From Tardiphaga sp. 709 (lineage in GTDB: Bacteria > Pseudomonadota > Alphaproteobacteria > Rhizobiales > Xanthobacteraceae), in the NCBI RefSeq assembly GCF_032401055.1, contig NZ_CP135529.1, positions 1-64,000 on the forward strand: 64,000 nt of DNA. The letters run 5' to 3'. Positions 1 to 64,000 of this stretch are shown piece by piece; position 1 is the first letter of the stretch; every line of letters begins with the position of its first letter. The notes beneath the pieces are model-generated. The model worked only from the letters and a program-made list of their open reading frames with translations, was not told the origin of the DNA and made no database searches. Both the position numbers and the translations under genes were made by a program.

Positions 1-944
1 TTCGGATGGGCCGACAGCCATTCGGCGACCGCCTTGGCATTGTCGCTGTGGCGCTGCATGCGCAGCGGCAGCGTTTCGATGCCGGTCTGGATCAGGAATG
101 CGTTGAACGGCGACAGCGCCGGGCCGAGATCGCGCAGGCCGAGCACGCGGCAAGCGATGGCGAAAGCGAAGTTGCCGAAGGTCTCCTGCAGCTTGATGCC
201 GTGATATTCCGGGCGCGGCTCAGACAGCACCGGGTATTTGTTGCCTTTCGACCAGTCGAAGGTGCCCGCGTCCACGATGATGCCGCCGAGCGAATTGCCA
301 TGGCCGCCGAGAAACTTGGTCAGCGAATGCACGACGATGTCGGCACCGTGGTCGATCGGCTTGATCAAATAGGGGGTCGCCAGCGTGTTGTCGACGATCA
401 ACGGCACACCGGCCTTGCGGGCGACGGCCGCGACCGCCTCGATGTCGGTGATCGAGCCCGCAGGATTGGCGATCGACTCGATGAAGATCGCCTTGGTCTT
501 GTCGGTCACCGCGCGTTCGAACGAGGGGACGTCATCGGGATCGGCCCACACCACGTTCCAGCCAAAGCTCTTGAAGGCGTGGCTGAACTGGTTGATCGAA
601 CCGCCATAGAGTTTGCGCGAGGCGATGAATTCGTCGCCGGGCTGCAGCAACTGTTGAAACACCACCAGCTGCGCGGCATGGCCGGACGCGACGGCGAGGG
701 CGGCCGTGCCGCCTTCAAGTGCGGCGACGCGCTCTTCCAATACGGCCGTGGTCGGATTGGTGATGCGCGTATAGATGTTGCCGAAGGATTGCAGGCCGAA
801 CAGCGAGGCGGCGTGATCCGCGTCGTTGAAGACGAACGAAGTGGTCTGATAGATCGGCGTCGCGCGTGCGCCGGTGGTCGGGTCGGGCTGCGCGCCGGCA
901 TGGACGGCGAGGGTGGCGAAGCCTGGAATACGATCGTTCATCAT
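1..944 (-). CDS. metY: O-acetylhomoserine sulfhydrylase (MetY-type), 3' end outside window
   Basis: PLP-dependent Cys/Met-metabolism enzyme, expected to make homocysteine from O-acetylhomoserine and sulfide in the cytoplasm. The 314 visible residues start MMNDRIPGFATLAVHAGAQP and contain SGHAAQLV, NPTTAVLEERVAALEGG and the PLP-lysine segment VHSLTKFLGGHGNSLGG, all diagnostic of the family. Two ATG codons lie in tandem at 944 and 941 behind a GGGAG ribosome-binding site; the choice between them is open. The C-terminal part (roughly 110 residues in the family) continues beyond position 1. A related activity (homocysteine from O-succinylhomoserine, MetZ) cannot be excluded, but the long MetY-like spacing (HGNSLGGIIVDAGTFDW) favours MetY. 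Confidence 0.9.
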   Translation of the reverse strand, partial: MMNDRIPGFATLAVHAGAQPDPTTGARATPIYQTTSFVFNDADHAASLFGLQSFGNIYTRITNPTTAVLEERVAALEGGTAALAVASGHAAQLVVFQQLLQPGDEFIASRKLYGGSINQFSHAFKSFGWNVVWADPDDVPSFERAVTDKTKAIFIESIANPAGSITDIEAVAAVARKAGVPLIVDNTLATPYLIKPIDHGADIVVHSLTKFLGGHGNSLGGIIVDAGTFDWSKGNKYPVLSEPRPEYHGIKLQETFGNFAFAIACRVLGLRDLGPALSPFNAFLIQTGIETLPLRMQRHSDNAKAVAEWLSAHP

Positions 945-968
945 CACTCCCTATGGACTAGTCAGTTT

Positions 969-980
969 GTTGGCGCCAAC
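969..980. promoter_or_regulatory. 12-bp perfect palindrome upstream of metY
   Basis: GTTGGCGCCAAC is self-complementary and sits 25 bp upstream of the metY start, between it and the CoA-binding gene that reads in the same direction. Its position fits an operator, but no regulator can be named from the sequence. Confidence 0.3.
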
Positions 981-1090
981 CTGATCGGGCGCGGCGCTGC
1001 CGTCAAGGCGAGGCGGCATTTTGCCGTGACTTCGCAACACTCGTGCTGCGCTGTGTCATTTCAAAGGAAATAAAATCGCGAAACGCACCG

Positions 1091-1687
1091 TCAGGCGGTG
1101 TCGTTCTTGTCCTTGTTATTGAGCTGCGCCACGCGATCGGCCGCAGCGGTGCTGCCACCGCCGACGCTGCTGCGATTGAGCGACAGCCGCATGCCCTGGG
1201 TTGGAATCGGTGCGCGCTTGGAGCTGAGCGTGCGCGAATTGACACCCATCCACTGGATCTCCGACGACAGTCGGCCATATTCGATCTTGGGGCAGCGGTT
1301 CATCACCACCTTGATGCCTGCGGCTTCAAGCTTGGCGGCGGCCTCATCATGGCGCACGCCGAGCTGCATCCAGACCACCTTGGGCAGCGGATTGAGCGTC
1401 AGCGCGAGTTCGACGATCGGCATGACATGCTCGGCGCTGCGGAAGATGTCGATCATGTCGATCGGGCGACCAATCTCCTGCAGCGAGGCGACGAAAGGCT
1501 TGCCCAGCAGGCTCTTGCCGACCTGGCCCGGATTGATCGGGATCATGTCGTAGCCGCGTTCGGCGAGATACTTGAACACGAAATAGCTCGGCCGCACGTT
1601 TTGCGGGGAGGCGCCAACCATCGCGACGGTTTTGACGGTGTTGAGGATCTCGCGGATATAGGCGTCGTTATAGCTGTCGTGGTTCAT
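1091..1687 (-). CDS. CoA-binding domain protein (YccU-like)
   Basis: A 198-residue protein with a Rossmann CoA-binding fold: TVKTVAMVGASPQNVRPSY near residues 18-36 is the nucleotide-binding turn, followed by YFVFKYLAERGYDMIPINPG and DMIDIFRSAEHVMPIVELAL, typical of the succinyl-CoA-synthetase-like CoA_binding_2 family. The last 45 residues are Ser/Arg/Lys-rich and look disordered. The family has no settled reaction. It lies upstream of metY on the same strand with a 146-bp gap, so the two may or may not be cotranscribed. Start chosen at ATG 1687 because the domain begins close behind it. Confidence 0.8.
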   Translation of the reverse strand: MNHDSYNDAYIREILNTVKTVAMVGASPQNVRPSYFVFKYLAERGYDMIPINPGQVGKSLLGKPFVASLQEIGRPIDMIDIFRSAEHVMPIVELALTLNPLPKVVWMQLGVRHDEAAAKLEAAGIKVVMNRCPKIEYGRLSSEIQWMGVNSRTLSSKRAPIPTQGMRLSLNRSSVGGGSTAAADRVAQLNNKDKNDTA

Positions 1688-1712
1688 TGAGATTCCAGTT
1701 CGAAACTCGATG

Positions 1713-1812
1713 CCTCATGGTGAGGAGGCGCGTAGCGCGCCGTCTCGAACCATGAGATGGTGTGCGCCGCCATCCTTCGAGACGCGGCCAAGTGGCCGCT
1801 CCTCAGGACGAG
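1713..1812. repeat. pair of dispersed palindromic (REP-like) elements
   Basis: Two imperfect hairpins stand side by side in the gap between two minus-strand genes. The first (1713-1756) has outer arms CTCATGGT/ACCATGAG and an inner perfect stem GGCGCG-TAG-CGCGCC. The second (1771-1812) has outer arms CATCCT/AGGACG and a perfect inner stem GCGGCCA-AG-TGGCCGC. The wording (CTCATGGTGAGGAG, CATCCTTCGAGACGC, CTCCTCAGGA) matches, from memory, abundant intergenic palindromes of Bradyrhizobium and Rhodopseudomonas genomes. Function unknown; they could stabilise or end the upstream mRNA. Confidence 0.7.
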
Positions 1813-1819
1813 GCCGGCA

Positions 1820-2656
1820 TTATCTATCTTCCCACTTCGGCTCGCGCTTGGCGATGAACGCGCCGATGCCTTCCTCGGCATCGCGGGCCATCATGTTCTC
1901 GGTCATCACCTCACTGGCGAAGCGATAGGCCTCTGCGAGGCTCATCTCGGCCTGACGATAGAACGCTTCCTTGCCGATCTTGACCGTATGCGCCGACTTG
2001 CGCGCAACTTGCTCTGCCAGCGCGATTGCCGCATCGCGTTCGGTGCCGGCGGGCACCACGCGGTTGACCAGGCCGATCTCGCGGGCGCGGGTGGCGGAGA
2101 TAGGCTCGCCGGTGAGCAGCATTTCCATCGCCTGCTTGCGCGGTACGTTGCGCGACAGCGCCACCATGGGCGTCGAACAGAACAGGCCGATATCGACGCC
2201 GGGCGTCGCGAATTTCGCTTGTTCGGAGGCGATGGCGAGATCGCAGCTTGCGATGAGTTGGCAGCCCGCGGCAGTGGCGACGCCTTGCACGGCTGCGATC
2301 ACCGGCTTCGGCAGCCGCACGATGGCCTGCATCATGGCGCTACAGATCGTCATCATATGCGCGAAGTAAGCGCGGCCGCGATCGGCGTCGGCGCGGCGCG
2401 CGGTGAGTTCTTTCAGGTCATGTCCGGCCGAGAATACCGGGCCATTCGCAGCGATCACCACGGCGCGCACGGTCTTGTCGCTGGCCATGTCATCGAGGGC
2501 GGCGTGCAATTCGCCGATCAGTCCTTCGGAGAGGCTGTTGCGGGCGGCCGGACGATTCAGCGTCAACACGACGATACTGCCGACCGTTTCACGCAGAAGA
2601 ATGGATGGCCGCGCTGTTTCCGCGCGTGCTGGTTGAACCATGACTTGAGATTCCAT
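1820..2656 (-). CDS. enoyl-CoA hydratase/isomerase family protein lacking catalytic glutamates
   Basis: A 278-residue crotonase-fold protein. Family landmarks are LNRPAARNSLSEGLI, the CoA-binding/oxyanion segment VFSAGHDLKEL (about 75-84) and AAVQGVATAAGCQLIASCDLAIAS (about 121-144). Where classical hydratases have the first catalytic Glu (GGGCELA) this protein has Gln133, and the second Glu position (normally PE) reads TPGVDIGLF, so neither glutamate is present. This resembles the ECHDC3-like subfamily, whose reaction is not simple hydration. It is divergent from the thioesterase gene at 2718 across a 61-bp gap. A start at the internal ATG five codons later is also possible. Confidence 0.8.
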   Translation of the reverse strand: MESQVMVQPARAETARPSILLRETVGSIVVLTLNRPAARNSLSEGLIGELHAALDDMASDKTVRAVVIAANGPVFSAGHDLKELTARRADADRGRAYFAHMMTICSAMMQAIVRLPKPVIAAVQGVATAAGCQLIASCDLAIASEQAKFATPGVDIGLFCSTPMVALSRNVPRKQAMEMLLTGEPISATRAREIGLVNRVVPAGTERDAAIALAEQVARKSAHTVKIGKEAFYRQAEMSLAEAYRFASEVMTENMMARDAEEGIGAFIAKREPKWEDR

Positions 2657-2717
2657 CGCTGGGCAGGACCGTCACCATATTGTAACAGGACGGCACAAGC
2701 GAGAGCAGGGTGGAGAC

Positions 2718-3149
2718 ATGGCGACTGCGAAAATGAGCGTGGCTGAACTCGAGGCGTTTCTGAAGCGCGAGTTCCCGCAGGCCTTTGGCGCCGGCGATAT
2801 TGCGATTGAAAGCGCTGATGGTACCACTTGCCTGCTGCGCCAGACCTATGGCGAACGCATGCTGCGGCCGGGCGGCACGGTATCGGGTCCGACACTGATG
2901 GCCCTGGCCGATTTTGCCATGTACGTCGTGCTGTTGTCGGCGATCGGCCCGGTCGGCCTCGCAGTGACCACCAGCTTGAATATCAATTTCCTGCGCAAGG
3001 GCCTGCCGGGACAGGATGTGCTGGCAGCCGCCAAGCTGCTGAAGCTCGGAAAACGCCTCGCGGTGGGCGAAGTGACCCTGTTATCAGGCACTTCGGCGGA
3101 TCCGATCGCCCATGTGACGTCGACCTATTCCATTCCGAACGTTGGGTAA
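2718..3149 (+). CDS. PaaI-family hotdog thioesterase
   Basis: A 143-residue single hotdog-fold protein. The segment RPGGTVSGPTLMALADFAMYVVLL (about 51-74) is the hotdog helix with the conserved Gly/Asp region, followed by the TTSLNINFLRKGLPGQDVLAAAKLLKLGKRLAVGEVTL beta strands. It probably hydrolyses an acyl-CoA thioester in the cytoplasm; the substrate cannot be read from sequence. It is divergent from the crotonase-like gene, and both could act on acyl-CoA. Confidence 0.85.
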   Translation: MATAKMSVAELEAFLKREFPQAFGAGDIAIESADGTTCLLRQTYGERMLRPGGTVSGPTLMALADFAMYVVLLSAIGPVGLAVTTSLNINFLRKGLPGQDVLAAAKLLKLGKRLAVGEVTLLSGTSADPIAHVTSTYSIPNVG

Positions 3150-3218
3150 TTTATAAGGTATTATAGAACCATAATTATAACGCCATGATTTAATAGGCGA
3201 ATTTTGCCATATTTGGCA

Positions 3219-3247
3219 TTGACGGAATCCGGTTGTCTATCTAGAAA
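3219..3247 (+). promoter_or_regulatory. possible promoter of rplM-rpsI
   Basis: TTGACG (3219-3224) is followed after 17 bp by TAGAAA (3242-3247), about 55 bp upstream of rplM. The AT-rich stretch at 3150-3215 just before it contrasts with the neighbouring coding DNA, as expected for a strong ribosomal promoter. The -10 hexamer is weak, so the exact position is uncertain. Confidence 0.35.
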
Positions 3248-3300
3248 CGCGCTCAGTTCGGCGGATCACCGCCGATATCCCCTTTTCATGGATATTCACA

Positions 3301-3765
3301 ATGAAGACGTTTTCGGCAAAGCCCGCCGAGATCACGAAGAAGTGGATCGTCATCGACGCCACTGGTCTCGTGGTGGGCCGGCTGGCCACGCTGGTCGCAA
3401 TGCGGCTGCGCGGCAAGCATCTCCCGACCTACACCCCGCATGTTGATTGCGGCGACCATGTCATCATCGTCAACGCGGACAAGGTGGTTTTCACCGGCCG
3501 CAAGCGCGACGACAAGGTCTACTATCATCACACCGGCTTCATCGGCGGCATCAAGGAACGTACTGCGAAGTCGATCCTCGAAGGTCGTTTCCCGGAGCGC
3601 GTTGTCGAGAAGGCTGTTGAGCGCATGATCCCGCGCGGCCCGCTCGGTCGCGTCCAGTTCGGCAATCTGCGTGTTTATGCCGGTGCAGAGCACCCGCACG
3701 AGGCCCAGCAACCAGAAGCGCTCGACGTTGGCGCGATGAACCGCAAGAACAAGAGGGCCGCATAA
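3301..3765 (+). CDS. rplM: 50S ribosomal protein L13
   Basis: A 154-residue protein of the large ribosomal subunit, early in assembly. Family signatures are [16 protein letters not shown] (15-30), [31 protein letters not shown] and the C-terminal [33 protein letters not shown]. The length is usual. The stop codon TAA shares one base with the rpsI start (TAATG at 3763-3767), so the two genes are translationally coupled. Confidence 0.97.
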
Positions 3766-4241
3766 TGTCCGATACCATGCAGTCTCTCGATCAGCTGTCG
3801 GCGCTGAAGGTGTCGTCGCCCGACGCGCCGAAGTATGTGAAGAAGGTCGACAAGCAGGGCCGCGCCTATGCGACCGGCAAGCGTAAGGACGCTGTCGCCC
3901 GCGTTTGGATCAAGCCGGGCGCCGGCAAGGTCGTCGTCAACACCCGTGAAGTCGAAGTGTACTTCGCTCGCCCGGTGCTGCGCATGCTGATTCAGCAGCC
4001 GCTGGTCGCTGCAGCCCGCGCTGGCCAGTACGACGTGATCTGCACCGTTGCCGGTGGGGGTCTGTCGGGCCAGGCCGGTGCCGTGCGTCACGGCATCTCC
4101 AAGGCTCTGACCAACTTCGAGCCGGATCTGCGCGGCGTCCTCAAGAAGGGCGGCTTCCTGACCCGCGACTCGCGTGTCGTCGAGCGCAAGAAGTACGGCA
4201 AGGCGAAAGCCCGCAAGTCCTTCCAGTTCTCGAAGCGCTAA
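3765..4241 (+). CDS. rpsI: 30S ribosomal protein S9
   Basis: A 158-residue small-subunit protein. It has [25 protein letters not shown] (about 33-57), the [19 protein letters not shown] core and the basic C-terminal tail [17 protein letters not shown] that reaches toward the P-site tRNA. An N-terminal extension of about 30 residues ([20 protein letters not shown]) is common in alphaproteobacteria. Second gene of the rplM-rpsI operon and followed by a strong terminator. Confidence 0.97.
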
Positions 4242-4290
4242 TTTCTGCTTCGATAAAATTTGCTGCAAATGCGGTGAATACAATTTTGAA

Positions 4291-4315
4291 AGGGCGCCTT
4301 CGGGCGCCCTTTTTG
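4291..4315 (+). terminator. rho-independent terminator of rplM-rpsI
   Basis: Perfect 8-bp stem AGGGCGCC/GGCGCCCT closed by a TTCG tetraloop and followed by five T residues, 50 bp after the rpsI stop. Confidence 0.93.
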
Positions 4316-4484
4316 CGTTCCGGGACATTCCGGATACCGACAGATTGATGCAGTTTTTCGTGAAAACTTGTCCTGGCGCGCAAACGGATTTCCAATCGGT
4401 ACACTCGTATGTTCGATGATGGCGAAGAGGCCAGTCCGAATCATGATGGTTCGGAAATCTCGCAACAATTGCCGGTGCTCAAAT

Positions 4485-5729
4485 ATGTCGCTCGATTCTT
4501 CCACGCTCTATTTGGTGGCAACCCTGGTTGCGGCGATGTTGGGCGGGATGCTGCTGTTCTTCGGACGACAGGAAAAGATCGCGGCCCTCAACTGGTGGGG
4601 GCTGGCTTACCTGCTCGGCGCCGTGTCGGTCGCATTGTGGACACTTGCCGCGTCGCTCCTGGGTGACGTGCTGTCGCTGGCATTCAATGCCGTGGGCTTT
4701 GTGGCCTGCGGCATGGTGTGGAACGCTGCGCGCGTGTTCCATGGCCGCAGCCCGAGCTGGGCCGGCCTGTTTCTCGGCGCCATCGCCTGGATCGCGGTGA
4801 TCTTCACCCTGCCGGCTGAGGCCGCGTCGCTGCGCATGACCATCGGCGCCGGCATCGTCGCGCTTTATGCGATGTTGACGGCGCATGAATTGTGGAACGA
4901 GCGCCGCAAGGCGGTGCAACGGCGCTGGCCGACCATTTTGGTGCCGATGCTGCATGGTTTCGTCCTGATGCTGCCGATCCTGCTCGGCGATTTCCTGCAT
5001 CCGGATCACAGTAGTTTCGGCAGCAGCATCTGGGTCACGGCCTTCGCTATCGAGCTCGTGCTCTATGCGGTCGGCACGGTGTTCCTGATCTTCATGCTGG
5101 TGTCCGAGCGTGCGGTCACGGCGCATAAGGTCGCGGCATCCTGCGATCCGCTCACCGGCCTGTTCAATCGCCGCGGCTTCTCCGAGGCCACGGCGCGGAT
5201 GATCGAGCGCGAGGCGAAGGCCGGCCGCCCGGTCACAGTCATGATCTTCGACATCGATCACTTCAAGTCGATCAACGATCGCTTCGGCCATCCCGCAGGC
5301 GACGAGGTGCTGAAACTGTTCGCCACGGTTATCACGCATACGCTGCGGATTACCGATCTGTCGGGCCGCATCGGCGGCGAGGAGTTTGCGGCGATGTTGC
5401 CCTGCAGCCTGGACGAGGCGATGCAGGCTGCCGAGCGCGTGCGTGAGGCGTTTGCGACCTGCGGCATCCAGGTCGATGACGCCCCGGTCGCGACCACCGT
5501 GAGTATCGGCGTCGCCGGTGGACCGGCCGGCACTGAACTCGACGTCCTGCTGGCTGCTGCGGACACTGCGCTCTACCAGGCCAAGCGCAGCGGACGTAAC
5601 CGCGTGCAGGCCGCGGAAGAAGAACCGCTGTCGCTGGAGCAGGGGCGCCGCGCTGCGGCGGTCGGGCAAGCGGCGAAGCCGAGCGTCGTGCGGGCTGCGG
5701 TCACGATGACGGCAAGCGGCATGCGATAA
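4485..5729 (+). CDS. membrane-bound diguanylate cyclase (GGDEF)
   Basis: A 414-residue inner-membrane protein predicted to make cyclic di-GMP from two GTP. Residues about 7-210 contain six or seven hydrophobic helices. The cytoplasmic GGDEF domain follows, with DPLTGLFNRRGF, FDIDHFKSINDRFGHPAGDEVL and an intact active site GGEEF at 297-301. An RITD motif at 288-291, five residues before GGEEF, fits the product-inhibition I-site (RxxD). The frame is open further upstream, but the ATG at 4485 places the first membrane helix at the N terminus. It is separated from rpsI by a terminator and is probably a single-gene unit. Confidence 0.88.
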   Translation: MSLDSSTLYLVATLVAAMLGGMLLFFGRQEKIAALNWWGLAYLLGAVSVALWTLAASLLGDVLSLAFNAVGFVACGMVWNAARVFHGRSPSWAGLFLGAIAWIAVIFTLPAEAASLRMTIGAGIVALYAMLTAHELWNERRKAVQRRWPTILVPMLHGFVLMLPILLGDFLHPDHSSFGSSIWVTAFAIELVLYAVGTVFLIFMLVSERAVTAHKVAASCDPLTGLFNRRGFSEATARMIEREAKAGRPVTVMIFDIDHFKSINDRFGHPAGDEVLKLFATVITHTLRITDLSGRIGGEEFAAMLPCSLDEAMQAAERVREAFATCGIQVDDAPVATTVSIGVAGGPAGTELDVLLAAADTALYQAKRSGRNRVQAAEEEPLSLEQGRRAAAVGQAAKPSVVRAAVTMTASGMR

Positions 5730-5765
5730 AGGATCCGTTTACCATTCGATCCCTATGGTCATCGC

Positions 5766-5999
5766 ATGATGACCTCGCCTGACTCGACTTCCAATACTGC
5801 TTTGATGTCGCTCGAAGCGGCTGCCGCTTCGGCCCGTGCCGGCTTTGCCTGCATGTTCTCGAGCTCGGACGAATACGAGACCGCGCTGATCACCGAACGT
5901 CGTGCGCAGGGGCGCTACGGCGCGCAGCACGGCAAACTGCCGGTCATCGCTTTCATCGGCTGCTGCGTCATGGTCGTCGGCACGGTTCTGTTCGCCTGA
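5766..5999 (+). CDS. small hypothetical protein with C-terminal membrane segment
   Basis: 77 residues, unrecognised. The first part is polar and Ala/Ser-rich; residues about 59-76 (LPVIAFIGCCVMVVGTVLF) form one hydrophobic helix near the C terminus, suggesting a tail-anchored inner-membrane protein. Codon use resembles the neighbours. The start may instead be the second ATG codon (5769). It lies between the diguanylate cyclase and the monooxygenase-fold gene on the same strand. Confidence 0.6.
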   Translation: MMTSPDSTSNTALMSLEAAAASARAGFACMFSSSDEYETALITERRAQGRYGAQHGKLPVIAFIGCCVMVVGTVLFA

Positions 6000-6077
6000 T
6001 CACTTTTCGGCGGCTCCTTCACCGAACCCCGACTTTGCGGTAAAGACACCGACCGCAAAACAAAGGGTCGGGAAACC

Positions 6078-6374
6078 ATGATCACTGAAATCGCACAGAT
6101 CGACGTCAAGCCGGGCACCGAGAAGGATTTCGAGGCGGCCGTCGCCAAGGCGAAGCCGCTGTTCCTCCGCGCCAAGGGCGGCAAGGGTTTTGAGCTGCAC
6201 AAGTCGGTCGAGATGCCGTCGCGCTACCGTCTCGTCGCCAAGTGGGAAACCCTCGAAAACCACACCGTCGATTTCCGCGGCTCGCCCGATTTCGCCGAAT
6301 GGCGCGCGCTGGTCGGCCCGTATTTCGAAACGCCGCCTTATGTCGAGCACACCGAGACCGTGCTGACCACCTGA
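6078..6374 (+). CDS. ABM-fold (antibiotic biosynthesis monooxygenase-like) protein
   Basis: 98 residues with the dimeric ferredoxin-like ABM pattern: ITEIAQIDVKPGTEKDFEAAV at the N terminus, the helix AKPLFLRAKGGKGFELHKSVE and strands YRLVAKWETLENHTVDFRGSPDFAEWR. Members include monooxygenases, haem-degrading enzymes and proteins of unknown role; no specific substrate is implied. Expressed alone or with the preceding small gene (78 bp upstream). Confidence 0.75.
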   Translation: MITEIAQIDVKPGTEKDFEAAVAKAKPLFLRAKGGKGFELHKSVEMPSRYRLVAKWETLENHTVDFRGSPDFAEWRALVGPYFETPPYVEHTETVLTT

Positions 6375-6397
6375 GTTCGTTTCAGGTCGTCATCTCT

Positions 6398-7534
6398 TCA
6401 GGTCGTCATGGCTTCGGCCGCAGAGGCTTCGTCCTCTTCGCGCATGAAGTCGATGACGACTTTCACGATCGCCAGCACCGGCAATGCCAGTGCGAGGCCC
6501 CAGACGCCGAACACCACGCCGAGCAGGATCTGGAACGCGAACAGCGTGGCAGGCGGAATATCCAGCGCCTGCCGCTGCAGGATCGGGGTCAGGATGTAGC
6601 TCTCCAGCGCATGCACGCCCATGAACAGCGCAAAGGCCGACGCGGCGGCGACCCAGCCCGAGGCGAGGCTGGCCAGCACGACGATCAACCCGCCGAGCAG
6701 GGCGCCGACGGTGGGAATGAAGGCGAGCAGGCCGGCCTGAACGCCGAGAATGAACGCGCTGGGAATCCCGATCAGCTTCAGCCCGATCCAGGTGATGGCG
6801 CCGACCACCACCATGGTGAGCATCTGCGCGATCAGCCAGCGCTGCAGCGTGTCGCTGATGCGATCAACGATGACCGTCATCGGCGCGCGATGCTTCGCCG
6901 GCGTGAGATGCAACAGCCCTTTGCGATAGACGCTGGGCTGTGCGGCAAACGACAATCCCAGAAACAGCACGATGAAGAAGTTGCCGACAGCGCCGACGGT
7001 GCCGAGCAGGATTTTCAGTGTCTGGCTGACAATGGCGCCACCTGATGATGCGATGGTGCCGGCGCTCGGCAAGCCGCCGCTGGACTTCGGTGTTGAGGTG
7101 GCGGGCGGCGTGCCGGGCTCGGTGGGCGGATCCGACGTGATGCTGTTGAAATCGAAATAGCTGGTATCGACGCCGTGCTGCTCGAGATAGGTCTTTACGT
7201 TGACGACCTGTGACTTGAGGGTGCCGGACAGCGTCTTGGCCTGATTGGCGATGGTCGACCCGCCCAGATACATCACGCCCACCAGCATCGCGGCGAGCAC
7301 GATGCAGATCATTGCGAGCCGCATGGGATGCGGGCCGCCCATGAAGCGCCCGAATAATTCCGTCAGCGCATTGAGCGCGACGCCAAGCAGGACGCCTGCG
7401 AAGATCAGGAATAGCGTTCCCGAGAAGTACCAGGCGAAGCCTATGACGATCGCGAAGGACACCGTGGCGATGCCGCCCGCCGTGATCGCCCAGGCAAGGT
7501 CACTACGCGTCTGGACATTGGCTTCTGCGGGCAC
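6398..7534 (-). CDS. AI-2E/PerM family permease
   Basis: A 378-residue inner-membrane protein with about eight hydrophobic helices. The C-terminal half carries family landmarks GIPSAFILGVQAGLLAFIPTVGALLGG and LESYILTPILQRQALDIPPATLFAFQILLG. Residues about 133-165 form a Pro/Thr/Ser-rich loop (SDPPTEPGTPPATSTPKSSG) between membrane halves, longer than in many relatives. Family members have been linked to autoinducer-2 export or Na+/H+ exchange, but the substrate is not predictable. Convergent with the ABM-fold gene, with a 23-bp gap. Confidence 0.85.
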   Translation of the reverse strand: MPAEANVQTRSDLAWAITAGGIATVSFAIVIGFAWYFSGTLFLIFAGVLLGVALNALTELFGRFMGGPHPMRLAMICIVLAAMLVGVMYLGGSTIANQAKTLSGTLKSQVVNVKTYLEQHGVDTSYFDFNSITSDPPTEPGTPPATSTPKSSGGLPSAGTIASSGGAIVSQTLKILLGTVGAVGNFFIVLFLGLSFAAQPSVYRKGLLHLTPAKHRAPMTVIVDRISDTLQRWLIAQMLTMVVVGAITWIGLKLIGIPSAFILGVQAGLLAFIPTVGALLGGLIVVLASLASGWVAAASAFALFMGVHALESYILTPILQRQALDIPPATLFAFQILLGVVFGVWGLALALPVLAIVKVVIDFMREEDEASAAEAMTT

Positions 7535-7656
7535 GGTGAGTCCTTTGCATCGATTGGACTTTCACTGTTCCGTCAATTGCATCGGGGATCAAGACATATC
7601 GCCGCTTTGACGTCTCCGTCGCGATCGGGCATGGCCGATGGGGGAGGCCAATAATA

Positions 7657-8343
7657 ATGAACATGCTGAAATGGATCGGTCCGGTGGGATTGCTCGCAGC
7701 CCTGGTGATCGGGGACCAGATCCGGATCAACCGGCCCGCACATAAATATCGGCTGACCATGGAGGTCGAGACGCCGGATGGCGTGAAGTCGGCCTCGAAT
7801 GTCGTCTCCGTGCATCCCTATCGGGGCTACCAACCTGCCGGCAAGGTGACGTCACGGGGCGATGCCGTGGTCGTCGATCTCGGCGGCGGCAGGAATCTTG
7901 CCGCGCTGATGTTGCACCACGACAAGGGCAGCGCGGATTTCGACGGAGCCAATTTCGTGGCGATGCGCGCCTATCAGGCGGCGGGGCGCAAGATCGCCTT
8001 TCGCGATGTCAGCAGCCAGACCGGCGCGGTTCCGGTCACCGGCGAATTGATGCCGGTACTGGCCAGTTTCACAGACCCCCGGGATGCATCGACAGCGCGG
8101 CGGCTGCAGCCGGATGACCTGTCGGCGCTCGGCGCCGGCACGCGGCTGCGCGGCATCACGGTGGAGGCGGTGCCGAATGGTCTGTGGCCGATCGATTTCG
8201 GTGGGGGTCTCGGCGAACCCGTCACGCGCGGTGTCACCGCGAAGCTGCCGTGGGCGGCCAGCGAAGGGGAGGCAGCCAAGGCGCTTACGGCGATAGGCTT
8301 CCCGAACACGCCTGAACCGGCAATGGCTCTCGCCCGCAAATAG
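7657..8343 (+). CDS. hypothetical protein with N-terminal signal/anchor
   Basis: 228 residues, not recognised. The N terminus MNMLKWIGPVGLLAALVIGD is a short hydrophobic segment preceded by one lysine, consistent with a membrane anchor or signal peptide; the rest is soluble, Gly/Ala-rich and beta-like (KYRLTMEVETPDGVKSASNVVSV). The ATG at 7657 follows a weak GGGAGG site. Divergent from the permease gene across 122 bp and convergent with glnA. Confidence 0.6.
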   Translation: MNMLKWIGPVGLLAALVIGDQIRINRPAHKYRLTMEVETPDGVKSASNVVSVHPYRGYQPAGKVTSRGDAVVVDLGGGRNLAALMLHHDKGSADFDGANFVAMRAYQAAGRKIAFRDVSSQTGAVPVTGELMPVLASFTDPRDASTARRLQPDDLSALGAGTRLRGITVEAVPNGLWPIDFGGGLGEPVTRGVTAKLPWAASEGEAAKALTAIGFPNTPEPAMALARK

Positions 8344-8363
8344 GCGCCAGGAGAGGCGCAACG

Positions 8364-8391
8364 AAAAAGGCGCCCCGTTGCCGGAGCGCCT
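8364..8391 (-). terminator. rho-independent terminator of glnA
   Basis: On the minus strand a hairpin with outer stem AGGCGC/GCGCCT and an inner CCG/CGG stem around GCAA is followed by five T residues, 31 bp beyond the glnA stop. Confidence 0.85.
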
Positions 8392-8421
8392 CGATCGTTT
8401 CGATGTAATCCCGGAAAGGAA

Positions 8422-9831
8422 TTACAGCGAGTAGTACATGTCGAATTCGACCGGGTGCGGCGTCATTTCGTAACGCATCACTTCGGTCATCTTCAGTTCG
8501 ATATAGGAGTCGATGAAGTCGTCATCGAATACGCCGCCATTCTTGAGGAAGCCGCGATCCTTGTCGAGGTTCTCGAGGGCTTCGCGGAGCGAACCGCACA
8601 CCGTCGGGATCGACTTCAGTTCTTCCTTTGGCAGATCGTAGAGGTCCTTGTCCATGGCTGGACCCGGATCGATCTTGTTCTTGATGCCGTCGAGACCGGC
8701 CATCAGCATCGCGGCGAAAGCGAGATACGGATTGGCCATCGGATCCGGGAAGCGAACTTCGACGCGCTTGGCCTTCGGGTTGGTGGTGTAGGGGATGCGG
8801 CAGGAGGCCGAACGGTTGCGCGCGGAGTAGGCGAGCAGCACCGGGGCTTCGTAGCCGGGGACCAGACGCTTGTAGGAGTTGGTCGACGGGTTGGTGAAGG
8901 CGTTGATCGCCTTGGCGTGCTTGATGATGCCGCCGATGTAGTGGAGGCAGGTCTCGGAGAGGTCGGCATACTTGTTGCCGGCGAAGGTCGGCTTGCCGTC
9001 CTTCCAGATCGACTGGTGCACATGCATGCCCGAGCCGTTGTCGCCGAAGACCGGCTTCGGCATGAAGGTGGCGGTCTTGCCGTAGATGTGCGCGACCTGA
9101 TGGATGCAATACTTATAGATCTGCATCTGGTCGGCCATGTAGGTCAGGGTGTCGAACTTCATGCCGAGTTCGTGCTGGGCGGACGCCACTTCGTGGTGAT
9201 GCTTCTCGACCTTGACGCCCATGCGCGCCATTGCGCCGAGCATTTCCGAGCGCATGTCCTGCACCGAGTCCTGCGGCGGAACGGGGAAGTAACCGCCCTT
9301 GGTGCGAATGCGGTGGCCGAGATTGCCGCCTTCATATTCGGTGCCGGAGTTGGTCGGCAATTCGGACGAGTCGAGCTTGAAGCCGGTGTTGTACGGGTCG
9401 CTCGAGAAGCGGACGTCGTCGAACACGAAGAATTCGGCTTCCGGACCGACGAACACGGTGTCGCCGATGCCCATGGACTTGACCATGGCTTCGGCCTTCT
9501 TGGCGATGCCGCGCGGGTCGCGGTTATAGGGCTCGCCAGTGGAGGGCTCGAGAATGTCGCAGGTGATGACCATGGTGGTCTCTGCGAAGAACGGATCGAT
9601 CGTCGCCGTTGCCGGATCCAGCATCAGCATCATGTCCGACTCGTTGATCGCCTTCCAGCCGGCGATCGAGGAACCGTCGAACATGGTGCCTTCGGCGAAC
9701 ATTTCTTCATCGACCATCGAGACGTCGAAGGTCACGTGCTGCCACTTGCCGCGGGGATCGGTGAAACGCAGGTCGACGTATTTGACGTCATTGTCCTTGA
9801 TGGACTGCAGGACTTCTTTGGCGGTCGTCAT
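8422..9831 (-). CDS. glnA: glutamine synthetase type I
   Basis: A 469-residue cytoplasmic enzyme forming glutamine from glutamate, ammonia and ATP. Key segments are [17 protein letters not shown] near the N terminus, [10 protein letters not shown] and [19 protein letters not shown] (metal and glutamate binding), [43 protein letters not shown] and the adenylylation loop [11 protein letters not shown] with its conserved Tyr, so activity is probably set by GlnE. The frame is open 29 codons upstream, but ATG 9831 is preceded by AGGTAGGGAG and gives the standard length. It is the second gene of a glnB-glnA operon. Confidence 0.96.
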
Positions 9832-9937
9832 GGGGCTCCCTACCTTTATTTGCGGGCCGATTTCCGGGACGTAACAATCTGTCGTGACGATCAGGTCACA
9901 ACGGCATGTTTTCAACAAGACAAACCGTCAACAACAG

Positions 9938-9957
9938 AAGGCTGCCGAAGCAGCCTT
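9938..9957 (-). terminator. hairpin between glnB and glnA (possible attenuator)
   Basis: Minus-strand stem AAGGCTGC/GCAGCCTT with a TTCG tetraloop, followed by the interrupted T-run TTCTGTTGTT, 61 bp after the glnB stop and 106 bp before glnA. It could end part of the glnB transcripts, or act as a processing or stabilising hairpin. On the plus strand it has a five-T tail, but no plus-strand gene precedes it. Confidence 0.6.
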
Positions 9958-10018
9958 TTTGGTGACGCCTTGAAGCGTTGATGTCGGATAGCACCCGGCT
10001 TGGAGAGCGTCCAGTCCG

Positions 10019-10381
<363 letters not shown>

Positions 10382-10595
10382 TCAGGCCGCAAGTTATTTG
10401 CCTCAAGTCGCTTTGACCATTGCGCGTTTTGCGCACACTGTTCGATACCCAATTTCGGGCGTTATTGCGCTGCCGCCACGCCGCACCGACGAAATCTCGC
10501 CCGATGCGGTAGACGGTCGGCCACCCCTGTCTCTTGAACAGGTGTCTTTCAACATTTGCCGGTGAGCGCGACGGACCCGAAGCTGGCTTCCCTAA

Positions 10596-10614
10596 AAGCA
10601 GGGTCCGTGCCAAG
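10596..10614 (-). promoter_or_regulatory. sigma-54 (RpoN) promoter of glnBA
   Basis: Minus-strand TTGGCACG-GACC-CTGCTTT matches the -24/-12 consensus TGGCACG-N4-TTGC with one mismatch and correct spacing between the GG and GC dinucleotides. The predicted start lies about 230 nt upstream of the glnB GTG. The rest of the gap (10382-10799) holds no gene. A weak NtrC-like dyad (CGCACC-N6-GGTTCG, 10658-10675) lies about 45 bp further upstream. In Bradyrhizobium, glnB is known to be NtrC-regulated from tandem promoters. Confidence 0.85.
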
Positions 10615-10799
10615 TTCGCTCCTCGGCTATTTTTGAAGCATTATCAGGTTATTACATCGCACCTGACGAGGTTCGCATCAAGAGTATTCGACTACTTTTG
10701 CCTACATAGTGATCAAAGTGATCGTTCGATGTGCAGTTTTACTCTGCTGCGTTCGCGTGTGACGCGAGTGCCTTCCAAAAAGGCGTAGTGAGAAGCGAG

Positions 10800-12296
10800 A
10801 TGGATATTCTAACGACCGACGAGATGGCGCGCGCCGATCAACTCACGATTGCGGCGGGCACGCCAGGCTTCAAGCTCATGCGCGCTGCGGGACGGGCGGT
10901 CGCGGATGTGGCGGGCGAACTGGCCGAGGAGGGGGCGATCCTGGTCGTTGCCGGTCGTGGCAACAATGGCGGCGACGGCTTCGTCGCGGCGGCCGAGCTT
11001 GCGGCGCAGGGGCGTGACGTTTCGGTGATCCTGCTGTGCGACCGGGCGACGCTGAAGGGCGACGCGGCATTGGCTGCCAAGGGATGGAAGGGCGAGGTGC
11101 TGCCCTGCGATCCCTCGCTGATCGGGCAGCCGGCTTTGATCATCGACGCGCTATTCGGCGCCGGGCTCAATCGTCCGGTCAAGGGCGACCCGCTGATCAT
11201 GATCGACGCCATCAATGCGGCCGGCGTGCCCGTACTGGCTGTCGATCTGCCGAGCGGGATCAACGGCGATTCAGGGGCCGTGATGGGCGGCGCTATCAGG
11301 GCGACCGAGACGGTGACGTTCTTCAGGCCCAAGCCGGGTCATCTGCTGGTGCCGGGCCGGGTGCATTGTGGCCGGCTGCGGGTGATCGACATCGGCATCG
11401 ACGAGGATGTGCTGGCGGAAATCCGCCCGCAGACTTTCGAGAACAATCCGGACCTGTGGGCCGACGCCTTTCCGGTGCCGAAGATCAACAGCCACAAATT
11501 CTCACGCGGCCATGCCGTGGTTGTCTCCGGCGACATCGCTGCCACCGGCGCTGCCCGGTTGTCGGCCCGCGCTGCGCTGCGCGGCGGGGCGGGGCTGGTG
11601 ACGGTGGCGTCGCCGCGCGATGCGCTGGCGGTCAATGCCGCCGCGCTGACTGCGGTGATGGTGCGGCCGGTGGATACGTCGGCGGAGTTCGCCGCGCTGA
11701 TCGGCGGCAAGGTGTCAGCCTGCGTGATCGGGCCGGGCGCTGGCGTCGGTGAACGGACGCGCATGTTCGTGGAGGCCATCCTGGCCACGAAGCGACATGC
11801 GGTGCTCGATGCCGACGCGCTGACCAGCTTCGCCGATGCGCCCGAGCTACTGTTCGGTCTGATCAAGGCCAGCCCGGAATCCGGCGTCGTGTTGACACCT
11901 CACGATGGTGAATTTTTGCGCATCTTCAGTAAGCTAGATGGGGAACATCCAGCAGCATCTAAACTGGAGCGCGTTCGTCTGGCGGCGCAAGAGTCAGCTG
12001 CTATCGTACTGTTGAAGGGGCCGGATACGGTCGTGGCGTCGCCGGACGGCCGAGCCGCCATATCAGCCAATGCGCCGCCATGGCTGGCGACCGCCGGTTC
12101 CGGTGATGTGCTGGCCGGCATTATCGGCGCGCTGCTGGCGCAAGGCGTTCCTGCCTATGAGGCCGCCTGTATCGGCGTCTGGATGCATGGCGAGGCGGGC
12201 AGCGAAGCCGGCCCTGGGCTGATCGCCGAGGATCTGACCGAGGTGCTACCGGCGGTGTTCCGCCGGCTCTACGACCAGCTCGGTATCCAATACTGA
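10800..12296 (+). CDS. nnr: bifunctional NAD(P)HX epimerase / ADP-dependent dehydratase
   Basis: 498 residues; repairs hydrated NADH and NADPH in the cytoplasm. The N-terminal YjeF_N epimerase domain (about 1-215) has VVAGRGNNGGDGFVAAAELA, IIDALFGAGLNRPV and VDLPSGINGDSG. The C-terminal ribokinase-like dehydratase domain (about 225-490) has HKFSRGHAVVVSGD, GPGAGVGERT, LDADALTSF, VLTPHDGEF, IVLLKGPDTVVASPDG and the active-site segment ATAGSGDVLAGIIGALLAQG. The open frame extends 23 codons further upstream, but ATG 10800 follows GAAGCGAG and begins the domain. Divergent from glnB. Confidence 0.93.
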   Translation: MDILTTDEMARADQLTIAAGTPGFKLMRAAGRAVADVAGELAEEGAILVVAGRGNNGGDGFVAAAELAAQGRDVSVILLCDRATLKGDAALAAKGWKGEVLPCDPSLIGQPALIIDALFGAGLNRPVKGDPLIMIDAINAAGVPVLAVDLPSGINGDSGAVMGGAIRATETVTFFRPKPGHLLVPGRVHCGRLRVIDIGIDEDVLAEIRPQTFENNPDLWADAFPVPKINSHKFSRGHAVVVSGDIAATGAARLSARAALRGGAGLVTVASPRDALAVNAAALTAVMVRPVDTSAEFAALIGGKVSACVIGPGAGVGERTRMFVEAILATKRHAVLDADALTSFADAPELLFGLIKASPESGVVLTPHDGEFLRIFSKLDGEHPAASKLERVRLAAQESAAIVLLKGPDTVVASPDGRAAISANAPPWLATAGSGDVLAGIIGALLAQGVPAYEAACIGVWMHGEAGSEAGPGLIAEDLTEVLPAVFRRLYDQLGIQY

Positions 12297-12302
12297 AAAG
12301 GC

Positions 12303-13619
12303 CTAGTCGACGCTATACCAGCGGACCTGCCGCGGGGCGGCCCAGTCGACGACAAAGGCTTCCATCAGCCAGCGCCCGACATTGTTGGCGGCAAAGGCGA
12401 TGCGCTGGGTCTGGCCGGCGTCCAGCGCCAGGGTGTCGAGCCAGAACGGCTTCCAGCCGTCATCGAGTCTGTCGAGCAGGCGGACATGATGGCCGTGAAT
12501 CTGGAACACCATCGGGCTGGTGGCCCGGTTGGTCAGCGCAAGCACCACGGTGCGGCCGGGCTTGGTCCGGAATGCCGGTGGTGTGCTGGCGGACAGATCG
12601 ACCGGCTTCACCCATTCGGGACTGACGGCGCTCAGGGCCATATCGACGCGCAGCGCGCCCTTGAGATCGAGCTGAGCGGGCAAACCGTTGGACGGCATCG
12701 GCGCGGCGGCCGGCAGGGGCGTGGCCCGTAGCGGCGGATCGTTGGACATTTTGATCTGGCCGATCGGCCGGGCTGTCTTGCCGTCATGGAGCAGGATCGC
12801 CGAGGTCGATCCCGCCGGCCTGACGGCGTCGAGGAACACGTCGACCCGGGTTCCGGGCGCCAGCACCACCTGATTGTTACGGGCAGCGAACGGCTCAGAG
12901 GGCTGGCCGTCGATGGCCATCACGCGCACCTCGTGATCGTCGAATTTCAGAGCGATCACATTGCGTTGGCAGCCATTGATGAGACGGAGTCTGAGCCGTT
13001 CGTTGACCCGGGCCGACAGCTCTAGCGTGGATTTCCGGTTGATCAGGAACAGCGCGGCAGCGTCTTTCGGATCACTGGCGGGGGCGAGCAGACTGCCGTC
13101 CGGCCTGAGGCGGAAGTCCTCGATCAGCAGCACCTCGTCGCGGTCCACCTCCACCGGATCGCTCTCCTGGACGACCAGGCTGCGGACCTGGGACGGCAGC
13201 GCCTGACCGTCGCCGAGCAGGCGCATGTCCAGATAGGACGTTCCGGCGCTGCGCATCTGCAGCTTGAACGCGTCCTTGGCCCCGGCCGCGACCGGCTTGC
13301 GGTCGAGCAGCGGCCCGATCCCGGACGAGCCGCTAATGCCTCGGCAGTTCAAGACGATAGGGACCGGCAGCTGATTGGCGAGTTGAACTGTGATTTCGTC
13401 GCCGCGGTTGAAGCGCAGCGGCCCCTTCTGGGCCGAATGGAGCGTCCAGGCCTCGGCGGAGGCGCCGGGCTTCACCGGGAAGGGATCAGCCTTGGCCTGT
13501 AGCTCCAGCGCGGCGACGGCTTGCGCGAGGCTAACCCGGGGCAGAATCGGGCCGATCAGCGCGCTTCCGGCGCCTGCAAGCAGGGTCCGGCGCGTGAGGG
13601 GGAGAAAGCGGTTCGTCAT
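12303..13619 (-). CDS. Tat-exported cupredoxin-fold protein, multicopper-oxidase-like without copper ligands
   Basis: 438 residues. The N terminus MTNRFLPLTRRTLLAGAGSA is a twin-arginine signal ending near SLAQA, so the protein should be periplasmic. Three cupredoxin domains are recognisable, but the type 2/3 and type 1 copper motifs are missing: where HWHG is expected the chain reads VLNCRGISG; the C-terminal HPxHxHG region is only MVFQIHGHHVRL; and the HCHxxxH region is replaced by GRWLMEAFVVDWAAP. This is similar in kind to FtsP/SufI, a copper-free division-associated Tat substrate, but the relationship is inferred. Start chosen ten codons inside the open frame, where the Tat signal begins. 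Convergent with nnr (6 bp). Confidence 0.8.
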   Translation of the reverse strand: MTNRFLPLTRRTLLAGAGSALIGPILPRVSLAQAVAALELQAKADPFPVKPGASAEAWTLHSAQKGPLRFNRGDEITVQLANQLPVPIVLNCRGISGSSGIGPLLDRKPVAAGAKDAFKLQMRSAGTSYLDMRLLGDGQALPSQVRSLVVQESDPVEVDRDEVLLIEDFRLRPDGSLLAPASDPKDAAALFLINRKSTLELSARVNERLRLRLINGCQRNVIALKFDDHEVRVMAIDGQPSEPFAARNNQVVLAPGTRVDVFLDAVRPAGSTSAILLHDGKTARPIGQIKMSNDPPLRATPLPAAAPMPSNGLPAQLDLKGALRVDMALSAVSPEWVKPVDLSASTPPAFRTKPGRTVVLALTNRATSPMVFQIHGHHVRLLDRLDDGWKPFWLDTLALDAGQTQRIAFAANNVGRWLMEAFVVDWAAPRQVRWYSVD

Positions 13620-13698
13620 GCCCAAATCCCGACCATTTTGCCGCGCCAAAGTCCAGTTGCCGGGGCTGCGGCAAGTAAGCCGCTATGTGACCATTTTT

Positions 13699-13728
13699 TT
13701 GCTGCGAACCACGGTCCCCATGTTATAA
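13699..13728 (+). promoter_or_regulatory. probable promoter of tRNA-Leu
   Basis: TTGCTG (13699-13704), an 18-bp spacer and TTATAA (13723-13728) lie about 42 bp upstream of the tRNA 5' end, in the gap after the divergent Tat-exported protein gene. Confidence 0.55.
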
Positions 13729-13769
13729 GCCCGCCGCTCGCGACATCGCGGCCGGACATGATGTTTTTC

Positions 13770-13854
<85 letters not shown>

Positions 13855-14015
13855 AGCGCACATAGCGTTTGACCATGACGATTTTCGGACGTGTTTCCGC
13901 AAGGTTGGCCTTGCAGAGACAGTTCGCACCACCGGCGCCGGCTCTGGCCTGATGCCGCACAGATTTACAATGTCCGGGCCATTGGGCCGGACCAAGCGGG
14001 AAGAAGATTGACGCC

Positions 14016-15368
14016 ATGCAGGTGAATGAAACCCTCTCCGAGGGATTGAAACGCGAATTCTCGGTCAACGTGCCGGCTGCCGACATCGAAGCCAAGGTCG
14101 ATGCGCGCCTCGATGACATGAAGGGCAAGGTCAAGCTCAACGGTTTCCGCCCGGGCAAGGTTCCTGTCGGTCACCTGAAGCGTCTCTATGGTCGCTCGGT
14201 TGCCGCCGAGACCGTCGATGAATTGATCCGCGACACCAACACGCAGATATTCACCGAGCGTGGCTTCAAGCTCGCTTCCGAACCGAAGATCACGATGCCG
14301 ACCGAGCAGAAGGAAGTCGAAGACATCCTGTCGGGCAAGTCGGACCTCAATTACACCGTCGCCATCGAAGTCGTGCCGCCGATCGCGCTTGCCGACTTCA
14401 AGAGCTTCACCGTCGAGAAGCCGGTGGCCGAAGTGACCGACGCGGACGTCGATGAAGCGATCAAGCGCGTCGCCGACCAGAACCGTTCGTTCACCGAGAA
14501 GACCGGCAAGGCCGAGTCGGGCGACCGGGTTACGGTCAACTTCAAGGGCACCATCGACGGCGTCGCCTTCGAGGGCGGCACCGGCGAGGAGATCCCGGTT
14601 GCGATCGGCTCCAACACCTTCATTCCGGGCTTCGAGGACCAGCTGATCGGCATCGCCGCCGGCGAGACCCGCACCCTCAAGGTGTCGTTCCCGGTCAACT
14701 ATGCGAGCGAGACGCTGGCCGGTAAGGCCGCTGAGTTCGAGACCACCGCGGCCAAGGTGGAATCGCCGGTCGACACCGTGATCGACGACGAGTTCGCCAA
14801 GACCCTCGGCCTCGAGTCCCTCGACAAGCTGAAGGAAGCCGCACGCGAGCGTCTGGTTGCCGAATTCGCCGGTGCGACCCGCCAGCGCGTCAAGCGCCTG
14901 CTGCTCGACCGTCTCGACGAGACCCACAAGTTCGATGCGCCTCCGTCGCTGGTCGACGAAGAGTTCAAGCTGATGTGGAATTCGATCCAGCAGGAGATGG
15001 CATCGTCGGGCAAGACCTTCGCCGACGAGGACACCACCGAAGAAGCCGCTCAGGAAGAGTACCGCAAGATCGCCGACCGCCGCGTGCGTCTCGGTCTCGT
15101 GCTCTCGGAGATCGGCGAGAAGAACAAGATCACCGTCAGCGATGACGAGGTCAGCCGCGCCGTGATCGAGCGCGCCCGCTCGATGCCGGGCCGCGAGAAG
15201 GAAGTGTGGGACTTTTACCGCAGCAATCCCAACGCGCTGGCCCAGCTTCGTGCACCGATCTACGAGGACAAGGTCGTCGACTTCATCCTCGAGCTCGCCA
15301 ATGTGACCGAGAAGAAGGTGTCCAAGGACGACCTCTACAAGGACGAGGACGAGAAGACTGCGGCCTGA
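14016..15368 (+). CDS. tig: trigger factor (ribosome-associated chaperone, PPIase)
   Basis: 450 residues. The N-terminal ribosome-binding domain contains the signature [17 protein letters not shown] (about 44-60). The FKBP-type prolyl isomerase domain (about 165-245) includes [45 protein letters not shown] long helical C-terminal domain ends in an acidic/basic tail. First gene of the conserved tig-clpP-clpX-lon cluster, but separated from clpP by a terminator. Confidence 0.96.
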
Positions 15369-15396
15369 GCCGCAGCTTCTTAGAAGACGTTAAAAG

Positions 15397-15428
15397 AAAC
15401 GCCGGCCGGGTCCTCCAGCCGGCGTTTT
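15397..15428 (+). terminator. rho-independent terminator of tig
   Basis: Stem AACGCCGGC/GCCGGCGTT with an 11-nt loop and a short T-run, about 30 bp after the tig stop. Confidence 0.85.
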
Positions 15429-15460
15429 GACGTTAAGGATACCGCTCGAAACAGGTTCCA

Positions 15461-15478
15461 AAAGCGCTCCAGCGCTTT
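15461..15478. repeat. 18-bp near-perfect palindrome in the tig-clpP gap
   Basis: AAAGCGCT-CC-AGCGCTTT: perfect 8-bp arms around CC. From memory similar AAAGCGCT-containing palindromes are scattered in Rhizobiales intergenic DNA. The rest of the gap (15479-15678) carries no gene; it must hold the clpP promoter, which I cannot place. Confidence 0.45.
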
Positions 15479-15678
15479 GCGGTGGCCGTCCGAATCGGCT
15501 TGAACTGAGGTTCAGGGCGGCATGTGGACCGGTGGTCTTGTTGCCGCTCGATTGGTCCATATCTGTGGGCTCTGTTTGTTGTTCCTGCATCACGGGACGT
15601 TCGTCCTCTCCCGGCAAACCGTAACCGGTTCCAGTCTTGCCGATGGACGTGTGTCTCCTCCAACCTTTCGGGTGATCA

Positions 15679-16314
15679 ATGCGCGATCCGGTAGAAACCT
15701 ACATGAACCTCGTCCCGATGGTGGTCGAACAGACCAACCGCGGTGAACGGGCTTACGATATCTTTTCGCGCCTTCTGAAGGAGCGCATCATCTTCGTGAC
15801 CGGTCCGGTCGAGGATGGCATGTCGACGCTGACCGTTGCCCAGCTTCTGTTTCTCGAAGCCGAGAATCCGAAGAAGGAAATCTCGATGTACATCAACTCG
15901 CCCGGTGGCGTGGTGACGTCGGGTCTGGCGATCTACGACACGATGCAGTTCATCCGTCCGCCGGTGTCGACGCTGTGCGTCGGTCAGGCCGCGTCGATGG
16001 GCTCGCTGTTGCTGACGGCTGGCGCAAAGGACATGCGCTTCGCGCTGCCGAACGCCCGCATCATGGTTCATCAGCCGTCAGGCGGTTTCCAGGGCCAGGC
16101 CACCGACATCCTGATCCATGCCAAGGAAGTCGAGAGCCTGAAGCGCCGGCTCAACGAGATCTATGTGAAGCACACGGGACGTGCTTACGAGGACATTCAC
16201 AACGCGCTTGAGCGCGATAACTTCATGACGGCGGATCAGGCGAAGGATTTCGGGCTGATCGACAAGGTCATCGACAAGCGCGCTGAAGAATCGACCCCGG
16301 CGAAGCCGGCCTAA
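15679..16314 (+). CDS. clpP: ATP-dependent Clp protease proteolytic subunit
   Basis: 211-residue serine peptidase forming the tetradecameric chamber used by ClpX and ClpA. The catalytic triad is visible: Ser106 in [11 protein letters not shown], His131 in [11 protein letters not shown], and Asp180 in [20 protein letters not shown]. The [19 protein letters not shown] oxyanion strand is intact. The short N-terminal leader before LVPMVVEQT is usual. It lies 446 bp upstream of clpX. Confidence 0.97.
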
Positions 16315-16760
16315 ACGACGCCGTATCAGGCGAACATATCGAGACCGAGGCAGACGGCGCCCGCGCGCCGCCTGTCCCAAGCCAGCTATATCGATCGAGT
16401 TATTCCCGAATTGGTACTATGTGCCGACGCCAGCAGACGCGAGAGTTCCGCTTTCGTGCTGGTCGGGTGGTGTCATTCACGCAACGTTCCCCTATTTTCG
16501 GGGTTCTCCCGCGCAAATGCCGCAAATCACGCTATTGTCACGCTCCAGGCGATGGAGCCGATTAGCGAATTCTTGATCATCGGCTGTCAGCATGGTTCGC
16601 TGATGCGGATCGGTTAGTATCGCGGGGATTCGAGTGAGCCGTGATTCGAGCGGCATTCTGGAACGAGGTCTTTTTTGGTACGGATTTTGCTCTATCTACG
16701 GGATATGTCCCGTAACTGGGCGACCGGCAGACAAAGATCGAACGGCGGACGGAGATAGGA
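16315..16760 (+). other. 446-bp gap between clpP and clpX, no gene seen
   Basis: No open frame with a credible start and coding bias, and no strong hairpin with a T-run, is present. The length suggests that clpX has its own promoter, but no convincing -35/-10 pair stands out. Confidence 0.5.
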
Positions 16761-18035
16761 ATGAGTAAGGTCGGTACCAGCGACTCCAAGAACACGCTGT
16801 ATTGTTCGTTCTGCGGCAAGAGCCAGCACGAAGTTCGCAAACTGATCGCGGGTCCTACCGTCTTCATCTGCGACGAATGCGTTGAACTCTGCATGGACAT
16901 CATCCGCGAGGAGAACAAGTCCTCGCTGGTCAAGTCGCGCGACGGCATTCCGACGCCGAAGGAAATTTGCAAGGTGCTCGATGACTACGTCATCGGTCAG
17001 TTCCATGCGAAGAAGGTTCTCTCGGTCGCGGTGCATAACCACTACAAGCGCCTCAACCACCAGACCAAGCACAACGACGTCGAACTCGCGAAGTCGAACA
17101 TCCTGCTGATCGGCCCGACCGGTTCGGGCAAGACGCTGCTCGCGCAGACGCTCGCCCGCATTCTGGATGTGCCGTTCACGATGGCCGATGCGACGACGCT
17201 GACCGAAGCCGGTTATGTTGGTGAGGACGTCGAGAACATCATCCTCAAGCTGCTGCAGGCGGCCGACTACAATGTCGAGCGTGCGCAGCGTGGCATCGTC
17301 TATATCGACGAAATCGACAAGATCTCGCGCAAGTCGGACAATCCGTCGATCACCCGTGACGTGTCGGGTGAGGGCGTGCAGCAGGCTCTGCTGAAGATCA
17401 TGGAAGGCACCGTTGCCTCCGTGCCTCCGCAGGGCGGCCGCAAGCATCCGCAGCAGGAATTCCTGCAGGTGGATACGACGAACATCCTGTTCATCTGCGG
17501 CGGTGCGTTCTCGGGCCTCGAGAAGATCATCTCGTCGCGCGGACGGACCACCTCGATCGGCTTCGCAGCGCAGGTTCTGGCACCCGAAGATCGCCGCACC
17601 GGTGAGATCTTCCGTCATGTCGAACCGGAAGATCTGCTGAAGTACGGCCTGATCCCCGAATTCGTCGGCCGTCTGCCAGTGGTCGCGACACTCGAGGATC
17701 TCGACGAGACCTCGCTGAAGAAGATCCTGGTCGAGCCGAAGAACGCGCTGGTCAAGCAGTACCAGCGCCTGTTCGAGATGGAGAACATCGAGCTGACCTT
17801 CGCCGACGAGGCGTTGGGCGCGGTCGCCCGCCGGGCCATCGAGCGCAAGACCGGTGCACGTGGTCTGCGGTCGATCCTGGAGAGCATCCTGCTCGAAACC
17901 ATGTTCGATCTGCCAGGTCTGGAAGGTGTCGAGGAAGTCGTCATCTCCAAGGAGGTTGTGGATGGGACGGCTCGCCCGCTCTACATCTACGCCGACCGTT
18001 CGGACCGGACCGCGGAGAGCAGCGCAAGCGCCTGA
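16761..18035 (+). CDS. clpX: ATP-dependent Clp protease ATP-binding subunit ClpX
   Basis: 424-residue AAA+ unfoldase. N-terminal C4 zinc domain with [12 protein letters not shown] and [10 protein letters not shown] (about 14-50). Walker A GPTGSGKT, Walker [11 protein letters not shown], the pore loop GYVGEDVEN, the sensor region and the ClpP-docking IGF loop (TTSIGFAAQ) are intact. The C-terminal [14 protein letters not shown] segment is typical. Recognises tagged and SsrA substrates and feeds ClpP; in alphaproteobacteria it drives CtrA turnover. Confidence 0.98.
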
Positions 18036-18070
18036 TCGGGCGGCTTTCGGGCTCATCGACTTAAGTTCAA

Positions 18071-18106
18071 TAGGCGGCTGCCGGTGATCGGCAGCCGCCT
18101 ATTTTA
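18071..18106 (+). terminator. rho-independent terminator of clpX
   Basis: Perfect 12-bp stem TAGGCGGCTGCC/GGCAGCCGCCTA, 7-nt loop, followed by TTTTATT. Confidence 0.93.
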
Positions 18107-18341
18107 TTGCTGCTATGCTCTGTAAACCGCCCTTGTTCATGGGTATTTCCGCGACTTGACACCCCCCCGGCCCATAGCCACCTAATGCTCTCGGCGAACA
18201 CAAAATCTCCCTCAAGATTCGCCATAACGATCCGGACACGTAGAGCCTGAGACGGCCGAGCAAAGACGGAAAATCGGCACCTTGTGCGGTTGCGCCATCG
18301 GGCGGACTGCTTGCAAGGGGGCACAGCAAAAGGAATGGGCC
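18107..18341 (+). promoter_or_regulatory. lon upstream region with a CTTGAC element
   Basis: Between the clpX terminator and lon, CTTGACACCCC (from 18155) followed by CCCATAG (18171-18177) or CCTAAT (18181-18186) resembles a heat-shock (RpoH) promoter, but neither spacing fits the consensus well. No gene is seen here. Confidence 0.3.
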
Positions 18342-20768
<2,427 letters not shown>

Positions 20769-20793
20769 GGCCGACATTCTCGACGACAATCAG

Positions 20794-20820
20794 CGGCGCC
20801 CTTCGGGGCGCCGTTTTTTT
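20794..20820 (+). terminator. rho-independent terminator of lon
   Basis: Perfect stem CGGCGCCC/GGGCGCCG with a TTCG tetraloop followed by seven T residues. Confidence 0.95.
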
Positions 20821-20864
20821 ATGGCAAGATTGCAATGCTTGGAGATCGTTCGGGAGACAGTGCG

Positions 20865-21281
20865 ATGCAGATCGACGGCCAATGCCACTGCGGCTTCATC
20901 AGCTATCGGGCGACAATCGATCCGCAGCGGGTGTCGATCTGCCATTGCACGGATTGCCAGACCATGACCGGCTCGCCCTATCGCGTCACGGTGCTGACCC
21001 TGGTCGATACGATCGAGATGACGGGCGGTGCACCGAAGATCTATGTCAAGCGCGGCGACAATGGTCTCAACCGGCTGCAGCACTTTTGCGGAGACTGCGG
21101 TTCGCCGATGTTCGCCAGCGGCGAAGCGGCTGAGGATAACGAGTGGGGTATTCGCTGGGGCAGCATCCGCCAGCGCGCCGAGCTTCCGCCACGACGTCAG
21201 ATCTGGTGCCGGTCAGCCGCGCCCTGGATTCATGATCTCGCGGAACTGCCAGCGCGGCCGAAGGGATCGAACGATCCGTAG
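20865..21281 (+). CDS. GFA family (CENP-V/glutathione-dependent formaldehyde-activating) protein
   Basis: 138 residues with the zinc-binding pattern of the family: GQCHCGFISY (CxC, about 5-14), ICHCTDCQTMTGSPYR (CxCxxC, about 26-41) and FCGDCGSPMFA (CxxC). Most family members have no proven reaction. ATG 20865 behind CGGGAGA is chosen over an upstream in-frame ATG (20835) because the Cys motif then starts at the usual distance. Confidence 0.8.
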   Translation: MQIDGQCHCGFISYRATIDPQRVSICHCTDCQTMTGSPYRVTVLTLVDTIEMTGGAPKIYVKRGDNGLNRLQHFCGDCGSPMFASGEAAEDNEWGIRWGSIRQRAELPPRRQIWCRSAAPWIHDLAELPARPKGSNDP

Positions 21282-21294
21282 TGGCCAAGGGAGG

Positions 21295-21371
21295 TGGTAG
21301 GCGGCGAGAGATTCGAACTCCCGACCCTCTCGGTGTAAACGAGATGCTCTAACCAGCTGAGCTAGCCGCCC
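21295..21371 (-). tRNA. tRNA-Val (anticodon TAC)
   Basis: 77 nt with encoded CCA. Acceptor stem GGGCGGC/GCCGCCT, D arm GCTC-AGCTGGTTAGA-GC, anticodon stem TCTCG/CGAGA around loop TTTACAC (anticodon TAC, reads GUA), T arm GGGAGTTCGAATCTC. Confidence 0.97.
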
Positions 21372-21469
21372 TCGGGCAATCACCCTCACGGCCTCTCTTT
21401 AACGCCAGCACTCCGTCGCGGCAAGGCGTTCTCGCGCGGATATTCCGATCTCGCCCTCAGGTGTTTCGC

Positions 21470-21655
21470 CTAGCGCGCCGCCAGCACCTTGGCGAGTTGA
21501 ACGCCTTCGTTCAACAGCGCCATGCGCAGCAGATCATAGGTCGTCTCGGACCCGCATGCGTTTGCCAGCCGCAAAGCTTGCAGCATCGTGACGATCAGCT
21601 CGTCGGCGTCTTTGCCGCCCTGAATGACCTGGAACTGATTGGGGGACATCGGCAT
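21470..21655 (-). CDS. small hypothetical protein coupled to luxI
   Basis: 61 residues from ATG 21655, whose A is the last base of the luxI stop (TGATG); a second start at 21649 gives 59 residues. The sequence, with QFQVIQGGKDADELIVTMLQ, YDLLRMALLNEGVQLAKVL and no membrane segment, is predicted to be mostly alpha-helical. I do not recognise the family. The overlap implies translational coupling and a role linked to the AHL synthase, either in signal metabolism or in control. Confidence 0.6.
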   Translation of the reverse strand: MPMSPNQFQVIQGGKDADELIVTMLQALRLANACGSETTYDLLRMALLNEGVQLAKVLAAR

Positions 21656-22269
21656 CAGGCGATCCGCCGGGAGGTCTGAGGCAACGCAAAGACGCTGTCT
21701 TCGATGGCAACACTCTTGCTGACGCGGGCGAGACACTTTTCACTGACATGAAACAGCACGGCGATGGTGGCCTCGCCATCGATCATGGCTGGCAATCCCA
21801 GCGGCTCGATCTCCAGTCCGAAGCCCTGAAGAATCGGGATGCGCAAGGGATTGATGACCGAGGTGAAACCGGACAGGCCTTCCATCAGGCCATATTCCTG
21901 AATCGCGAGTAGCAGTTCGAAATAGTGCCGGCTGCGGCGTTCGGATTTGCGCATGGCAAAGCGTGTCAGCTCGAACACATCGCGGCGCTGGATCAGCGCG
22001 CCATCGACAAGCTGCGCAAAATTCTCGCTGAGCATGTGAGGCAGTACGGTTGGATAGAGCCGGAAGCCGCCTGCGACAGTGCCTGCGTCATCGGCCGCGA
22101 CCAAATAGACAGCAGCATCATCGTCATACTGGTCTTTCTCGTGGATGCCATCGACATCAAAGGCGGTCCAGCCGCGCTCTCCGACGAAGACCTCGTGCCG
22201 GAGCCGAAATTGCTTGTCCAGGAGATCGCCGAACTGCCCAGCATTACCGCTGTGAATGACCTCGATCAT
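21655..22269 (-). CDS. acyl-homoserine-lactone synthase, LuxI family
   Basis: 204 residues from ATG 22269. Invariant LuxI residues fall at their canonical numbers with this start: Arg24, Phe28 and Trp34 in FRLRHEVFVGERGW, acidic residues Asp46 and Asp49 in KDQYDD, Arg69 in GGFRLYPT, and Glu99/Arg102 in FELTRFA. The C-terminal part (GFTSVINPLRIPILQGFGLEIEPLGLPAMIDG) resembles, from memory, the BjaI/RpaI/BraI group, which make branched- or aryl-HSL signals; the acyl substrate cannot be settled here. The frame stays open to ATG 22350 through the luxR-luxI gap, but residue numbering argues for 22269. Located just downstream of luxR. Confidence 0.9.
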   Translation of the reverse strand: MIEVIHSGNAGQFGDLLDKQFRLRHEVFVGERGWTAFDVDGIHEKDQYDDDAAVYLVAADDAGTVAGGFRLYPTVLPHMLSENFAQLVDGALIQRRDVFELTRFAMRKSERRSRHYFELLLAIQEYGLMEGLSGFTSVINPLRIPILQGFGLEIEPLGLPAMIDGEATIAVLFHVSEKCLARVSKSVAIEDSVFALPQTSRRIA

Positions 22270-22277
22270 AAAAAGCT

Positions 22278-22299
22278 CTCCACGCTCGTCTGCGTGGAG
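22278..22299 (-). promoter_or_regulatory. terminator-like hairpin sequestering the luxI ribosome-binding site
   Basis: Minus-strand perfect stem CTCCACGC/GCGTGGAG with loop AGACGA, followed by AGCTTTTT and then directly by the luxI ATG. The GGAG at the end of the right arm is the only plausible Shine-Dalgarno, nine bases from the start, so the stem hides it. The hairpin plus T5 also has the form of an intrinsic terminator. Confidence 0.6.
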
Positions 22300-22351
22300 G
22301 GGTCTCATGATGAGTTTGGTCGCGATATTCCGTGGGCAGGGGATTGACAAT

Positions 22352-23086
22352 TCAGAAAGCGATCAGTCCTTGTGTGATCGCTTCGGCCACGGCCTGCGCG
22401 CGCGTATGCGCATTCAACTTGTGCATGGCGGCGGTGACGGTCTTGTTCACCGTATCTTCGGAGATGCCGAGAATGACGCTCGTATCCCAGGCGGTCTTTC
22501 CGGCAGCGACCCAGCTGACGACCTCGCGCTCCCGCAAGGTGAGGGCGATCAACTTCGCACGCTGATGAGAGCGAAGCGTTGCAAAGCGATTGAACGCATA
22601 CATGGTGACGAGCTCGATGGCGCCGTGTGCGTCCTCGGTGTCTTCGACTTCGTAGCCAGCGAGTGACAAGCCGGCCTGATAGCCGTTCATGCCATGCACC
22701 GGCGCGCAGAGGCCGAACTTCAATCCGTAATCGACGGACGCGATCTCCATGATGGTCCGTGATATCGGGCTGACCTCGTCGAGCCGGATGTCGGACCAGG
22801 TGAACAGCTCGGGTTGCCGGCGGATCCGCGGCGCAACGGGATCCGAGGCATAGAAATTGGACGCGCTATATTGTTCGGCCCATGCTTTGGGCCATACTTT
22901 CAGCAATACGCGATCTTCGAACGGTTGGTTGACGCCGGTCGAGGCCAGAAAGCAGATGTGATTGTAGCCGAACGATTTGGCCGTAGCGGCCACGATATCG
23001 CCAACCGCAGACATGGAGGCGGCATTGGCAATACTTTCGATGGCCGACAGTGCGGTCTGAAAATGCTTGCCTTTGAATGACCCCAT
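22352..23086 (-). CDS. LuxR-family quorum-sensing regulator
   Basis: 244 residues. The N-terminal autoinducer-binding domain (about 10-165) shows the conserved aromatic/acidic set in WAEQYSASNFYASDPVAPRIR and ELFTWSD, and a central glycine region FGLCAPVHGMNGYQAGLSLAG. The C-terminal GerE-type helix-turn-helix (about 180-242) includes LTLREREVVSWVAAGKTAWD and GISEDTVNKTVTAAMHKL. It probably binds the signal made by the adjacent LuxI (82-bp gap, same direction). No obvious lux-box palindrome is visible before luxI. Confidence 0.9.
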   Translation of the reverse strand: MGSFKGKHFQTALSAIESIANAASMSAVGDIVAATAKSFGYNHICFLASTGVNQPFEDRVLLKVWPKAWAEQYSASNFYASDPVAPRIRRQPELFTWSDIRLDEVSPISRTIMEIASVDYGLKFGLCAPVHGMNGYQAGLSLAGYEVEDTEDAHGAIELVTMYAFNRFATLRSHQRAKLIALTLREREVVSWVAAGKTAWDTSVILGISEDTVNKTVTAAMHKLNAHTRAQAVAEAITQGLIAF

Positions 23087-23289
23087 GGCGCGCCTGCATA
23101 TCAGCTGAAATGGAGCTATGTTTTTGGGAAATAATTCTTGTTATAATTTATAAATGTACTGGGGAGGATATCGTCGCCGTCACGGCGCGCAATTCGCCAT
23201 TCGATTGACACCACAACTATACACCGTTCCGTGACTGCCGGAACGGCCGTCCATCGCTGCTTTGTGCAGCGAATGGTTCTTTGTTACCA
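23087..23289. other. AT-rich gap upstream of luxR with two hairpins
   Basis: Positions 23110-23160 are markedly AT-rich (TTATAATTTATAA) for this genome and probably contain the luxR promoter. Two hairpins follow: CCGTTCCG-N7-CGGAACGG (23224-23246) and CGCTGC-N5-GCAGCG (23255-23271). They lie downstream of pepT and may end its transcript, although neither has a good minus-strand T-run. Confidence 0.45.
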
Positions 23290-24549
23290 CTACGCCCGTT
23301 CTTCCCAGATCATCGCCAGATGCACGATGGTCTGCACGGCTTTTTCCATGTCCTGGACGCTGACCCATTCGGTACGGCCATGGAAGGCGTGTTCGCCGGC
23401 GAAGATGTTGGGGCAGGGCAGGCCCATGAAGGACAGCCGCGATCCGTCGGTGCCGCCGCGGATGCTGCTGCGGACGGGTTTGAGCCCGGCGCGCTGGATC
23501 GCTTCCACGGCGTATTCGACCATGTGCGGGTAGCGGTCGATCACCTGCTTCATGTTGCGGTATTGCTGCTTGATCTCGAGCGTCGCTGTCGAGTGCGGAT
23601 AGGCCGTCATCACGTCGTCGACGATGGATTGCAGCAGCGCTTCCTTCTCCGCAAGGCCGTCATCTGTGAAGTCGCGCACGATCAGACTGAGCGTCGCTTT
23701 TTCAAGCGCGCCGGAAATGCCGATCGGATGCAGGAAGCCTTGCTTGCCGTCGGTGGTCTCAGGCGAACAGGTGTCTTTCGGCAGTCGCTCGACGATTGCG
23801 GCGGCGATCTTGATGGCGTGCTCCATCTTGCCCTTGGCAAAGCCGGGATGTGCGCTGACGCCTTCGATGGTGATGACGGCACCGTCGGCCGAGAAAGTCT
23901 CGTCTTCGACGTAGCCGGCGGTCTCGCCATCCATGGTGTAGGCGAAGTCGGCGCCCAGCTTTGTCAGGTCGACCTTGTCGACGCCGCGGCCGATCTCTTC
24001 ATCGGGCGTGAACAGGATCTTGATGGTGCCGTGCCTGATCTGTGGATTGGCAACCAGGAAACGTGCCGCGTCCATGATCTCGGCAAGGCCAGCCTTGTTG
24101 TCGGCGCCCAGCAAGGTGGTGCCGTCGGTGGTGATGATGTCATGGCCGATCTGGTCCTTCAGCGCCGGATTGTCGGCGACGCGGATGACCTGCGTTGTGT
24201 CCACCGGCAGCACGATATCGCCGCCCCGATAGTTCTTGACGATCTGGGGTTTGACATCCTTGCCGCTGCAGTCGGGCGAGGTGTCCATATGCGAGCAGAA
24301 ACATATCACCGGCACCTTCTTGTCCGATGTCGCGGGGATCGTCGCATAGACATAGCCATGCTCGTCGAGATGCGCGTCCCTGAGCCCCAGGTCCCGCAGC
24401 TCCTGCGCGAGTACGCGGCCGAGATCCTTCTGCTTTTCGGTCGATGGGCAGGTGGGGGAGGTAGGGTCGGACTGAGTGTCGATCACTACATAGCGCAGGA
24501 AGCACGCAGTCACGTCATGGGCGAAATCGAAGGGGGGAGTTGCTGTCAA
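23290..24549 (-). CDS. pepT: peptidase T (tripeptide aminopeptidase, M20 family)
   Basis: 419-residue cytoplasmic zinc peptidase. Metal-binding motifs: VICFCSHMDTSPD (His/Asp, about 81-93), TTLLGADNKAGLAEIMDA (bridging Asp), LFTPDEEIGRG (catalytic Glu pair, about 180) and TMDGETAGYVE. The dimerisation domain has VSAHPGFAKGKMEHAI, and the C-terminal His ligand is in NIFAGEHAFHGRTEWV. Length is usual for PepT. Same strand as luxR, but separated by 203 bp with hairpins. Confidence 0.95.
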   Translation of the reverse strand: MTATPPFDFAHDVTACFLRYVVIDTQSDPTSPTCPSTEKQKDLGRVLAQELRDLGLRDAHLDEHGYVYATIPATSDKKVPVICFCSHMDTSPDCSGKDVKPQIVKNYRGGDIVLPVDTTQVIRVADNPALKDQIGHDIITTDGTTLLGADNKAGLAEIMDAARFLVANPQIRHGTIKILFTPDEEIGRGVDKVDLTKLGADFAYTMDGETAGYVEDETFSADGAVITIEGVSAHPGFAKGKMEHAIKIAAAIVERLPKDTCSPETTDGKQGFLHPIGISGALEKATLSLIVRDFTDDGLAEKEALLQSIVDDVMTAYPHSTATLEIKQQYRNMKQVIDRYPHMVEYAVEAIQRAGLKPVRSSIRGGTDGSRLSFMGLPCPNIFAGEHAFHGRTEWVSVQDMEKAVQTIVHLAMIWEERA

Positions 24550-24591
24550 AGGTCACCATCTGATTGCAGAAGTCCTCACAGCTTAGAAGTT

Positions 24592-24628
24592 TCATTCCGG
24601 GCCGTCACGAGGACGCGGCCCGGAATGA
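24592..24628 (-). terminator. strong hairpin after the HU gene
   Basis: Perfect 13-bp stem TCATTCCGGGCCG/CGGCCCGGAATGA with an 11-nt loop, 20 bp beyond the HU stop. The T-run after it is poor, so it may work as a 3' stabiliser as much as a terminator. Confidence 0.75.
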
Positions 24629-24647
24629 GATCAGTTCAAGCGGTCGA

Positions 24648-24968
24648 TCAGACGGCTTCCTTGAGTTCCTTGGCCGGCCGGAACGCGACCTTCTTGCTGG
24701 CTGCGATCTCGATCTGCTCGCCGGTCGCCGGGTTGCGACCCATGCGGGCGGCGCGCTTGCGGACCTGAAGGATGCCAAGGCCGACGATGCGGATACGCTC
24801 GCCATTCTTGAGATGGTTGGTGATGCGCTCCACCATGTCACCGAGGATTTCTTCGGCCTTCTTCTTCGACAGCTCGTGATCTTCAGCCAGGGCCGCGGCG
24901 AGATGCTTCAGCGTGATGGTGGGAGGAGTGGCCGCTTTCGCGGCGGTGGTGGTTGCAGCTTTTGCCAT
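24648..24968 (-). CDS. DNA-binding protein HU (variant with N-terminal extension)
   Basis: 106 residues, a bacterial HU/IHF-type histone-like protein. The core ITLKHLAAALAEDHELSKKKAEEILGDMVERITNHLKNGERIRIVGLGILQVRKRAARMGRNPATGEQIEIAASKK follows the family throughout, including the arm with the conserved RxxRxGRNPxTG motif. About 17 extra residues (MAKAATTTAAKAATPPT) precede it, a short Ala/Lys/Thr tail that standard HU lacks. Nucleoid-associated; possibly a second HU besides HupB. Confidence 0.88.
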   Translation of the reverse strand: MAKAATTTAAKAATPPTITLKHLAAALAEDHELSKKKAEEILGDMVERITNHLKNGERIRIVGLGILQVRKRAARMGRNPATGEQIEIAASKKVAFRPAKELKEAV

Positions 24969-25223
24969 GAATCTGGCCCTTCTCGTTGGTGGTCTGTCTT
25001 AAACCTGTGACGCAGCAGGGCTTAAACGATTCGGAGCGATGCCGCGCCGCTGTTTTGCCTGCAAACAGGGGCTTATTTGCATTTTCGGCCTTAAAACGGC
25101 CTTCTCGCAAAGCCTGCAACGACGCCTTCTTGTGATGTCCCCCGGAATGGTTCTGCAACGTCCTTGACTTCAAAAGGACGTCCCTTTATGTCCAGCCCCA
25201 CTGCGGGATTGCAGACGATCCAC

Positions 25224-25300
25224 GCGGGAGTAGCTCAGTTGGTTAGAGCGCTGCCCTGTCACGGCAGAGGTCGCGGGTTCGAGTCCCGTCTCTCGCGCCA
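25224..25300 (+). tRNA. tRNA-Asp (anticodon GTC)
   Basis: 77 nt with CCA. Acceptor stem GCGGGAG/CTCTCGC, anticodon stem CTGCC/GGCAG around loop CTGTCAC (anticodon GTC), T arm GCGGGTTCGAGTCCCGT. The 3' end is part of a 9-bp hairpin CGCCATTCC/GGAATGGCG (25296-25317) that may help 3' processing or termination. Confidence 0.97.
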
Positions 25301-25409
25301 TTCCATCGGGAATGGCGAGATTCAGGTCCATCCGCGGTCGTCCCCACAAGTTTCCTCAACAGAACTATAGAGTTGTAGACGTCTCGCGCGGCATTTGACG
25401 TGCCAGCGC

Positions 25410-25685
25410 TCAGAACGAATCTGCCAACGCGATTTCCTGCTTCAGCGCCTCGATTCGCCGCGCGGCTTCAGCGCGCGTCAGATCCTTTTCGAATTGTTTG
25501 GGCTGATAGGCCTCGATCGCCAGCGATTTCAGCGTCAGCGCCTGGCCGCGGGTCATCGGGCCGGAGAGGCGATCCGGCAGGCTCTCATACGACGATACCG
25601 ATGCCGCAATCGCGGGGACGACGATCTCACCGCGGGTGTTCAAAGCAGGGGTCTTCAAAGCCAGGGTCTTTAAAGCAGGGGTCAT
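25410..25685 (-). CDS. DUF3072 family protein
   Basis: 91 residues. The C-terminal half, PMTRGQALTLKSLAIEAYQPKQF followed by DLTRAEAARRIEALKQEIALAD, matches my memory of DUF3072 (a short helical domain of unknown role common in Rhizobiales). The N terminus is encoded by a 15-bp tandem repeat giving PALKT-LALKT-PALNT. ATG 25685 is preceded by GGAGG at good spacing, so it is chosen over the ATG four codons upstream. Divergent from the two small SOS-box genes across 74 bp. Confidence 0.75.
   Translation of the reverse strand: MTPALKTLALKTPALNTRGEIVVPAIAASVSSYESLPDRLSGPMTRGQALTLKSLAIEAYQPKQFEKDLTRAEAARRIEALKQEIALADSF
25636..25680 (-). repeat. three 15-bp imperfect tandem repeats
   Basis: Units 25636-25650, 25651-25665 and 25666-25680 each follow the pattern GT(C/G)TT(C/T)AAAGC-AGGG on the plus strand. 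They code for the five-residue repeat at the N terminus of the DUF3072 protein and keep the frame. Confidence 0.8.
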
Positions 25686-25734
25686 GGGAACCTCCAAAAA
25701 TCCGATCTGGGTTGAAACAATGGCTTGTCAATTT

Positions 25735-25749
25735 GTTCTCTTTTTGTTC
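25735..25749 (+). promoter_or_regulatory. LexA (SOS) box in the promoter of the 25760 gene pair
   Basis: GTTC-TCTTTTT-GTTC is an exact match to the alphaproteobacterial LexA operator GTTC-N7-GTTC. It lies between a -35-like TTGTCA (25725-25730) and a -10-like CTATAT (25749-25754), the position expected for repression. The predicted transcription start coincides with the ATG at 25760. Confidence 0.8.
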
Positions 25750-25759
25750 TATATCGCAA

Positions 25760-25951
25760 ATGACCAAGCTCGCCAACCTGAATTTCAGAATCGCCCGGCT
25801 GCGCTACCAGATGAAAGGGGTGCAGTCGGATATCCGGCTGCTGACCAATGCCCAGCTGGATTGTGCCAATGCCGCCATGCGCCTGCGGCGGATGCAGGCC
25901 GATCTGCTGGCGCTCATCGCGGAGCGTGAGGTGCTGGCATGTCCGGCGTGA
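25760..25951 (+). CDS. small helical protein, first of an SOS-box pair
   Basis: 63 residues, family not recognised. The chain LNFRIARLRYQMKGVQSDIRLL and MRLRRMQADLLALIAEREVL has heptad-like hydrophobic spacing and many Arg, so a short coiled-coil hairpin is likely; no membrane segment. There is no Shine-Dalgarno before the ATG, and the likely -10 box ends five bases upstream, so the mRNA may be leaderless. Its last 13 bases overlap the next gene. The perfect LexA box upstream suggests induction by DNA damage. Confidence 0.65.
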   Translation: MTKLANLNFRIARLRYQMKGVQSDIRLLTNAQLDCANAAMRLRRMQADLLALIAEREVLACPA

Positions 25952-26148
25952 GCGAGCCGCCGCAGCTCAGGATCATCACATTGCGGGCGCAGATCGCCGA
26001 GCTCGGCGCGGCGATCCGTCTGTTGCGACAGGCGGGCATGGACAACGCCGCCGCGGAGTTGCTGCTGGCGCGGAAACGCGCCGAACTGGATGGCATGTTG
26101 TGGCAGGGAAGGAGCGCCAGGTCCGACCCGCCGACGGGCGAGGTTTGA
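25939..26148 (+). CDS. small helical protein, second of the SOS-box pair
   Basis: 69 residues, family not recognised. LRIITLRAQIAELGAAIRLLRQAG and NAAAELLLARKRAELDGML are amphipathic helices and the tail GRSARSDPPTGEV is disordered. The layout (two helices with a Leu/Ala heptad pattern) resembles the first protein of the pair, so they may be related by duplication or form a hetero-coiled coil. It overlaps its partner by 13 bases with GGAGCGTGAGG upstream as a possible ribosome-binding site. The 231 bp after it up to nuoA hold no gene and should contain the nuo promoter. Confidence 0.6.
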   Translation: MSGVSEPPQLRIITLRAQIAELGAAIRLLRQAGMDNAAAELLLARKRAELDGMLWQGRSARSDPPTGEV

Positions 26149-26379
26149 CGGTCCCGGCGGTTGGGAAGTCATGCCGGATTTTTGAGAATCTGCGGGAGGT
26201 TTGTCGCAGCCGGCGATGCATCGGCAAGGTTGCGTTTCAATCGTCGCGCCGCGCATGGCAGAGCATGAAACTGTCAACATCCCTTGTCTTGCATGGCTTG
26301 TTGCGCTGCGCTAAGCCTCAGAACCATTCCAATGTTCGAATCTGTGGCAAAGTCAGGGCCGCAGGAGTAAGGCTCGCCG

Positions 26380-26745
26380 ATGAACGGCATCTTGCATAAT
26401 TATCTCCCACTTGTGGTCTTTATCGGCATCGCATCCGTCATCGGTCTGGCCTTGCTGATCGCGCCATTTCTCGTCGCCTACCAGCAGCCAGATCCGGAAA
26501 AGCTGTCCGCCTATGAATGCGGATTCAACGCTTTTGACGATGCGCGCATGAAGTTCGATGTGCGGTTCTATCTGGTGGCGATTCTCTTCATCATCTTCGA
26601 TCTGGAAGTCGCCTTTCTGTTTCCGTGGGCAGTGGCCTTCGGCAAGCTTGGCGCAACCGGCTTCTGGTCGATGATCGTGTTTCTCGGCGTGCTCACCATC
26701 GGTTTCGCCTACGAATGGAAGAAAGGCGCGCTCGAATGGGATTGA
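26380..26745 (+). CDS. nuoA: NADH-quinone oxidoreductase subunit A
   Basis: 121-residue membrane subunit of complex I with three membrane helices. Landmarks are [40 protein letters not shown] (about 45-84), with the conserved Cys-containing loop close to the quinone site. First gene of the nuo operon. Start ATG 26380 behind AGGAGTAAGG. It overlaps nuoB by 10 bases. Confidence 0.97.
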
Positions 26746-27323
26746 GCCCAGTCATAGCCTCGGCTCCCGCCATCGCGCAGGCGCCGAAAGGCATCATCGA
26801 TCCGTCCACCGGCAAGCCGATCGGCGCGAACGATCCGTATTTTCTCGAGGTCAATGCCGAGCTGTCCGACAAGGGCTTCTTCGTCGCCGCGACCGACGAC
26901 CTGATCACCTGGGCGCGCACCGGCTCGCTGATGTGGATGACCTTCGGTCTCGCCTGCTGCGCGGTTGAGATGATGCAGGTGTCGATGCCGCGTTACGACG
27001 TCGAGCGCTTCGGCTTCGCGCCGCGCGCGTCGCCGCGTCAGTCCGACGTGATGATCGTCGCCGGCACGCTGACCAACAAGATGGCCCCGGCGCTGCGCAA
27101 GGTCTATGACCAGATGCCGGAGCCGCGTTACGTCATCTCGATGGGCTCCTGCGCCAATGGCGGCGGCTACTATCACTACTCGTATTCGGTGGTTCGGGGC
27201 TGCGACCGTATCGTGCCGATCGACATTTATGTCCCGGGCTGCCCGCCCACCGCAGAAGCGCTTCTCTACGGCGTGCTGCTGCTGCAGAAGAAGATCCGCC
27301 GCACCGGCACGATTGAACGCTAA
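26736..27323 (+). CDS. nuoB: NADH-quinone oxidoreductase subunit B
   Basis: 195 residues; carries the N2 iron-sulfur cluster that reduces quinone. Ligands are in [11 protein letters not shown] (tandem cysteines, about 65-75), [15 protein letters not shown] and [13 protein letters not shown]. The ATG lies inside the end of nuoA (10-base overlap); a longer upstream frame exists but runs through nuoA. An N-terminal stretch of about 30 residues before [16 protein letters not shown] is usual in alphaproteobacteria. Confidence 0.97.
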
Positions 27324-27349
27324 GACTCGCGAACGCTTAAGGCTTTGTC

Positions 27350-27964
27350 ATGGACGATGTGAGGCTCGACACACTGGGTCAGACGATTGTCGGCGCCCTG
27401 CCGGGTGCCGCGCTCGCGCATGAGGTGGCGTTCGGCCAGCTGACGATTGCGGTGGAAACATCGAAGATCGTCGAGGTCGCGCAGTTCCTGCGTGACGATC
27501 CGCGGTGCCGCTTCGTCAATTTTACCGATGCGACGGCCGTCGACTATCCCGGTCGCGAAAAGCGCTTCGACGTTGTCTATCATCTGATGTCGCCGACATT
27601 GAATGCGCGCATCCGTCTGAAGGCGATCGCATCCGAGACGACGCAGGTGCCGTCGATCATCTCAGTGTTTCCCGGCGCCGACTGGTTCGAGCGCGAAGCC
27701 TATGACCTCTATGGCGTGATCTTTGTCGGTCATCCCGACATGCGCCGTCTGCTGACCGATTACGGTTTCGACGGCCATCCACTGCGCAAGGACTTCCCGC
27801 TCACAGGCTTCGTCGAAGTTCGCTACGACGACCAGGAGAAGCGGGTGGTGTACGAGCCGGTCCGGCTCAATCAGGAATTCCGCAAGTTCGATTTCCTCTC
27901 GCCCTGGGAAGGCGCGGATTATCCCGTGCTGCCCGGTGACGAGAAGGCAGAGGTCAAGCCATGA
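27350..27964 (+). CDS. nuoC: NADH-quinone oxidoreductase subunit C
   Basis: 204-residue peripheral-arm subunit (30-kDa family). The signature [47 protein letters not shown] (about 115-160) is complete. Separate from NuoD (not fused as in enterics). Its stop overlaps the nuoD start (ATGA). Confidence 0.97.
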
Positions 27965-29154
27965 CCGAACAACCCAACGTTCGCAATTTCACGATCAACT
28001 TCGGACCGCAGCATCCGGCCGCGCACGGCGTGCTCCGCCTTGTGCTGGAACTCGACGGTGAAGTCGTCGAGCGCGTCGATCCGCATATCGGCCTGCTTCA
28101 CCGCGGCACCGAGAAGCTGATCGAGCAGAAGACCTATCTGCAGGCGATCCCGTATTTCGACCGGCTCGATTACGTCGCGCCGATGAACCAGGAACACGCG
28201 TTCTGTCTGGCCGCCGAAAAGCTGCTCGGCGTCACCGTGCCGCGCCGCGGCCAGTTGATCCGCGTGCTGTATTCCGAAATCGGCCGCATCCTGTCGCATC
28301 TTCTCAACATCACCACGCAGGCGATGGACGTCGGCGCGCTGACCCCGCCGCTGTGGGGCTTCGAAGAGCGCGAAAAACTGATGGTGTTCTATGAGCGCGC
28401 CTCGGGCTCGCGCATGCATGCCGCGTTCTTCCGTATCGGCGGCGTGCATCAGGATCTGCCGCCCAAGCTGATCAACGATATCGATGCCTGGTGCGATGCC
28501 TTCCCGCAGGTGCTCGACGATCTCGAAACGCTGCTCACCGGCAATCGTATTTTCAAACAGCGCAACGTCGATATCGGCGTGGTGTCGCTGGAAGATGCCT
28601 GGAAGTGGGGCTTCTCCGGCGTGATGGTGCGTGGCTCGGGCGCTGCCTGGGATCTGCGCAAGTCGCAGCCTTATGAATGCTACGCCGAAATGGATTTCGA
28701 CGTTCCGATCGGCAAGAACGGCGACTGCTACGATCGCTACTGTATTCGCGTCGAAGAGATGCGGCAGTCGACCAAGATCATGAAGCAGTGCATCGCCAAG
28801 ATGCGCGCGCCGGACGGGCAGGGCGCCGTTGCGATCGAAGACAACAAGATTTTCCCGCCGCGTCGCGGCGAGATGAAGCGTTCGATGGAATCGCTGATCC
28901 ATCACTTCAAGCTCTACACCGAAGGTTTTCGCGTGCCGGAAGGTGAGGTCTATGCGGCCGTCGAAGCGCCGAAGGGCGAATTTGGCGTCTATCTCGTATC
29001 CGACGGCACCAACAAACCCTACAAGTGCAAGATTCGCGCGCCGGGCTTTGCGCATCTGCAGGCTATGGACTTCATGTGCCGCGGCCATCTGCTCGCCGAC
29101 GTCTCGGCCATTCTCGGTTCGCTCGACATCGTGTTTGGTGAGGTCGATCGGTGA
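27961..29154 (+). CDS. nuoD: NADH-quinone oxidoreductase subunit D
   Basis: 397-residue 49-kDa-type subunit forming the quinone pocket with NuoB. Landmarks are [53 protein letters not shown] and the C-terminal [28 protein letters not shown]. The stop TGA overlaps the GTG start of the following methyltransferase (GTGA at 29151-29154). Confidence 0.97.
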
Positions 29155-30119
29155 CGCTGGCGCCTCCCATCCAGTTTGACCGGGCGTCCGGCGTTCTCCA
29201 GAGCGTGAATCTCTGGGAACGTGCGATGGCCTGTGCGCTGGTGGTTGGCTCGAAGATCTCGTCGTCGTTCTCGCATCGCGGCTACAACATGTGCGCCAAT
29301 CTGATGCGCAGGACTGTGTTGCCGGCGCGCGATCTCGTGGTGAAGCTGAATGCGGATGCGCTGTTCGCGTTCCCGTTCGGCGATGGTTACTGGAGCAAGT
29401 TGCTCAACCGCACGTTCTCCTATGAAGACGAGCTTGAGGTGTTGTTCCGGAACTCGATCGATGTCGATTACACGCTGCTCGATTGCGGCGCGAATTACGG
29501 ATACTGGTCGGTGCTGGTGTCGAGCGCGCCGTTCGGCTCGCACAAGGCGATCGCCATCGAGCCCTCGTTCGACAATTTCGCCAAGCTCGCCAATAACGCC
29601 AAAATTAATGGTGACCGGTTCGACGTCATCAAATGCGCGATCGGCTCGCAGCGTGGCACGGCGCATCTGTCGGGCACCAAGCACGAAGCCTTCAGCATCG
29701 CCGGCGATCCGAATGCGGGCGGCGAGGAAGTACCGGTGATCTCGCTCGACAATCTGCTCGACGACGGCAAGGTGTCGATGTCGGGCAAATACCTGATCAA
29801 GCTCGACGTCGAAGGCGTCGAGATCGAGGCCATCAAGGGCGGCACGCGATTGCTGCAGGGCGACTCGGTCATCATGTGCGAAGAGCACGGCAATGACCCG
29901 CATCACACCGTCTCACGCTTTATCCTGGATCAAACGCCGCTCAAGCTGATCGTGCATGATCCCGCCACCAACCGTTTCGAAACCGTGACCGAGCTGTCGA
30001 TCCTCGATCGCATCAAGGTGTCCACACATGTTGGCTACAACGTGTTTGGCACATCGAGTGCGTTCTGGCTCGACCGCATCAACAGCCTGAATGCGAGCGC
30101 GGCGCGCCGCACTCATTGA
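29151..30119 (+). CDS. FkbM-family methyltransferase inside the nuo operon
   Basis: 322 residues, SAM-dependent. Motif I is [15 protein letters not shown] (about 108-122), followed by [22 protein letters not shown] and the FkbM hallmark [18 protein letters not shown] (about 211-228). It has no membrane segment. GTG 29151 overlaps the nuoD stop, so translation is coupled; there is no internal terminator before nuoE (10-bp gap). FkbM enzymes usually O-methylate small molecules or sugars. Position suggests a complex I assembly or modification role, analogous in idea to NDUFAF7 and NDUFAF5, but this is inference; a passenger gene is the alternative. Confidence 0.85.
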
Positions 30120-30129
30120 GAGACTAGAC

Positions 30130-30936
30130 ATGTCCGTCCGCCGTTTGGCTCCGAAAGAAGTTCAGCCCGCTTCATTTGAATTCACGCCCGAGAATCTGGC
30201 GTGGGCGAAAGAGCAGATCACTCATTATCCGCCCGGTCGCCAGGCATCGGCCGTGATCGCGATCCTGTGGCGTGCGCAGGAACAACAGGCTGGCTGGGTA
30301 TCGGAAGCCGCGATCCGCGTCGTCGCCGACATGCTGGAAATGCCCTATATCCGCGTGCTCGAAGTCGCGACCTTCTATACCCAGTTCCAGCTGCAGCCGG
30401 TCGGCAAGAAGGCGCATATTCAGGTCTGCGGTACCACGCCTTGCATGCTGCGCGGCGCCGGCGATCTGATCGACGTCTGTCAGCATCGCATCCATCACGA
30501 CCCGTTCCATCTGTCCGCGGATGGCGACTTCAGCTGGGAAGAGGTCGAGTGTCTCGGCGCCTGCGTCAACGCCCCGATGGCGATGATCTGGAGCGACACT
30601 TACGAAGATCTCACCAAAGAGAGCATGAACAAGCTGATCGACGGTTTCGCTGCCGGCACGCCGCCGAAGCCGGGTTCGCAGATCGGCCGTCAGTTTGCTG
30701 CGCCCGAAGGCGGCGCGCGCGTGATGACGAGCGGTGGCGCCGCCACTTACACGAAGGTTCTGGATATGCCGAAGGAACCTGCGCTCGCCGATGCCGAGCC
30801 GAAGAAGCAGACCGAGTCGGCCAATGTGCAGGAGCGCCCGGCGCCGAAGCCGCCGGCGGCCGACGCGACCAAGACCAATCCGCCGCAGGGTGGTGCTCCC
30901 AAGGAGCCGAAGACTCCCAAGGAGCCGAAGAAATGA
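30130..30936 (+). CDS. nuoE: NADH-quinone oxidoreductase subunit E with Pro/Lys-rich tail
   Basis: 268 residues; 24-kDa-type thioredoxin-fold subunit with a 2Fe-2S cluster bound by [12 protein letters not shown] (about 99-110) and [16 protein letters not shown] (about 139-154). ATG 30130 gives the usual MSVRRLAP start; the open frame begins 13 codons earlier. After the core (about residue 205) comes a 60-residue low-complexity tail rich in Pro, Lys, Ala and Glu, ending [12 protein letters not shown], probably disordered. The stop overlaps an upstream start option of the next gene. Confidence 0.95.
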
Positions 30937-30983
30937 CGCGCGCGCTGTCGATGAAATTTGCAACGCTGTCGGGGGACGCGGCA

Positions 30984-31148
30984 ATGAACAAGTGGCTCTA
31001 CATCGCACTGCATACGATGGTCGCAGCTGCGTTCATTTTCTCGCTGCAGCGCTTCTTTTTGAACGCCACGCTTGAATCCAGTCTGTTGTGGGCCGTTGTG
31101 TTCGGCGGTTGCGCCGCGATGCTCGCCTACAAGCAATCCAATCGCTGA
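30984..31148 (+). CDS. small two-helix membrane protein in the nuo operon
   Basis: 54 residues from ATG 30984 (behind GGGGGACG), or 71 from ATG 30933, which overlaps the nuoE stop (ATGA). The sequence has two hydrophobic helices, [20 protein letters not shown] and [21 protein letters not shown] do not recognise the family. It lies tightly between nuoE and nuoF (11-bp gap), so it is made with complex I and may be an accessory membrane subunit or assembly helper. Confidence 0.65.
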
Positions 31149-31159
31149 TCGAGGAAGCC

Positions 31160-32485
<1,326 letters not shown>

Positions 32486-32490
32486 GGCGC

Positions 32491-34566
32491 ATGGCTATGA
32501 CGAAACTGATCATCGACGGCAAAGAGATCGAGGTTCCCGCGGAATACACGCTGCTGCAGGCGTGTGAAGCCGCCGGCGCCGAAATCCCACGCTTCTGCTA
32601 CCACGAGCGCCTGTCGATCGCCGGCAACTGCCGCATGTGCCTGGTCGAAGTAAAGGGCGGACCGAAGCCGGTCGCGAGCTGCGCCTGGGGCGTGCGCGAT
32701 TGCCGGCCTGGTCCCAAGGGAGAACCGCCGGAAATCTCGACCCGTTCGCCGATGGTCAAGAAGGCACGCGAAGGCGTGATGGAATTCCTGCTGATCAACC
32801 ACCCGCTGGATTGCCCGATCTGCGATCAGGGCGGCGAGTGCGATCTGCAGGACCAGGCGATGGGTTACGGCGTCGACACGTCGCGCTTTGCCGAAAACAA
32901 GCGCGCCGTCGAGGACAAGTATCTCGGCGCGCTGGTCAAGACCTCGATGAACCGCTGTATCCAGTGCACGCGCTGCGTTCGTTTCGCCGCCGAAATCTGC
33001 GGCGTGCCGGAAATGGGCGCTACCGGTCGCGGCGAGGACATGGAAATCACCTCGTTCCTCGAGACGGCGCTGACCTCGGAGCTGCAGGGCAACCTCGTCG
33101 ATATCTGCCCGGTCGGTGCGCTGACCTCGAAGCCTTACGCTTTCGCCGCGCGTCCGTGGGAGCTCGGCAAGACCCAGTCCATCGACGTCATGGACGCCGT
33201 CGGTTCGGCGATCCGCGTCGATACCCGTGGCCGCGAAGTGATGCGCATTCTGCCGCGCGTCAACGAGGCCGTGAACGAGGAATGGATCTCCGACAAGACG
33301 CGCCACATCGTCGATGGCCTGCGCACGCAGCGCCTCGATCGCCCGTATATCCGCGACAACGGCAAGCTGCGCGCTGCGACCTGGGCTGAAGCGTTCAGTG
33401 CCATCGCTGCGAAGGTTGCCGGCAGCAAGAAGATTGGCGCCATCGCCGGCGATCTCGCCGCCGTCGAGGAGATGTTCGCGCTGAAGCAACTGCTCGCAAG
33501 CATGGGTTCTGCCAATCTGGCGACCCAGAGCGCGGGCGCGTTCGATACGGCCACTGGCCGTGCGTCCTACATCTTCAACCCGACCATCGCCGGCATCGAG
33601 CAGGCCGATGCGCTGCTGATCGTGGGCGCCAACCCGCGCAAGGAAGCCGCCGTTCTCAACGCGCGCATTCGCAAGGCGTGGCGCACCGGTGCGTTGAAGG
33701 TCGGCGTGATCGGCGAGAAGGCCGATCTGACCTATCGCTACGACTATCTCGGCGCCGGCACGGACTCGCTGGCCGAACTCGCCGCCGGCAAGAACGCCTT
33801 CGCCGATGTGCTGAAGAACGCCAAGCATCCGATCGTGCTGGTTGGCGCCGGTGTAGCCGCACGTGCCGATGGCGCTGCGGTACTGGCGGCGGCTGCCAAG
33901 CTCGCTTCGGACTTCGGCGTCATCAAGGACGGCTGGAACGGCTTTGCGGTGCTGCAGACGGCGGCCTCGACGGTCGGCGCGCTCGATATCGGCTTCGCGC
34001 CGACGGCAGGCAGCCTGAGCCTCGCGCAGATGACGTCGGCCGGTTCGCTCGACGTGCTGTTCTCGCTCGGCGCCGACGACGTGAAAGTCGCCGACGGCAC
34101 CTTCGTCGTCTATATCGGCACCCATGGTGATCGCGGCGCGCATCGCGCCGACGTGATCCTGCCGGGTGCGGCCTATACCGAGAAGTCCGGCATCTTCGTC
34201 AACACCGAAGGCCGCGTGCAGATGGCGGAGCGCGCCGGCTTCCCGCCGGGCGATGCCCGCGAGGACTGGGCGGTGATCCGCGCGCTGTCCGACGTGCTCG
34301 GCCACAAGCTGCCTTACGACTCGCTGGCTGCGCTGCGGCAGGCGATCTTCAAGGCTGCACCGCACCTGATGCGCATCGATCAGATCGAGACCGGCGACGC
34401 CGGTGCGATCAAGACCCTTGCGGGCAAGGGCGGCACCGTCGACAAGACACCGTTCAAGGCCTCCGTTGAGGACTTCTACCTGACCAACCCGATCGCGCGT
34501 GCGTCAGCCATCATGGCGGAATGCTCCCGCCTGGCTTCCGGCCAGATGCTGACGGCGGCGGAGTAA
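32491..34566 (+). CDS. nuoG: NADH-quinone oxidoreductase subunit G
   Basis: 691 residues, 75-kDa-type. N-terminal 2Fe-2S ferredoxin ([21 protein letters not shown] plus a CAWGVRDC region), the His-Cys3 cluster site [40 protein letters not shown] and [11 protein letters not shown], then a degenerate molybdopterin-oxidoreductase domain to the C terminus. MAMTKL start at 32491; ATG 32497 is an alternative. The last 100 residues ([31 protein letters not shown]) are typical for alphaproteobacteria. Confidence 0.97.
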
Positions 34567-34570
34567 ACCG

Positions 34571-35596
34571 ATGGCTGAATTCTGGACAAGCACCCTGTGG
34601 CCGCTGATCATCATGGTCGCGCAGAGCCTCCTTGTGCTCGTGGTGCTCTTGATTGCGATTGCCTACATCCTGCTGGCTGACCGCAAGATCTGGGCAGCGG
34701 TACAGATCCGCCGTGGCCCCAACGTGGTCGGGCCATTCGGCCTGCTGCAATCCTTCGCGGACTTGCTGAAATTCGTATTGAAGGAGCCGGTTGTTCCTTC
34801 CAGCTCCAACAAGGGCGTGTTCCTGCTGGCGCCGCTGGTGTCCTGCGTGCTCGCGCTGGCGGCCTGGGCGGTGATCCCGATGGATCTCGGCTGGGTGATC
34901 TCCGACATCAATGTCGGTGTGCTCTATATTTTCGCGATCTCGTCGCTGTCGGTCTACGGCATCATCATGGCCGGCTGGTCGTCGAACTCGAAATATCCGT
35001 TCCTGTCGGCGCTGCGTGCCGCCGCGCAGATGGTGTCCTACGAAGTCTCGATCGGCTTCGTCATCATCACCGTCTTGCTCTGCGTCGGTTCGCTGAACCT
35101 GACGGCAATCGTCGCCGCGCAGGATTCGAAGTGGGGCATCCTCGGCTGGTACTGGATCCCGCTATTCCCGATGTTCGTGATCTTCTACGTCTCGGCGCTG
35201 GCTGAAACCAACCGTCCGCCCTTCGACCTCGTCGAAGCGGAATCGGAGCTGGTCGCGGGCTTCATGACCGAATACGGCTCGACCCCGTATCTGCTGTTCA
35301 TGCTCGGCGAGTATGTTGCCATCGTCACCATGTGTGCGCTGGCCACGATCCTGTTCCTTGGCGGCTGGCTGTCGCCGATCCCGTTCGCGCCATTCACCTG
35401 GGTGCCAGGCATCATCTGGTTCGCCATCAAGGTGATGTTCATGTTCTTCCTGATTGCGATGGCGAAGGCGATCGTGCCGCGCTACCGCTACGACCAGCTG
35501 ATGCGTCTGGGCTGGAAGGTGTTTCTGCCGCTGTCGTTGGCGTACGTCATCATCGTCGCTGCCGTGCTGCAATTCGGGGGGCTTGCTCCGAAATGA
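34571..35596 (+). CDS. nuoH: NADH-quinone oxidoreductase subunit H
   Basis: 341-residue membrane subunit at the joint with the peripheral arm, about eight helices. Landmarks [33 protein letters not shown] and [26 protein letters not shown] are complete. Four bp after nuoG. The stop lies seven bases before the nuoI start. Confidence 0.97.
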
Positions 35597-35603
35597 GGTC
35601 ACT

Positions 35604-36092
35604 ATGAATATCAGGGCAACAGCTCATTCGCTTCTGCTGGCGGAGTTCGTTTCGGCGTTCGTCCTCGCCATGCGGTATTTCTTCAAGCCGAAGCCGACGC
35701 TGAACTATCCGTTCGAGAAGGGGCCGATCTCGCCGCGTTTCCGTGGCGAGCATGCGCTGCGCCGCTATCCGAACGGTGAAGAGCGCTGCATCGCCTGCAA
35801 GCTCTGCGAAGCGGTGTGTCCGGCACAGGCCATCACCATCGAAGCCGGCCCGCGCCGCAACGATGGTACGCGTCGTACCGTGCGCTACGACATCGACATG
35901 GTGAAATGCATCTATTGCGGACTGTGCCAGGAGGCCTGTCCGGTGGATGCGATCGTCGAGGGACCGAACTTCGAGTTCGCCACCGAGACGCGTGAGGAAC
36001 TCTATTATGACAAGGCGAAATTGCTCGCCAACGGCGACCGCTGGGAGCGCGAGATTGCGAAGTCAATCGAACTCGACGCGCCGTACCGGTAA
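35604..36092 (+). CDS. nuoI: NADH-quinone oxidoreductase subunit I
   Basis: 162 residues; two 4Fe-4S clusters bound by [12 protein letters not shown] (about 60-71) and [12 protein letters not shown] (about 99-110), with an amphipathic N-terminal helix. Start ATG 35604 ([12 protein letters not shown]); an in-frame upstream start overlaps nuoH and is not needed. Confidence 0.97.
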
Positions 36093-36101
36093 GGTGACCA
36101 G

Positions 36102-36740
36102 ATGATCCTTCCCGCACTGTTCTTCTATCTGTTCGCCAGCATCTGCGTGGCTTCCGCGGTCATGGTGATTGCCTCGCGCAATCCCGTGCATTCCGTGCTG
36201 TTCCTGATCCTGGCCTTCGTCAACGCCTCGGGCCTGTTCGTGCTGATGGGCGCCGAATTCCTGGCGATGCTGCTGATCGTCGTCTATGTCGGCGCCGTCG
36301 CGGTGCTGTTCCTGTTCGTCATCATGATGCTCGACGTCGACTTCACGCAGCTGCGCGAAGGCTTCATCCAGTATCTGCCGTTTGGTCTCGTGATCGGCGC
36401 GATCTTCCTTGCCGAATTGCTGCTGGTCGCAGGTGGCTGGGTGATGAACCCGAACGTCACCAAGTCGATCACGGCGGCCATCCCGACGAATGTGAGCAAT
36501 ACCGAGGCGCTCGGCCTCGTGCTCTATACGAAGTACATCCATTACTTCCAGTTGGCCGGTATGGTGCTGCTGGTGGCGATGATCGGCGCGATCGTGCTGA
36601 CGCTGCGTCACAAGGTCAAAGTCCGGCGCCAGGACATCAATGTTCAGAACGCGCGCAATCCGGAACTGGCGATGGAAGTGCGCAAGGTCGCGACCGGGCA
36701 GGGCCTGCAGGACGCCGACGCGGGGAGCTGGGTCAAATGA
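36102..36740 (+). CDS. nuoJ: NADH-quinone oxidoreductase subunit J
   Basis: 212-residue membrane subunit with five helices, including the conserved [46 protein letters not shown]. The cytoplasmic tail [22 protein letters not shown] is usual. Its stop overlaps nuoK (ATGA). Confidence 0.96.
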
Positions 36741-37045
36741 CGATCGGTCTCGGACACTATCTGGCGGTCGCAGCGATCCTGTTCACGCTGGGCATTCTCG
36801 GCATCTTCCTGAACCGCAAGAACATCATCGTCATCCTGATGTCGATCGAGCTGATCCTGCTCGCCGTCAACATCAACATGGTGGCGTTCTCGACCTTCCT
36901 CGGCGACATCGTCGGGCAGGTGTTCGCGCTGCTTGTGCTGACCGTGGCCGCTGCGGAAGCAGCGATCGGTCTCGCCGTGCTGGTGGTCTATTTCCGCAAC
37001 CGCGGTTCGATCGCGGTTGAAGACGTCAATCTGATGAAGGGCTGA
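36737..37045 (+). CDS. nuoK: NADH-quinone oxidoreductase subunit K
   Basis: 102-residue membrane subunit with three helices. Conserved membrane glutamates are in [15 protein letters not shown] and [15 protein letters not shown], part of the proton path. Standard length. Confidence 0.97.
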
Positions 37046-37052
37046 GCCAGTT

Positions 37053-39137
37053 ATGATCCAGGCTCTTGTATTCCTGCCGCTGATCGGCGCGCTGATCGCA
37101 GGCTTCATCGCCATTCTGGGTGCGCATGGGCGTAACCCGAGCGGCGACGAGATGGACCATGCGCATGACGATCACGGTCACGGCGATGCCAGCGCGCATG
37201 CACATGCTGCGCATGGGCATGACGATCATGGTCACGATGATCACGACGACCATCACCACGTTGCCGAGCCGGCCGCGCTCGGCTCGCGTGCGGCCGAGCT
37301 GATCACCGCCGGTCTTCTGGTGGTGTCGGCGGTGCTGTCCTGGATGACCTTCGTCGATGTCGCCTTCATGCATCACGATGCCCGTATCGTGCTGCTGAAC
37401 TGGATCAATTCAGGCGATCTGCAGCTGTCCTGGACGCTCCGCGTCGATACGCTGACCGCCGTGATGCTCGTCGTCGTCACCACGGTGTCGTCGCTCGTGC
37501 ACATCTATTCGCTCGGCTATATGGAAGACGATCCGAACCGGCCGCGCTTCATGGCGTATCTGTCGCTGTTCACTTTCATGATGCTGATGCTGGTGACCGC
37601 GGATAACCTGCTGCAGCTGTTCTTCGGCTGGGAAGGCGTGGGTCTGGCCAGTTACCTGCTGATCGGTTTCTGGTTCAAGAAGCCCTCGGCCAATGCGGCG
37701 GCGATCGAGGCCTTCGTGGTCAACCGCGTCGGCGACTTCGGCTTCCTGCTCGGCATCTTCGCGCTATTCATGCTGGTTGGCTCGACCGATCTCGACACGA
37801 TCTTCGCCAGCGCGCCCGGCCTGACCGGCAAGACGATCAACTTCTTCGGCTGGCACGCCGATGCGCTGACACTGACCTGTCTGCTGCTGTTCGTCGGCGC
37901 GATGGGCAAGTCGGCCCAGTTCCTGCTGCACACCTGGTTGCCGGACGCGATGGAAGGCCCGACGCCTGTGTCGGCGCTGATCCACGCGGCGACCATGGTC
38001 ACCGCGGGCGTGTTCATGGTGGCGCGTATGTCACCGCTGTTCGAGCTCGCGCCGAATGCGCAGGCCGTCGTGATGCTGGTCGGCGCGACCACTGCATTCT
38101 TCGCCGCGACCATCGGTCTGGTGCAGAACGACATCAAGCGTATCGTCGCTTACTCGACCTGTTCGCAGCTCGGCTACATGTTCGTGGCGCTGGGGACGGG
38201 GGCTTACTCGGTCGCCATGTTCCACCTGTTCACGCACGCCTTCTTCAAGGCGCTGCTGTTCCTGGGCTCGGGCTCGGTGATCTACGCGATGCATCACGAG
38301 CAGGACATCCGCAAGATGGGTGGCCTGTGGAACAAGATCCCGTTCACTTATGCGATGATGACCATCGGTACGCTGGCGCTGACCGGCTTCCCGTTCACGG
38401 CCGGCTACTTCTCGAAGGACGCGATCATCGAAGCGGCTTACGCCTCGCACACCCAGTTCGCCTTCTACGGCTTCCTGATGACCGTGGTCGCGGCCTTGCT
38501 GACCTCGTTCTATTCGTGGCGTCTGGTGTTCAAGACGTTCCATGGCGTGCCGCATGACCAGAAACATTACGATGCAGCACATGAAGCGCCGCTGTGGATG
38601 CTGGTCCCGCTGGCCGTGCTGGGCATCGGATCGTTCGCCGCAGGCTTCCCGTTCAAGGAGCTCTTTGCTGGTCATCACGTCGGCGAGTTCTTCCGGGAAT
38701 CGCTGAAGATGAACCCGCATATCATCGAGGAGATGCATCACATCCCGGGCTGGGTGCCCTATGTGCCGACCGTGATGATGGTGCTCGGTTTCCTGATTTC
38801 GTATCTGTTCTATGTTCGCAAGCCGTATTTGCCTGTCGAGCTCGCGAACCAGCATCCGCTGCTCTACAAGTTCCTGCTCAACAAGTGGTACTTCGACGAG
38901 CTTTACGAGATCATCTTCGTTCGCCCGGCCAAGTGGATCGGCCACTTCCTCTGGAAGAAGGGCGACGGCATGATCATCGACGGCCTCGGGCCTGATGGTG
39001 TCTCGTCCCGCGTGCTCGATATCACGCGCGGTGCGGTGAAGCTGCAGACCGGTTACCTCTATCACTATGCCTTCGCGATGCTGATCGGCGTCGCCGGGTT
39101 GATCACCTGGTTTATCTTCGGCCTGGGGGGCCAGTAA
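37053..39137 (+). CDS. nuoL: NADH-quinone oxidoreductase subunit L with His/Asp-rich insertion
   Basis: 694-residue antiporter-like proton channel. Core landmarks are [48 protein letters not shown] and the C-terminal lateral helix region. Between helices 1 and 2, residues 34-69 hold 14 His and 10 Asp ([13 protein letters not shown] and [13 protein letters not shown]), an insertion absent from E. coli NuoL; it could bind metal or be a neutral linker. The neighbouring frame and lengths show no frameshift. Confidence 0.96.
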
Positions 39138-39139
39138 CA

Positions 39140-40657
39140 ATGGCGTCCGTCATGACATGGCCGATTCTTTCGGTCGTCACCTTCCTGCCGATTGTCGGCG
39201 CGATCCTGATCTATCTCAGCCGCGGCGATGACGAGGCTGCGCAGGGCAATGCCCGCTGGATCGCGCTCTGGACCACGCTGATCACTTTTGCGGTCTCGCT
39301 GATCCTGGTGATGCGCTTCGATCCGTCGAACGGCGACTTCCAGTTCGTCGAAAAGGCGCCGTGGCTGGCCGCAACCATCAACTACCACATGGGTGTGGAC
39401 GGCATTTCGCTGCCCTTCGTGATCCTGACCACGGCCCTGATGCCGTTCTGCATTCTGTGCAGCTGGAAGTCGGTCACCAAGCGCGTTCGCGAATACATGA
39501 TCGCGTTCCTGTTCCTGGAAACGCTGATGATCGGCACCTTCTCGGCGCTGGATCTGGTGCTGTTCTATCTGTTCTTCGAAGGCGGCCTGATCCCGATGTT
39601 TCTGATCATCGGCATCTGGGGCGGCCCGCGCCGCGTCTACGCCTCGTTCAAGTTCTTCCTCTACACGTTCCTCGGCTCGGTGCTGATGCTGCTGGCCATC
39701 ATGGCGCTGTACTGGAATGCGGGTACGACCGACATCCCGACGCTGATGCACACGGCCGTGCCGCGCAGCCTGCAGACATGGGCGTGGCTGGCATTCTTCG
39801 CATCCTTCGCGGTCAAGATGCCGATGTGGCCAGTGCACACCTGGCTGCCTGACGCACACGTGGAAGCGCCGACGGCGGGTTCGGTCGTGCTGGCCGCGAT
39901 CATGCTGAAGATGGGCGGTTACGGCTTCCTGCGCTTCTCGCTGCCGATGTTCCCGGATGCCTCCCTCTATTTCGCGCCGATGGTCTGGACGCTCTCCGTG
40001 ATCGCGATCGTCTACACGTCGCTGGTCGCGCTGATGCAGGAAGACATCAAGAAGCTGATCGCCTACTCGTCGGTCGCGCATATGGGCTATGTGACCATGG
40101 GCATCTTCGCCGGCACGACGCAGGGCGTCTCGGGCGCGGTGTTCCAGATGGTGTCGCACGGCATCGTGTCGGGCGCGCTGTTCCTCTGCGTCGGCGTCGT
40201 CTACGACCGGCTGCATACCCGTGAGATCGCGGCCTATGGCGGCCTCGTCAATCGGATGCCGATCTATGCGGCGCTGTTCATGGTGTTCACCATGGCCAAT
40301 GTCGGTCTGCCCGGCACCTCCGGCTTCGTCGGTGAATTCCTGACGCTGATCGGCACCTTCAAGGTTTCGATCCCGACGGCGACATTCGCCAGCATCGGCG
40401 TGATCCTGTCGGCGGCCTATGCACTATGGCTGTACCGCAAGGTCGTGTTCGGTGAACTGACCAAGCCTGCGCTGCAGGGGATCAAGGACATCACGTTCCG
40501 GGAAGGCTTGGTGCTGGTGCCGCTGGTCATTCTCACCATTCTGTTCGGAGTCTATCCGAAGCCGGTGCTCGACATGTCGGCGGCTTCGATCCAGCTCCTC
40601 GTTAACAATTACGCTGCTGCAACGTCTGCCGTGAAGGCAGCCGCGCTGCTGCAATGA
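39140..40657 (+). CDS. nuoM: NADH-quinone oxidoreductase subunit M
   Basis: 505-residue antiporter-like subunit with about 14 helices. Landmarks are [43 protein letters not shown] (conserved Glu) and [37 protein letters not shown]. Two bp after nuoL. Confidence 0.97.
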
Positions 40658-40682
40658 CCGCAGCAGATCAGGATAACGCGCA

Positions 40683-42119
40683 ATGACGATTACGACCGCC
40701 GGATATTCCCTGCTGCCCGTACTGCCGGAGCTGATGCTCGCGGTTGGCGCCATGGTGCTGCTGATGATCGGTGCCTTCAACGGACCGAAGATCACGGGCC
40801 TGGTCACGACGCTCGCCGTCTGTCTGCTGGTGGTGGTCGGCGCGGCTGAAATCATGCTGCCCGCCGGCAAGCATGCTACCTTCGGCGGGAGCTTCATCGT
40901 CGACGACTATGCGCGCTTCCTGAAGGTGCTGGCGATCATCGCGTCGGCTGTGACGCTGATCCTGTCGCGTGAATTTCTCGCGGACCAGTCCCGTCGCATT
41001 TTCGAATACGCCATCCTGGTGCTGCTCTCGACGCTCGGCATGATGGTGCTGATCTCGGCCGGCGACCTGATCATGCTCTATCTCGGCCTCGAACTGATGA
41101 GCCTTTCGCTCTATGTCGTCGCAGCCTCAAACCGCGACAATGCGAAGTCCACCGAAGCCGGTTTGAAGTATTTTGTGCTGGGCGCGCTGTCGTCCGGCAT
41201 GCTGCTGTACGGCGCTTCCATGATCTACGGCTTCACCGGCACGGTGTCCTTCGCCGGCATCGCCGCCGAAGCCAAGACCGGCAATATCGGCCTGGTGTTC
41301 GGCCTGGTGTTTCTGCTTGCCGGCCTCTGTTTCAAGGTTTCGGCCGTGCCGTTCCACATGTGGACGCCCGATGTCTACGAGGGCGCACCGACGCCCGTCA
41401 CAGCCTTCTTCGCCTCGGCCCCGAAGGTTGCGGCGCTTGCCGTGTTCACCCGCGTCACGCTGACGGCGTTCCCGGGTATTGTCGTGCAATGGCAGCAGGT
41501 CGTGGTGTTCGTGTCGCTTGCCTCGATGGTACTTGGCTCGTTCGCCGCCATCGGCCAGACCAACATCAAGCGCCTGATGGCCTATTCGTCGATCGGCCAC
41601 ATGGGCTTCGCGCTGGTCGGCCTTGCCGCCGGCACGCAGGAGGGTGCGCAGGGCGTGCTGGTCTATATCGCGATCTATGTCGCGATGACCCTCGGCACCT
41701 TCGCCATCATCCTGACCATGAAGCGCAATGGCCAGCCCGTTGAGACGATCAAGGATTTCGCTGGCCTGTCGCGCACCAATCCGATCATCGCCTTCTTCTT
41801 CGCGATGTTCCTGTTCTCGCTGGCAGGCGTGCCGCCGCTGGCCGGCTTCTTCGGCAAGTTCTACGTCTTCATGGCGGCCATCAAGTCGGGCCTGTTCGTA
41901 CTGGCCGTGGTCGGTGTGTTGGCCAGCGTGGTGGGCGCGTTCTACTACCTGTCCATCGTGAAGCTCATGTATTTCGACGAGCCGGTCGGGAAGCTCGATC
42001 CGATGCGCGTTGAACTGCGCACGGTGCTGGCTGTGGCGGGTCTCTTCAACGTGTTGTTCTTCGTCTATCCGGCGCCTCTGGTCAGCGCGGCGGCATTCGC
42101 AGCGAAGTCGCTGTTCTAG
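40683..42119 (+). CDS. nuoN: NADH-quinone oxidoreductase subunit N
   Basis: 478-residue antiporter-like subunit. Landmarks LYLGLELMSLSLYVVAASNRD, FKVSAVPFHMWTPDVYEGAPTPVTAFFASAPK and QTNIKRLMAYSSIGHMGFALVGLA are intact. Last structural nuo gene; its stop TAG is immediately followed by the birA ATG. Confidence 0.97.
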   Translation: MTITTAGYSLLPVLPELMLAVGAMVLLMIGAFNGPKITGLVTTLAVCLLVVVGAAEIMLPAGKHATFGGSFIVDDYARFLKVLAIIASAVTLILSREFLADQSRRIFEYAILVLLSTLGMMVLISAGDLIMLYLGLELMSLSLYVVAASNRDNAKSTEAGLKYFVLGALSSGMLLYGASMIYGFTGTVSFAGIAAEAKTGNIGLVFGLVFLLAGLCFKVSAVPFHMWTPDVYEGAPTPVTAFFASAPKVAALAVFTRVTLTAFPGIVVQWQQVVVFVSLASMVLGSFAAIGQTNIKRLMAYSSIGHMGFALVGLAAGTQEGAQGVLVYIAIYVAMTLGTFAIILTMKRNGQPVETIKDFAGLSRTNPIIAFFFAMFLFSLAGVPPLAGFFGKFYVFMAAIKSGLFVLAVVGVLASVVGAFYYLSIVKLMYFDEPVGKLDPMRVELRTVLAVAGLFNVLFFVYPAPLVSAAAFAAKSLF

Positions 42120-42938
42120 ATGGTATTTTCGCTCGGTCCCCGAGCCCTCGCGGCGGGCACGAAGCTCGCCGCATTCGACACAACCGGTTCGACCAATACG
42201 GAAGCCATGGACCGCGCGCGCGCAGGCGAGCGCGGTCCGATGTGGTTTGTCACAACGGAACAGACCGCGGGACGTGGGCGGCGGCATCGGCCGTGGGTCG
42301 CTCCCCGCGGGAACCTCGCCAGTTCGGTGCTGGAAGTTCTTGATGTGACGCCCTCAGTTGCGGCGACGCTGGGCTTCGCCGCTGGCGTCGCCGTTGAGAA
42401 GGCGCTCCGACAGATCAGCGTCGAAGCCGCGATGCGGGCGCCGCAGTCGGCCGCGAATGATTATCGGCTGAAATGGCCGAACGACGTTCTGGCAGGCGGG
42501 CACAAGCTGGTCGGAATGAATCTGGAGGCGGAGGCAGCGCCGAACGGCCAGCTTGCTGTTGTCGTCGGCATCGGCACCAATGTGGTGGCGGCCCCCGACA
42601 ATATGCCTTATCCGGTTGCTTGCCTGCATGCGATAGGCGTCAGCGCCAGCGCCGAAGACCTGTTTGCGGCGCTTTCGGACACCTGGCAGGAGATGCGCGG
42701 CATCTGGGATTCCGGACGCGGGTTTGCCGAGATCCGGCGACAGTGGCTGGAACGCGCAGCAGGGATCGGTCAGCCGGTGTCCGTGGACAACGGGGTACAG
42801 ACGATTTCGGGAATTTTCGACACCATTGATGAGGCCGGTTGTATGATTGTCGCGACAGCGGATCGCCGGCGAATCCCTATTACCGCCGGCGACGTTCATT
42901 TCGGATCGGCCGCGTCGACAAGGACAGCAAGCAAATGA
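42120..42938 (+). CDS. birA: biotin-[acetyl-CoA-carboxylase] ligase
   Basis: 272 residues, monofunctional biotin protein ligase: there is no N-terminal helix-turn-helix repressor domain. The biotinoyl-AMP site is TTEQTAGRGRRHRPWVAPRGNLASSVL (about 46-72); NDYRLKWPNDVLAGGHKLVGMNLEAE (about 113-138) is the catalytic-lysine region. The C-terminal SH3-like domain contains ISGIFDTIDEAGCMIV. ATG directly abuts the nuoN stop and the gene overlaps RNase J by four bases, so it belongs to the nuo transcript. Confidence 0.93.
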   Translation: MVFSLGPRALAAGTKLAAFDTTGSTNTEAMDRARAGERGPMWFVTTEQTAGRGRRHRPWVAPRGNLASSVLEVLDVTPSVAATLGFAAGVAVEKALRQISVEAAMRAPQSAANDYRLKWPNDVLAGGHKLVGMNLEAEAAPNGQLAVVVGIGTNVVAAPDNMPYPVACLHAIGVSASAEDLFAALSDTWQEMRGIWDSGRGFAEIRRQWLERAAGIGQPVSVDNGVQTISGIFDTIDEAGCMIVATADRRRIPITAGDVHFGSAASTRTASK

Positions 42939-44599
42939 CGCGACCCAACGAATTGACCTTCGCACCGCTGGGAGGCGTCGGCCAGATTGGCATGAACCTG
43001 TCGATCTATGGCCTGGCCGGGAAGTGGCTGGCGATCGACCTCGGCGTCTATTTCGGTGACGAGGAACATCTGCCCGGCATCGACCTGGTGATGCCCGACG
43101 TGCGGTTCCTGGAAAAGGAAAAGAAGAATCTCGTTGGTCTCGTGCTCACCCACGCCCATGAGGACCATTTCGGCGCCATCATCGACCTGTGGCCGAAACT
43201 GAAATGCCCGATCTATGCGACGCAGTTCAGCGCCGCGCTGTTCGAAGCCAAATGCGCCAGCGAGCGCAATCCGCCGAAGATTCCCGTCACCGTGGTGCCG
43301 TCGGGCGGCCGCATCAATCTCGGCCCGTTCGATATCGAGTTCATTCCGGTTGCGCATTCGATTCCGGAATCCCATGCGATCGCGCTGCACACGCCGCTCG
43401 GCACCGTGCTGCATACCGGTGACTGGAAGATTGACCCGACACCGATCATCGGCCTGCCAACCGACGAAAAGCGGCTGCGCGAACTCGGTGATGCCGGCGT
43501 ACTGGCCATCATCGGCGACTCCACGAATGCGGTGCGCGATGGCCGCTCACCGTCCGAAACGGAGGTTGCCGCGACGCTCACCAAACTGGTGAAGGCTGCC
43601 AAGGGCCGCGTCGCCGTTACGACCTTCGCATCGAACGTGGCGCGGTTGCGGGCCGTTGCCGAAGCGGCGCAGGCCGCGGGCCGCGAAGTGGTGCTGGTCG
43701 GCCGCGCCATGGAGCGCGTCGTGCAGGTGGCCCGCGAATGCGGCTATCTCGATGGACTGCCGGCGTTCCGCAACGCCGACTATTACGGCCATTTCCCGCC
43801 GGACAAGGTGGTGGCGCTGTGCACGGGCAGCCAGGGTGAAGCGCGCGCGGCGCTGGCGCGTATCGCCAGCGACGATCATCCGATGGTCACCCTCAACAAG
43901 GGCGATACGGTGATTTTCTCGTCGCGGACCATTCCGGGCAACGAGAAGGCGGTCGGCACCATCATCAACGGTCTTGTCACGCAGGGCATCGAGGTGATCA
44001 CCGATCGCGATGCGCTGGTGCATGTGTCCGGCCATCCGCGCCGCGACGAGTTGCGCGACATGATCTCCTGGGTGCGTCCGCAATTGCTGATCCCCGTCCA
44101 TGGCGAGGCGCTGCATCTTCATGAGCATGCCAAGCTCGCGCGCGCCTGCGGCGTGCCGCGGACCATGATCGTCAAGAACGGCGACCTGGTGCGCTTGGCG
44201 CCCGGCGATGCCGCCGTCATCGACGAATTGCCGTCGGGCCGCATGTTCAAGGATGGCCTCATTCTCGAGGATTCCAAGTCCCGCGCCGTAAGCGAGCGGC
44301 GCCGGCTGTCCTTTGCCGGCTGTGCGTTCGTGGCATTGGCCGTGACCATGAAGGGCGAACTGGTCGATGACCCTGCGGTCGACCTGATCGGCATTCCCGA
44401 AAAGAACCTCAAGGGCGAGGTGATGGAGGATGTCGTGTTCGACATCGTCGTCAACATCGTCGAGAACCTGCCCAAGGCGCGCAAGCGCGATCCCGATGCG
44501 ATGGCGGAGTCGGTGCGACGCGCTGTCCGCTCGTCACTCGCCGATCAATGGGGCAAGAAGACGATGTGTTACGTTCACATCCTGCAGGTCGAAGACTAA
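42935..44599 (+). CDS. rnj: ribonuclease J
   Basis: 554-residue metallo-beta-lactamase/beta-CASP nuclease with 5'-exo and endo activity in RNA decay and rRNA maturation. Zinc motif THAHEDHFGAI (about 68-78), HTGDWKIDPTP, the beta-CASP block VAVTTFASNVARLRAVAEAAQAAGREVVLVGRAM, the HVSGHPRRDEL and LLIPVHGEALHL motifs, and a C-terminal domain. ATG overlaps the birA stop (ATGA). The upstream-extended frame overlaps birA and is not used. Confidence 0.95.
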   Translation: MTRPNELTFAPLGGVGQIGMNLSIYGLAGKWLAIDLGVYFGDEEHLPGIDLVMPDVRFLEKEKKNLVGLVLTHAHEDHFGAIIDLWPKLKCPIYATQFSAALFEAKCASERNPPKIPVTVVPSGGRINLGPFDIEFIPVAHSIPESHAIALHTPLGTVLHTGDWKIDPTPIIGLPTDEKRLRELGDAGVLAIIGDSTNAVRDGRSPSETEVAATLTKLVKAAKGRVAVTTFASNVARLRAVAEAAQAAGREVVLVGRAMERVVQVARECGYLDGLPAFRNADYYGHFPPDKVVALCTGSQGEARAALARIASDDHPMVTLNKGDTVIFSSRTIPGNEKAVGTIINGLVTQGIEVITDRDALVHVSGHPRRDELRDMISWVRPQLLIPVHGEALHLHEHAKLARACGVPRTMIVKNGDLVRLAPGDAAVIDELPSGRMFKDGLILEDSKSRAVSERRRLSFAGCAFVALAVTMKGELVDDPAVDLIGIPEKNLKGEVMEDVVFDIVVNIVENLPKARKRDPDAMAESVRRAVRSSLADQWGKKTMCYVHILQVED

Positions 44600-44630
44600 A
44601 AGCAAAGAAACAAAGACTACGGAGGACACC

Positions 44631-45035
44631 ATGCTGGGCCGGCTCAATCATGTGGCGATTGCCGTCGCCGATGCGGAGAAAGCTGCGAAGATCTACGGCA
44701 CCGCCTTCGGCGCCGAGATTTCCGCGACCGTGCCGCTGCCGGAGCATGGCGTGATCACGGTGTTCGCGACGCTGCCGAATACCAAGATCGAATTCATCCA
44801 GCCGCTGGGCGCGGATTCGCCGATCGCCAAATTCGTCGAGCGCAATCCTGACGGTGGCATTCATCACATCTGTTACGAAGTGCCGGATATCATCGCGGCA
44901 CGCGACAACCTGATCAAGGAAGGCGCGCGCGTGCTTGGCGACGGCCAGCCGAAGATCGGCGCCCACGGCAAGCCTGTGCTGTTCCTGCATCCCAAGGATT
45001 TCTCGGGCGCGCTCGTCGAAATCGAACAGTCCTGA
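44631..45035 (+). CDS. mce: methylmalonyl-CoA epimerase
   Basis: 134-residue VOC-fold metalloenzyme that interconverts (R)- and (S)-methylmalonyl-CoA in propionyl-CoA catabolism. Metal ligands are visible in LNHVAIAVADAEKAAKIY (His), NTKIEFIQPLG (Glu/Gln), GGIHHICYEVPDI (His) and the C-terminal GALVEIEQ (Glu). Start ATG 44631 behind GGAGGACACC. The mutase genes are not in this window. Confidence 0.93.
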   Translation: MLGRLNHVAIAVADAEKAAKIYGTAFGAEISATVPLPEHGVITVFATLPNTKIEFIQPLGADSPIAKFVERNPDGGIHHICYEVPDIIAARDNLIKEGARVLGDGQPKIGAHGKPVLFLHPKDFSGALVEIEQS

Positions 45036-45042
45036 GGACACG

Positions 45043-45318
45043 ATGGCCTATACGATCTCGACGTCGCTCGCGGTCTATTTCGTCATCTGGTGGATCACGT
45101 TGTTCCTGACGCTGCCATTCGGCGTGCGCAGCCAGCATGAGGACGGCGAGGGCACCGACGGCACCGATCCCGGTGCGCCTGTGCTGGCACGGATGGGGCG
45201 CAAGCTGATCTGGACCACGGTGATTTCCGCAGTGCTGTTCGCCGCCGGCATGTATGCGTATCGCATGGACTACTTCAATATCGAGAGGCTCTCGAAGCTG
45301 ATGGGCGTGCCGATCTGA
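45043..45318 (+). CDS. DUF1467 family membrane protein
   Basis: 91 residues with two membrane helices (SLAVYFVIWWITLFLTLPFGV and LIWTTVISAVLFAAGMYAY) separated by an acidic loop HEDGEGTDGTDPGAP. DUF1467 is a conserved alphaproteobacterial family next to mce and proS; function unknown. Seven bp after mce, so cotranscribed. Confidence 0.8.
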   Translation: MAYTISTSLAVYFVIWWITLFLTLPFGVRSQHEDGEGTDGTDPGAPVLARMGRKLIWTTVISAVLFAAGMYAYRMDYFNIERLSKLMGVPI

Positions 45319-45374
45319 GAGCAATCTATGACCTGCGGAGTCTGTCCTTTCAGGTGTCGATACGGAGCTGACGC

Positions 45375-45755
45375 ATGAAGCGCTTTCTGCTTTTTCTGTT
45401 GCTTGGGCCGGCTGTCGGCTTTGCGGTTTTCGAGCTGCGCGAAATTGCCAGCGGCAGGATCATCGGCGGCTTTCCCGGCTTCATCATGGGATTGCCTTTC
45501 GCTTATTGGTTTGGCCTCATCCCGTCCTTGATCATGTGGCTTGAGGACTGGTTCCTCGAAGACAAGATGCGGCTGTGGCCGAAGGTGCTGACTTCGGCGT
45601 TGACTGGCTACGTCGTGAGTATCGGGATGATGTTGATCTGGACGTCGGTGTCGATTCCGCTGCGCCAGATTCTTACATTCGGGATCGTCGGCGCGGTACA
45701 GGGCCTGGTCTGTTCGTGGCTGTCGGGTATCAAGCCGAAGGGTGGTGCGCTGTAA
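45375..45755 (+). CDS. small integral membrane protein, unrecognised
   Basis: 126 residues with about four hydrophobic helices: FLLFLLLGPAVGFAVF at the N terminus, IIGGFPGFIMGLPFAYWFGLIPSLIMWL, VLTSALTGYVVSIGMMLIWTSV and ILTFGIVGAVQGLVCSWLSG. I cannot name the family with certainty. It follows the DUF1467 gene by 56 bp and ends the transcript at the terminator just downstream. Confidence 0.7.
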   Translation: MKRFLLFLLLGPAVGFAVFELREIASGRIIGGFPGFIMGLPFAYWFGLIPSLIMWLEDWFLEDKMRLWPKVLTSALTGYVVSIGMMLIWTSVSIPLRQILTFGIVGAVQGLVCSWLSGIKPKGGAL

Positions 45756-45782
45756 TACGCAGCGCGTTGCATCTCCGAAAAA

Positions 45783-45811
45783 AGGCCGGCATTGATGCCG
45801 GCCTTTTTTTT
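45783..45811 (+). terminator. rho-independent terminator ending the nuo-birA-rnj-mce region
   Basis: Perfect stem AGGCCGGCAT/ATGCCGGCCT with a 2-nt loop and eight T residues. Confidence 0.94.
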
Positions 45812-45858
45812 CGTCTCGGACGATATGAAGCGTCGCTGTCGTTGTCGGGAATCTGCCG

Positions 45859-45887
45859 AAAAAAAGAGCAGGGCCGCAGCCCTGCTC
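45859..45887 (-). terminator. minus-strand rho-independent terminator
   Basis: Read on the minus strand: stem GAGCAGGG/CCCTGCTC with a 6-nt loop followed by seven T residues. On the plus strand it is followed by GGAAAATTG and would not terminate. It therefore marks the end of a minus-strand transcript, and the only candidate gene is the 27-codon frame at 45908-45991. Confidence 0.8.
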
Positions 45888-45907
45888 GGAAAATTGTGTC
45901 GACCCTA

Positions 45908-45991
45908 TTACCCCAAACTTTGGATTTTATCCTTGCTTAGCGGGTTGACGCTGCTTGAGCGCGTCAGGGCTCCTCCCGAGACTTGGACCAC
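45908..45991 (-). CDS. possible 27-codon small protein
   Basis: Starts at GTG 45991, nine bases after a good AAGGA ribosome-binding site (46005-46001), and ends at TAA 45908, 20 bp before the minus-strand terminator. The product begins MVQVSGGALTRSSSVNPLSK and ends DKIQSLG: soluble, Ser-rich, no membrane segment, not recognised. The combination of ribosome-binding site, frame and terminator supports a real gene; an unrelated non-coding RNA is the alternative. Too short for coding-bias statistics. Confidence 0.45.
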   Translation of the reverse strand: MVQVSGGALTRSSSVNPLSKDKIQSLG

Positions 45992-46015
45992 CAGACTCTG
46001 TCCTTACGAACCGCC

Positions 46016-46045
46016 TGAGCTATGAGTCGTAGCTCAACTTTTTTT
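46016..46045 (+). terminator. plus-strand rho-independent terminator upstream of proS
   Basis: Stem TGAGCTA/TAGCTCA with a 7-nt loop followed by ACTTTTTTT. It lies after the previous plus-strand terminator (45783-45811) with no plus-strand gene between, so it may end a short non-coding RNA. A second hairpin TGACGC/GCGTCA (45946-45966) and the unpaired, anti-Shine-Dalgarno-like CTCCTCCC (45971-45978) precede it. The remaining 46046-46325 holds no gene and should contain the proS promoter. Confidence 0.75.
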
Positions 46046-46325
46046 GTTTGTCACCAATTTCGGCAATGTGTGTTCAAAATTTAGGCCAAGGGTAGAAACG
46101 CAGCCTTTGACGCTATTTCCGGTCACGCTGGGGTCCTCGGGCCGACATCGGAAATGGCGATATTTGACCGCCTGGGAAGCAATTCGCCAGGCGAACGGAA
46201 TTAAGCCCCGATTGCCGGCTTCAAGTCGCGCAGTATCCGGCAACGGGCCGGTTGCCCTTGTATTTTGGCGGCCGATCCGGTTTCACTCGCGTTCTCCCGT
46301 GTCCCTCCGATTCCCAGGCCTAACC

Positions 46326-47645
46326 ATGCGATTGTCGCGCTATTTTCTGCCCATTCTCAAGGAAACGCCGAAGGAAGCCGAGATCGTCTCGCACCGGCTG
46401 ATGCTGCGCGCAGGCATGATCCGTCAGGAGGCCGCCGGCATCTATGCCTGGTTGCCGCTGGGCCTGCGGGTGCTGAAGAAGATCGAGCAGATCGTCCGCG
46501 AGGAGCAGAACCGGGCGGGCGCCATCGAGCTCCTGATGCCGACGCTTCAGCTGGCCGATCTCTGGCGCGAAAGTGGGCGCTACGACGCCTATGGTCCGGA
46601 GATGCTGCGCATCGTGGACCGCCATAAGCGGGAGCTTCTCTACGGGCCGACCAACGAGGAGATGATCACCGAGATCTTCCGCGGCTACGTGAAGTCCTAC
46701 AAGAGCCTGCCGCTGAACCTGTACCACATCCAGTGGAAATTCCGCGACGAGCAGCGTCCGCGTTTCGGCGTGATGCGCGGCCGCGAATTCCTGATGAAGG
46801 ATGGCTATTCATTCGACATCGATGAGGCTGCGGCGAAACATTCCTACAATCAGATGTTCGTCGCTTACTTGCGCACCTTCGCCCGCATGGGCCTCAAAGC
46901 GATCCCGATGCGCGCCGAGACCGGACCGATCGGCGGCGATCACTCCCACGAATTCATCGTGCTCGCCGAGACCGGCGAGTCCGGCGTGTTCTGCGACAAG
47001 AACGTGCTCGATCTGCCGATCCCGCCGGCCGATGTCGATTATAGCGGTGATCTCACGGGCATCATCAATCAGTGGACCTCGATCTATGCGGCCACCGAAG
47101 ACGTTCACGACGCCGCGCGGTTCGAGAGCGAAGTGCCCGCCGAGCGGAGGCTCAACACCCGCGGTATCGAAGTCGGCCAGATCTTCTATTTCGGCACCAA
47201 ATATTCCGACGCGATGAAGGCGACCGTCGCCGGCGCCGATGGCGCGGAGACGCCGATCCATGGTGGCTCCTACGGCGTCGGCGTATCGCGGCTCCTGGGC
47301 GCGATCATTGAGGCCTGCCACGACGAGAACGGCATCAAGTGGCCCGAGGAAGTGGCGCCGTTCCGCGCCGCCATCCTCAACCTGAAGCAGGGTTCGGCCG
47401 ATACGGATGCGGCCTGCGAGGCGCTCTACAAGGAGCTCTCGGCCAAGGGCGTCGATGTGCTCTATGACGACACCGACCAGCGCGCCGGCGGCAAGTTTGC
47501 CACCGCTGACCTGATCGGTGTGCCCTGGCAGATCCTCGTCGGCCCGAAGGGGCTGGCCGAAGGCAAGGTCGAGCTGAAGCGGCGCGATGACGGTTCGCGT
47601 GAGAATATCAGTGCCGCCGAGGTCGTCGCAAAGCTGACGTCCTGA
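46326..47645 (+). CDS. proS: prolyl-tRNA synthetase (short alphaproteobacterial type)
   Basis: 439-residue class II synthetase without the editing insertion (bacterial long forms are near 570). Motif 1 [44 protein letters not shown], motif 2 [25 protein letters not shown], motif 3 [17 protein letters not shown] and an anticodon-binding domain with [29 protein letters not shown] 46326 ([15 protein letters not shown]) is the standard start; the frame is open upstream. Starts the proS-lolC-lolD-dnaE order. Confidence 0.96.
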
Positions 47646-47721
47646 CGACTTATCCACTGTGTGGTCGCCGCATCACTCACGATGCGGCTAGAATAAGCCC
47701 GATTCGTATGGGAGTCGGGCG

Positions 47722-49002
47722 ATGGATGATGCCATGAGCGAGCCAGTTCGAACCCCACCCTTCGCCGCCTTCGAATGGCTGCTGTCCGGACGCTATCTCC
47801 GCGCGCGCCGTAAAGAGGGATTCATCTCCGTCATTGCCGGCTTCTCGTTCCTCGGCATCATGCTCGGCGTCGCCACGCTGATCATTGTGATGGCCGTGAT
47901 GAACGGCTTCCGCAAGGAGCTGCTCGACAAGATCCTGGGTCTCAACGGGCATCTGCTGGTGCAGCCGCTGGAAAGTCCTCTGACCGACTGGAAGGATGTC
48001 GCCGACCGTATCAGCGGCGTGAATGGCATTCGTCTCGCGGCGCCGGTCGTGGATGGCCAGGGACTGGGATCATCCGCGTTTGGGGCTGCGGGCATTTTTA
48101 TCCGCGGTATCCGCTCTGGCGACCTCAATAACCTGACGTCGATCGCCAAGAACATCAAGCAGGGCACGCTCGAAGGCTTCGATGACGGGCAGGGTGTGGC
48201 GATCGGTCGGCGGCTGGCAGATCAGCTCTCGATCCATGCCGGCGACATGATCACGTTGATCTCGCCGAAGGGGGCGGTGACCCCGATGGGCACAACGCCG
48301 CGCATCAAGCCCTACAAGGTCGCTGCTGTCTTCGAGATCGGCATGTCCGAATATGACTCGACCTTCGTCTTCATGCCATTGGCCGAGGCGCAGACTTACT
48401 TCAATCGCCCTTCTGACGTGACCTCGATCGAGGTCTACACCAACAATCCCGACAGGATCGACGAGTATCGCAAGCTCGTGACCGAGGCGGCCGGGCGGCC
48501 GATCTTCATCGTCGATTGGCGGCAGCGCAACTCGACCTTCTTCAATGCGCTGCAGGTCGAGCGCAACGTCATGTTCCTGATCCTGACGCTGATCGTGCTC
48601 GTGGCGGCGCTGAACATTGTCTCCGGCCTGATCATGCTGGTGAAGGACAAGGGCAGCGACATCGCGATCCTGCGCACCATGGGCGCCTCCCAAGGCTCGA
48701 TCATGCGGGTGTTCCTGATCACGGGTGCTGCGATCGGCGTGGTCGGCACGCTGGTCGGCTTCTTCGTTGGACTACTGGTCTGTTTCAATATCGAGACGAT
48801 CCGGCAATTCATCTCGTGGATGACATCCACGGAGCTGTTCTCGCCGGAACTGTATTTCCTGTCCAAGCTGCCGGCCGAGGTCGACATCGGCGAAACCAGC
48901 GCGGTGGTCATCATGGCGCTGACGCTGTCGTTCCTGGCGACCCTCTATCCGTCGTGGCGCGCCGCGCGCCTCGATCCCGTCGATGCGCTAAGATACGAGT
49001 GA
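47722..49002 (+). CDS. lolC: lipoprotein-releasing system permease (LolC/LolE-type)
   Basis: 426 residues, inner-membrane ABC permease that loads outer-membrane lipoproteins onto LolA. N-terminal helix with FEWLLSGRYLRARRKEGFISVIAGFSFLGIMLGVATLIIVMAVMNGFRKEL, a large periplasmic domain, then three FtsX-type helices with LRTMGASQGSIMRVFLITGA and the C-terminal TLSFLATLYPSWRAARLDPVDALRYE. A start at the internal ATG four codons later is also possible. Only one permease gene is present, as usual for alphaproteobacteria (LolF-like homodimer). Confidence 0.94.
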   Translation: MDDAMSEPVRTPPFAAFEWLLSGRYLRARRKEGFISVIAGFSFLGIMLGVATLIIVMAVMNGFRKELLDKILGLNGHLLVQPLESPLTDWKDVADRISGVNGIRLAAPVVDGQGLGSSAFGAAGIFIRGIRSGDLNNLTSIAKNIKQGTLEGFDDGQGVAIGRRLADQLSIHAGDMITLISPKGAVTPMGTTPRIKPYKVAAVFEIGMSEYDSTFVFMPLAEAQTYFNRPSDVTSIEVYTNNPDRIDEYRKLVTEAAGRPIFIVDWRQRNSTFFNALQVERNVMFLILTLIVLVAALNIVSGLIMLVKDKGSDIAILRTMGASQGSIMRVFLITGAAIGVVGTLVGFFVGLLVCFNIETIRQFISWMTSTELFSPELYFLSKLPAEVDIGETSAVVIMALTLSFLATLYPSWRAARLDPVDALRYE

Positions 49003-49011
49003 GTAACTGAT

Positions 49012-49710
49012 ATGGCGCAAGGGGCAGATGATGTACCGGTGGTCTATCTCCACGACATCAAGCGGCAATACACCCAGGGCGAAAGCGTTCTGACCATTCT
49101 CGACAATGCCAAGCTGGCATTGTGGGCGGGGCAGTCGGTCGCGCTGGTGGCGCCGTCCGGCTCGGGCAAGTCGACGCTGCTGCATATTGCCGGCCTGCTC
49201 GAGAGCCCGGACGACGGCGAGGTCTATGTCGGCGGCACCGCGACCTCGGGCCTGTCGGACACCGAGCGCACCCAGATACGTCGCACAGATATCGGTTTCG
49301 TCTACCAGTCACATCGGCTGCTGCCGGAATTCACCGCGCTGGAAAACGTCATGCTGCCGCAGATGATCCGCGGCTTGAAGCGCTCCGAGACGGTCGCCCG
49401 CGCCAAGGAAATCCTGGCCTATCTGGGTCTGGCCGAACGCATCACACATCGCCCCGCGGAGCTGTCGGGCGGCGAGCAGCAGCGCGTTGCGATTGCCCGC
49501 GCGGTAGCCAATGCACCGCGCGTGCTATTTGCGGATGAGCCGACGGGAAATCTCGATCCGCATACCGCGGATCACGTCTTCAAGGCGCTGATGCAGCTGG
49601 TGAAGGCGACCAAGGTGGCGATGCTGATCGCGACCCACAACATGGAACTGGCCGGCCGCATGGACCGGCGGGTGTCGCTTGAAAACGGCAAGGTCGTCGA
49701 ACTCGATTGA
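49012..49710 (+). CDS. lolD: lipoprotein-releasing system ATP-binding protein
   Basis: 232-residue ABC ATPase. Walker [19 protein letters not shown] (about 45-62), Q-loop [21 protein letters not shown], signature [17 protein letters not shown], Walker [13 protein letters not shown], and switch His in [11 protein letters not shown]. Nine bp after lolC, same operon. Confidence 0.96.
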
Positions 49711-49737
49711 CCCCGCCACTCGTTTCATTTGAGAGAG

Positions 49738-49764
49738 AAAAAGCGAGGCGCCGCGGACGGCGCC
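49738..49764 (-). terminator. minus-strand terminator of the DUF3551 gene
   Basis: Stem GGCGCC-N6-GGCGCC, then TCGCTTTTT on the minus strand, six bp beyond the DUF3551 stop. It also faces lolD and may serve both genes. Confidence 0.7.
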
Positions 49765-49769
49765 ATCGC

Positions 49770-50069
49770 TCAGTAGCTGCTCTTACGCTTGCGCTTCACG
49801 CGCGGCTGCTGCGGCGCGTAGGTCTGCGCATAGGCGTAAGCCGGATTGGCAAAGCAGGTCAGGCCGATGCCCGATGCCGTTGCTGCGCACTGCGCATAGG
49901 TGCGGTAGCTGCAGTCATCGTCGTCATAGAGCGAGCGCATGCAGAACGGGTAGCCGCTCGGGGTGTAGAAGGAGAACGGGCCGGGATCGACGGGCTGGGC
50001 CGCGGCGGGCGTGACGGTAAGGGCCGAAACGGCGCCGAGGGCGACCAGAGCAAGCAGGGCTGCGCGCAT
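49770..50069 (-). CDS. DUF3551 secreted small protein
   Basis: 99 residues with a clear signal peptide (MRAALLALVALGAVSALTVTPAAAQ, cleavage after about residue 25) and a mature part with paired cysteines and YPFCMRSLYDDDDCSYRTYAQCAATASGIGLTCFANPAY, the DUF3551 pattern common in Bradyrhizobium and relatives. Ends in a basic tail RVKRKRKSSY. Exported, function unknown. The upstream gap to 50341 shows no further gene. Confidence 0.85.
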   Translation of the reverse strand: MRAALLALVALGAVSALTVTPAAAQPVDPGPFSFYTPSGYPFCMRSLYDDDDCSYRTYAQCAATASGIGLTCFANPAYAYAQTYAPQQPRVKRKRKSSY

Positions 50070-50351
50070 CGAATTCTCCTGCCGACTCAGATGGCCGGCT
50101 GCATGTGATCTCTGACCGGCACAAAGCCGGTCCGAGAGGTATTCGTCAACTCACAAAGCCGGATTCCGCTCCGCATCTGGCGCCGGAAACATGCCGTAAC
50201 AGGGCTTGTTCGGCACATGCGAGGCAATACGGCGCAGATGATTCCCGGCGAGGGAGAGAGTCGGTTGACTGGGCGCAAAGCGTGCCGGCTCGCGGTCTTA
50301 ACCATTCGGAATATGAGGCGCGACACGTCCGGATCGGCTGCTTGACTCCAG

Positions 50352-50384
50352 GAACAGAATGAGAACAATGTTCTTCATATGTTC
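50352..50384 (+). promoter_or_regulatory. two LexA (SOS) boxes upstream of a 32-codon gene
   Basis: GAAC-AGAATGA-GAAC (50352-50366) and GTTC-TTCATAT-GTTC (50370-50384) are both perfect matches, in opposite orientation, to the alphaproteobacterial LexA operator. They are four bases apart and directly downstream of a TTGACT (50342-50347), so LexA would cover the -10 region and start site. The next gene starts at 50406. Confidence 0.88.
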
Positions 50385-50405
50385 CAGATAGTCACGGAGG
50401 CCACC

Positions 50406-50504
50406 ATGTTGAAGACCTTTGTTGAAGAAGCCGCTGCACTGGCATCGATCGTTCTGTTCGTGGGCATGATTGCGGTCTGGGCGCAACTGATCCCCCAGCT
50501 CTGA
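50406..50504 (+). CDS. SOS-controlled 32-residue membrane protein
   Basis: Begins MLKTFVEEAAALASIVLFVG and ends MIAVWAQLIPQL. The N terminus is a short amphipathic stretch with Lys and two Glu, followed by one hydrophobic helix (about residues 11-29), so a single-pass inner-membrane protein. Ribosome-binding site GGAGG lies six bases before ATG. Size, single span and LexA control resemble SidA of Caulobacter (29 residues, inhibits division through FtsW/FtsN), but there is no sequence proof of homology. An independent gene: 260 bp upstream of dnaE, divergent from DUF3551. Confidence 0.8.
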   Translation: MLKTFVEEAAALASIVLFVGMIAVWAQLIPQL

Positions 50505-50595
50505 TCCTGCTCCGGGACGCCGGCTGCGAAGCTGGCGCCGGAACACCGGGGAAGCGCTCGCCGGAGGATATGGGAACGCTCCCGGAGAATGACGA

Positions 50596-50613
50596 GCATT
50601 CCCTAGGGAATGC
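50596..50613. repeat. 18-bp perfect palindrome upstream of dnaE
   Basis: GCATTCCCTAGGGAATGC is fully self-complementary and is flanked by CCCGGA (50581-50586) and TCCGGG arms (from about 50623). The rest of the 50505-50766 gap has GC-rich, partly repeated text around GGGA-CGCT and no gene. Confidence 0.6.
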
Positions 50614-50766
50614 GGGGACGCTTCCGGGCCCGAGGGGGTTTCACATGGACTTGGCCGGGGGCAGGCATCACCATGGGGCAGCGAGTCGGCCTGAACAGGC
50701 TGCCGCGATCCCCAGTGTCGATGACTGCCCAGATCGGGCGCTGCAAAGTCCGGATTGTCCCACGTC

Positions 50767-53700
50767 ATGAGTCAGAAGCCCGCCGCCGCGTCGAATGCCG
50801 GATTTGTCCATCTCCACGTGCATTCGGCCTATTCGCTGCTGAAGGGCTCGATCAAGATCCAGAAGCTGGCGGAACTGGCCAAGGCCGACCATCAACCGGC
50901 GCTGGCGCTGACCGACAGCGACAACATGTTTGGCGCGCTGGAATTCTCCGAAAAGCTGGTGGGCTATGGCATCCAGCCGATTACCGGCTGCGAGGTCGCG
51001 ATCGATTTCGGCGACCAGGATCCCAACGCCCGTAATGCGCTGAATGCCGTGATGCCGCGCATTGTGCTGCTGGCTGCCAAGGAGCGCGGCTATCAGAGCC
51101 TGATGAAACTCAACTCGCGCGCGTTTCTGGAAACCCCGGTCAATCATGCGCCCCATATCAAGCTGGAATGGCTTCTGGAGGAGACGGAAGACCTGATCGC
51201 GTTGAGCGGCGGTCCTGACGGTCCGATCAATCAGGCGCTGCTTGCCGATCAATCCGCGCTTGCCGCTGCGCGCTGCGACCGGCTTGGGTCGCTATTCGGC
51301 GATCGGCTCTATATCGAACTGCAGCGTCATGGCGCCGAGAAGGAGCGCCGCGCCGAAGCCGGTTTGATCGACCTGGCTTACGCCAAGGGCCTGCCGCTGG
51401 TGGCCACGAACGAGCCGTATTTTGCTGCCGCGGATGACTATGAGGCCCATGATGCGCTGCTATGTATCGCCGGTGGCAGGATCATTGCCGAGACGGACCG
51501 CGAGCAGCTTACCACCGATCATCGCTTCAAGACCCGCGCCGAAATGGCCGTGCTGTTTGCCGACATTCCCGAGGCATTGGCGTCAACCGTCGAAATCGCC
51601 GAGCGCTGCTCGTTCCGGCCAAAGACGCGCAAGCCGATCCTGCCGCGCTTCACGGTGGGCGCCGGCAGTAACGCGGAAGGCGCGGCCCAGGAGGAATCCG
51701 ACGAGTTGCGCCGTCAGGCCGAGGAGGGGCTGCGCAAGCGTCTCGAGATCCACGGCGTGTCACAGGGCAAGAGCGAGGAGGAATACCACGCCCGGCTCGA
51801 CTTCGAACTGAACGTCATCTCCCGCATGAACTATGCGGGTTACTTCCTGATCGTGTCGGACTTCATCAAATGGGCGAAGGCGCAGGGCATTCCGGTGGGG
51901 CCGGGCCGCGGTTCGGGCGCTGGCTCGCTGGTCGCCTGGGTGCTGACCATCACCGATCTCGATCCCTTGCAGTTCAACCTTCTGTTCGAACGCTTCCTCA
52001 ATCCGGAGCGCGTATCGATGCCGGACTTCGACATCGACTTCTGCCAGGACCGCCGCGGCGAGGTGATCTCCTATGTGCAGCAGCGTTACGGTCGCGATCA
52101 GGTCGCGCAGATCATCACCTTCGGTACGCTGCAGGCGCGCGGCGTGTTGCGCGACGTCGGCCGTGTGCTGCAGATGCCCTATGGCCAGGTCGACAAGCTG
52201 ACCAAGCTGGTGCCGCAAAATCCCGCCGCACCGGTGACACTTGCAGCCGCGATCGAGGGCGAGCCGAAACTCCAGGCGCTCCGCGACGAGGATCCGATCG
52301 TCGCCAAAGCCTTCGATATTGCGCAGCGTCTCGAGGGCCTGACACGCCACGCTTCGACCCACGCAGCAGGCATCGTGATCGGCGACCGGCCGCTGTCGCA
52401 ACTCGTGCCGATGTATCGCGATCCGAAATCGGACATGCCGGTCACCCAGTTCAACATGAAATGGGTTGAGCCAGCAGGTCTCGTGAAGTTCGACTTCCTC
52501 GGCCTGAAGACGCTGACGGTGCTCGATGTCGCCGTGAAGCTGCTCAAGCAGCGCAATATTGACGTCAATCTTGCGACCACGCCGATTACCGATCCCAAGA
52601 GCTACGAAATGCTGGCGCGCGGTGAAGTGGTCGGCGTGTTCCAGGTGGAAAGCCAGGGCATGCGGCGCGCGCTTGTGGACATGCGCCCCGACCGTTTCGA
52701 GGACATCATCGCGCTCGTCGCGTTGTATCGTCCGGGCCCGATGGCGAACATCCCGACCTATTGCGCGCGCAAGCATGGCGATGAAGAGCCGGAATATCTG
52801 CATCCGATCATCGAGCCGATCCTGAAGGAAACCTTCGGCGTCATCATCTATCAGGAACAGGTGATGCAGATCGCGCAGGTCATGGCCGGCTATTCGCTCG
52901 GTGACGCCGACCTGCTGCGCCGCGCGATGGGTAAGAAGATCCGCGCCGAAATGGAAAAGCAGCGCGAGATCTTCGTCGCCGGCTCCGTCAAGAATGGTGT
53001 GCCGAAGGGGCAGGCCGATACGATCTTCGATCTGCTGGCAAAATTCGCCGACTATGGCTTCAACAAGAGCCACGCGGCGGCCTATGCGCTGGTGTCGTAT
53101 CACACCGCCTATATGAAGGCGCATTATCCGGTGGAGTTCATTGCGGCGTCGATGACGCTCGACATGGGCAACACCGACAAGCTGTCGGAATTTCGCGCCG
53201 AGGCGCAGCGGCTCGGTATCAAGGTCGAGGCGCCGAACATCAATCGTTCGGGCGTCACCTTCGAGGTCAGCGACAACACGATCTATTATGCGCTGGCCGC
53301 GTTGAAAGGCGTCGGCGCTGGCGCCGTCGAGCTGATCGTCGCCGAGCGCAACAAGAATGGTTTGTTCACGTCGCTTGCCGACTTTGCGTCGCGCGTGAGC
53401 CCACGCGCGGTCAACAAGCGCATCATCGAAACACTCGCTGCGGCCGGCGCCTTCGATACGCTCGATCCACATCGTGCCCGCGTGCATGGCGGCGCGGATG
53501 CTATTTTGGCCGCCTGCCAGAGTGCCCACGTGGATACGACAATCGGTCAGGGAAACATGTTTGGCGGCGCGGCCGATGCGCCGACCATCATGCTGCCGCA
53601 GATCGACAACTGGCTGGCGGCGGAGAAGCTGCGCAAGGAATACGACGCTATTGGCTTCTTCCTGTCCGGCCATCCGCTCGATGACTATGCGACCGCCCTG

Positions 53701-54249
53701 AAGCGACTGCGGGTGCAGAGCTGGGCCGAGTTCTGCCGCGCGGTCAAAACCGGCGCTACGGCGGGCAGGGTGGCGGCTACCGTCGTGTCCCGCATGGAGC
53801 GGAGGACCAAAACCGGCAACAAGATGGGCATCATGGGCCTGTCCGACCCGACCGGCCATTTCGAGGCGGTGCTGTTCTCCGAAGGGCTTGCCCAATACCG
53901 CGACGTGCTGGAACCGGGTACCGCGGTGCTGCTGCAACTCGGCGCCGAACTCCAGGGCGAGGACGTTCGGGCCCGGGTTCTCCACGCGGAGCCTTTGGAT
54001 GCCGCCGCCGCCAAGACCCAGAAGGGGCTCAGGGTGACCATGAAGGACACCAAGGCACTGGATTCGCTGGTAAAACGCCTCCAACCGCAGCCGAGCAATG
54101 CCGCCGGCGGAGGCGACGTTTCGCTGATCCTGCGCCTCGACCTGCAAACCGAGGTCGAATTCAAGCTCGAAGGCCGGTTCCAGGTGTCCCCGCAGATCGC
54201 CGGCGCCATCAAGGCGGTTTCCGGGGTGGAAATGGTCGAAACGCTTTGA
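50767..54249 (+). CDS. dnaE: DNA polymerase III alpha subunit
   Basis: 1160-residue replicative polymerase. N-terminal PHP domain (FVHLHVHSAYSLLKGSIKIQKL, LTDSDNMFGALEF), family C palm with catalytic aspartates in MPDFDIDFCQDRRGEV (about 418-432), GPGRGSGAGSLVAWVL, the fingers and beta-clamp-binding region, helix-hairpin-helix and OB domains to the C terminus. Length and context fit DnaE1 rather than the damage-linked DnaE2. ATG 50767 chosen; a TTG four codons earlier is in frame. Confidence 0.97.
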   Translation: MSQKPAAASNAGFVHLHVHSAYSLLKGSIKIQKLAELAKADHQPALALTDSDNMFGALEFSEKLVGYGIQPITGCEVAIDFGDQDPNARNALNAVMPRIVLLAAKERGYQSLMKLNSRAFLETPVNHAPHIKLEWLLEETEDLIALSGGPDGPINQALLADQSALAAARCDRLGSLFGDRLYIELQRHGAEKERRAEAGLIDLAYAKGLPLVATNEPYFAAADDYEAHDALLCIAGGRIIAETDREQLTTDHRFKTRAEMAVLFADIPEALASTVEIAERCSFRPKTRKPILPRFTVGAGSNAEGAAQEESDELRRQAEEGLRKRLEIHGVSQGKSEEEYHARLDFELNVISRMNYAGYFLIVSDFIKWAKAQGIPVGPGRGSGAGSLVAWVLTITDLDPLQFNLLFERFLNPERVSMPDFDIDFCQDRRGEVISYVQQRYGRDQVAQIITFGTLQARGVLRDVGRVLQMPYGQVDKLTKLVPQNPAAPVTLAAAIEGEPKLQALRDEDPIVAKAFDIAQRLEGLTRHASTHAAGIVIGDRPLSQLVPMYRDPKSDMPVTQFNMKWVEPAGLVKFDFLGLKTLTVLDVAVKLLKQRNIDVNLATTPITDPKSYEMLARGEVVGVFQVESQGMRRALVDMRPDRFEDIIALVALYRPGPMANIPTYCARKHGDEEPEYLHPIIEPILKETFGVIIYQEQVMQIAQVMAGYSLGDADLLRRAMGKKIRAEMEKQREIFVAGSVKNGVPKGQADTIFDLLAKFADYGFNKSHAAAYALVSYHTAYMKAHYPVEFIAASMTLDMGNTDKLSEFRAEAQRLGIKVEAPNINRSGVTFEVSDNTIYYALAALKGVGAGAVELIVAERNKNGLFTSLADFASRVSPRAVNKRIIETLAAAGAFDTLDPHRARVHGGADAILAACQSAHVDTTIGQGNMFGGAADAPTIMLPQIDNWLAAEKLRKEYDAIGFFLSGHPLDDYATALKRLRVQSWAEFCRAVKTGATAGRVAATVVSRMERRTKTGNKMGIMGLSDPTGHFEAVLFSEGLAQYRDVLEPGTAVLLQLGAELQGEDVRARVLHAEPLDAAAAKTQKGLRVTMKDTKALDSLVKRLQPQPSNAAGGGDVSLILRLDLQTEVEFKLEGRFQVSPQIAGAIKAVSGVEMVETL

Positions 54250-54293
54250 GCTGGCGACCCGCGCGGTAAACCGGCCGAAGCCACCGGATTTCC

Positions 54294-54321
54294 TTGCTTA
54301 TCCCGGGAATCCGGCTATATA
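54294..54321 (+). promoter_or_regulatory. promoter of rpsB-tsf
   Basis: TTGCTT (54294-54299), a 16-bp spacer and TATATA (54316-54321), about 130 bp upstream of rpsB, leaving a 5' leader long enough for ribosomal-protein feedback. Confidence 0.6.
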
Positions 54322-54450
54322 CCGCGCCATCTCACACGGAAGCATGGCTTAATCGCCGTCCGGTGGCATCCGGGCTGCACGGCAGAATCCTCTGCCCGAA
54401 TGCTCGTTTGCTCACACGCTTCCGGAGGAAACAACCGGAGAATTGATACT

Positions 54451-55443
54451 ATGGCACTACCCGAATTTTCTATGCGTCAACTGCTCGAAGCTGGCGTCCA
54501 CTTTGGTCACCAGTCGCACCGCTGGAATCCGAAGATGGCGAATTACATCTTCGGCGCACGCAACAACATCCACATCATCGACCTCGCGCAGACCGTGCCG
54601 TTGCTGCACACCGCGCTGAAGGCTGTCAGCGACACCGTCGCCAAGGGCGGCCGCATCCTGTTCGTCGGCACCAAGCGCCAGGCGCAAGACGTCGTTGCCG
54701 AAGCTGCGAAGCGCTCGGCGATGTACTTCGTCAATTCGCGCTGGCTCGGTGGCACCCTGACCAACTGGAAGACCATCTCCGGTTCGATCAAGCGTCTGCG
54801 TCACCTGGACGAAGTGCTGAACTCCGGCGATGCGTCGGCCTACACCAAGAAGGAACGTCTGACGCTGCAGCGCGAGCGCGACAAGCTCGATCGCTCGCTG
54901 GGCGGCATCAAGGACATGGGCGGTCTGCCCGACCTGATCTTCGTGATCGACACCAACAAGGAAGACATCGCGATCCAGGAAGCCCAGCGTCTGGGTATCC
55001 CTGTCGCGGCGATCGTCGACACCAACTCGGATCCGAAGGGCATCACCTATGTGGTCCCGGGCAACGACGACGCCGGCCGTGCGCTCTCGCTGTATTGCGA
55101 CCTGATCGCACGCGCTGTCATCGACGGCATCTCGCGCGCCCAGGGCGACTCGGGCTTCGATATCGGTGCATCGGCTGCCCCGGTGGCTGAGGCCATCCCG
55201 GCTCCGGAAGCGGGCTTTCAGGGCCTGGCCGGTCCGCGCGGCACTGCCGACGATCTCAAGAAGCTCACCGGCGTGTCCGGTGCGATCGAGAAGAAGTTCA
55301 ACGACCTCGGCATCTTCCACTACTGGCAGCTGGCCGAACTCGATCACGACACCGCCCACAAGATTGGCGAAGAAGTTGGTCTTCCGGCCCGTGCCGACGG
55401 CTGGGTCGCCCAGGCCAAGGGTCTGACGGCGGAAGCCGAGTAA
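54451..55443 (+). CDS. rpsB: 30S ribosomal protein S2 with C-terminal helix-hairpin-helix extension
   Basis: 330 residues; the S2 core (1-234) has [21 protein letters not shown] and [14 protein letters not shown] and [21 protein letters not shown]. coli S2 ends near 241, while here a further 95 residues follow: an Ala/Pro linker (241-260) and a helix-hairpin-helix-like unit (265-325) with [20 protein letters not shown] and [15 protein letters not shown]. Ribosomal proteins with such tails occur in Rhizobiales. Start ATG 54451 behind CCGGAG. First gene of rpsB-tsf. Confidence 0.95.
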
Positions 55444-55450
55444 CGCGCAG

Positions 55451-55494
55451 GCGTGATCCCGGAACCGGTGTCCCGGTTCCGGACAAAATCATGC
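55451..55494. repeat. dispersed palindromic element between rpsB and tsf
   Basis: Perfect 10-bp stem CCGGAACCGG/CCGGTTCCGG with loop TGTC, extended by GCGTGATC at the left and AAAATCATGC at the right (imperfect outer arms). The pattern GATTTTGTCCGGA with a C/G-rich stem and GATCACGC or GATCATGC ends matches, from memory, a very common Rhizobiales intergenic palindrome. It probably shapes mRNA between the two translation genes. Confidence 0.75.
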
Positions 55495-55643
55495 CGATGC
55501 GACAGCCAAGAAACTATTGTGCGGCCGTCATCCCGGCCGCACTTTCCATCTCTACACTTCTCTCGATGATAGTTCCTGCGGCGTAACGCGATTGACCAGC
55601 ACCGGCTGGCTCGCAGGCGCCCTGACAGGCAAAGGGTTCAACG

Positions 55644-56567
55644 ATGGCAACGATTACTGCAGCGATGGTCAAGGACCTCCGCGAAACCACCGGCGTCGGC
55701 ATGATGGATTGCAAGAACGCACTTGCTGCCAATGACGGCGACATGCAGGCGTCAATCGACTGGCTGCGCGCGAAGGGCCTGTCCAAGGCCGCCAAGAAGG
55801 CTGACCGCGTCGCGGCTGAAGGCCTGATCGGCGTTCTCACTGCCGGCAACAAGGGCGTCGTGGTCGAAGTCAATTCCGAGACCGACTTCGTCGCGCGCAA
55901 CGATCAGTTCCAGGGGCTGGTCAAGATGATCGCCCAGGTCGCGCTCAAGGTCGGCTCCGACGTTGAGGCCATCAAGGCGCACAAGGTTGGCGACGTCACT
56001 GTCGAGACCGCGATCACGGAAGCCATCGCCACCATCGGCGAAAACATGACCCTGCGCCGCGCCGCGACGCTGGAAGTCTCGGCCGGCGTCGTGTCGAGCT
56101 ACGTGCATAACGCCGTGATCGAAGGTCTCGGCAAGATGGGCATCATCGTCGCGCTGGAATCCACCGGCAAGGCTGACGAGCTCGCGACTCTCGGCAAACA
56201 GATCGCGATGCATGTCGCTGCTGCCAACCCGCAGGCGCTGGACTCCGCCGGCCTCGATCCGGCCGTCGTTGCTCGCGAAAAGGAAGTGATGGCGGACAAG
56301 TATCGCCAGCAGGGCAAGCCGGACGCGATGATCGAGAAGATCGTCGAGAACGGCCTGAAGACCTATTACAAGGAAGTCTGCCTGCTGGATCAGGCCTTCA
56401 TCCACGACACCGGCAAGTCGGTGGCGCAGGCCGTCAAGGAAGCCGAAGGCAAGGTTGGCGCGCCGATCAAGCTCACTGGCTTCGTGCGCTACGCGCTCGG
56501 TGAAGGCATCGAGAAGCAGACTTCGGACTTCGCTGCCGAAGTTGCCGCCGCGAGCGGCCAGAAGTAA
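55644..56567 (+). CDS. tsf: elongation factor Ts
   Basis: 307-residue guanine-nucleotide exchange factor for EF-Tu. N-terminal UBA-like domain with [38 protein letters not shown] (about 8-46), then the [10 protein letters not shown] core and two dimerisation-like subdomains; the C-terminal [21 protein letters not shown] is typical. ATG 55644 behind AAGGG. Confidence 0.97.
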
Positions 56568-56582
56568 GACGAATTGGAAGAC

Positions 56583-56605
56583 CTCCCGGCGATCTACGCC
56601 GGGAG
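56583..56605 (+). terminator. hairpin between tsf and pyrH
   Basis: Stem CTCCCGGCG/CGCCGGGAG with loop ATCTA and no T-run: more likely a processing or stabilising hairpin than a full terminator. Confidence 0.5.
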
Positions 56606-56634
56606 CTGCCGCCTCGAAAGGAAGCGATCGCATC

Positions 56635-57351
56635 ATGGGTGAGCCGCTCTATCGTCGCGTCGTGATCAAGGTCTCGGGTGAGTCTTTCGCCGGAGGCCAG
56701 TCATTCGGTATCGATCAGCCGACCATCGACCGCATCGCCGTCGATCTCATTGCAGCCCAGAAACTTGGTGTCGAAGTCGCGGTCGTCGTCGGCGGCGGCA
56801 ATATCTTCCGCGGCGTCGAAGTCTCCTCGCGTGGTGTGTCGCGCCCGACCGGCGACAGCATGGGCATGCTCGCTACCGTCATGAACTGCCTGGCACTGGA
56901 AGCTGCGATCGAGCGGCACGCCGTGCCGGCCCGTACGCTGTCGGCGATGGTGATGCCGCAGGTCTGCGAACTTTTCACACGCGCTGCCGCACATAAGTAT
57001 CTGTCTGAGGGCCGCATCGTGCTGCTGGCCGGCGGTACCGGCAATCCGTTCTTCACCACTGACACGACCGCAGTGTTGCGCGCTGCCGAGATCGGCGCAT
57101 CGGCTGTGCTGAAGGCGACCAATGTGGACGGCGTCTACAGTGCCGATCCAAAGAAGGATCCGAACGCGACGCGCTTCGAGCGTCTCAGCCATTCGCAGGC
57201 GGTGGAGGGGAACTACAAAGTCATGGATGCGACGGCTTTCGCGCTTGCCCGCGAGACCTCGCTGCCTATCATCGTATTCTCGATCGCCGAACCGGGTTCG
57301 ATCGGCGCCATTTTGACTGGTACTGGCCACGGCACCATCGTCGCGGGCTGA
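56635..57351 (+). CDS. pyrH: uridylate kinase (UMP kinase)
   Basis: 238-residue amino-acid-kinase-fold enzyme phosphorylating UMP to [18 protein letters not shown] (about 7-21), [60 protein letters not shown] and the [18 protein letters not shown]-regulated region are intact. ATG 56635 behind AAAGGAAG. Cytoplasmic; conserved order with tsf and frr. Confidence 0.97.
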
Positions 57352-57412
57352 TTTTAGACGGGTTCGGAGCGCCATACCCGCTTCGCACCAGCAGGATACA
57401 AGGGAGAGCTGC

Positions 57413-57979
57413 ATGGCCACCATGGCCCCATTCGACATCAACGACCTCAAGCGCCGTATGCAGGGCTCGACCCAGTCGCTGAAGCATGAGCTTGGCGGCT
57501 TGCGCACCGGACGTGCGGCAGCCTCGATGCTGGAGCCGGTCCAGGTGGAAGCCTATGGCAGCCACATGCCGCTGAACCAGGTTGCGACCGTCAGCGTTCC
57601 CGAGCCGCGCCTGCTGTCGGTGCAGGTTTGGGACAAGTCGATGGTCAAGGCGGTGGAAAAGGCGATCGTCGATTCCAATCTCGGCCTTAGCCCGGCGACT
57701 GAAGGCCAGATCCTGCGGCTGCGCATTCCCGAACTGAACACCGAGCGCCGCAAGGAACTCGTGAAAGTCGCGCATAAATATGCCGAGGCGGCCAAGGTTG
57801 CGGTGCGCCACGTACGCCGTGACGGTCTCGACATCATCAAGAAGCTCGAGAAGGCTCACGAGATTTCCGAGGACGACCAGAAGCGCCACGATACCGAAGT
57901 GCAGAAGGTCACGGACAGCGTGATCGCTGAAATCGATCAGTTGCTGGCGGCTAAGGAAAAGGAAATCATGACGGTTTAA
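57413..57979 (+). CDS. frr: ribosome recycling factor
   Basis: 188 residues. Family landmarks are [44 protein letters not shown] (about 22-65) and [27 protein letters not shown] (about 104-130). Splits post-termination 70S complexes with EF-G. ATG 57413 behind GGGAGAG; ATG 57422 is an alternative. Confidence 0.97.
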
Positions 57980-58069
57980 GCGTCAGGAGCCGCATTTAAG
58001 CTGTTGAAAAGCGTATGGTCCGCAAATTGGTCACATATGTGCCGGACCATATGCTGGGGATTTTAATCG

Positions 58070-58825
58070 ATGTCGAATGCCGCCGCGCCCGCAAATGATG
58101 GATCGGACCGATCCACGCCTTTGCATGTCGCGATCATCATGGACGGCAATGGACGCTGGGCTGCAGCGCGGGGGCTTCCGCGCGCCGAGGGCCATCGCCG
58201 CGGCGTCGAGGCACTTCGTCGTGTGGTGCGGGCATCCAACGAACTCGGCATCCAGTATCTGACGATCTTCTCGTTCAGCTCCGAGAACTGGTCGCGGCCG
58301 GCGTCCGAGATCAGCGATCTGTTCGGCCTGCTGCGTCGCTTCATCCGCAACGATCTTGCCACACTGCATCGTGACGGCGTGCGCGTACGCGTGATCGGAG
58401 AGCGCCAGGGCCTCGATTCCGATATCGCGTCATTGCTGAAAGAGGCCGAGGACCTGACGCGGGGCAACACCCAGCTCAATCTCGTGGTCGCCTTCAACTA
58501 CGGCTCGCGGCACGAGATCGCCACGGCAGCGCAGCGCCTTGCGCGCGAGGTTGCCGAGGGCAAGCGGACGCCCGAAAGCATCAATGTCGATACGCTCGGC
58601 CAGTATCTCGACGCGCCTGATATTCCGGATCCGGACCTGATCATCCGCACGTCGGGCGAACAGCGGCTGTCGAACTTTCTGATGTGGCAGGCCGCCTATA
58701 GCGAGTTCGTATTCGTGCCGATCCACTGGCCGGATTTCGACAAGGCCGCGCTGGAAAGCGCTATTGCCGAATATGCCCGCCGCGAGCGGCGTTTCGGCGG
58801 TCTCGCCGCGAAAACCGGTTCGTGA
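58070..58825 (+). CDS. uppS: undecaprenyl diphosphate synthase (cis-prenyltransferase)
   Basis: 251 residues; makes the C55 lipid carrier for peptidoglycan and [29 protein letters not shown] (about 20-45) contains the catalytic Asp; [11 protein letters not shown] and the C-terminal [27 protein letters not shown] with WPDF follow. The stop overlaps the cdsA GTG start. Begins the lipid/isoprenoid part of the cluster. Confidence 0.96.
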
Positions 58826-59541
58826 CCGGCGTGACCCAGGACGACAGTACGCCGAAGCAGGCGGATGACCGGGGGCTGCGCAATCTCTTGATGCGCATCC
58901 TGGCCGCGCTGGTGCTGATCCCCGTTGCGATTTTCGCCGCCTATGCCGGTGGCTGGCTGTGGTTCGGCCTCGTGACGCTGGTGTCGGTTGGTCTCTTCCT
59001 GGAATGGCGGGCCATTGTCGGCAATCATGTCGGCTGGATCGGGCTCGGCTTCGTCTATGCCTTGGCTGCGTTTGCGGCGTCCATTGTCGTGCGCCTCGAT
59101 CCCGTCTGGGGCTTTTCGGCGCTGATGTTCATTCTGCTGGTGGTCTGGATGACCGACATCGGCGGCTATTTCGCCGGGCGCGGCATCGGCGGCCCGAAAC
59201 TGTGGCCGCGCGTCAGTCCGAAGAAGACATGGGCCGGCGCAATCGGCGGCTTTGTTCTCAGCCTCGCTGTAGCTGCCGGTTTTGCTGCAAATGGTTTCGG
59301 CAGGCTGCTGCCGCTGCTCCTGATCGCAACCGTGCTGACTGTGTTGTCGCAACTCGGCGATCTCTTCGAGTCCGCAGTGAAGCGCAAATTCGGCGTGAAG
59401 GATTCCGGCCAGATCATTCCTGGCCATGGCGGTCTGCTGGATCGCCTCGATGGCTATGTGTTCGCGGTGGTTGCTGCCGCGGTGATCGGTCTTTTACGCG
59501 GCGGCGCAGATGGCGTCGGCCGCGGTCTTATGGTTTGGTGA
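58822..59541 (+). CDS. cdsA: phosphatidate cytidylyltransferase
   Basis: 239-residue polytopic enzyme that makes CDP-diacylglycerol. The signature [17 protein letters not shown] then [41 protein letters not shown] (C-terminal, about 190-218) is complete. GTG 58822 overlaps the uppS stop; a GTG three codons later is an alternative. Four bp before dxr. Confidence 0.93.
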
Positions 59542-59545
59542 TTTG

Positions 59546-60769
59546 ATGAGCGCTGTTCCTCTGCGAAATAACAAGCCCGCCGCGTCCAGTCTGCGCAGCA
59601 TCACTGTCCTCGGTGCGACCGGTTCGATCGGCGACAGCACCATGGATCTGCTGCGGGCGTCGCCCGAGCGGTATCAGGTGGAGGCTTTGACCGCCAACGG
59701 CAACGTCGAAGGCGTGGTCAAGCTGGCCAAGGAATTCAACGCGCGCTTTGTGGCCGTCGCCGATGAATCCAAGCTGGACGAACTCCGCGCGGCCCTCGCC
59801 GGCACCGGCATCGCCAGCGGGGCAGGGGATAGCGCCATCGTAGAGGCTGCGGAGCGTCCGGCCGACTGGCTGATGGCCGCCGTATCAGGCGCCGCCGGTT
59901 TGAAGCCCGCACTCGCCGCCGTCGACCGCGGTGCAACCGTCGCGCTGGCCAACAAGGAATGCCTCGTTTGCGCCGGCGATTTCTTCATGGATCGCGCTGC
60001 CAAGGCTGGCGCCTGCATCCTGCCGGCGGACAGTGAACACAATGCTCTGTTCCAGGCGCTGGCCTCCGGCAGCCGCGAGGAACTGACCCGCGTGATCATC
60101 ACCGCCTCGGGCGGACCGTTCCGCACCTGGGCTGCCGCCGATATCGAGCAGGCGACGCTGGCGCAGGCGCTGAAACATCCAAACTGGTCGATGGGGCAGA
60201 AGATTACCATCGATTCCGCATCGATGATGAACAAGGGCCTCGAAGTGATCGAGGCGTCCTATCTGTTCGCGCTGGCGCCGGACGAAATCGACGTACTGGT
60301 ACATCCGCAGTCGATCATCCACGGTATGGTCGAGTTCCGCGATTATTCTGTCATGGCGCAGCTGGGCTCACCGGACATGCGCACGCCGATCGCGCATTGC
60401 CTGGGCTGGCCGGACCGCATCCCGGGCCGGGCCGCGCCGCTCGACCTTGCCAAGATCGGATCGCTGACCTTCGAGGCACCGGATTACGCGCGCTTCCCTG
60501 GCCTGAAGCTGGCCTATGACGCGCTGCGCACCGGCAGCGGCGCGACCACCGTCTACAACGCGGCCAACGAGATCGCCGTGGCTGCCTTCACCGCCCAGAA
60601 GATCCGCTTTGGCGCCATTGCACGGCTGGTCGAAGCGACCATGAATGAATGGGTGCGGGCAGGGAATTTGGCGCCGTTGTCATCGGCGGATGACGCTATC
60701 GCTGTTGACCATAAAGCGAGAAAAATGGCTGCCACCCTCTTGCCTCAAATTGCCGCAAAGGCATCCTAG
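59546..60769 (+). CDS. dxr: 1-deoxy-D-xylulose-5-phosphate reductoisomerase
   Basis: 407 residues; second step of the MEP isoprenoid pathway, NADPH-dependent. Nucleotide-binding [19 protein letters not shown] (about 21-39), [12 protein letters not shown], the metal-binding [13 protein letters not shown] and [24 protein letters not shown] are intact. ATG 59546 is taken because the open frame to 59510 overlaps cdsA. Supplies isoprenoid precursors used by UppS in the same cluster. Confidence 0.96.
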
Positions 60770-60812
60770 AGCATTGGGGACGGGGCCTTTGGCCTCGCGT
60801 TAGGGGATCGGG

Positions 60813-61964
60813 ATGCTTGAGTTTTTCCAACATAGTTTCAATACGTTAAGCCACGGCTTTATCGGCTATATCATCCCCTTTCTGTTTGTCCTGACGATCG
60901 TGGTGTTCTTCCACGAACTCGGCCACTTCCTGGTCGCCCGCTGGAACGGCGTTAAGGTCCTGACGTTCTCGCTCGGCTTCGGTCCCGAACTGGCCGGCTT
61001 CAACGATCGCCATGGCACGCGCTGGAAGATTTCCGCGATTCCGCTTGGCGGCTACGTGAAGTTCTTCGGTGACGAGAGCGAAGCCTCGACCCCCTCAAGC
61101 GCTGCGCTGGAAGGCATGACGGCGGATGAGCGCAAGGGCAGCTTCCATCACAAGCGGGTTGGCCAGCGTGCGGCCATCGTGGCTGCTGGTCCGATCGCCA
61201 ATTTCATCCTCGCGATCGTCATTTTCACCTGTCTGTTCACGTTCTTCGGCAAGCCGAGCACGACCGCCAAGGTCGACAGCATTCAGGCCGGCAGCGCGGC
61301 CGAGAAGGCCGGGTTCCAGTCGGGCGACATCATCAAGGCCATCGATGGCAAGGTCATTGGCAGTTTCTCCGACATGCAGCGCATCGTCGGGACCAAGGCT
61401 GGCGAGCAGCTGGCCTTCAGCGTCAAGCGCGGCGAAGCCACGGTCGAGCTGAAGGGCACGCCAGAACTTCGCGAAGTCAAAGACAGCTTCGGTAACGTCC
61501 ATCGTCTCGGCGTCCTCGGCATTACCCGCGCGACAGCGGTTGGCGAAGCGACCACCGAGCGGGTCAATCCGGCGACCGCTTTCGTACTGGGCGTCAAGGA
61601 AACCTGGTTCGTCGTGGACCGCACCATCGCCTATATCGGCGGTGTGTTCACCGGACGCGAGGCGGCCGACCAGATCGGTGGTCCGATGCGAATCGCCCAG
61701 ATCTCGGGGCAGGTGGCGACAATCGGCCTGACCGCCCTGATTCACCTGGCGGCGGTTCTGTCGATCTCGATCGGCCTTCTCAACCTGTTTCCAGTGCCAC
61801 TTCTCGATGGCGGTCATCTTTTGTTCTATGCCGTCGAAGCCGTTCGCGGGCGTCCGCTGTCGGAGCGCGCGCAGGAGATGGGCTTCCGCATTGGCCTCGG
61901 TTTAGTGCTGATGTTGATGGTATTTGCGACCTATAACGACATTCTTCACCTGGCTTCGTCATGA
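60813..61964 (+). CDS. rseP: site-2 intramembrane zinc metalloprotease RseP
   Basis: 383 residues. Zinc motif HELGH at 34-38 in the first membrane helix, a single PDZ domain (about 140-215; KAGFQSGDIIKAIDGKVIGSFSDMQRI) and the C-terminal NLFPVPLLDGGHLLFYAVEAVRGRPLSERAQEMG with the third zinc ligand Asp. Cleaves membrane-bound anti-sigma factors and leftover signal peptides. Its stop overlaps an ATG that is in frame with bamA. Confidence 0.95.
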   Translation: MLEFFQHSFNTLSHGFIGYIIPFLFVLTIVVFFHELGHFLVARWNGVKVLTFSLGFGPELAGFNDRHGTRWKISAIPLGGYVKFFGDESEASTPSSAALEGMTADERKGSFHHKRVGQRAAIVAAGPIANFILAIVIFTCLFTFFGKPSTTAKVDSIQAGSAAEKAGFQSGDIIKAIDGKVIGSFSDMQRIVGTKAGEQLAFSVKRGEATVELKGTPELREVKDSFGNVHRLGVLGITRATAVGEATTERVNPATAFVLGVKETWFVVDRTIAYIGGVFTGREAADQIGGPMRIAQISGQVATIGLTALIHLAAVLSISIGLLNLFPVPLLDGGHLLFYAVEAVRGRPLSERAQEMGFRIGLGLVLMLMVFATYNDILHLASS

Positions 61965-62137
61965 TCGAGGCTGGGGGTAACGTGGCCGATGGGCAACGTC
62001 TTGGAATGAAATTAGAATTGCAGCGCGAAAGGTCGTTTGCCAGTCAGGTAAAATTGGCTACAAGCTGGGCCACTAAAGGGATTCTGTCAGACCGTAGGGG
62101 TGCGGGCTGGCGATGGAATGATAAGGGCGCTTTGCGC

Positions 62138-64000
62138 ATGATTTTTGGTTTGCGGGGTTTCCGGGGCGGCCTTCTTGCTGCTTCGATCTTGGTCGCCATG
62201 CCGGTCGCCGTTACGGCGACTGCTGCGCTCGTTTCTTCGACTGCCGTGGCTCAGACCGCCGCTTCGATTGTTGTTGAAGGCAATCGTCGCGTGGATGTGG
62301 AGACCATCCGCTCCTATTTCCGTCCCGGCCCGAGCGGCCGGCTGGATCAGGGCACCATCGATGACGGCCTCAAGTCGCTCATCGAGACCGGGCTGTTCCA
62401 GGATGTGAAGATCAATCAGGCCGGTGGCCGTCTGGTCGTCAGCGTCGTTGAAAACCCTGTCATTGGCCGTATCGCCTTCGAAGGTAACAAGAAGGTCAAG
62501 GACGACCAGCTGAACGCCGAAGTGCAGTCGAAGCCGCGCGGGACGTTGTCGCGCCCGATGGTGCAGGCCGACGCCCAGCGCATCTCCGAAATCTATCGTC
62601 GCTCCGGCCGTTATGACGTCAGCGTCGTTCCGGAATTCATCGAGCAGCCGAACAACCGCGTCGACCTGATCTTCACGATCAACGAAGGCGCGAAGACCGG
62701 CGTGAAGTCGATCCAGTTCATCGGCAACAACTATTACTCGTCCTACCGTCTCAAGGACGTCATCAAGACCCGTGAATCGAACCTCCTGAGCTTCCTGGCT
62801 TCGGGCGATATCTATGATCCGGACCGCATCGAAGCCGATCGCGACCTGATCCGTCGCTATTACCTGAAGAACGGCTTCGCCGACGTTCAGGTCGTTGCCG
62901 CGCTCACCGAATACGACCCGAACCAGAAGGGCTTCCTAGTCACCTTCAAGATCGAAGAAGGCCAGCAGTACCGCGTGTCGTCGGTCGATTTCTCGTCCAC
63001 CATTCCGCAGTTCGATCCCAACTCGCTGCGCAGCTTCTCGCGTGTCGGCGTCGGTTCGCTTTACAACGCGGAAGCGCTGGAGAAGTCGGTCGAGGAAATG
63101 CAGATCGAAATGTCCCGCCGCGGCTACGCCTTTGCCGTCGTGCGTCCGCGTGGCGATCGCAATTTCGAATCTCACACCGTCACCATCGGCTTCTCGGTGG
63201 AAGAGGGGCCGCGCGTCTATATCGAGCGCATCAATGTGCGCGGCAACACGCGTACCCGTGACTATGTCATCCGCCGCGAATTCGATCTCGCCGAAGGCGA
63301 CGCCTATAACCGCGCGCTGGTTGATCGTGCCGAACGCCGCCTGAAGAACCTCGACTTCTTCAAGAGCGTGAAGGTGACGACCGAGCCCGGATCGTCCAGC
63401 GATCGCGTGATCCTGGTGGTCGATCTGGAAGAAAAATCCACCGGCGACTTCTCGGTCTCGGGCGGCTACTCGACCACCGACGGTGCGCTCGGCGAAGTCA
63501 GCGTCTCGGAACGTAACTTCCTCGGTCGCGGTCTGTTTGCGAAGGCATCGGTTCAGTACGGCCAGTATGCCCGTGGCTACTCGCTGTCCTTCGTCGAGCC
63601 TTACCTGCTCGACTACCGCGTGGCGCTCGGCCTCGATTTTTATCAGCGTGAGCAGCTGTCCAACAGCTACATCTCGTACAACACCAAGACGCTCGGCTTC
63701 AGCCCGCGCCTCGGTTTCCAGCTGCGTGAAGATCTCGCGCTGCAGCTGCGCTATTCCGTCTATCAGCAGCAGATTTCGCTCCCGGCGACGTTGAGCAACT
63801 GTAACAACCTGCCAGGCAGCCCAACTGCGACCAACACTCCCGGTTATTTGAATTCACTGTTCCCGGGTTCTGTTGACCCAGCCAATGCCAACACGTGGGG
63901 TTGTTACGCCGATGGCGAGTCGTCTCTGCCAGTTCGCCGCGAACTGGCCAGCGGCAAGACGCTGACCTCGGCGCTCGGCTACACGCTGAACTACAACACG
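62138..64000 (+). CDS. bamA: outer-membrane protein assembly factor BamA, 3' end outside window
   Basis: 621 codons visible. ATG 62138 gives a signal peptide (FRGGLLAASILVAMPVAVTA, cleavage likely near AQTAA), then POTRA repeats beginning ASIVVEGNRRVDVETIRSYF and continuing to about residue 420, then the beta-barrel start with FSVSGGYSTTDGALGEVSVSERNFLGRGLFAKASVQYGQY. The same frame is open upstream to ATG 62006 and to ATG 61961, which overlaps the rseP stop (ATGA); those starts would put a 44- or 59-residue extension before the signal peptide. The reading frame continues past the window edge. Confidence 0.92.
   Translation, partial: MIFGLRGFRGGLLAASILVAMPVAVTATAALVSSTAVAQTAASIVVEGNRRVDVETIRSYFRPGPSGRLDQGTIDDGLKSLIETGLFQDVKINQAGGRLVVSVVENPVIGRIAFEGNKKVKDDQLNAEVQSKPRGTLSRPMVQADAQRISEIYRRSGRYDVSVVPEFIEQPNNRVDLIFTINEGAKTGVKSIQFIGNNYYSSYRLKDVIKTRESNLLSFLASGDIYDPDRIEADRDLIRRYYLKNGFADVQVVAALTEYDPNQKGFLVTFKIEEGQQYRVSSVDFSSTIPQFDPNSLRSFSRVGVGSLYNAEALEKSVEEMQIEMSRRGYAFAVVRPRGDRNFESHTVTIGFSVEEGPRVYIERINVRGNTRTRDYVIRREFDLAEGDAYNRALVDRAERRLKNLDFFKSVKVTTEPGSSSDRVILVVDLEEKSTGDFSVSGGYSTTDGALGEVSVSERNFLGRGLFAKASVQYGQYARGYSLSFVEPYLLDYRVALGLDFYQREQLSNSYISYNTKTLGFSPRLGFQLREDLALQLRYSVYQQQISLPATLSNCNNLPGSPTATNTPGYLNSLFPGSVDPANANTWGCYADGESSLPVRRELASGKTLTSALGYTLNYNT

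Follow-up and report, generated by a model that had tools for sequence, protein, structure and literature searches.

We report that a window of 64,000 nucleotides (the whole stretch of Tardiphaga DNA analysed) carries, immediately before dnaE, a gene for a 32-residue membrane peptide whose best reading is a LexA-repressed, divergent homologue of the Caulobacter division inhibitor SidA that probably arrests division at FtsW/FtsN. The gene, its selection, its operators, its homology and its neighbourhood were computed here.

The gene occupies positions 50406..50504 of the plus strand (ATG at 50406, TGA at 50502-50504) and encodes MLKTFVEEAAALASIVLFVGMIAVWAQLIPQL (32 residues), with a plus-strand GGAGG ribosome site (50396..50400) that lies 5 nt 5′ of the ATG and is mostly conserved across 16 aligned promoters. 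A preliminary description had placed a 32-codon gene with a GGAGG site directly after a promoter, and re-reading of the coordinates found this exact. A 41-aa in-frame reading from ATG 50379 was rejected because that codon sits inside LexA box 2 (below) and has no preceding GGAGG. The highest 19-residue Kyte-Doolittle mean of the peptide, starting at residue 11, is 2.3, so that one membrane span, as initially proposed, is plausible; the product is predicted to be a single-span inner-membrane protein of about 30 residues. Across 17 same-genus copies from Tardiphaga, pN/pS is 0.045, with residue changes in 5 codon columns and purely synonymous variation in 21; removal of the most divergent copy (L018) lowers pN/pS to 0.028 and leaves 23 synonymous-only columns and 2 with a residue change. 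The peptide gene is under purifying selection within Tardiphaga.

The promoter is built around two facing LexA boxes on either side of a candidate −10 element. A −35 hexamer TTGACT (50342..50347, plus strand) is followed by box 1, GTTCTCATTCTGTTC on the minus strand (50352..50366; read on the plus strand, GAACAGAATGAGAAC), an exact minus-strand GTTC-N7-GTTC that fills the −35/−10 spacer, and then by box 2, GTTCTTCATATGTTC (50370..50384, plus strand), an exact GTTC-N7-GTTC in the opposite orientation; together the boxes form an inverted repeat with 17-nt arms. The putative −10 hexamer between them, AACAAT (50364..50369, plus strand; 16 nt past TTGACT), was assigned by consensus match alone (9/12 with the consensus) and belongs to the only sigma-70-like site found by a scan of 50100-50900. 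TTGAC and all four half-sites, GAAC in box 1 and GTTC in box 2, are invariant in 16 promoters chosen by hand for alignment, which represent 15 genomes (L003 and L261 are from the same genome). The lexA and recA genes of the same genome each carry one box of the GTTC-N7-GTTC type (GAACACATATGGAAC and GAACATATTGCGAAC; 400 nt upstream were covered and the boxes were found within 200 nt of the match start), and the motif therefore fits the LexA of this organism. Single exact boxes in the window are within chance expectation (3 observed, 1.78 expected; 27 of 100 shuffles reach 3), and the facing pair is beyond it: GAACN7GAAC-N1..15-GTTCN7GTTC occurs once in the 6,359,564-base genome and is absent from the backward control. 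The description of two perfect boxes, one inverted, on a TTGACT promoter thus stands as given, with the facing pair unique in the genome. The peptide gene, with the LexA operator of the SidA type in its promoter, is almost certainly LexA-controlled, and the two operators would allow tight repression. A third exact LexA-type box in the window, GTTCTCTTTTTGTTC at 25735-25749, is flanked by a minus-strand ORF (25410-25697) and, on the plus strand, by a start near 25760, and may be a second SOS promoter or chance.

Boxes and peptide are kept together in relatives from the family and order, which we take to be Nitrobacteraceae and Hyphomicrobiales. The peptide, searched at E ≤ 10 against 41 genomes, had a match in 24: the genus contributed 17 (of 18), the other genera of the same family 6 (of 7) and other families 1 (of 16). 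The only genus genome with no match is 77% complete, one of the six matches in other genera (E 2.77) is taken as chance, and the match in another family (G036, E 0.28) comes with one box and dnaE. Among 27 peptide loci, the window's included, both boxes are present in 22, one in 2 and none in 3, and dnaE follows the peptide in 24; the loci lacking both boxes and dnaE are L024, L026 and L027, of which L024 and L027 were rejected as true copies and taken as chance and L026 is taken as a copy on a mobile island. Conserved boxes beside an unconserved peptide, the outcome that the preliminary description had set against its own proposal, is therefore not what these loci contain. In one genome (G021) two contigs (L021 and L025) carry the same peptide behind different promoters, perhaps from a mixed bin, perhaps by duplication. 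Another Tardiphaga genome contains a second SidA-like peptide (L348:7267-7353; G017:C1:2803266-2803352, minus strand), which shares 45% identity with that of the window (E 0.0018). A tyrosine integrase and an S24-type repressor are encoded nearby, and this second peptide is perhaps a prophage-borne division inhibitor.

The peptide was compared with SidA through the curated family model and through a profile grown without Caulobacteraceae. Among NCBIfam models at E ≤ 10 the sole match was div_inhib_SidA NF033228 (E 0.024, 14.6 bits, profile positions 7-28 of 29), which misses the curated cut-off of 35 bits, and Pfam returned no match. Of 139 genomes in f81, a family that we take to be Caulobacteraceae, 108 match NF033228 at E ≤ 0.01; 82 of these exceed the cut-off and the other 26 fall short of it, like the window peptide. 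The named control, Caulobacter vibrioides, scores over the cut-off. The window peptide is therefore filed as a divergent SidA homologue and not as an NF033228 equivalog. In a whole-genome search of the peptide's own genome, the top NF033228 match (G000:C1:5309877, E 0.57) was at a different place, and the matches listed did not include the window gene. The class-wide search at E ≤ 10 is dominated by noise, with matches in 190 of 385 genomes and also in 9 of the 14 control genomes; one of the 385 exceeded the cut-off, and of 30 loci only L028, L029 and L033 hold dnaE.

SidA loci of Caulobacteraceae were taken as the best-scoring 36 of the f81 matches (35 over the cut-off), to which L029 and L033 were added to give 38. 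The best-scoring 36 hold dnaE in every case, lolD in 24 (1500-base flanks) and an exact box ≤400 nt from the dnaE match in 29. In all 38, the SidA-type ORF is on the same strand as dnaE and ends 21-263 nt before the dnaE match (profile-measured), the gap being below 80 nt in 36. A separate set of seven loci (L217-L223, Caulobacter, Phenylobacterium and Brevundimonas among them) shows the peptide in 7/7 and an exact box in 4/7. Briefly, six peptides from the window's family seeded the f81-free profile, which was then grown over 158 dnaE upstream regions with all f81 genomes excluded. With the seed alone, 18 of the 38 Caulobacteraceae loci were reached at E < 1 and none at E < 0.01; at the latter threshold rounds 0-4 reached 0, 25, 27, 38 and 38 of 38, and SidA is the best match of the grown profile in all 38 loci (2741 ORFs searched). 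The profile link to SidA thus depends on iteration.

The window locus has the SidA place, before dnaE and after lolD. A LolD-type ABC ATPase gene (49012..49710, plus strand; named from its sequence, with tblastn relatives in the neighbourhood) lies upstream, and dnaE, for the DNA polymerase III alpha subunit (50767..54249, plus strand; likewise named from its sequence), begins 262 nt 3′ of the peptide gene. Between lolD and the peptide gene is a DUF3551 gene (49770..50069, minus strand; Pfam PF12071, E 7e-13), apparently inserted into the lolD-peptide-dnaE neighbourhood. A phage or plasmid origin was considered and rejected, as 50,697 phage and 72,556 plasmid records gave no match at E ≤ 10. 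With sequence and shared place before dnaE both pointing the same way, the peptide is very likely a SidA homologue, and the functional 'analogue' proposed at the outset should read 'divergent homologue': the likeness to SidA is strengthened by the NF033228 match, the iterated profile and the position. The literature searched (titles and abstract openings) yielded no report of SidA outside Caulobacter.

To describe how widely this arrangement extends, we examined 158 dnaE upstream regions, 91 from the window's own order and 67 from other orders. An exact box lies ≤700 nt from dnaE in 64 of the 158 (resampled sequence gave a mean of 3.3 and a maximum of 9 in 100 runs), namely 49 of 91 regions in the own order (42 without) and 15 of 67 in other orders (52 without). 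A Fisher test of box against peptide is non-independent, several peptides having been picked beside boxes, and a box-ORF test blind to peptide similarity was preferred; after three of the 64 regions were dropped (box <120 nt from dnaE), a hydrophobic ORF of 24-55 aa was found just 3′ of the box in 49 of 61. At 1880 random places in loci without a box the rate was 3% with ATG starts and 5% with three start codons allowed, and on the opposite strand it was 0/60. By sequence, 16 of the 158 regions matched a strict ten-peptide profile at E < 0.01, with none in the reversed control, and 50 of 158 matched the iterated f81-free profile. Class-wide at E ≤ 0.01, profile A1 had matches in only 16 of 385 genomes; 12 of these matches lie beside dnaE (5 from genomes supplying A1 rows, 7 from others), so that absence, or divergence past detection, is common. 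LexA-boxed membrane peptides precede dnaE in many, not all, of the other alphaproteobacteria sampled. Box-adjacent peptides before dnaE at L181, L197, L202 and L251, of the FE..VF....ATLVFWAEIVHSFTG type, fall below the profile thresholds and could be either a branch that has diverged or an SOS peptide of a separate kind.

The promoter plan of relatives was described with a further profile whose seed held Caulobacteraceae sequences, and the counts from it are descriptive only. Of 80 named loci listed, 27 score below 0.05, among them loci of Bradyrhizobium, Tardiphaga, Ancylobacter, Devosia, Stappia, Maricaulis, Phenylobacterium, Brevundimonas and Caulobacter; one profile match (L122) is on the minus strand. 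Among 78 profile-positive loci (some genomes counted twice, e.g. L157 and L278), 68 have an exact box ≤150 nt away, 41 of these with TTGAC ≤16 nt before the box. In the 68 box-bearing loci the first box reads GAAC on the gene strand in 64 and lies 14-116 nt before the peptide match, one exact box is present in 52 and two or more in 16, and 32 to 578 nt separate the peptide from dnaE. The usual plan is a single box within the promoter spacer; the second, facing box over the start region is seen only in the window's family, and there not in all members (G020 has one exact box).

Conservation is higher on one face of the predicted helix (A11, S14, F18, M21 and W25) than over the rest of it (hand-chosen alignment, permutation p 0.01), and 34 of 34 chosen rows have F at position 18 and an acidic residue, D or E, at position 8. 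W25 is missing from the six Caulobacteraceae rows of A1, which carry W at position 20. Of the FtsW residues A31, F145 and A246, changes at A31 and F145 are reported to suppress SidA (PMC4211646). The Caulobacter-like FtsW in our set (G608) has A31, F145 and A246 at those same numbers; A31 and F145 are kept in all four aligned proteins (the window's genome, G401, G483 and G608), and A246 in two of the three besides G608, with S in one of the four. As FtsW is just 45% identical, the kept A31 and F145 are weak support, only compatible with a peptide-FtsW contact.

A working model can be put together from these elements. LexA bound to both facing boxes, over the −35/−10 spacer and the start region, would shut the promoter; upon DNA damage, RecA-driven LexA cleavage would allow the 32-residue inner-membrane peptide to be made. 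Its conserved face, with the acidic residue at position 8, would then pack onto a membrane helix within the late divisome (FtsW/FtsI/FtsN) and hold that complex inactive until repair is complete. An arrest of the SidA type would leave the Z ring intact. We infer damage induction, contact with FtsW/FtsN and division arrest, the last by analogy with SidA, for which a block at FtsW/FtsN has been reported in Caulobacter (PMC4211646).

Four other explanations were weighed against this model. That the boxes arose by chance before a spurious short ORF would agree with single boxes in the window being no rarer than expected, and has a negligible probability given the unique facing pair, the box-ORF test, the invariant promoter half-sites and the purifying selection. 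The boxes might instead serve mainly dnaE, as an SOS promoter of the replicative polymerase with the peptide as passenger or leader. The scan of 50100-50900 found no terminator-like site, and the short peptide-dnaE gap in Caulobacteraceae makes read-through likely there; against this, the peptide has a pN/pS of 0.045, homologues across orders and, in the window, a distance of 262 nt to dnaE, and in relatives the box keeps close to the peptide while the peptide-dnaE gap varies widely. We consider this account unlikely, and dnaE co-induction may be a second output of the promoter.

The remaining two concern what the peptide does. Its size, single span and LexA control would all fit an SOS membrane peptide that acts by perturbing the membrane and not by divisome arrest. 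TisB is a small single-span toxin under LexA control, and DinQ is a small SOS membrane toxin (PMC3567139). Sequence and place, however, match SidA, a divisome inhibitor, and one conserved helix face suits a specific partner (with the p of 0.01 coming from a hand-chosen alignment), which makes such a toxin improbable. Alternatively, homology to SidA could be real and the target shifted, with division checked away from FtsW/FtsN or another process checked altogether. The six Caulobacteraceae rows with W20 in place of W25 and the low FtsW identity leave some room for a shifted target, whereas the invariant F18 and the D or E at position 8 speak for a retained one; we give it a small, though real, probability. 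Arrest of division at FtsW/FtsN by a LexA-repressed SidA homologue remains the preferred reading.

A broader reading carries, in our judgement, even chances: that SidA, far from being peculiar to Caulobacter, represents in Caulobacteraceae an ancient family of alphaproteobacterial checkpoint peptides, encoded between lolD and dnaE in Hyphomicrobiales, Caulobacterales and beyond, that was missed because its genes are only about 30 codons long, and that read-through would couple the arrest of division to induced synthesis of the replicative polymerase. The fixed position of a SidA-like gene before dnaE permits a direct test in rhizobia and relatives, and natural variants of the gene are usable for mapping how one helix stalls FtsW/FtsI/FtsN. 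Furthermore, a LexA box before dnaE may be that of a small gene missed by annotation.

Among known systems, SulA of E. coli is likewise an SOS-induced division inhibitor, and differs in disrupting FtsZ polymerisation and not the late divisome (PMC4211646). YneA, ChiZ and SosA of Gram-positive bacteria are damage-induced small membrane division inhibitors (PMC13396833), a likeness to the window peptide in kind alone with no homology claimed; YneA is reported to bind FtsW, and low-confidence AlphaFold 3 models place SidA at the opposite side of FtsW TM7 (PMC13396833). DidA of Caulobacter is also a small single-span membrane inhibitor of the late divisome, and unlike the window peptide it has 71 residues, is SOS-independent and DriD-controlled, and binds FtsN (PMC4211646). 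Closest is SidA of Caulobacter (NF033228). The two differ in length (29 versus 32 residues) and in the tryptophan (W20 versus W25), and the window locus departs from SidA loci in its 262-nt gap to dnaE, its facing box pair and its DUF3551 gene after lolD; shared are the size of about 30 residues, the one span, the acidic position 8 and the F18 invariant in aligned rows, together with a LexA box in most loci and a place on the dnaE strand just before dnaE, with lolD upstream in 24 of 36.
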